Shown here: positions 1 to 37,874 of the stretch, one piece after another
Position numbering within the stretch: position 1 is the stretch's first letter
How the letters are laid out: the number at the start of each line of letters is the position of its first letter
Assembly: GCA_943354165.1 (NCBI GenBank)
Contig: CALRBH010000008.1
Span: 1 to 37,874, forward strand
DNA length: 37,874 nt
From: Candidatus Uhrbacteria bacterium RIFOXYB12_FULL_58_10
GTDB lineage: Bacteria > Patescibacteriota > Patescibacteriia > UBA9934 > GWF2-40-263
Reading direction: 5' to 3'
The notes under the pieces: generated by a model
What the model was told of the DNA's origin: nothing
The model's input: only the letters and a program-made list of their open reading frames with translations
The model's database searches: none
Program-made: the position numbers and the translations under genes

Positions 1-350
1 TTCAGGCCACCCCGCCAGGGAAGCGCCTCAAGGCCCTCAACCTCCTCTCCGGCGGCGAACGCGCCCTCACCTCAATCGCTCTCCTCTCCGCAATCATGGC
101 CGTAAACCCATCTCCGTTCGTCGTCCTCGATGAAGTCGATGCGGCCCTCGACGAATCGAACACCTACCGCTTCGCCTCAATTCTCGATGAACTCGCCAAG
201 CTCACGCAATTCATCGTCGTCACGCATAACCGCGCGACCATGGAAAAGGCGCGAGTGCTCTATGGTGTCACCATGGGCGATGACGGGGTGTCGAACTTGC
301 TCTCAGTGAAACTGGAAGATGTGGCAGATGGCGGAACGGCTCGCAGATAA
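1..350 (+). CDS. smc: Chromosome segregation protein SMC, C-terminal end (5' end outside window)
   Basis: Frame open from base 3: [56 protein letters not shown] signature LSGGE and Walker B/D-loop [11 protein letters not shown] typical of SMC. Confidence 0.95.
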
Positions 351-356
351 AAGAAG

Positions 357-383
357 ACGCCCCTGTGAACCAGGGGCGTTTTT
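357..383 (+). terminator. Rho-independent terminator, shared by convergent smc and M16 peptidase
   Basis: ACGCCCCTG-TGAAC-CAGGGGCGT followed by TTTT. Confidence 0.8.
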
Positions 384-401
384 GATATGCAGACTTTGAA
401 T

Positions 402-1631
402 TCATTGACTATGCAGTCGAATGATCGTTCGTTCCTCGGTTGCAAGCTGGCGAAACTGTTCCTGCAATTCGTCACGCGAGACATAACGAGCATCGTGGGA
501 ATAATACCCGTAATCGTCACGCAACCACATTGCTCGCAGGATGCCCACCCATTCTTGAAATGAAGCGGGGCCAATGTGGGACTCAAGGTCAGAGCGTATG
601 CCAAGCCGCCACCTTCGTTCGCGCGCGGCAAGCTTATCTGACGGCACGCCGTTCATCGCGAGATCCGCGATCACCTCGCTCATCTGCGTGCTTGCCTCCG
701 CGAACTTGTCCGTTGCCGTAACGGCACCGATCGTACAGATTGCCTGGTCAACGTCGAACTCATTGTGGATGGAATACACGAGCCCTAATTCCTCTCGCAG
801 CCGACGAAAGATTCCGTCTTCCAGAAACGAAAGGGCCGTCTGACGAGGATGTGGAACAGTGAACGGATCTTTGATTCCCCACACGAACAAAATTCTGGGG
901 GACTCATTGATCTCCTCGACCGACTCATCAAATGCCCCGACCATTCGCATAGGAGGTGGTGGCAATGGACGTCGTGCGCCGGGCACGCCACCCATAGGCC
1001 AGCGCAGTACCTCCTCAAGCAACACCTCGTGTTTCACGCCTCCACACACAATGAGCGTGGCATTCCCAAACCGGTAGTCCCGTTCGAGACGGGCGTTTAC
1101 GTTCTTTGCAGAGATTGATCGAATCCCCTCCTCATTTCCAATCGGATGAAACGTCCAAGGCTCCTTCTCCTTAAAGAGCATCTTATCGCGGATTCGAAAG
1201 ACGGCATGATCGATCCATCTTTCCTTGTACTCCGCGAGAATCACCGAGCGTTCCGCTTCAACCTCCGGCTTCTTAAACCTTCTGCCGAAACACAGGTGGA
1301 ACAGCGCATTCACCATGGATGCACACTCCTCGACCGGACCGTCAAAATGGAATGCTGTGCAGGTCAGCCCAGTCATCGCATTATAATCCGTGTTCTGGGC
1401 CTCAAGTGCGCGTCTCAAGGAATGCTGAGCACGCGTCCCATCTTTCCCGATCAAATGCTCGATGAAATGCGCGAGCCCCGAATAGTTGGTGTCATCGACG
1501 CCACCCGTCCGGAACACCATCTCAGCATGGACGAATGCGGAACCGGTCTCTGCCGTAAGGACGGTCAGACCGTTGTCCAACACCGTACGACCAACCCGAA
1601 CCGGCATGTTTTCAAAGAACGTCGTCTTCAT
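402..1631 (-). CDS. M16 family (insulinase/processing peptidase-like) zinc peptidase
   Basis: HFIEH (HxxEH) zinc motif, downstream EAERSVILAEYKER, 409 aa; SD-like AGGAGA before ATG. Confidence 0.88.
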   Translation of the reverse strand: MKTTFFENMPVRVGRTVLDNGLTVLTAETGSAFVHAEMVFRTGGVDDTNYSGLAHFIEHLIGKDGTRAQHSLRRALEAQNTDYNAMTGLTCTAFHFDGPVEECASMVNALFHLCFGRRFKKPEVEAERSVILAEYKERWIDHAVFRIRDKMLFKEKEPWTFHPIGNEEGIRSISAKNVNARLERDYRFGNATLIVCGGVKHEVLLEEVLRWPMGGVPGARRPLPPPPMRMVGAFDESVEEINESPRILFVWGIKDPFTVPHPRQTALSFLEDGIFRRLREELGLVYSIHNEFDVDQAICTIGAVTATDKFAEASTQMSEVIADLAMNGVPSDKLAARERRWRLGIRSDLESHIGPASFQEWVGILRAMWLRDDYGYYSHDARYVSRDELQEQFRQLATEERTIIRLHSQ

Positions 1632-1734
1632 GTCTTTCTCCTTTTTTGTGCCCGGAAATCGGACCCATGACTCTAGGGGAATATCTGCACGCCGTCAAGC
1701 AATAAGTTCAAGGTTCTATGGCCTCCTGGAACGC

Positions 1735-1764
1735 AAAACCGCTCGGACATTCCGAGCGGTTTTT
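1735..1764 (-). terminator. Rho-independent terminator
   Basis: AAAACCGCTCGGA-CAT-TCCGAGCGGTTTTT just downstream of the 1777..2226 minus-strand gene. Confidence 0.75.
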
Positions 1765-1776
1765 GATCTCCTGAGC

Positions 1777-2226
1777 TTATCGAACGTGCAGCGTAGCAGC
1801 GCCGCCACCATCGCAAGTGATGTTGAAATCCCCTGCCGTCTTGCCGGAATTCGCAATCGCGAATCCGTAGGCGCCGAGCGCGTACGACTTGGTCCCGATC
1901 ATGATGGTGTGCTTCTTGGCGTCGCGGTTATCAAGCATCACGGTTGCACCCTTCGCGACGTTGATCTCGCCTGGCGTCCCGTGGCAGCCGATGAACTGGA
2001 AGCGATAGTCTCCGTAGAGGTCTACCGCTGCATCATAGGTAAGCGGGAGTACTGGGGCGGTAGCCGTACCAGCTGGCGCGTCATTCTTATCTGGAGTGAG
2101 GTCGAAATCCCCAGAAAGTTTAAGCTGCTTCACGAGCGAAGCTACGATGAGCAGCGTAATGAGAGAAACACACAGCGCGGCGAGCGATACGACAAACGTC
2201 TTATTAACCATGTGCTTTTCTGCCAT
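1777..2226 (-). CDS. Membrane-anchored cupredoxin-like protein
   Basis: N-terminal TM segment (FVVSLAALCVSLITLLIVASLV) and C-terminal cupredoxin-like pattern (GATVMLDNRDAKKHTIMIG...CDGGGAATLHV). Confidence 0.55.
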   Translation of the reverse strand: MAEKHMVNKTFVVSLAALCVSLITLLIVASLVKQLKLSGDFDLTPDKNDAPAGTATAPVLPLTYDAAVDLYGDYRFQFIGCHGTPGEINVAKGATVMLDNRDAKKHTIMIGTKSYALGAYGFAIANSGKTAGDFNITCDGGGAATLHVR

Positions 2227-2295
2227 ATGAAGTACGTGGGGGTTACTGCTTTATTGATCGAAGTGTGCCATACGGGGCTAAGTTGTGCAGAATCG

Positions 2296-2324
2296 TTGAC
2301 AATCTGCTCAAGCTCCCCTACACT
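2296..2324 (+). promoter_or_regulatory. Putative sigma70-type promoter for rpsP
   Basis: TTGACA (2296-2301), 17-nt spacer, TACACT (2319-2324). Confidence 0.55.
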
Positions 2325-2379
2325 CCCGTCACCGTAACAAAGCCGTAGCAAGCAGCCGCTCTACCTGTTTGCTGCATCG

Positions 2380-2470
2380 TAGTTAGTAGTAAGTAGTAAG
2401 TAGTTAGTAGGTTTTCCTCCTAAACACCGAACCTTTGACTACTAACTACTTACTACTAACTACTAACTCC
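2380..2470. repeat. Iterated-word inverted repeat, family A (TAGTTAGTAGTAAG)
   Basis: Left arm TAGTTAGTAGTAAGTAGTAAGTAGTTAGTAGG and right arm ACTACTAACTACTTACTACTAACTACTAACT are complementary over about 30 bp with one mismatch; right arm ends within 10 nt of rpsP ATG. Confidence 0.9.
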
Positions 2471-2476
2471 CGACAC

Positions 2477-2824
2477 ATGGTCTCCATCCGTCTCTCCCGC
2501 GTAGGTCGGCGCAATTCGCCAAGCTACCGCGTGATCGTCGTGCCAAAGCACAAGGACCCTTGGGGCGACGTGATCGAAATCCTCGGTCACTTCAATCCGT
2601 TGAAGAACCCTAAGGAACTCGTCATCGATGCTGAGCGCGTAAAGTACTGGATCGGCCAGGGCGCTGAACCGTCTGACACCGTGTGGAACCTGCTCGTGGA
2701 CGAAAAGATCGTCACCGGCAAGAAACACAACGTCACCCACATCAGCGACACCCGCCACGTCACATTGAACGAGGCAAAGAAGAAGGCAGAGCCAGCTCCT
2801 GCAGCTGAAGCTCCAGCCGCGTAA
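2477..2824 (+). CDS. rpsP: 30S ribosomal protein S16
   Basis: MVSIRLSRVGRRNSPSYRVIVVPKHKDPWGDVIEILGHFNP is the S16 signature; start set at 2477 because the ORF extension upstream encodes the repeat arm. Confidence 0.96.
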   Translation: MVSIRLSRVGRRNSPSYRVIVVPKHKDPWGDVIEILGHFNPLKNPKELVIDAERVKYWIGQGAEPSDTVWNLLVDEKIVTGKKHNVTHISDTRHVTLNEAKKKAEPAPAAEAPAA

Positions 2825-2828
2825 ACAT

Positions 2829-2858
2829 AAACTCCCGCCTACACGGCGGGAGTTTTGT
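2829..2858. terminator. Bidirectional terminator between rpsP and trmD
   Basis: AACTCCCGCC-TACAC-GGCGGGAGTT with T-rich flank. Confidence 0.8.
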
Positions 2859-3522
2859 TTTCGCGTTGTTTGCCCTTCCGCCACTCCTCTATCTTCTTAT
2901 GATCGCCCGAGAGCAGAACCTCCGGCACGCTCCATTTCTTATACACCTCCGGCTTCGTATACTGCGGATACTCAAGCAACCCTTCCTCGCCGTGCGATTC
3001 CTGTGCGAGCGATTCCTTTGCACCTAGTACGCCAGGAACGTTTCGCGCGATCGCATCGATCATCACAAGGGCCGGCAGTTCGCCACCGGTCAGAACGTAG
3101 TTCCCGATCGAAAACGATTCGTCCGCAATCTTTTCTTCGACGCGCGCGTCAATACCCTCGTACCGCCCACAAAGAAATATGACCTGGTCATATTTCGCCA
3201 ACCGAATCGCGTCCTGCTGCGTAAACGGCTTCCCCGAAGCCGATGTCACGATCACCCGAGTCTTCTTCCCCCTTACAACCCTTACCGCCCTTACCGCCCC
3301 ATCGAACGGTTCGATTTTCATCACCATCCCCGGCCCTCCGCCATACGGCGAGTCATCTACCTTATGATGCTTGTCCATCGCCCAGTCCCGCAGGTTGTGC
3401 GCGACAATCGAAATCAACCCGTTCTTCTGCGCACGCCCAAGAATCGACGCTTCCGCGTACGGAGCGATTACTTCAGGGAAGATCGTAATTACGTCGAAAC
3501 GACGGAGCTTGAGTTTGGGCAT
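2839..3522 (-). CDS. trmD: tRNA (guanine-N1)-methyltransferase TrmD
   Basis: FDVITIFPEVIAPYAEASILGRAQKNGLISI, YGGGPGMVMK, LCGRYEGIDARV, SIGNYVLTGGELPALVMIDAIARNVPGVLG. Confidence 0.97.
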   Translation of the reverse strand: MPKLKLRRFDVITIFPEVIAPYAEASILGRAQKNGLISIVAHNLRDWAMDKHHKVDDSPYGGGPGMVMKIEPFDGAVRAVRVVRGKKTRVIVTSASGKPFTQQDAIRLAKYDQVIFLCGRYEGIDARVEEKIADESFSIGNYVLTGGELPALVMIDAIARNVPGVLGAKESLAQESHGEEGLLEYPQYTKPEVYKKWSVPEVLLSGDHKKIEEWRKGKQRENKTPAV

Positions 3523-3526
3523 ACAA

Positions 3527-3557
3527 AAAATCGGCTACGAACGAGCGTAACCGATTT
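3527..3557 (-). terminator. Possible terminator/attenuator between khpA and trmD
   Basis: AAAAATCGG...CCGATTTTT inverted repeat with T-run. Confidence 0.5.
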
Positions 3558-3569
3558 TTGCCTTTCTGA

Positions 3570-3914
3570 CTAGATTCCGAGGTCGTCGATGGAGGCTTCC
3601 TGACGCTCCGCTGGAGCTGCCCCACTATCGGCCATCCCGTTCCCTTCCATCTCGCGCATGCGGCGGGAGCCTTCTGGCTCATGGATCTTGAAGTTCACAC
3701 GGGCGTTGTTCTTGGCCCCGACGATCTTCAGGAGCGTGCGGACCGCGCGCGCCGTCTGGCCCTGGCGGCCGATGACGTAGCCCATGTCTTCTGGATTTAC
3801 ATGGAGCGTGATGAGCACACCGCGCTCGTCCACCGTCCGTTCCGTCTTTACTTCATCTGGCTTATTTACGATGTTCTTAATCAGGTATTCCGTAAATTCC
3901 TGGTCTCGTTCCAT
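3570..3914 (-). CDS. khpA: KH-domain RNA-binding protein (KhpA/YlqC-like)
   Basis: LHVNPEDMGYVIGRQGQTARAVRTLLKIVGAKNNARVNFKI (GxxG KH motif); SD AGGAG upstream. Confidence 0.88.
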   Translation of the reverse strand: MERDQEFTEYLIKNIVNKPDEVKTERTVDERGVLITLHVNPEDMGYVIGRQGQTARAVRTLLKIVGAKNNARVNFKIHEPEGSRRMREMEGNGMADSGAAPAERQEASIDDLGI

Positions 3915-3989
3915 ATCAACTGTCTCCTAAATAAGTTAGTCAGCTTCCCTATGGTACTGCGAGGAGAAATGCCGTCAACTTGAGACGGA

Positions 3990-4796
3990 TTAGTCACGAA
4001 GCTTGTAGGTGACGTTCACTGTGAGCATAACTTCATTGGTTCCTGGCTGGATGACCGGACCGCCGCCTCCCATCCCCGATGACATCTTGTCGTAGGCATA
4101 GTAAGTAGCGGCGTCAGTTGCGTATTCCGTGTAACCGACAACGCGTTCGAGTCTGAGCCCAAGCTGCTCCGCAATCATGCCCGCGCGCTTCATGGAATCC
4201 GCCAATGCCTCTGCACGAGCTTCGTCCTTGAGGCTGCTTGGATCATCGATCGTGAAGTTAGGTCCGGAGATGTTGGTCGCCCCGTTCTGGCCGGCCACCT
4301 GGATGACGTTGGAAATTTTGTCCGTGTTGCGCACCTTCACGTTCACTTGCTGGCTCACGATCCACTCGCCCGGTTCGCTCTTACCGGTCTGCGGGTTGTA
4401 GGAGGTTTCCTGATACGCATTATAGGAAGAGGTCTGCACGTCATCCGCCACGATCTCAAGCGCCTTCATTTTATCGATGAGGGTGTTCATGGACTTGGAG
4501 TTCCTGTCCTGTGCCGAGGCCACATCCTTCCCGCGAGTCTCCACGCCAAAGGAAATGGTGGCGATATCCGGCCGGCCTAACACCTTCCCTACTCCCTCCA
4601 CATTAATGGTGTGTTCATACGGAACAGGCTTATCCAACCGCATGGTCTGCTGGATGGCCTGATGGGTTTTTGCCCCGAGGAATACAACTCCATAGGCGAT
4701 GAGGATGAGCAGGCCGAGCGCAAATGGGCGATTTTCTTTCCAGGTTGGGAACATAAGTTCTCTTAAAGATGAGTGATAATTGAGGGAAGTATACAC
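3990..4796 (-). CDS. SIMPL domain (DUF541) protein
   Basis: Signal/TM N-terminus, then INVEGVGKVLGRPDIATISFGVETRGKDVASAQDRNSKSMNTLIDKMKALEI...QTSSYNAYQ. Confidence 0.88.
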   Translation of the reverse strand: MYTSLNYHSSLRELMFPTWKENRPFALGLLILIAYGVVFLGAKTHQAIQQTMRLDKPVPYEHTINVEGVGKVLGRPDIATISFGVETRGKDVASAQDRNSKSMNTLIDKMKALEIVADDVQTSSYNAYQETSYNPQTGKSEPGEWIVSQQVNVKVRNTDKISNVIQVAGQNGATNISGPNFTIDDPSSLKDEARAEALADSMKRAGMIAEQLGLRLERVVGYTEYATDAATYYAYDKMSSGMGGGGPVIQPGTNEVMLTVNVTYKLRD

Positions 4797-4867
4797 CTTT
4801 TCCCTTCGCTTCGCAGGGCCTTACAAATCAGGCTTTTTTATCCCCATCTCCCACACACAGACACCCC

Positions 4868-4896
4868 TTGACAGGCTTTTCCGACTTCACTAAGAT
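4868..4896 (+). promoter_or_regulatory. Putative promoter of the 16S rRNA gene
   Basis: TTGACA (4868-4873), 17-nt spacer, TAAGAT (4891-4896), about 280 nt upstream of mature 16S. Confidence 0.6.
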
Positions 4897-5096
4897 GCCC
4901 GCACGCCGTTCACAAATATGGTCTGACCGAAACGAGGAGATCACATCTTCCGGGGTATCCCTGGGGTGTAGGAGTCCTAAGACCGTGTACGAGCCCGCTC
5001 TGTCACAATTGAACAAGTTTGACCTAAAGTTGTACGCAAATAAACAGAGCTGGATCGGAGATATCCTTTCAAGAGATTGATCGCAAGATTTGTCGC

Positions 5097-5116
5097 CTGG
5101 ATGGTTGCAACGTCTC
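5097..5116 (+). other. 16S processing stem, 5' arm
   Basis: CTGGATGGTTGCAACGTCTC, perfect reverse complement of 6757-6776. Confidence 0.85.
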
Positions 5117-5175
5117 CTGCTTCTTAACTGAAGCGAACCGACAGAGCTCTGACACCTTCTTCGGAAGATCAGAGT

Positions 5176-6677
<1,502 letters not shown>

Positions 6678-6756
6678 ACCAGGGAAACTATCACGCTATA
6701 TGCGTGACAAGTCCTAGGTCGAGATCAGATTCGTCTGATCGGAAAGACATCAAAGC

Positions 6757-6776
6757 GAGACGTTGCAACCATCCAG
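6757..6776 (+). other. 16S processing stem, 3' arm
   Basis: GAGACGTTGCAACCATCCAG, perfect reverse complement of 5097-5116. Confidence 0.85.
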
Positions 6777-6787
6777 AAGATAAATCC

Positions 6788-6816
6788 AAAACACCGGATC
6801 CCCCGGTGTTTTGTTG
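6788..6816 (+). terminator. Rho-independent terminator of the 16S transcript
   Basis: AAAACACCGG-ATCCC-CCGGTGTTTTGTTGTT. Confidence 0.8.
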
Positions 6817-7040
6817 TTCTTGGACGAGGTTTTAGGTGCACAATTCCCTATTGACCGTTCATCACGAATTTCATACACTGCTCCCGCTGTTCACAATGAA
6901 GTTATCGGTGTAAGTCTCTAGCCTGGATGAGATTTCGTTGAGCGACGAGCACCCATCCCGAGCCGTACTATCAAGTACGGTAAGCGGTGGGCGCGCAGGA
7001 GCGAGACGAAAGATCGCCAGGATAGAGGCTTACACATTAA

Positions 7041-7117
7041 GGGCGTGTAGCTCAGTTGGTTAGAGCGCGACACTGATAATGTCGAGGTCCCAAGTTCGAA
7101 TCTTGGCACGCCCACCA
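7041..7117 (+). tRNA. tRNA-Ile (GAT)
   Basis: Cloverleaf GGGCGTG...CACGCCC-A-CCA, anticodon loop CTGATAA, encoded CCA. Confidence 0.96.
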
Positions 7118-7193
7118 TCCTTCGCCCTTATGGGCTACGGATGGCAGGCCATTATGGCGAAGGATGTCCTCCGAAGCCGTAGCGTAGGAGGAC
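7116..7193. repeat. Composite palindromic element (family F) starting in the tRNA-Ile CCA
   Basis: CATCCTTCGCC (7116-7126) / GGCGAAGGATG (7156-7166), followed by GTCCTCC-GAAGCCGTAGCGTA-GGAGGAC (about 7166-7193). Confidence 0.8.
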
Positions 7194-7227
7194 GCGAATC
7201 GCGCACACAGCAGGCCCGAGAAAGTTA

Positions 7228-7302
7228 GCCGGGGTAGCTCAGTGGTAGAGCGCAGGCCTGAAGAGCCTGGCGTCGTGGGTTCAATTCCCACCCCCGGCAC
7301 CA
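7228..7302 (+). tRNA. tRNA-Phe (GAA)
   Basis: GCCGGGG...CCCCGGC-A-CCA, anticodon loop CTGAAGA, encoded CCA. Confidence 0.95.
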
Positions 7303-7336
7303 CAAAAAAGCCCTAACCCGTTTAGAGCTTTTTTGT
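7303..7336 (+). terminator. Terminator after tRNA-Phe
   Basis: AAAAAAGC..CTAA-CCCG-TTTA..GCTTTTTTG. Confidence 0.6.
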
Positions 7337-7373
7337 TTATCTGTGCTATCCTGTTCAGGAAATCATCGATTCT

Positions 7374-8510
7374 ATGATCCGTAAACTTTCCCTTACCGCC
7401 CTTACTACCCTTACCGCCCTTACTACCCCTCTCGCCTCCTTCGCGATCGCCCCAAACGATCCGTATGCGGATACGGTCTTTTCTGTCTCAAACCAAGTAC
7501 TCGCTCCCATGAATGCGCTGAGCGCGCCCGATGGTGTGTATGCAGACTTCCTTCAGAAGGATGCAAATGTAACTTTGGACATGGGCGCAGGCGAAGAAGG
7601 AACCGGCGACCTCGTCCTCACGATGAAGCCGTTAAACTTCGGGGCAAGCTATCGAGTAGAGTTCATGGACGCCACCTTCCTTATGTTGGAATCCAAGGGA
7701 GACTTTCTTCCACTGGATTCGGATGAAGAACTGGTGACCTACGCAGGATCAACGCCGTACCGCTATGTACGCATCACGAGTCTTCGGGAAGAAAACTGGC
7801 GTCTGGACTCCATCGAGGCAAAGACGTCCGTTACAGCTCCCATCGTGGAACCAACTCCTTCCCAACCTTCCGAACTTCTCCAACCTCCCAAACCCACCTC
7901 TCCACGCGGTCTCCTCCTGAAGGTCGTGGACGACAAGAACCCAATCACGGAAACGGATTCGATCGTGTACTCGATCGGCGCGGACGGAAAACGTCACGCC
8001 ATGCCATCGTTCAGTGTATTCAGTACGTGGTATGCGGATTTCAACGATCTTTCCTACATCGACATCGACCACTTGGCCGAGTACGCGCTTGGAAAGAACG
8101 TAACGGTGCGGCCGGGGACCTCCCTCGTGAAGATCACGACGGATCCAAAGGTCTATGCCATTGAACCGGGCGGCATCCTCCGCTGGATCACTTCAGAAAC
8201 GATCGCGATCCACTTGTACGGCGCCACATGGGCAAAACGCGTGATAGACGTTCCAGATACGTTCTTCGGAAACTACACGCTAGGAGAACCCATCTTCACG
8301 GAAATTCATCCAAACGGTTCCGTAGGGGTATTACCGGGTGGCGAAGTGGTCTATATCGAAAACGCGACGGCTCACACCATCCCTGGCGAGGTGTACACCG
8401 ACATGCGTTTCAACCCGGACTTCTTTGTCCCTATCAACAATACGCAGGAGGCAATGTATGGACACGGAGCGCCCCTGACGTCTGATCCGAACCTGCGGTT
8501 TCCGTATTAG
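7374..8510 (+). CDS. Exported protein with C-terminal repeats (DPKVYAIEPGGILRWI type)
   Basis: Signal peptide MIRKLSLTALTTLTALTTPLASFAIA; Pro-rich linker; repeat-like LVKITTDPKVYAIEPGGILRWITSE / VGVLPGGEVVYIENATAHTIPG. Confidence 0.75.
   Translation: MIRKLSLTALTTLTALTTPLASFAIAPNDPYADTVFSVSNQVLAPMNALSAPDGVYADFLQKDANVTLDMGAGEEGTGDLVLTMKPLNFGASYRVEFMDATFLMLESKGDFLPLDSDEELVTYAGSTPYRYVRITSLREENWRLDSIEAKTSVTAPIVEPTPSQPSELLQPPKPTSPRGLLLKVVDDKNPITETDSIVYSIGADGKRHAMPSFSVFSTWYADFNDLSYIDIDHLAEYALGKNVTVRPGTSLVKITTDPKVYAIEPGGILRWITSETIAIHLYGATWAKRVIDVPDTFFGNYTLGEPIFTEIHPNGSVGVLPGGEVVYIENATAHTIPGEVYTDMRFNPDFFVPINNTQEAMYGHGAPLTSDPNLRFPY
7390..7428 (+). repeat. Family C word array (CCCTTACCG/CCCTTACTA) inside the signal-peptide codons
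   Basis: CCCTTACCGCCCTTACTACCCTTACCGCCCTTACTACCC, two 18-nt units of two 9-nt words. Confidence 0.9.
7857..7900 (+). repeat. Family B word array inside coding sequence (Pro-rich linker)
   Basis: TCCTTCCCAACCTTCCGAACTTCTCCAACCTCCCAAACCC; reverse complement reads GTTTGGGAG GTTGGAGAA GTTCGGAAG GTTGGGAAG. Confidence 0.75.
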
Positions 8511-8598
8511 TTAGTAGTAAGTAGATAGTAGATAGTAGTGGTATATAAGTACGATTTTTTATCCAATCTACTTACTACTAACTACTCTCTACTAACTC
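8507..8598. repeat. Iterated-word inverted repeat, family A
   Basis: TAGTTAGTAGTAAGTAGAT... facing ATCTACTTACTACTAACTA...; left arm overlaps the TAG stop of the upstream gene. Confidence 0.85.
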
Positions 8599-8663
8599 TT
8601 GTAAAAACAAGGGGGTTTTGATAGCATGCCGTCGAAGTAGATTAAAGAGATAAGCAACTTGGT

Positions 8664-8739
8664 CGGACCGTGGCGCAGTTGGTAGCGCGCCTGGTTTGGG
8701 ACCAGGAGGCCGCCGGTTCGAGCCCGGCCGGTCCGACCA
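8664..8739 (+). tRNA. tRNA-Pro (TGG)
   Basis: CGGACCG...CGGTCCG-A-CCA, anticodon loop TTTGGGA, encoded CCA. Confidence 0.96.
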
Positions 8740-8763
8740 AGTTGCGTATCATTAAAAAATCGA

Positions 8764-8935
8764 TGGCGCAGCCCCGACGCCCCATGAAATCCGTGGGGTC
8801 GGGGGTCCGACCCGATCACGGCGTCGGACTTGGTAGCGCGCCTGGTTTGGGACCAGCCCCGACGCTGATGGTCGGGGGCCCGATCCCATCAGGCGTCGGG
8901 CGAGGCCGCCGGTTCGAGCCCGGCCGGTCCGACCA
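8764..8935 (+). pseudogene. Second tRNA-Pro copy interrupted by two palindromic inserts and lacking the 5' acceptor strand
   Basis: Blocks TGGCGCAG (8764-8771), TTGGTAGCGCGCCTGGTTTGGGACCAG (8830-8856) and GAGGCCGCCGGTTCGAGCCCGGCCGGTCCGACCA (8902-8935) are identical to and collinear with tRNA-Pro 8664-8739, separated by 58-nt and 45-nt inserts. Confidence 0.85.
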
Positions 8936-8937
8936 TT

Positions 8938-8966
8938 GAAAATACCCCCGCATGGGGATATTTTTT
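8938..8966 (+). terminator. Terminator-like hairpin after the tRNA-Pro copies
   Basis: AAAATACCCCCGCATGGGGATATTTTTTT. Confidence 0.65.
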
Positions 8967-8975
8967 TAACATCAT

Positions 8976-9785
8976 ATGATTTCAATTTTTCTCTCACTTG
9001 TTCTCCTCCTTGCTCCCCTTCCCGCTCAGGCGAAAGGCTCCGCAGGAACAGACGAATATCTTCGGCGCACGATGGGGTATTCAGACGCCGAACTTTCCAC
9101 GCCCCTTGCCGCCGAGAAACGTGAATCGTTTGCGGTCGTCGATGGGACAAATACAGTCACGGACCCAGTGGGCGATATTGTCGACCGGGCAGGTAATACT
9201 TCGAAGCTTGTCGTTCTATGGACGGATATCATCTCCGCATCAGCCCAGAAAAATACCGAGACTTCATCTTGGGATTTTACGATAGAAACTGCCGCAGACA
9301 TCCCCGCCCGATCTACGGAAAAGAAAACACAGTTCTTTTTCATGATCGATAAGGATGGAGATGCATCAAACAACGAAACAATAGGATTCAACTCAAACGT
9401 CGACACCGAGTACACCGTCGAATGGAACGAAGCGACGGGATGGAGCACGGACTACCGATGGTACAACCAACCGGTAGATTTCTGGGCCTTCAACAAGGAC
9501 ACGGCCTCCACGTTTGTCTTCAACGGAAACACGCTCGTTTATTCCGTCCCATTTTCCGAACTTCCAGCAGACGCGACGATTAAATGGCGCCTCTCTGCGG
9601 CGGTAGCAAATGATGATTCCACGGCGATTGATACGGCACCTGGCATTGGTTTCCCTCCTCCAAAGGGAGTGCCTGCCCACACCGCTTCGAGATTCCAGTT
9701 TCCAGAGATTCCGGTCTACGCATATGTCATCCTTGTAACCCTCGCTATCACCGCCGGCGCCTTCTTCCGATCCCGTCGAAAATAG
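8976..9785 (+). CDS. Exported protein with C-terminal membrane anchor
   Basis: Signal peptide MISIFLSLVLLLAPLPAQA; C-terminal TM + RSRRK; beta-rich middle. Confidence 0.7.
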   Translation: MISIFLSLVLLLAPLPAQAKGSAGTDEYLRRTMGYSDAELSTPLAAEKRESFAVVDGTNTVTDPVGDIVDRAGNTSKLVVLWTDIISASAQKNTETSSWDFTIETAADIPARSTEKKTQFFFMIDKDGDASNNETIGFNSNVDTEYTVEWNEATGWSTDYRWYNQPVDFWAFNKDTASTFVFNGNTLVYSVPFSELPADATIKWRLSAAVANDDSTAIDTAPGIGFPPPKGVPAHTASRFQFPEIPVYAYVILVTLAITAGAFFRSRRK

Positions 9786-9788
9786 TCT

Positions 9789-10340
9789 ATGCCATTCGTC
9801 TCACGCGCCGGGGAAAAACTTGCACATGCGCTCGCGACGTTTAAGATCGACGTTCGTCATCTTATCGCCGCAGACTTCGGCTGCTCCACGGGTGGGTTCA
9901 CGGATTGTCTTCTCCAAAACGGCGCGGCAAAAGTGTTCGCCGTGGACACCGGCTACGGCATCATCGAATGGAAACTCCGCAACGATGAGCGCGTGGTCGT
10001 GATGGAGAGGAAGAACGCGATGCACATCGTCCTCCCGGAACTCGTCGATCTCATTACGATGGACACCAGCTGGACCAAGGTGAAGAACGTCCTCCCAAAC
10101 GCCTTCAAGAACCTCAAGGACGGAGGAACGATCATTGTCCTTGTGAAGCCGCACTATGAGGCCGAGGAGCGGGAGCGCGTTAAAGGCGTAGTCCCTGATA
10201 AAATGCTCCCAGACATCCTCAAGCGCGTCCGAAGCGATATAGAGGCCGCAGGAGGCCTCATACAGGCAGAAACCGAGTCTCCCATCACCGGAGGAAAGGG
10301 TGGAAACCGGGAATTCCTCTGGCAGATCACGCGCGCTTGA
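9789..10340 (+). CDS. TlyA/FtsJ-like rRNA methyltransferase domain protein without N-terminal S4 domain
   Basis: FVSRAGEKLAHAL...AADFGCSTGGFTDCLLQNGAAKVFAVDTGYGIIEWKLRNDERV...VKPHYEA. Confidence 0.85.
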   Translation: MPFVSRAGEKLAHALATFKIDVRHLIAADFGCSTGGFTDCLLQNGAAKVFAVDTGYGIIEWKLRNDERVVVMERKNAMHIVLPELVDLITMDTSWTKVKNVLPNAFKNLKDGGTIIVLVKPHYEAEERERVKGVVPDKMLPDILKRVRSDIEAAGGLIQAETESPITGGKGGNREFLWQITRA

Positions 10341-10431
10341 TAAAAAGGGCGTTTCCTGCTAGTATGCCCTTCGTTGAGTGAGGAGGCCTTTAAATACATC
10401 ATCGGCAGAATGACTTCTAAAAGTCAGGTAT

Positions 10432-10505
10432 GCGGGCGTAGTTTAGTGGTCAAACGACTCTCTTCCAAGGAGTAGTCACGGGTTCGATTCCCGTCGCCCG
10501 CTCCA
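10432..10505 (+). tRNA. tRNA-Gly (TCC)
   Basis: GCGGGCG...CGCCCGC-T-CCA, anticodon loop CTTCCAA, encoded CCA. Confidence 0.95.
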
Positions 10506-10587
10506 GCCTTCGCTAAAGCTTCGGCTGGCGGGGCCAGACGAGTTTTAGCGAAGGCTGGTCCGCCGAAGCCATAGGGCGTAGGAGGAC
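10503..10587. repeat. Composite palindromic element (family F) starting in the tRNA-Gly CCA
   Basis: CCAGCCTTCGCTAAA (10503-10517) / TTTAGCGAAGGCTGG, followed by GGTCCGCC-GAAGCCATAGGGCGTA-GGAGGACC. Confidence 0.85.
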
Positions 10588-10635
10588 CTCGAGGTGAGTG
10601 CGCACGGCTGGCGGAGCTACATGCACGGTGTGAGT

Positions 10636-10672
10636 CGGCTTCTGGATATGACTTCGTCATGCATAGAAGCCG
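10636..10672. repeat. Nested hairpin
   Basis: CGGCTTCT...TGACTTCGTCA...AGAAGCCG. Confidence 0.6.
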
Positions 10673-10725
10673 GGACATCCGGAATTATCCATTTAGCGAT
10701 CGGGAGACCCCCATCGCAAGTATCT

Positions 10726-11010
10726 ATGCCAGACATCAATCTGACGTGCCGCGACTGCGGAAAGCCATTCGACTTCACAGAACGCGACCAGGAGTTCTAC
10801 GCAGAAAAGGGATGGCAGAACCAGCCAACACGCTGCCGCGACTGTGCGAAGGCCCGCAAGGCTGACGTCAACGGTGGCGCACGTGGCGCTGATCGCCAAA
10901 TGTACCCAGCTGTATGCTCCGATTGCGGCAAGTCGACCACGGTTCCATTCGAACCAAAGGAAGACCGCCCAGTTCGCTGCATGGATTGCTTCAAAGCATC
11001 CAAGGGTTAA
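10726..11010 (+). CDS. Zinc-ribbon (CxxC...CxxC, two modules) protein
   Basis: MPDINLTCRDCGKPFDFTERDQEFYAEKGWQNQPTRCRDCAKARK...CSDCGKSTTVPFEPKEDRPVRCMDCFKASKG. Confidence 0.85.
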   Translation: MPDINLTCRDCGKPFDFTERDQEFYAEKGWQNQPTRCRDCAKARKADVNGGARGADRQMYPAVCSDCGKSTTVPFEPKEDRPVRCMDCFKASKG

Positions 11011-11017
11011 TCGCCCA

Positions 11018-11059
11018 AAACAAAATCCGCTCCGAGTTTTTCTCGGAGCGGTTTTGTTT
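11018..11059. terminator. Bidirectional terminator between zinc-ribbon gene and ruvC
   Basis: AAAACAAAATCCGCTCCGAG-TTTTT-CTCGGAGCGGTTTTGTTT. Confidence 0.85.
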
Positions 11060-11525
11060 ATCGCATCGACGCGGCACAGAGCGCGAGTCCGAGCGCATCC
11101 GCCGCGTCATCGATCTTCGGCCCTTTCTTCATCTCAAGAATCTGAGCCACCATCCACCCCATCGCCTTCTTGTCTGCCTTGCCGTTGCCTGTGAGCGCCG
11201 ACTTGGCCTGGCTCGGGGTGAGTTCGATCACTTCGAGACGATGGCGCGCGGCGGTGAGTATGATAACGCCGCGCGCTTCGGCAACTTGCATCGCCGTTTT
11301 GACGTTCTTTGTGAAGTACAGTTTTTCGACCGCGAGACGATCGGGCTTATGTGTGCGAATAAGCTCCTCAAGATCATCAGCGAGCTGGACGAGGCGTTGG
11401 CCGAACGAGTCTTTGCCCGATGTGCTCACGATGCCGTAATCAAGGACCGTCGTTTTTCCACGTGCGACTTGGATGCATCCGAAACCCATTCGACCGTAGC
11501 CAGGATCGATTCCAAGAATAATCAT
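11058..11525 (-). CDS. ruvC: Holliday junction resolvase RuvC
   Basis: MIILGIDPGYGRMGFGCI, LAVEKLYFTKNVKTAMQVAEARGVI, DDAADALGLALCA. Confidence 0.96.
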   Translation of the reverse strand: MIILGIDPGYGRMGFGCIQVARGKTTVLDYGIVSTSGKDSFGQRLVQLADDLEELIRTHKPDRLAVEKLYFTKNVKTAMQVAEARGVIILTAARHRLEVIELTPSQAKSALTGNGKADKKAMGWMVAQILEMKKGPKIDDAADALGLALCAASMR

Positions 11526-11707
11526 ACGGTTGGAATTCCAAGATCCTTACAGATCTTCTTCGCAAGATAATCGTCGATCTCATTGTGCCGCGGCACCGTC
11601 GAGAACCGATTCGTCACAGGATTCAAAAACAGGCTGTGTTTGCTGCCCTCGCGGACAAGCACACAGCCGTTTTTCCTTAAATGACTCAACAGGTCCCTAA
11701 GCTTCAC
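11522..11707 (-). CDS. hicA: HicA-like mRNA interferase toxin
   Basis: 61 aa; MKLRDLLSHLRKNGCVLVREGSKHSLFLNPVTNRFSTVPRHNEIDDYLAKKICKDLGI. Confidence 0.9.
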   Translation of the reverse strand: MKLRDLLSHLRKNGCVLVREGSKHSLFLNPVTNRFSTVPRHNEIDDYLAKKICKDLGIPTV

Positions 11708-11919
11708 ACGGCGACACGAATGGATTGCCGGACAGCGCGTCCGCGGGGACGAGACTTCTCTACCATATGGCGATTGGCTTCAATCACCATGGAGAGCGCC
11801 TCTTTGAGATTCTCCTTGGTCTCCGAGAGCGTCGCTCCTTGCGTATTCACGCCAGGAATCTCCTCCACCCATCCGAGGAACCAATCTCCATGTTTTTGGT
11901 ACACGGCGGTACATGTCAT
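11704..11919 (-). CDS. hicB: HicB-like antitoxin
   Basis: VYQKHGDWFLGWVEEIPGVNTQGATLSETKENLKEALSMVIEAN; overlaps hicA by 4 nt. Confidence 0.9.
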   Translation of the reverse strand: MTCTAVYQKHGDWFLGWVEEIPGVNTQGATLSETKENLKEALSMVIEANRHMVEKSRPRGRAVRQSIRVAV

Positions 11920-11945
11920 ACATTGATACGTTATCGATATTCCGA

Positions 11946-12680
11946 TCAGACGTCAAAATCCAGCATGAGCGGCGCATGATCCGAAACTTCGTCGGGCAAT
12001 ACTTTAAAATCCTTCACCTTGATGCCCTTCGAGACCATTACGTAGTCTGCGAACTTTCCTTCTTTCTTATAGAAGCTCGTTCGTGTGCTCGTGATTCCGA
12101 ATTCTTTCACGAGATTTCGAAGCCCGGCCGCTTCGATGATGGCCAAACTCTCTGTGTCTGGATTCAGGTTGAAGTCACCACACAAAATAATCTCGCCTTC
12201 GATCGATTTCAGCGTCTCGATGATCTTCCGTGATTGTTCCAGTCGCTCTGACGAATCGCCTTTTCCTTTCCCGTTCCACAGGCCGTGAAAATTTACGATC
12301 GAAAACTTTTTCGGAGCGTCGAATGTAGCAATCTGAACATTCCGTGCACTTCGAGCCAAGTCATCAGGATCGTACCCCCGAAACTCATACACAAAAATGT
12401 CTTCCACCTTTACTGGTTGCGATGTCGATCGAACGAACATGGCCTGTCCGTAAAAATCCGCAATGTAAGGATGGAAATACACGGCATGTTCTGGCAGCAC
12501 GGCGCGAATATCACGAAGAAGGTCAACGTGATTTTCCGTATACTGCCTCACCTTCCCTGCCGCCTCATGCAGAACTTCCTGCAAACAAAAGACGTCGGTC
12601 GTCCCCGCTTCCCGTTTCAAAAACGAAATGAGGTCATCGTGTCGTCGACCGCCCCATGTGTTGAGCGTGATGAGTTTCAT
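11946..12680 (-). CDS. Endonuclease/exonuclease/phosphatase family protein
   Basis: MKLITLNTWGG...FCLQEVLHEA...ILCGDFNLNPDTESL...SDHAPLMLDFDV. Confidence 0.93.
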   Translation of the reverse strand: MKLITLNTWGGRRHDDLISFLKREAGTTDVFCLQEVLHEAAGKVRQYTENHVDLLRDIRAVLPEHAVYFHPYIADFYGQAMFVRSTSQPVKVEDIFVYEFRGYDPDDLARSARNVQIATFDAPKKFSIVNFHGLWNGKGKGDSSERLEQSRKIIETLKSIEGEIILCGDFNLNPDTESLAIIEAAGLRNLVKEFGITSTRTSFYKKEGKFADYVMVSKGIKVKDFKVLPDEVSDHAPLMLDFDV

Positions 12681-12682
12681 AC

Positions 12683-13429
12683 CTAGGCTTCGTTCGTATA
12701 CACCGCCTCCACATCATCATGATCATCCAAAAGCTCGATCAACTTATCGAGCTCCGCCTTAGCCGTCCCATCCTCAACCGCCACAGGCGTCTTTGGGATA
12801 TAGCCGATTCGGACATCATCTGTCTTCAATCCTTGGCCGGCAGCTGCCGGGCCCTGCGCCAGGAGCGCATTTACGACCTTTGCGAGGTCATCAGGGGCAC
12901 ATAGGACCTCCAGAGCGTCGTCCGCCCACTTGATGTCGTCAGCTCCAGCGTCAATCATCGACAGCTCAAACGCATCACGGTCTTTCACGCTCGACGCATC
13001 GCCCACGGCAATCATTCCCTTCCGATCGAACATCCAGGCCACCGAACCAGATGAGCCGATCGTCCCGCCGTTCTTGGAGGCGATGATTTTCACTTCCGCG
13101 ACCGAACGGTTCTTGTTATCCGTCACGCAAGCGATCATGAGCGCAATGCCGCCCGGACCGAACCCTTCGTACACGGCCTCTTCGAGCACAACACCGTCTC
13201 CCCCGCCCGTCCCACGATCAATCGCACGCTGAATATTATCGTTCGGCATGTTCATGGCCTTTGCTGCTTCCACCGTCATGCGCAGTTTGAAATTAAACGA
13301 CATGTCTCCCCCGCCGTCCTTGGCCGCGACCGTAATGTTCTTCGCCAACTTCGAAAAAACTCCGGCCTTGGCCCGGTCGGCTTTGCCTTTCTTGAGCTGG
13401 ATGTTATGCCAGTGACTATGCTTTGCCAT
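12683..13429 (-). CDS. yebC: YebC/PmpR family protein
   Basis: MAKHSHWHNIQLKKGKADRAKAGVFSKLAKNITVAAKDGGGDMSFNFKLRMTVEAAKAMNMPNDNIQRAIDRGTG. Confidence 0.97.
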   Translation of the reverse strand: MAKHSHWHNIQLKKGKADRAKAGVFSKLAKNITVAAKDGGGDMSFNFKLRMTVEAAKAMNMPNDNIQRAIDRGTGGGDGVVLEEAVYEGFGPGGIALMIACVTDNKNRSVAEVKIIASKNGGTIGSSGSVAWMFDRKGMIAVGDASSVKDRDAFELSMIDAGADDIKWADDALEVLCAPDDLAKVVNALLAQGPAAAGQGLKTDDVRIGYIPKTPVAVEDGTAKAELDKLIELLDDHDDVEAVYTNEA

Positions 13430-13847
13430 ACGAGTTTGGTTGGGGAAGTTTGGGAGGTTCGGGAGGTTCGGGGGGTTTGGAAGGTGGCTTTTGATGTTGA
13501 GAATCGATGAGTTGGTTTAGGAGATACGCCGTTCGGTTTTGTTGATCGTCTAGTTTTTGGTATTCGGCGATAGACAGGTATTTCAGATCACGCGAAAACT
13601 CTAGGAGAACTGCACACTCTCTGATAGATCCTTTGGCAATGTCTAAATACCGAATAAAATCAGGCCTAGTCGCTTTCCCTTGCCCCTCAACGATATTCGC
13701 AACAATTGAGACCGACGCACGTCTTAATTGAGATGTGATCCCATACATTTCTTCTTTTGGAAACGTTTGTGTATGAAAATAAATATCTAAGACAAACTTA
13801 TACGCTTCCTTCCACACAACAAGTTTATGATACGGCTGTTCACCCAT
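13416..13847 (-). CDS. Four-helix-bundle protein (S23 / 23S rRNA intervening-sequence protein family)
   Basis: YHKLVVWKEAYKFVLDIYFHTQTFPKEEMYGITSQLRRASVSIVANIVEGQGKATRPDFIRYLDIAKGSIRECAVLLE; start placed at MGEQ. Tail PPSKPPEPPEPPKLPQP is encoded by a repeat arm. Confidence 0.92.
   Translation of the reverse strand: MGEQPYHKLVVWKEAYKFVLDIYFHTQTFPKEEMYGITSQLRRASVSIVANIVEGQGKATRPDFIRYLDIAKGSIRECAVLLEFSRDLKYLSIAEYQKLDDQQNRTAYLLNQLIDSQHQKPPSKPPEPPEPPKLPQPNSYGKA
13437..13487. repeat. Family B word array (GTTTGGGAG), left arm flanking the four-helix-bundle gene
   Basis: GGTTGGGGAAGTTTGGGAGGTTCGGGAGGTTCGGGGGGTTTGGAAGGTGG. Confidence 0.88.
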
Positions 13848-13866
13848 AAAATCATCAGTAAAACAG

Positions 13867-13908
13867 TTCCTCCCAAACCTCCCGAACTTCCCCAACCTCC
13901 CAAACCTT
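13867..13908. repeat. Family B word array, right arm
   Basis: TTCCTCCCAAACCTCCCGAACTTCCCCAACCTCCCAAACC; reverse complement matches 13437-13467 over about 30 nt with about 2 differences. Confidence 0.88.
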
Positions 13909-13940
13909 CGAACCTCAGCCTACCAACCCTACGGACACAA

Positions 13941-13972
13941 CGCAAAACCGCCCCTTATGAGGCGGTTTGCCG
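13941..13972 (-). terminator. rpoC terminator
   Basis: GCAAAACCGCC-CCTTATGA-GGCGGTTTGC. Confidence 0.7.
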
Positions 13973-13977
13973 TTTCA

Positions 13978-17994
<4,017 letters not shown>

Positions 17995-18005
17995 ATGGAG
18001 GGGGT

Positions 18006-21287
<3,282 letters not shown>

Positions 21288-21420
21288 CCCAAATAAAATG
21301 GAATGGAGGACTTATGAGTTTTCCGCGGCGGAGAACGACATCAAAGAGGCGTTAGGTGACTCTCTGGTGTCATGTGTCCTGTAGACATATCCGCCAAAAA
21401 CGGAACACTCTGACCGCCGG

Positions 21421-21449
21421 AATCTATCATGAACTGTTTAAGGCGTCAA
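21421..21449 (-). promoter_or_regulatory. Putative promoter for rpoB-rpoC
   Basis: On minus strand TTGACG, 17-nt spacer, TAGATT. Confidence 0.5.
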
Positions 21450-21463
21450 ACGAGAGGGAGGCA

Positions 21464-21504
21464 GGGGGATGTAAGGGTTGTAAGGGGCGTAACGGCGGTA
21501 AGGG
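21464..21504. repeat. Family C word array (GTAAGGG) upstream of rpoB
   Basis: GGGGATGTAAGGGTTGTAAGGGGCGTAACGGCGGTAAGGG. Confidence 0.75.
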
Positions 21505-21566
21505 ATTGGTTCGGGGTGGATACAGGGTTTATTGGGCTTGAACAATAAAAAAACGCCAAACTTTTC

Positions 21567-21616
21567 TATTTGTCGTTTTCAGCCTTTCTTTGTCGTTTGA
21601 CGTTTGTTGTTTATCG
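21567..21616. repeat. Family D word array (TTTGTCGTTT)
   Basis: TATTTGTCGTTTTCAGCCTTTCTTTGTCGTTTGACGTTTGTTGTTTATCG. Confidence 0.7.
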
Positions 21617-21840
21617 CCACGATCTCCTCCCTAAGGCTGCAAAGTGGCGCCACGATTTACGAAGTGTCAAACCAGTGCATCCAGAGCGCGAGGAGAGAGA
21701 TTTATGTCCCCAGTAAAGGGGACAAAACGCCCTTCTGCCCTGATCCGACGGAATCGTACGCCGCTTCGCAGCCTTTGAGAGAACATCGAGATTGATCACC
21801 AGCCAGGCCACGCGCGTACCGCGCGGCCTGGCTGGCAAGA

Positions 21841-22362
21841 CTACATCGCCTTCTTCTGGTCGGACGTTGCAACCGGAGCTTCCACTGTAGTGGAGGCCTC
21901 CTGGTCGCGTTCCTCACGCTCGCGCATGAGGGCTTCCACCGGATCTTCCACGAACACGCCGCTCTCCGGATCGGTGGTCACGCTGGTGGCCACGCTGACG
22001 GTGAGAGGCGCTGGATGCGGATCGAATCCAAGATTCGCCTTCAGGACCGCTTGCACAAACGCCGGCTTTCCCTTGAGCACGTCGGCGAAGGTGGCATTCC
22101 ACGCTTCCCGGTGCATCATCCTTGGCAGTTCAGTGTCTTGCACGAGCTTCACCTTCACCTTCCGCCGTGCCACCCGACAGTAGAGGCAGAGACTCTGCCC
22201 TTCCACCGTGGCGAACATGGGCTCGGACTTCACGTCCGTAGGCCATGGAAGACTTCCATTGACCCGACACGAGAGATCCTTTCCAAAGGATCCGCTGGGG
22301 TATCGACCCCGACATTGCACATTCTCACAGGTTTGTAGCCCGGAAGACCCTTCTTGCTCCAT
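21841..22362 (-). CDS. Hypothetical Cys-containing protein (start chosen at MEQEGSSG)
   Basis: Open frame; CENVQCRG...CRVNG...CLYCRVARRK; no family recognised. Confidence 0.5.
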   Translation of the reverse strand: MEQEGSSGLQTCENVQCRGRYPSGSFGKDLSCRVNGSLPWPTDVKSEPMFATVEGQSLCLYCRVARRKVKVKLVQDTELPRMMHREAWNATFADVLKGKPAFVQAVLKANLGFDPHPAPLTVSVATSVTTDPESGVFVEDPVEALMREREERDQEASTTVEAPVATSDQKKAM

Positions 22363-22746
22363 GTTGTTCCCCTTTTGTATGCGATTGCTCTCCCACTCGG
22401 AAGACCGGAACACTGTTCCGACACACGCTTCTCTCCCCCAGAAACACGTGTCGGAACACTGAAAAGTGGATAATACGCCTGAGGGCATCTCTAGGCAAAC
22501 CCTCCTTCGCTCTGAAGAGCTTCGGAAGGGCAAACGAAAACGACCGATCGCGGCAGACGAGAAAACTGCCCAGTGGCCTCGCGCGAGCGCGTGGCATAGA
22601 CAGCAGGTGGGCGTATACGGTGAGGATACAGCCGGAGCCGCATCCTCATCGAACACCCATCCAACAAAGACGCTTCCCTACGCATAGGGTAGGCAAGAAT
22701 CTTCGCAACCTCTCGTCCTCCGCGATCGGTCGTTATCGCTTTGGGA

Positions 22747-22832
22747 TAGTTAGTAGGTAGTAGAAAGTAGTTAGTAAAGCTACGGACCAGCCGTAAAACC
22801 TACTAACTACTAACTACTTTCTACTAACTTTC
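22747..22832. repeat. Iterated-word inverted repeat, family A
   Basis: TAGTAGAAAGTAGTTAGTA facing TACTAACTACTTTCTACTA (19 bp). Confidence 0.85.
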
Positions 22833-22910
22833 GAACGCACTTTTCAAACAGCAACTGGCTAATCTAACAGAAAAAATGGATTTTGTCAACAGACCTTGTC
22901 ACGCAAAGAA

Positions 22911-22934
22911 AAAAGCCCACGCTAGGCGGGCTAT
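22911..22934 (-). terminator. Terminator of the 22968..23390 gene
   Basis: On minus strand TAGCCCGCCTAGCGTGGGCTTTTTT. Confidence 0.55.
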
Positions 22935-22967
22935 TGAGAGCTTCGAGGCACGAACATGTACGAGTGA

Positions 22968-23390
22968 TCAGATGTCCTGATCGGAGTCGTTGTACATGGA
23001 CGATGCGACCGCGATCTGGCTGAACCGGGCTTTGGGCTTGCTGGAATTTCCCTTTCCGGTCTTGAGATCCTTCCCTTCCTTGCGCCCCTTGGAATGGCTG
23101 CGCACAAAACCACCTACATCGAACTGCGCCTCGTAGACGTGGGACGGGACCTTCGGCGTGGAGCGCGGGAGCTCCACGACCTGCGACTTGGCACGAGCCA
23201 CGCGGGTATCTGCGTTGGTCATCTGCGACCTGAGCACCCCATTCGCATGATAGAGCGACATGCTGCGGAGGATCTTATCCTCCTGAGCCAGCGTGTGGTC
23301 TTGAGGCAAGACCTCGCCATGTGAGACATGCTTTGCATGTCCATTGGTGCCATTCGTCTTCCGTTGGGCCTGACCTGTCGTCTCAAACAT
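22968..23390 (-). CDS. Hypothetical protein
   Basis: 140 aa open frame with strong SD-like GAGGAGGC before ATG and a terminator after it; no family recognised. Confidence 0.55.
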   Translation of the reverse strand: MFETTGQAQRKTNGTNGHAKHVSHGEVLPQDHTLAQEDKILRSMSLYHANGVLRSQMTNADTRVARAKSQVVELPRSTPKVPSHVYEAQFDVGGFVRSHSKGRKEGKDLKTGKGNSSKPKARFSQIAVASSMYNDSDQDI

Positions 23391-23483
23391 CGAGTAGCCT
23401 CCTCAGTTCCCGCCAAAAGTGACGGGAGCCAGCAAGATATCCCCGTGCATGAATATCGTCAAGGGTGATAGAATACTGACACT

Positions 23484-25736
23484 ATGGCTCGAAAAAAGAA
23501 GCGTTCCAGATCAGAGGAACCGGAGGAGAGTTTATTTGAACTGAATCCTGAGACAAAACGAGGTATTATCGTGGTGTTTTTATTTGCCGCCTCCGCCATT
23601 CTTTTCCTCTCATTCCTGAAACTGGGTGGATCCCTTGGTGATTGGATCGAACAAGCCCTCACAACCCTTTTCGGTTGGGACCGATTTCTCATCCCAATTT
23701 TCCTGGTCATAATCGGTGCCACGAAAGTCTTCCCGGAGCGTGGATCCCTTTCTGCTTGGAACTACCTGGGATTCCTCTTCTTTTTCCTTTCCTTTAACAC
23801 GCTTCTTAACCTAGTGCTCATTAATCGCCCGGAGCCGTTCACGTCAGATCTAGGGATGGCAGGTGGACTTATTGGACAACTCCTAGGCCTTTCGCTTCCC
23901 GCCATCATTGGTTACATAGGTTCATTGATCGCATCGGCGGCCCTCCTTTTAGTATCCATTCTCCTGATTTTCAATACGTCCCTCCGACGCATTCTGGGAG
24001 TTCATGAGCACATCACGGGATGGATCGGGGAAAAGGTCCACGCTCAGGGCGAATCCGAACAAGAAGAATCGGAAGAAGAGGACGAAGACTTGGAAACTGT
24101 AGAGATGATCGAGGAGGCGGATGAGGATGAAGAAGAAGAGGTTGAGGAAAAACCCAAATACAAAGCGAAGGCCGTCGCGATGCCCGTGGAAACGGAGAAG
24201 GCACTCACCACCAAAGTGCGTCGCACGGTTATCATTCCTCTCGACCTTTTGGAGAACCGGCCGAACAAGGCTCAATCTGGGGACATCGAGCGCAATCAGG
24301 AAATCATTACCAAGACGTTCGAGCAGTTTGGGATCGATATCGAGATGGGCGACACCGCGACCGGCCCGACCGTCACCCAATACACCATGCGCCCAGCACA
24401 GGGTGTGAAGCTCGCACGCATCATCGGCCTCTCGAACGATCTTTCGCTCGCGCTCGCCGCCCACCCGATCCGCATCGAGGCCCCGATCCCAGGCAAGTCC
24501 TTGGTGGGTATCGAAGTGCCTAACCAAGTGGTCTCCACTGTATCCCTGCGCGAACTTATAGAATCAAAGTCCTTCACGACCCGCCCAGGCAACATGGCTC
24601 TTCCGGTTGGAAAGGACGTCACGGGAAATACCTTCACCATCCAGCTCGATAAGATGCCACACATGCTGGTGGCCGGTTCCACAGGTTCCGGTAAATCCGT
24701 CGCCCTCAATACCTTCATTGTCTCCCTTCTTTATGAGAACGGTCCGGATGATCTCAAGCTCATCCTTGTAGACCCTAAGCGCGTGGAAATGGGCGTCTAT
24801 GAAGGCATCCCTCACTTGCTCATCCCGCCTATTACCAAGGTCGATGACACCGTGAACGCCCTCAAGTGGACCGTGCGAGAAATGGAACGCCGTCTGGATG
24901 TGCTCGCCAAGTTCGGTGCGCGTGATATCAATTCCTATAACGAGCGTGCGGAAGAAAAGATGCCGAAGATCGTGGTCATCATCGATGAGCTGGCGGATCT
25001 CATGCAGACCTCCGGCCGCGAGGTGGAAGCGCTTATCGTACGCGTGGCCCAGATGGCCCGTGCCGTGGGAATCCACTTGATCCTCGCCACTCAGCGCCCG
25101 TCCGTGGACGTCATTACCGGCCTCATCAAGGCGAACGTCCCAGCCCGCATGGCCTTTGCCGTAGCTTCCCAAATGGACTCCCGCACCATCCTCGACATGA
25201 GCGGTGCCGAGAAACTCATGGGCCGCGGCGACATGCTGTTTACGAACGCCGAGATTTCAAAACCGAAGCGCTTACAGGGTGCCTACATCTCGGAAGAAGA
25301 GTGCCGACGCGTGGTGGAGTTCCTCAAGAAGGAAGGAAAGCCTGACTACAACTACACCATCACCCAGCACCAGAAGAGCGGAACGGTGTTTGATAGCAAT
25401 GGAGACGATGACGGCGATGCCCTGCTCGACGACGCTGCCCAGGTGGTGATCCAGGCCGGAAAGGCATCCACCTCCCTCCTGCAGCGCCGCCTGAAGGTAG
25501 GCTATGGTCGCGCCGCCCGCATTATGGACCTTATGGAGGAGCGAGGTATCATAGGCCCAGGAGAGGGCGCAAAGCCTCGGGAAATCCTCGTAGACACCTG
25601 GCCGCAGGATAATGGGGAAGGCCTAGGTGAAACGATTCCCACGGCTGACGATGATATAAGAGAGGCGGATGTGGAGAATGTGGTAGATGTTGAAGATGCA
25701 GAAAGTGGAGAGGAAAAAGACAGTAAGGAGAGATAA
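23484..25736 (+). CDS. ftsK: DNA translocase FtsK/SpoIIIE
   Basis: N-terminal TM segments; HMLVAGSTGSGKSVALNTFIVSLLY; ILVDPKRVEMGVYEGIPHLL; C-terminal gamma domain ASTSLLQRRLKVGYGRAARIMDLMEERGIIGP. Confidence 0.97.
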   Translation: MARKKKRSRSEEPEESLFELNPETKRGIIVVFLFAASAILFLSFLKLGGSLGDWIEQALTTLFGWDRFLIPIFLVIIGATKVFPERGSLSAWNYLGFLFFFLSFNTLLNLVLINRPEPFTSDLGMAGGLIGQLLGLSLPAIIGYIGSLIASAALLLVSILLIFNTSLRRILGVHEHITGWIGEKVHAQGESEQEESEEEDEDLETVEMIEEADEDEEEEVEEKPKYKAKAVAMPVETEKALTTKVRRTVIIPLDLLENRPNKAQSGDIERNQEIITKTFEQFGIDIEMGDTATGPTVTQYTMRPAQGVKLARIIGLSNDLSLALAAHPIRIEAPIPGKSLVGIEVPNQVVSTVSLRELIESKSFTTRPGNMALPVGKDVTGNTFTIQLDKMPHMLVAGSTGSGKSVALNTFIVSLLYENGPDDLKLILVDPKRVEMGVYEGIPHLLIPPITKVDDTVNALKWTVREMERRLDVLAKFGARDINSYNERAEEKMPKIVVIIDELADLMQTSGREVEALIVRVAQMARAVGIHLILATQRPSVDVITGLIKANVPARMAFAVASQMDSRTILDMSGAEKLMGRGDMLFTNAEISKPKRLQGAYISEEECRRVVEFLKKEGKPDYNYTITQHQKSGTVFDSNGDDDGDALLDDAAQVVIQAGKASTSLLQRRLKVGYGRAARIMDLMEERGIIGPGEGAKPREILVDTWPQDNGEGLGETIPTADDDIREADVENVVDVEDAESGEEKDSKER

Positions 25737-25739
25737 TAA

Positions 25740-25845
25740 AGGTTTGGGTGGGCAAGAGTGGGCGGAGTGGGCAAGAGTGTTGGAAATTTTTATAAAAAGA
25801 ATTCCTTCACCCTTGCAAACCCTTGCCCACCCCGCAAACCCTCTC
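25740..25845. repeat. Iterated-word inverted repeat, family E (GGGCAAGAGT)
   Basis: Left AGGTTTGGGTGGGCAAGAGTGGGCGGAGTGGGCAAGAGTG, right CACCCTTGCAAACCCTTGCCCACCCCGCAAACCCTC; right arm ends 13 nt before ATG 25858. Confidence 0.8.
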
Positions 25846-25857
25846 GATTCCACGACC

Positions 25858-26544
25858 ATGTCGTTCGTCATCCGCAAACTAGAGGACGGGGAAACGTTGG
25901 GAAAACGGCTCAAAGCAATGAGAGCCGGTTCCGGATTAACGCTGTCTGAAATGAGCGGGAAGACCAAGGTACGCAAGCATCACCTCGCGGCGTTTGAGGC
26001 CGATGCCTTCGACAAGCTCCCAGCGCCCATGTACGCCCGGCAGTACCTCAAGAGCTACGTGCGCGCCCTCGGCGGCGATCCGGACTACTTCCTCCGCCGC
26101 TTCGACGATGAACGCGGCACCTGCGATTATCTTGAAGGGGCCCGGTTGCCCGTGGAACGTCCGCGCAGTTCCCTGTTCTTCGTCTCAAGTCGATTCCTGA
26201 GCGCGTCCGTGTTCGCTCTCGCCATGCTCGCGGTGGTTGGGTACCTCGGACTGGAGGTAAGAGCGGTCACAGCCCCGCCGGAGCTCGTCATCATGGACCC
26301 GGCGGACGGATTTTCCACGGATAGTGCCATCGTGAAGGTCCACGGCCACACGCATCCGGAAGCGCGCGTGTATGTGAACGGAGTCACCGTCATCACGGAC
26401 GCGGCAGGCGACTTCTCCACGGAGGTTCAACTGGAACGCGGCCTCAACCTGCTGGAAATCCAAGGAACCAAACGTTACTCACGTACAAAAACCGTATACA
26501 GACGCATAGTTCTGACCGAAAACAAACAAACCGCCGCCCGATAA
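25858..26544 (+). CDS. RodZ-like HTH membrane protein with extracellular Ig-like domain
   Basis: LGKRLKAMRAGSGLTLSEMSGKTKVRKHHLAAFEADAFDKLPAPMYARQYLKSYVRALGGDP, TM, then VKVHGHTHPEARVYVNGVTVITDAAGDFSTEVQLERGLNLLEI. Confidence 0.85.
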   Translation: MSFVIRKLEDGETLGKRLKAMRAGSGLTLSEMSGKTKVRKHHLAAFEADAFDKLPAPMYARQYLKSYVRALGGDPDYFLRRFDDERGTCDYLEGARLPVERPRSSLFFVSSRFLSASVFALAMLAVVGYLGLEVRAVTAPPELVIMDPADGFSTDSAIVKVHGHTHPEARVYVNGVTVITDAAGDFSTEVQLERGLNLLEIQGTKRYSRTKTVYRRIVLTENKQTAAR

Positions 26545-26560
26545 TCCGGGCGGTGTTTTT
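26529..26560 (+). terminator. Rho-independent terminator
   Basis: ACCGCCGCCCG-ATAAT-CCGGGCGGTGTTTTTT. Confidence 0.75.
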
Positions 26561-26625
26561 TCATCCACAGCCCGCCTTGCCCGCCCCGTGGCGTCTGTTA
26601 GGATTCACAGACGTTAACGATTCTA

Positions 26626-26725
26626 GGTTGGGGATGTTGGGGAAGTCCGGGAGGTTTGGGAGGTTAATTACCTCTCGATCCTATTGTCCTCCCCAACATC
26701 CCAAACCTACCGGACCTCCCAAACC
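26626..26725. repeat. Iterated-word inverted repeat, family B, in the recA leader
   Basis: Left GGTTGGGGATGTTGGGGAAGTCCGGGAGGTTTGGGAGGTT, right GTCCTCCCCAACATCCCAAACCTACCGGACCTCCCAAACC; right arm ends 9 nt before ATG 26735. Confidence 0.85.
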
Positions 26726-26734
26726 TTTCTCGAT

Positions 26735-27808
26735 ATGGCCAAAAACATTACGGAAGACGTCGTCGCGAACCTCCGCTCCAAGGCGGCACTTGAGGCCGTC
26801 TCGCAAATCAAACAGAAGTTCGGTGAGGGCTCCATCATGCGTCTTGGCGAGGCTAAAACCATGGAAGTTGAGTCGGTCACCACCGGCTGCCTTTCGCTCG
26901 ACCTCGCGCTTGGCGTCGGCGGCGTACCACGTGGACGTATTATCGAAATCTACGGTCCGGAATCTTCTGGAAAGACCACCCTCGCCCAGCACATCGTCGC
27001 TGAGGTGCAGAAACTCGGCGGTCTTGCCGCGTATGTGGACGCAGAACATGCACTTGATCCGGAGTACGCGGAAAAGATCGGCGTAAACATCAACGAGCTA
27101 TTCATTTCCCAGCCAGACAACGGCGAGCAGGCGCTCGATATCGTCGAAACGCTCGTTCGTTCGAATGCGGTGGACGTGATCGTCATCGACTCCGTCGCGG
27201 CCCTCACCCCAAAAGCAGAAATCGAAGGCGACATGGGCGACAGCCACATGGGACTCCAGGCTCGCCTCATGAGCCAGGCCCTGCGCAAGCTCGCGGCCAT
27301 CATCAACAAGTCAAAGACCACGGTTATCTTCATCAACCAGATCCGCATGAAGATCGGCGTCATGTTCGGCAACCCAGAAACGACGACTGGTGGGAACGCC
27401 CTCAAGTTCTACGCCTCGGTCCGCATCGAAATCCGCCGCTCCGCGCAGATCAAGCAGGGTGACAAGATCATCGGGAACCGGACCAAGGTAAAGATCGTAA
27501 AGAACAAGGTCGCTCCCCCGTTCCGGGTGTGCGAGTTCGACATCATGTACAACGAAGGTATCTCCATCGCCGGCGATCTACTCGATGTAGGCGTTCCCGC
27601 CGGCGCTATTGGCAAGAGTGGGAACAGTTACACGTTCGGTGAGGAGAAGCTCGGGCTTGGACGCGAGGCGGCGAAGCAGCATTTGCGTGAGAATCCGAAG
27701 CTTATGAAGGCGGTGCGCAAAGAAATCGAAAAGCGCATAAAGGACGGCGTCCTCGAGGACACGAGTGAGCCGACTTCTGACGAAGTTCCACCGCCATCAG
27801 TGGAATAA
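26735..27808 (+). CDS. recA: Recombinase RecA
   Basis: [76 protein letters not shown]. Confidence 0.98.
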
Positions 27809-27815
27809 ACGAATC

Positions 27816-27850
27816 AAAAGAGCCGACCCATACGGGCCGGCTCTTTTGTT
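27816..27850. terminator. Bidirectional terminator between recA and efp
   Basis: AAAAGAGCCGACCCATACGGGCCGGCTCTTTT. Confidence 0.8.
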
Positions 27851-27858
27851 CATCGAAA

Positions 27859-28422
27859 TTACTTCCCCACGCGCTCCGAGTACGAGCCATCTTCCGTGTC
27901 CACGACAATTTCGTCCCCTTCGCCGATGAAGATTGGCACCTTCACCATGAGGCCGTTGTCCATGATCGCTTCCTTGGTCACGTTTCCGGAAGCCGTATCA
28001 CCCTTCACTGCAGGCTCGGTGCTTGCGATCTTGAAGGTGATCTTCTTCGGGAGCTGGATGGTGAGCGGGACATCGTCGTGCGTGACGATGGTCACCTCGA
28101 TCCCCTCCTTGAGGTACTGGATGTCCGATCCGATGTCAGGCTTCGCGATCTGGACCTGTTCGTAGTTGCTGTTATCCATGAACGTGTAGAGGTGGCCGTC
28201 GTTGTAGAGGTACTGCATCTTCTTGTACTGAACCTCCTCGAACGTAAGGCTCTCGGCGGACTTGAAGTTGTTGTCGACGACCTTGCCGGACTTGAGGTTC
28301 TTCAAGCGCGTGCGCACGAACGAGCTTCCCTTGCCTGGGGAGACGCGCTGAACTTCGATGACGATACATAGATCGCCGTCGTAGCGGATGACTGTACCTT
28401 TGCGCATTTCATTGGGAGACAT
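27859..28422 (-). CDS. efp: Elongation factor P
   Basis: MSPNEMRKGTVIRYDGDLCIVIEVQRVSPGKGSSFVRTRLKNLKSGKVVDNNFKSAE; loop tip PGKG with Lys31. Confidence 0.97.
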   Translation of the reverse strand: MSPNEMRKGTVIRYDGDLCIVIEVQRVSPGKGSSFVRTRLKNLKSGKVVDNNFKSAESLTFEEVQYKKMQYLYNDGHLYTFMDNSNYEQVQIAKPDIGSDIQYLKEGIEVTIVTHDDVPLTIQLPKKITFKIASTEPAVKGDTASGNVTKEAIMDNGLMVKVPIFIGEGDEIVVDTEDGSYSERVGK

Positions 28423-28442
28423 ATGTCGTGGGATCGTGGGGC

Positions 28443-28503
28443 TGTAAGGGGAGTAAGGGTTGTAATGGTGGTAAGGGGAAAACGGAGCAGTCCCTTACCG
28501 CCC
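28443..28503. repeat. Family C word array in the efp leader
   Basis: TGTAAGGGGAGTAAGGGTTGTAATGGTGGTAAGGGG ... CCCTTACCGCCC. Confidence 0.8.
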
Positions 28504-28507
28504 AAAA

Positions 28508-29473
28508 TTATTGAAATAATTTTGAGGCCGGGAACAGCAGGACATCCTCTATCGAAGCCGCCCCCGTTGCAAGCATGTGCAATCGGTCGATTCCGAGGGC
28601 ATTTCCAAAGGTGGGAGAACGGACGGATGGTAGCAGCGTGAGCAGGTCCTCGTCAACGGGGAAGGTCGACTTCCCTTGTGCCCGGCGTTCCTCAAGTTCA
28701 CCTTCGAAACGGGCCCGTTGTTCGGCCGAATCAATAAGTTCTGTGAACCCATTACTCAATTCTACCCCATCGATATACGACTCCACCCGCTGGGCGTATT
28801 TCCCGTCGGCCGTCTTCGCCGCTAGTGCGGCCTGGCAGAGCGGATAGTCGTAGACAAACGTCGGATGCATGCCGATTTTCGATTCCCCCCACACGAGGAA
28901 AATGCGATAGAACAGGTCGCTCTCCGTATCCGAGGCGTCACGATGTATCCCAAGACGGTCACAGGCCGCCGCAAGATATTCCGTCGAAGCCAGATCCAAA
29001 TCGACGCCGCAAGTTTCGAGGAGAAGATCTCGAACGCGAACGCGACGGAACGCCGGCAACTCGCGTCCGAATGCGGCGCACGCTTCGTGGACCAACGCTT
29101 CGGTCTCATCCATCATGGCATGGTAGTCCTTCCCCTGCTGGTACCACTCAATCATCGTGAACTCCGGATTGTGCGTCCCACCAAGCTCTTCATCATTCCG
29201 AAACACCCGGGCGAGCGTGAAGATTTTCTCAAACCCCTTCCCTAACAGCTTCTTCATGGAAAACTCAGGACTGGTGATGAGCGCTCCCTGCCGAGACTTC
29301 TCCCCGGGGACAACCATAGTCGTCTCGAAGTACGTAAAATTCGGCGCGAGGTCTGGGCTCGCGACAAACGTCGGCGTCTCGACTTCGATGTATCCCCGCG
29401 CACGAAAGAACGACCGAACGAGATCGTTCAGTTTCTGACGTTCGAGAGCGATTTTTTGAACGGGTTGAGCCAT
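28508..29473 (-). CDS. epmA: EF-P lysine aminoacylase EpmA/GenX-like (LysRS class II catalytic domain only)
   Basis: VETPTFVASPDLAPNFTYFETT, ITSPEFSMKKLLGKGFEKIFTLARVFRNDEELGGTHNPEFTMIEWYQ, VELSNGFTELIDSAEQRARFE, ALGIDRLHMLATGA; no OB-fold anticodon domain. Confidence 0.9.
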   Translation of the reverse strand: MAQPVQKIALERQKLNDLVRSFFRARGYIEVETPTFVASPDLAPNFTYFETTMVVPGEKSRQGALITSPEFSMKKLLGKGFEKIFTLARVFRNDEELGGTHNPEFTMIEWYQQGKDYHAMMDETEALVHEACAAFGRELPAFRRVRVRDLLLETCGVDLDLASTEYLAAACDRLGIHRDASDTESDLFYRIFLVWGESKIGMHPTFVYDYPLCQAALAAKTADGKYAQRVESYIDGVELSNGFTELIDSAEQRARFEGELEERRAQGKSTFPVDEDLLTLLPSVRSPTFGNALGIDRLHMLATGAASIEDVLLFPASKLFQ

Positions 29474-29480
29474 ATGTGGC

Positions 29481-29509
29481 TTGACTTTTCTCATATTTTA
29501 GCGTAATAT
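29481..29509 (+). promoter_or_regulatory. Putative promoter for the ABC transporter
   Basis: TTGACT, 17-nt spacer, TAATAT. Confidence 0.55.
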
Positions 29510-29578
29510 GCAACCCCTCACGCACTCCGTGAGCCTTCGTCATTTCCAAACTGAATACTGACTACCACAGGAGACATA

Positions 29579-31411
29579 ATGCATGAGCCTCAGCGTTTCC
29601 AAGGATGGGTTACCGGTCCACGATCATCGTGGCATGCCTTGAAATGGGTTTTTGCGACGTTCGTCGACAAGGAAGGATGGAGGTACGCCAAACAGCTGGC
29701 CTTTTTTGCCACCCTGTTCGACGGCTTCCGCGTGATCCAACCGTGGATCATGGGATACGGCCTCGCCATGATCGCCACCGGCAACTGGAATCAAGTGCTT
29801 GTGGCGTTTGGCGCGTTCGTGATCGCGAATATCTTGCAGGACATCTGCAATTACCGTGTAGCGGGCTTACGCGAATACCTCGAAGGGCGGGTCGCGCAAC
29901 GACTCGACCTCGTCATCAGCAAAGAGTTCCTGACAAAAGAAATGGGCCTGCACATGGACCGCCACGATCTGCTGTGCGAAGCGGTCCTGAACAAAGGTCG
30001 GGAGCACGCCACTATTCTCCTGAAAACGGTCCTTCAACCCATCACGGAAAACATTCCGGCGATGTTGCTGACCTTGATCGCCCTATTCGTGGTTGCCCCA
30101 GGTCCTGCCTGCTTCATCATATTCACCATGGGCATCGTTGCCCTGTTGGGTACCCGTGGCAGCAGACGCCTGGTGGCCGGACTCGAGCCGATCGACGGCG
30201 AATTTTCGGCCCTCGCGCGCTACCGCAACGAGCGGTATGCCTCGCTTGAGCGCGTGAAGACGAACGAGAAAGAAACCGAGGAAATCGCGCTGATGGATAC
30301 GCGGTACGGCCTGTCCCTCACAAAGGAACGTGGCGTCATCGCTATCTTCATCCGAGGCATCCAGTGGCGGCAACTCGTCATCCAGGCGGGATATGCCACC
30401 GTCGTTGGATATGTCGGATGGGGTGTGTACCAAGGACACCGGAGCGTCCCCGACCTCGTGTCGGTGATGAGCTGGTGTTGGACGGTGCTCGCAAACGTTC
30501 GATCGCTTAACGCCCCGAGCCGAGCCATCGCAAAGGCAACCGCAAGCGTCCTGCGTCTGAAAGAAGCGCTCGAGCTTCCGCGTCAGGTCTTCAATGCACC
30601 GGACGCCACTCCCCTTGTGGCCGACGCGTCGCTCACCATCGCCTTCGAAGGGGTGACGCACCGGTACAAGGAGGGCTCGTCCGTACTCATGGATGTGTCA
30701 TTCAAGATGGAACCCGGCCAGCGCGTCGCGCTCCTCGGCCCAAGTGGCGCCGGGAAAAGCACGCTCGTGCGGCTGCTGCAGCGGTTCATGGATCCGAGCG
30801 AAGGCCGCATCACTGTGAATGGGATCGACCTCCGGCAGATCAAGCTGGAATCATGGCAGCATCTGCTCGCCTACATTCCCCAGCGGCCCCAAGTGCTGGA
30901 CGGCACGTTGCGCGACAACCTGCTCTACGGACTCAATCAGGAAGCGCGGGCCACGTTCACGGATGAAAAGCTGTGGGAGATGATGAGGCGGTTCCGTGTG
31001 GACTTCGGGAAAAGGCTCGATCAGGGCCTCAACACCAAGGTCGGCAAGCACGGCATCGAACTCTCGGGTGGCGAACAGCAGCGCGTGATGATCGCCGCGG
31101 CCGCAATACGGCGCCCACGGTTCATGATCATCGATGAAGCAACGAGTTCGCTGGATGCGGAAAGCCAACGGGCTGTCCAAGAGGCCCTCGACGAATTGCT
31201 GCACGATGGAACCGGAGCGATCGTGATCGCCCACCGGCTCTCCACCGTCCAGCACAGCTGCAACCGGTTCGTGTACCTGCGCCCGGCAGGAAGTGAACCG
31301 AACACGCCACAAGTTGGAGCCATCGCAGACTCCATGGGGGAACTCATGGATCTCTCCGACGACTTCCGAACGATCGCTCTTTTGGAGGGAGTCACGCCCG
31401 CAAAGGCCTGA
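29579..31411 (+). CDS. ABC transporter, fused TM and ATP-binding domains (exporter type)
   Basis: N-terminal TM domain; LLGPSGAGKSTLVRLLQRFMDPSEGRITVNGIDLRQI Walker A, ELSGGEQQRVMIAAAAIRRPRFMIIDEATSSLDAES; SD GGAG upstream. Confidence 0.95.
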   Translation: MHEPQRFQGWVTGPRSSWHALKWVFATFVDKEGWRYAKQLAFFATLFDGFRVIQPWIMGYGLAMIATGNWNQVLVAFGAFVIANILQDICNYRVAGLREYLEGRVAQRLDLVISKEFLTKEMGLHMDRHDLLCEAVLNKGREHATILLKTVLQPITENIPAMLLTLIALFVVAPGPACFIIFTMGIVALLGTRGSRRLVAGLEPIDGEFSALARYRNERYASLERVKTNEKETEEIALMDTRYGLSLTKERGVIAIFIRGIQWRQLVIQAGYATVVGYVGWGVYQGHRSVPDLVSVMSWCWTVLANVRSLNAPSRAIAKATASVLRLKEALELPRQVFNAPDATPLVADASLTIAFEGVTHRYKEGSSVLMDVSFKMEPGQRVALLGPSGAGKSTLVRLLQRFMDPSEGRITVNGIDLRQIKLESWQHLLAYIPQRPQVLDGTLRDNLLYGLNQEARATFTDEKLWEMMRRFRVDFGKRLDQGLNTKVGKHGIELSGGEQQRVMIAAAAIRRPRFMIIDEATSSLDAESQRAVQEALDELLHDGTGAIVIAHRLSTVQHSCNRFVYLRPAGSEPNTPQVGAIADSMGELMDLSDDFRTIALLEGVTPAKA

Positions 31412-31438
31412 CCCCGATCACCTATCGCTCGCAAACGA

Positions 31439-31477
31439 AAACCCGCCCTTCCTTCACAGGAACGGCGGGTCTTTTAA
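31439..31477. terminator. Terminator between ABC transporter and rpsR
   Basis: AAAACCCGCC...GGCGGGTCTTTT. Confidence 0.65.
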
Positions 31478-31480
31478 TTC

Positions 31481-31708
31481 TTACTTTTGTACGAACGGGA
31501 TGAGGGCCATGATGCGGGAGCGCTTGATCGCGTTCGAGAGTTCGCGCTGGTGGCCGGCGCAGACGCCTGAGCGCTTGCGGGGGACGATCTTCGCAAAGGA
31601 AGAAATGTAGCGGCGCAGGATGGAAACATCCTTGTAATCAAGGTCGTTGATGTTGTTCTTGCAGAAGGAGCAATGACGCTGCTTCCCAGAAGGTGATTGA
31701 GTGGACAT
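31481..31708 (-). CDS. rpsR: 30S ribosomal protein S18
   Basis: CSFCKNNINDLDYKDVSILRRYISSFAKIVPRKRSGVCAGHQRELSNAIKRSRIMALIPFV. Confidence 0.97.
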   Translation of the reverse strand: MSTQSPSGKQRHCSFCKNNINDLDYKDVSILRRYISSFAKIVPRKRSGVCAGHQRELSNAIKRSRIMALIPFVQK

Positions 31709-31711
31709 AGG

Positions 31712-32194
31712 TTAAAAAGGGATATCTTCTACTTTAATTTCATCGTCTGGGTTTGGGGCTGGATCCGCTTTAGGAGCGGCTGGAGCGAATGGCGAAGCGG
31801 CGCGAGGAGCGAATCCGGAGGCGGAGGGAGCGGCCGGTGCCGATCCGCTGATCGGAGTGGCTGGACCCTTGTCCAAGATGATCAGGTTTTCCGTGATGAT
31901 CTCGGTGGTGCGGCGCTTGGCGCCGTCCTGCCCTTCCCAGTCGCGGGTCTTCAGGCGACCGTCGACGTACACTTTGCGGCCCTTGCTCAGGTACTGTCCG
32001 CAGATTTCTGCGAGCTTGCCCCAGGCGACCACGTTGTGAAACTCCACTTCCTCCTGCTTCACTCCGGCGGCGTCGTTCCAGGAGCGGTTGGTGGCGACCC
32101 CGAAGGTGCACACCTGCTGCCCAGTACTTGTCTGACGCACCTCTGGATCGCGCGTGACGTTTCCGATGATTTGCGCCCGATTCAATGAGTACAT
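31712..32194 (-). CDS. ssb: Single-stranded DNA-binding protein
   Basis: MYSLNRAQIIGNVTRDPEVRQTSTGQQVCTFGVATNRSW...FHNVVAWGKLAEICGQYLSKGRKVYVDGRLKTRDW; acidic tail DDEIKVEDIPF. Confidence 0.97.
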   Translation of the reverse strand: MYSLNRAQIIGNVTRDPEVRQTSTGQQVCTFGVATNRSWNDAAGVKQEEVEFHNVVAWGKLAEICGQYLSKGRKVYVDGRLKTRDWEGQDGAKRRTTEIITENLIILDKGPATPISGSAPAAPSASGFAPRAASPFAPAAPKADPAPNPDDEIKVEDIPF

Positions 32195-32205
32195 ACGAGC
32201 AACGG

Positions 32206-32721
32206 TTATTTCGTTACGTCGCCTTCAAGGATCTGGTCGAGTTTCTTATCGAGCTCTTCGATGGACATGGCTGGCTCTGCCTTCACGGGAGCGGTGCCTG
32301 GCACCATCGGTACGGCAGAAGAAACTGCAGAGCGAGGGCGAGCATCGCGCGAGTCTCCGCGGGACGCCTGCGCTTCCTCGGAAAGAGGAGCGATGTAGGC
32401 GGTGAGGTCGAAGGTCTTCTTAAGATCCGCGGTTGGGTGAAGAGCCAACATGGTGTGACGCAACATTTCGTCCGTCAGCCCGAGCTGGCGATCCAATTCT
32501 GCCATCGCCGTTGTTGGAGCGGTGAAGTACACCAGCACGTAGGTGCCATGGCGCTGCTTCTTGATGATGTAAGAAAGACGAATCTTCGCGAGGGCTTCCT
32601 CACGAACGATCTTGCCGCCTTCCTTCTCAATCATCGTCTTCACGGTCTTGCGGATCGCTTCTACTTCGTCGTCGGTGTACTTCGTCGAAACGATGTACAA
32701 AAGTTCGTACGTTTTTTCCAT
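32206..32721 (-). CDS. rpsF: 30S ribosomal protein S6 with C-terminal extension
   Basis: KTYELLYIVSTKYTDDEVEAIRKTVKTMIEKEGGKIVREEALAKIRLSYIIKKQRHGTYVLVYF; in the classic rpsF-ssb-rpsR order. Confidence 0.94.
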   Translation of the reverse strand: MEKTYELLYIVSTKYTDDEVEAIRKTVKTMIEKEGGKIVREEALAKIRLSYIIKKQRHGTYVLVYFTAPTTAMAELDRQLGLTDEMLRHTMLALHPTADLKKTFDLTAYIAPLSEEAQASRGDSRDARPRSAVSSAVPMVPGTAPVKAEPAMSIEELDKKLDQILEGDVTK

Positions 32722-32738
32722 ATGGAATCTGGCCCCTC

Positions 32739-32850
32739 TCGGGGGCAGCCCTTTTGGGGCTACGGACAGATAATAATTAGTGCCTGGATCCTAGCCCAGC
32801 ACCAGGAAAAGGTCAATCCTCCTACGCTACGGCTACGGAGGACAGGTCCT
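32739..32850. repeat. Composite palindromic element (family F), third copy
   Basis: AGCCCTTTTGGGGCTACGGA (compare GCCCTTATGGGCTACGGA near 7126) and CCTCCTACGCTACGGCTACGGAGG, one difference from the reverse complement of CCTCCGAAGCCGTAGCGTAGGAGG near 7168. Confidence 0.75.
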
Positions 32851-33893
32851 TACCAGGCTAGGCGCCACGAATCTCCTTCCTTTATAAGCCGATAGGTCAC
32901 CCGGGAGGTACCATGCTCAATGGTAAGCTCAAATATCTGTTTAAATGCCACGCCTGTGGCGGAAGAAGTCCAGGTCGGAAGCGTCTTTGCCGAAACCACG
33001 CGGAGCTCCTGCATCCCCACTTCCTTAGGTTCAAACGACGATGGATAAGAAGCGATAAAGCTCCCCGCATCCATGGCCTTTTGGGCGTCGGTGGCGAGGA
33101 ATTGGTAGAGATCTCCCTCGAGGGAACGCGCATCAAGATCGATGACGGCGCTTACGAGATTGAGGACGGCGGCATCAAACCAGAGGTCCACGGGGAACAT
33201 GCGCGCCACTGGTCCATCTTCATCGGGAAAGGCATACACCACTGGGCGGGCAACCAAAGGATGCGTCACCCGAATGCCGGTCCCGGCATCGATGCCTTCA
33301 AAAGCGAATTGACCTCCGGCGTCCGTACGAATACGCGTATCCCCCGCCACCAAATCGGCGCCGGCTACGGGGCCGCCGAACGGCGCTTTCAAAGTTCCGG
33401 CGATAGAGAGCTTCACAGGCACAGCCTCCTGGTGCGGAAGGAATCGTTGAATCACCCCGACGGTTTTATTGAGGGCAACCCCGATGGCGAGGGAAATCAG
33501 TATCGCAGCGATCGCTGCCGCCACCGCGCCCAGATAGCTCTTACGATGATTAGTATGCCGGTCGTGTATGTCGGCCTTACGTGCAAGACGCACGCCATTG
33601 AGAGCGAGCGCGAGCACGATGAGGATGAAAAGGAAAAGCGCGTACGCAAACTCGGGAGGAACGGACGGCAGGATCCGCTCCACGATCGTAGGAGTCGATA
33701 CGGAAACCGTAGACGGTTCCCCTTGAGGACGTTCCACAAACAGGAGCGAGGTGGTGAAGTTTCCGAGCTCGTCGATTGCTTCAACCCGATGCAACCCGTC
33801 GGAGACGGACGTCGGGACAATGGCTTCCCAGTCCCCGTCCTGGTCGGCTTCCACCTGACTGACGAGTTCCGGCTGTTGGGTGTCGATGGCCAT
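32850..33893 (-). CDS. Membrane protein: second half of an Ig-like domain, TM segments, carboxypeptidase-regulatory-like domain; probable continuation of 33895..36420
   Basis: Starts MAIDTQQPELVSQVEADQDGDWEAIVPTSVSDGLHRVEAIDELGNFTTSLLFVERPQ, no signal peptide; two TM segments; VKLSIAGTLKAPFGGPVAGADLVAGDTRIRTDAGGQFAFEGI. Confidence 0.7.
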   Translation of the reverse strand: MAIDTQQPELVSQVEADQDGDWEAIVPTSVSDGLHRVEAIDELGNFTTSLLFVERPQGEPSTVSVSTPTIVERILPSVPPEFAYALFLFILIVLALALNGVRLARKADIHDRHTNHRKSYLGAVAAAIAAILISLAIGVALNKTVGVIQRFLPHQEAVPVKLSIAGTLKAPFGGPVAGADLVAGDTRIRTDAGGQFAFEGIDAGTGIRVTHPLVARPVVYAFPDEDGPVARMFPVDLWFDAAVLNLVSAVIDLDARSLEGDLYQFLATDAQKAMDAGSFIASYPSSFEPKEVGMQELRVVSAKTLPTWTSSATGVAFKQIFELTIEHGTSRVTYRLIKEGDSWRLAW

Positions 33894-33894
33894 A

Positions 33895-36420
33895 TTAGTA
33901 CACGATAAACGTTACCTTCCCGCCCGGAATGGTGCGACCGGAGAACCGATAGCCATTCGTCACCCTTCCGATGTCGTTAATGGTGATGATCGGACCATAT
34001 GACGTTCCTTCGGAAGGAGCGGGAGCCGGAAGGGCGATCGGTCGGCTCACAGGGGCCGATGTCTTGGCTGATGGGGTCGATGTCTTGGCTGATGGGGTCG
34101 ATGTCTTGGCTGATGGGGCCGCAGGCTCCCTTACTGGCACGAACACGACCTGTGGCGCCGGACACACAGGAGTGGAAACAGGGACGGATGCCTCCGGCTC
34201 CGGACATGCGGGAACAACCAGCGACTCCGGACACTGGAACACCACCGGCGGACGCGTCGCAAGCTTCACGCGCTCCCCCGTCATCTCATTGCCGCGCTGC
34301 GTGGTCCCGACCGGCATGAATGTGTACACCGTACCCGTCGTAAGGCCGTCGATGATAACTGAGTGGGATTCCGTAAGCTGACCGTCGAGTACGGTTGAAG
34401 TGGCGAACCCGAAATTAGGCGATCCGCTGTTCACAATCGGGTCGAACGTTCCGTAGACGACCCGTGAGGTCGAGTTCGGGTAGGAGCTCCAGGAGACGAT
34501 AACGGAATCGCCATCCACCTGCGTCACATCAACATCGTAAAGACGTTCTGGGAAGGATACGGAACCTCCTCCCCCGCCGCTTCCAGGGACGCAGGCGATC
34601 CCATCATCGATCACCACAGCGAACACCACGCGCTCCATGATGTTTCCGGAGAGATCCTTCGCATACACGATGACGGGCACCGCTTCCCCATCCGTAAAGT
34701 TCGAGGCCGGATCGATCGTAAAGGTGAAATCCGCCGGCGATCCCGTCACGTCGGTGGTGTCTCCAAGATAGTTCCCTCCGTTGAAATCGAGAGAGCTGGC
34801 GAACGTAATCTTGGTGCCGGTCGTCGTTACGGACCCTGCCCCGCCTCCGTTGGTATAATAGTCCCCGTTCACGAACACCACGACGTTCGAAAGATTCACC
34901 CCCGTCCCATTATCTTTTACATGAAAGAGAATGTTGGTCGTAGAGGTGATCGTCCCGTCGTTGCTCGGGCTCGTCCCGTCCACGAACGGTGCGTCGCTGT
35001 CGGAAGTGGAAAACGTCCAGACGTCCGTGACCATGGTGTTGCCAACCACGTCCTCACAATCAAACGCGGAAATGGACACGGTTTCATTCTGCGCGAAGTT
35101 ACTCGCTGGATTGATCACGTACTGCACGCCGAAATCCACCAGTGTCGCCGCCACTTCCGGATCAGTGGAATCAAACGTCGTGAGCGCAAACGATGGTGAT
35201 GAAACGTTGAACTGACAGCTCGCGGTCACGACCCCGGTCCCGGAAACCGTGCCCGGGAAGGTCTTCTTGTCGTGCACAATGACGGTGATGTTTGTGGAAA
35301 TGCTGTTCCCTGTGCTCGATCGCGTTGGTGTTTCGCTCACGACCTGCGGAGGCACCGTGTCCGCCTCGGTGGTAAACGTGAACGACTTTGGATTCATCGT
35401 GTTCGGCCCATTGGCATCCCCGAGCTGGTTCTGCGTTGGCGAGGCCAGATCGCGGAAGCCGGTGATGTCGATGGTGTAGGCGGTGTTATAGAGCCAGTTG
35501 CGCGTATCACTCCCGATGCCGAGCGGACTTGGCGGATTCACGGTCACCCCACACAGGTTTGTGCCCCACACGCCAGAACAGACATAAGCGTCGAACGCCG
35601 TCATATCATCAGCGCCGCCGTCGTCGTCTGCCGTAATGACGCCAGGGGGTGTCGTGGTGCTCACCCCGGTTCCGACGCCGACGTTATCGCCTTCCCCGTT
35701 CTTGGTATCGCGCAGGTCAAACGTATAATTCGACGAAACGGAAACCGCCGTCGCCGCGTTCGCTGGCGATGGATTCTCCGCGAACGGTTTAATCGTATCT
35801 GCCCAAAGGTGCAGACTGAAATCTTCTTCGTCATCGAGAATGTCGAGACCGGAAAGCGAGATGTTCGACTCCGTGGTCGCTCCAATGGTCCCAACGTTCA
35901 CGTCGAGCGTGCTCGGCGTACCGGTTGCATACGCGGCTTCCCCTGGCGCATCCACCGTCCAGGTGTTGGAACCAAAGATCCCGGTGCCGCTGGACGTCCC
36001 GCTGGTCCGGAACCCCGTAAGATTCACGCGCCCGCCGGAAATGGTCGCCCCAGCGTAGTTTGGAAAATACGTTCCATTGGTGAGCACGGAAGCGGTGAGC
36101 TTGGCGACGTTGTAATCCACCCAAATATTCGCCGCATCCGTCCCGCCGGAGACGATGCGCATGGTCGTCGTGAAGGATTGGCCGACGTAGTAATAGTTGA
36201 GGTCGGTCGTGACGCCCGTGCCGCCATCGCCTGTGTTGTCCCCGCCCGTGGTCGGCGATGTAGTGAGTTCGAAGGTATCGGCCCCGACAGGAGCAGCGGC
36301 TTGGGCAGAGGCTGACGCAAACGACAAAGAGCAAACGACAAACGACAAAGAAATCCAAAACGACAAACGGGTGAAAGGTTTGATGTTTGAGTTCTTTTTT
36401 TGTCCGTTCAACTTTTCCAT
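33895..36420 (-). CDS. Large exported surface protein: cohesin-like N-terminal domain, Big_5/Ig-like and FnIII-like domains
   Basis: Signal peptide SFWISLSFVVCSLSFASASAQA; YYVGQSFTTTMRIVSGGTDAANIWVDYNVAKLTASVLTNG cohesin-like; DTVPPQVVSETPTRSSTGNSISTNITVIVHD Ig-like; DVDVTQVDGDSVIVSWSSYPNSTSRVVYG FnIII-like. Confidence 0.75.
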   Translation of the reverse strand: MEKLNGQKKNSNIKPFTRLSFWISLSFVVCSLSFASASAQAAAPVGADTFELTTSPTTGGDNTGDGGTGVTTDLNYYYVGQSFTTTMRIVSGGTDAANIWVDYNVAKLTASVLTNGTYFPNYAGATISGGRVNLTGFRTSGTSSGTGIFGSNTWTVDAPGEAAYATGTPSTLDVNVGTIGATTESNISLSGLDILDDEEDFSLHLWADTIKPFAENPSPANAATAVSVSSNYTFDLRDTKNGEGDNVGVGTGVSTTTPPGVITADDDGGADDMTAFDAYVCSGVWGTNLCGVTVNPPSPLGIGSDTRNWLYNTAYTIDITGFRDLASPTQNQLGDANGPNTMNPKSFTFTTEADTVPPQVVSETPTRSSTGNSISTNITVIVHDKKTFPGTVSGTGVVTASCQFNVSSPSFALTTFDSTDPEVAATLVDFGVQYVINPASNFAQNETVSISAFDCEDVVGNTMVTDVWTFSTSDSDAPFVDGTSPSNDGTITSTTNILFHVKDNGTGVNLSNVVVFVNGDYYTNGGGAGSVTTTGTKITFASSLDFNGGNYLGDTTDVTGSPADFTFTIDPASNFTDGEAVPVIVYAKDLSGNIMERVVFAVVIDDGIACVPGSGGGGGSVSFPERLYDVDVTQVDGDSVIVSWSSYPNSTSRVVYGTFDPIVNSGSPNFGFATSTVLDGQLTESHSVIIDGLTTGTVYTFMPVGTTQRGNEMTGERVKLATRPPVVFQCPESLVVPACPEPEASVPVSTPVCPAPQVVFVPVREPAAPSAKTSTPSAKTSTPSAKTSAPVSRPIALPAPAPSEGTSYGPIITINDIGRVTNGYRFSGRTIPGGKVTFIVY
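34056..34118 (-). repeat. 3 x 21-nt tandem repeat encoding (PSAKTST)n linker
   Basis: CCGATGTCTTGGCTGATGGGG followed by two copies of TCGATGTCTTGGCTGATGGGG. Confidence 0.92.
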
Positions 36421-36472
36421 ATTTGTCGTTTTCTTTTTTCTTTGTCGTTTGGGATTTATCGTTTGTCGTTTC
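36318..36472. repeat. Family D inverted word arrays around the start of the surface-protein gene
   Basis: CAAACGACAAACGACAAAGAAATCCAAAACGACAAACGG (within signal-peptide codons) faces TTTGTCGTTTTC...CTTTGTCGTTTGGGATTTATCGTTTGTCGTTTC (upstream of ATG 36420). Confidence 0.85.
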
Positions 36473-37146
36473 TAATTCTCTCCTTCCACATCCAGATTGG
36501 AGATCATGAGGCTCAGATCCACAGAGTTTACCACTACGTCCTGATTCAGGTTCGGCCGCTGAACGTTTCCCGTAAGATCATCAGCGTCAATCACCGCAAG
36601 GAGCGTCGAGATATCCACCGAGTTCACCACATCATCCCCAAGCGTCGCAGGACTCGTCCCCGCTCCGTTTACATCACCCGCAAGGAGGACTTGCGATCCT
36701 TTTGGCACAGCATTGGACGGCTGGGTGAAGTTCAATACGTTATTCCCCGAGACGAGCGTCACATCCTGAAGGACACGCGTGAGATGCTGGTGCCCCTTGA
36801 TGCCTAGGTCATAGATCCCCGGAGACACTGTGAGATTCTCTGGAATGACATAGGTCCCATCGACACCTGCGGAAAGCAAGGTGGCGGCCGGTGCCGTTGC
36901 AAGAACCACGTCATCTCCGTTTGTGGCCGTACGTACGGTGAGGAAGAAATTGGAATCATCATTTGTCTCCGCGGCCCCGACCCTCCCTTGTGGCATCGCC
37001 CATTGTACCGTAGCGGTTACGTCCGAGGCGACGATCGCGGTCACAGAGACGTTTTCCGCAGAGACATACGCCGCGGAGGACACCAAACATGCGCCAATGC
37101 CTACGGCGGCGATCAGATATTTGGTTTGGGTTCCTCCGTGTTTCAT
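36472..37146 (-). CDS. Exported dockerin-like protein
   Basis: Signal peptide; C-terminal LAGDVNGAGTSPATLGDDVVNSVDISTLLAVIDADDLTGNVQRPNLNQDVVVNSVDLSLMISNLD, two dockerin type I-like halves. Confidence 0.72.
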   Translation of the reverse strand: MKHGGTQTKYLIAAVGIGACLVSSAAYVSAENVSVTAIVASDVTATVQWAMPQGRVGAAETNDDSNFFLTVRTATNGDDVVLATAPAATLLSAGVDGTYVIPENLTVSPGIYDLGIKGHQHLTRVLQDVTLVSGNNVLNFTQPSNAVPKGSQVLLAGDVNGAGTSPATLGDDVVNSVDISTLLAVIDADDLTGNVQRPNLNQDVVVNSVDLSLMISNLDVEGEN

Positions 37147-37149
37147 ACG

Positions 37150-37874
37150 TTATGGTGCAGGTTCGGTTGGGGCCGCTTCGGTTGGGGCCGGTTCTGTTGG
37201 TGCAGGTTCGGTCGGTGCTGGTTCCGTCGGTGCCGGTTCTGTTGGGGCCGGTTCTGTTGGTGCAGGTTCGGTCGGTGCAGGTTCGGTCGGTGCTGGTTCC
37301 GTCGCTGGTACGACCACGTCCGTCGCTGGCACGACTACCGGTTCATAATCCTTGCGAATCGCTTCGACGTACCAGTCAAAGTCGACGTCCGAGGCGCCGC
37401 CCATCGTTTCCTTTACGAAGAAGCCGTTGTGGTCGGAGGATTCGACGTAGATGCCGTTCGCAGGACCGCGAAGCGTGACAAGGACGCGAACTGGCGTGGT
37501 CGTCGACGTGACGTCGTTGAACGATGGATCGATGTCTTCGAACGCGATCGATGCAGCTCCAGCGGTGAGATGGCCGGTCCCCGAGAGCGAAACCTTGTGT
37601 TGCGGACTGATGACGACCGGCACGGCGACCTTCTCGTTCTGGTAGCTCGTAATCACCACCTTGATGTCTCCCTCCGTGAGAATCACCCCCGCTTCATCAA
37701 TCGACCAGACTCCGCCGATCCCCGCCACGCGTCCGAGGTCGAGGATGTGGTTCCCCTGCATGAAGATGTTGCCGGACATGTTGAGCGCCGCGAGGTTTCC
37801 AGAGAGGGTGGAGGCATTGTTCTGGTTGATAATCGTCGTTGTATTCGTCACGTTCCCTGTCGACCAGTACGAGA
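37150..37874 (-). CDS. Surface protein with C-terminal (APTEP)n tail; 5' end outside window
   Basis: Frame open through the window edge (..SYWSTGNVTNTTTIINQNNASTLSGNLAALNMSGNIFMQGNHILDLG); C-terminus PAPTEPAPTEP repeats. Confidence 0.75.
   Translation of the reverse strand, partial: SYWSTGNVTNTTTIINQNNASTLSGNLAALNMSGNIFMQGNHILDLGRVAGIGGVWSIDEAGVILTEGDIKVVITSYQNEKVAVPVVISPQHKVSLSGTGHLTAGAASIAFEDIDPSFNDVTSTTTPVRVLVTLRGPANGIYVESSDHNGFFVKETMGGASDVDFDWYVEAIRKDYEPVVVPATDVVVPATEPAPTEPAPTEPAPTEPAPTEPAPTEPAPTEPAPTEPAPTEAAPTEPAP
37153..37303 (-). repeat. About 10 degenerate 15-nt tandem repeats encoding APTEP
   Basis: GGTTCGGTTGGGGCC / GGTTCTGTTGGTGCA / GGTTCGGTCGGTGCT units. Confidence 0.92.

Follow-up and report, generated by a model that had tools for sequence, protein, structure and literature searches.

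Double-hairpin elements in partial tRNA gene copies of Patescibacteria and a GIY-YIG gene that probably moves them

We report that an interrupted second copy of tRNA-Pro(TGG) in Candidatus Uhrbacteria bacterium RIFOXYB12_FULL_58_10 is likely, with a probability of about 0.65, to be the product of a family of small mobile elements that is linked to GIY-YIG genes and targets tRNA genes while one intact copy survives. The copy lies in a stretch of 37,874 nt, hereafter the window, and the element that interrupts it is called E here. The GIY-YIG gene probably moves E, a movement that we infer from the comparison of genomes, which are mostly metagenome assemblies.

The original prediction that a second tRNA-Pro is split into blocks of 8, 27 and 34 nt by inserts of 58 and 45 nt was borne out by direct reading and measurement (Table 1). 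The three blocks are identical to the parent tRNA and positions 1-7 are absent; the copy cannot be a working tRNA because its 5' acceptor strand is missing. Both inserts are preceded by CAG, start with CCCCGACGC and have GGCGTCGG at their end, followed by AC or GC, and the chance expectation of CCCCGACGC..GGCGTCGG within the window is 0.00. Copies I and II match the covariance model of E with 78.9 bits (E-value 3.1e-12) and 65.0 bits (E-value 1.4e-9), respectively, both being among the 7 copies used to build that model. Taken as single-stranded DNA, the entire interrupted copy folds better than its shuffles (z -3.7). The Rfam scan of the window region gave no family for the 45-58 nt inserts. 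A tRNA intron of the group I or archaeal type was rejected, as removal of the inserts gives no whole tRNA from a copy that lacks positions 1-7 and the inserts have no Rfam match.

Table 1. Features of the tRNA-Pro locus (positions in the window)
Feature	Position	Strand	Basis or remark
Intact tRNA-Pro(TGG), retained copy	8664..8739	+	ARAGORN; Rfam RF00005 68.7 bits
Spacer of 24 nt, intact tRNA to interrupted copy	8740..8763	+	place can hold a GIY-YIG gene in other genomes
tRNA-Pro positions 8-15 (TGGCGCAG), 8 nt, left flank of insert I	8764..8771	+	
E copy I, 58 nt, after tRNA position 15 (D-loop)	8772..8829	+	hairpins P1 8772-8804, P2 8805-8829; fold
tRNA-Pro positions 16-42, 27 nt	8830..8856	+	
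E copy II, 45 nt, after position 42 (anticodon stem/variable loop junction)	8857..8901	+	P1 8857-8877, P2 8878-8901; fold
tRNA-Pro positions 43-76, 34 nt, exact end at CCA	8902..8935	+	
Terminator-like hairpin and T-run 3' of the copy	8936..8968	+	direct reading

Two further observations concern the window. The leader of the intact tRNA-Pro (8649-8670) is complementary to its trailer (8729-8750), CCA included, with 10 consecutive pairs beyond the acceptor stem. Such complementarity of at least 7 pairs occurs in 4 of the 182 tRNAs examined, all others having at most 2, and it is no mark of the E-linked tRNAs (at least 6 pairs in 2/93 vs. 2/89 other tRNAs). In addition, a TAG-rich repeat (AGTTAGTAGTAAGTAGATAG and variants) forms inverted pairs at positions 2381-2468, 8509-8597, and 22748-22829 of the window, against a chance expectation of 0.

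The two inserts had been taken for copies of one palindromic element, and both do belong to one family, E. However, neither is a single simple palindrome: each is made of two successive hairpins, P1 and P2, the second being nearly the reverse complement of the first. The hairpins of E abut without a spacer and each has a one-base bulge, E is mostly flanked by CAR or TAG at its left end and by YTGR or CTCA at its right end, and two types of E are distinguished, CCCC-type and TCCC-type. We considered E as a CGTC REP and discarded this assignment, given that there is no unpaired CGTC tag, the CGTC of E lying inside the stem, whose foot is mostly C-G pairs. The GTAG REP assignment was likewise discarded, with no unpaired GTAG at the foot of the hairpins and the flanks mostly as given above.

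The E family is widespread. Searching the genome and its relatives for the element, as had been proposed with the original prediction, returned 10 copies in the window genome (G000; 852 kb, 24 contigs; pattern search, then covariance model) and showed that, of 381 genomes in the class to which the window belongs, at least 49 have the family (E-value 0.001; part of each genome's candidates scored). Nine of the 10 copies lie in tRNA fragments (Val, Ile, Arg, Ala, Pro) beside the intact tRNA: three form a tandem array of 85-nt period upstream of tRNA-Val, tRNA-Ile, tRNA-Arg, and tRNA-Ala each have a single copy upstream, a further copy lies downstream of tRNA-Ala, and two are in the window; the tenth, at contig C16, is intergenic. 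This concentration is not due to chance, because the 42 tRNA genes of the genome (Rfam) cover well below 1% of it. Tandem arrays of the tRNA-fragment-plus-E unit stand beside the intact tRNA-Val of the window genome (L007, G000:C5:17408-17635, 85-nt period) and beside an intact tRNA-Ile at L113:1324-1554 (92-nt period). When named genomes were scanned for the exact pattern, 17 copies turned up in D-arm fragments, all 17 with an intact tRNA within ~320 nt downstream; as the scan required TAGCTCAR before E, the D-arm context was set by design and the neighboring intact tRNA was not. The hosts were Wolfe-, Taylor-, Colwell-, Uhr-, Vogel-, and Zambryskibacteria, Saccharibacteria, other Patescibacteria, and Omnitrophota. 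The pattern matched viral contigs 9 times, never with the full element. An assembly artefact, which had been raised as a possible refutation of the original prediction, is excluded because the element recurs in unrelated assemblies.

In many copies a single-domain GIY-YIG ORF of ~80-95 codons lies between E and the intact tRNA. Among 94 E elements from 30 E-positive genomes, at least 9 have a GIY-YIG domain (PF01541) within 100 bp (0.24 expected) and at least 16 within 600 bp (0.75 expected), both counts being lower bounds. The strongest sign that GIY-YIG and E belong together is the pairing of protein clade with E type. In a tree of 27 GIY-YIG proteins whose genes lie no more than 450 nt from an E, all 12 members of one clade (support 99/93) are next to CCCC-type E and all 8 members of another (92/94) are next to TCCC-type E, a matching that is no count of independent events in a tree of related rows. 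The left flank is mostly CAG/CAA in the former clade and TAG in the latter, with exceptions, and the agreement of insertion site with clade is looser than that of E type with clade. Matches of the proteins to PF01541 exceed the Pfam cut-off (E-values 1e-13 to 1e-16) and the active-site residues Y, Y, G, R, H, and E are invariant in 13/13 proteins; an ORF with the domain and an intact active site, as in a free-standing GIY-YIG element, is thereby present. Among solved structures, two UPF0213 proteins are the closest in sequence. The window genome has its GIY-YIG gene outside the window, on contig C15 (G000:C15:12481-12690), in the same layout at tRNA-Ala; the protein has 92 aa.

E seems to belong to a larger group of GIY-YIG elements found at tRNA genes. 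Of 43 GIY-YIG ORFs sampled in E-positive genomes, 23 lie directly next to an intact tRNA; most of these 23 are preceded by a truncated copy of that tRNA, which is followed by other palindromic sequence. Six GIY-YIG genes at other tRNAs (L139, L142, L147, L149, L156, L163) have a different palindromic sequence after the tRNA fragment, and these differing palindromes suggest that several element types may exist. Elsewhere, at three loci of G109 (C1:149177-149581, C2:5284-5686, and C2:34820-35225), each GIY-YIG gene lies between two CGTC-type REPs in inverted orientation (GATTCCCGC..GCGGGAATGA), in a REPtron-like manner. In the open-access literature, no paper was found that connects GIY-YIG to REPs, or to the tRNA genes of Patescibacteria, and an earlier description elsewhere is possible.

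The linkage could also reflect a shared preference of E and GIY-YIG for tRNA genes. E would then be a passive palindrome of the REP/REPIN type, moved by a RAYT or another transposase into D-loops that resemble a CAR/YTG target, with GIY-YIG genes as neighbors through that preference only. The inverted two-hairpin layout of E is REPIN-like, copies outside tRNAs exist, many of them with CAR/YTG flanks, and RAYT-type genes occur in 16 of the 30 E-positive genomes. Yet no Y1_Tnp (PF01797) is found in the window genome or in the E-rich genomes G019, G163, G185, and G291, none of the 94 E elements of the 30 genomes has a Y1 transposase within 600 bp, and E type tracks the GIY-YIG clade. We regard this explanation as unlikely, and a RAYT as the mobilizer was rejected, being absent from the window genome and unlinked to E elsewhere.

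Over 34 copies of E, 97.8% of the cells are paired, the covariation score is 0.418 compared with 0.139 in shuffles and 0.04-0.11 in slid controls, and 100 cells have a change on both sides vs. 24 in shuffles. Covariation of this strength would be in agreement with E-tRNA fragments being functional RNA under selection, for example a tRNA leader element or decoy, and copies just upstream of an intact tRNA (class A, below) may be co-transcribed with it. However, E is nearly self-complementary and its model matches on both strands, because P2 has the pattern of P1 in reverse complement, as expected for a DNA element. Moreover, some copies are intergenic, upstream and downstream arrangements both occur, and there is no Rfam match. 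A selected RNA is in our judgment quite improbable, and the tRNA-derived non-coding RNA that had been listed among the options for this locus found no support.

Two insertion layouts were distinguished. Class A (n = 29) has the order tRNA 5' part, E, ~8 nt of the following tRNA sequence, spacer, intact tRNA, and its insertions fall after position 15 in 23 cases, after 11 in three, after 16 in two, and after 39 in one. The copied piece starts exactly at +1 in 12/29 and 1-2 nt beyond it in 8/29; an extension of 4 or 6 nt is seen in 2/29 and internal mismatches in 7/29. Class B (n = 9) has the order intact tRNA, spacer, short 5' remnant, E, tRNA 3' part to CCA, with insertions after 15, 42, 40, or 10/11; some copies run unbroken to CCA and others have mismatches or a second insert, and the double-insert arrangement of the window recurs at a tRNA-Ala of G019 (L078). 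The copied pieces mostly end at mature tRNA ends (+1 or CCA). Both layouts have a spacer that is either short or holds a GIY-YIG gene, the gap from E to tRNA in class A being 15-61 nt in most ORF-less cases and 256-375 nt with a GIY-YIG ORF between. An intact tRNA stands beside E in all classified cases, which were chosen for having one.

These layouts bear on the options first given for the locus. A palindromic mobile element targeting tRNA sequence, as one of them had it, is well supported by independent copies that share their tRNA positions across many genomes and tRNA species. A decaying duplicate was only partly right: the copy does lack its 5' acceptor strand and gives no working tRNA, and the duplication appears to be part of the insertion event. 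An ordinary tandem tRNA duplication with palindromes inserted later by chance would fit an intact parent with a partial copy and the tandem 85-nt arrays at C5, but it is hardly credible in the face of the same insertion positions and copy ends in 29 + 9 cases across many tRNAs and genomes. A retro-copy of mature tRNA was also considered, as the copy ends match the mature tRNA ends, but cutting of folded tRNA-gene DNA would give the same ends.

The corresponding locus of another genus of the same family (L132 of G001) has a single tRNA-Pro with neither duplicate nor E. It shares with the window the order tRNA-Pro, similar small exported-protein gene, TlyA-like gene, and tRNA-Gly; the two tRNA-Pro genes differ in sequence, and the comparison is between genera, not strains.

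In the reading that we prefer, that of a mobile element family moved by its GIY-YIG gene, the nuclease would cleave tRNA genes either within the D-arm, following position 15 or 10/11, or following position 42, and repair would leave E in a partial tRNA copy beside the intact tRNA. An upstream copy would span positions 1-15, and a downstream copy would run from 16 or 43 through CCA. Insertion of E would be coupled to partial duplication of the tRNA, sparing one intact copy. The window would hold two ORF-less copies of E in one downstream tRNA-Pro duplicate that was hit twice, and these were probably moved in trans by the nuclease gene on C15. The insertion points in the D-arm and at the anticodon-stem junction, with copy ends at the base of the acceptor stem, suggest as a hypothesis that folded DNA is recognized.

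Several points count against GIY-YIG as the mobilizer. Copies of E lie away from tRNAs in relatives (9/15 in G019, 4/5 in G040, and 2/4 in G037), E is found on either side of the GIY-YIG ORF, and it calls for an explanation that a tRNA stays intact next to a nuclease that would cut it. At their length, the proteins cannot include the separate DNA-binding domain known from homing GIY-YIG enzymes.

It is tempting, though speculative, to go further and view single-domain GIY-YIG proteins with their cognate double hairpins as a mobile element class of their own, to which the tRNA gene would be a folded DNA structure. Such an element would cut on one side at branch points or loops of the cloverleaf (10/11, 15/16, 42/43) and on the other at the acceptor-stem base (+1 or after CCA), duplicating a piece of the tRNA and leaving an intact copy, and related GIY-YIG enzymes would also move CGTC REPs.

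If the preferred reading holds, it provides a concrete and testable candidate enzyme for a class of short bacterial palindromes, and a way in which a selfish element could insert into genes that are essential, and often present in a single copy, yet leave its host alive. It would also account for partial tRNA copies in Patescibacteria that are missed or mis-called by annotation tools.

Integrase elements use tRNA genes as attachment sites. E resembles them in being inserted at a tRNA gene with the intact tRNA kept; in contrast, there is no integrase in the examined spacers, the unit is below ~0.5 kb, and insertion is at the D-arm or position 42. An integrase-type tRNA-integrating element was rejected, with a window spacer of 24 nt and spacers elsewhere made of short sequence or a GIY-YIG ORF.

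The accessible text on CGTC REPs (PMC3733652) describes an unpaired CGTC tag, an 8-9 bp stem starting with A/T pairs, and a CCA-like tail, and reports them without a dedicated mobilizing enzyme. With the CGTC-tagged REPs (including Rickettsia RPE-4/-6 and Neisseria dRS3), E has in common that the palindromic units mostly come in pairs and that no mobilizing enzyme was known for them, whereas its stem and terminal tag differ and targeting of tRNA genes is not described for CGTC REPs in that text (PMC3733652). The REPIN/RAYT system (GTAG REPs; PMC3116915, PMC3733652) is similar in its short inverted hairpin pairs, many non-autonomous copies, and linked nuclease gene. E differs from it in the lack of a Y1 transposase in the window genome, in favoring tRNA genes, and in its abutting, singly bulged hairpins.

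Finally, according to the accessible text of PMC13096335, SegB, a free-standing GIY-YIG homing endonuclease of T-even phages, cleaves inside tRNA genes and brings about the tandem amplification of a tRNA-plus-nuclease unit, in which the 5' end of the tRNA and the 3' end of the nuclease share microhomology. Unlike the short single-domain proteins of bacterial chromosomes seen here, SegB is phage-borne, and that text describes no double-hairpin insert in a tRNA fragment (PMC13096335). Nevertheless, in both systems a GIY-YIG nuclease gene stands beside tRNA genes, and SegB is a measured precedent for a GIY-YIG enzyme that cuts tRNA genes and amplifies the unit (PMC13096335).
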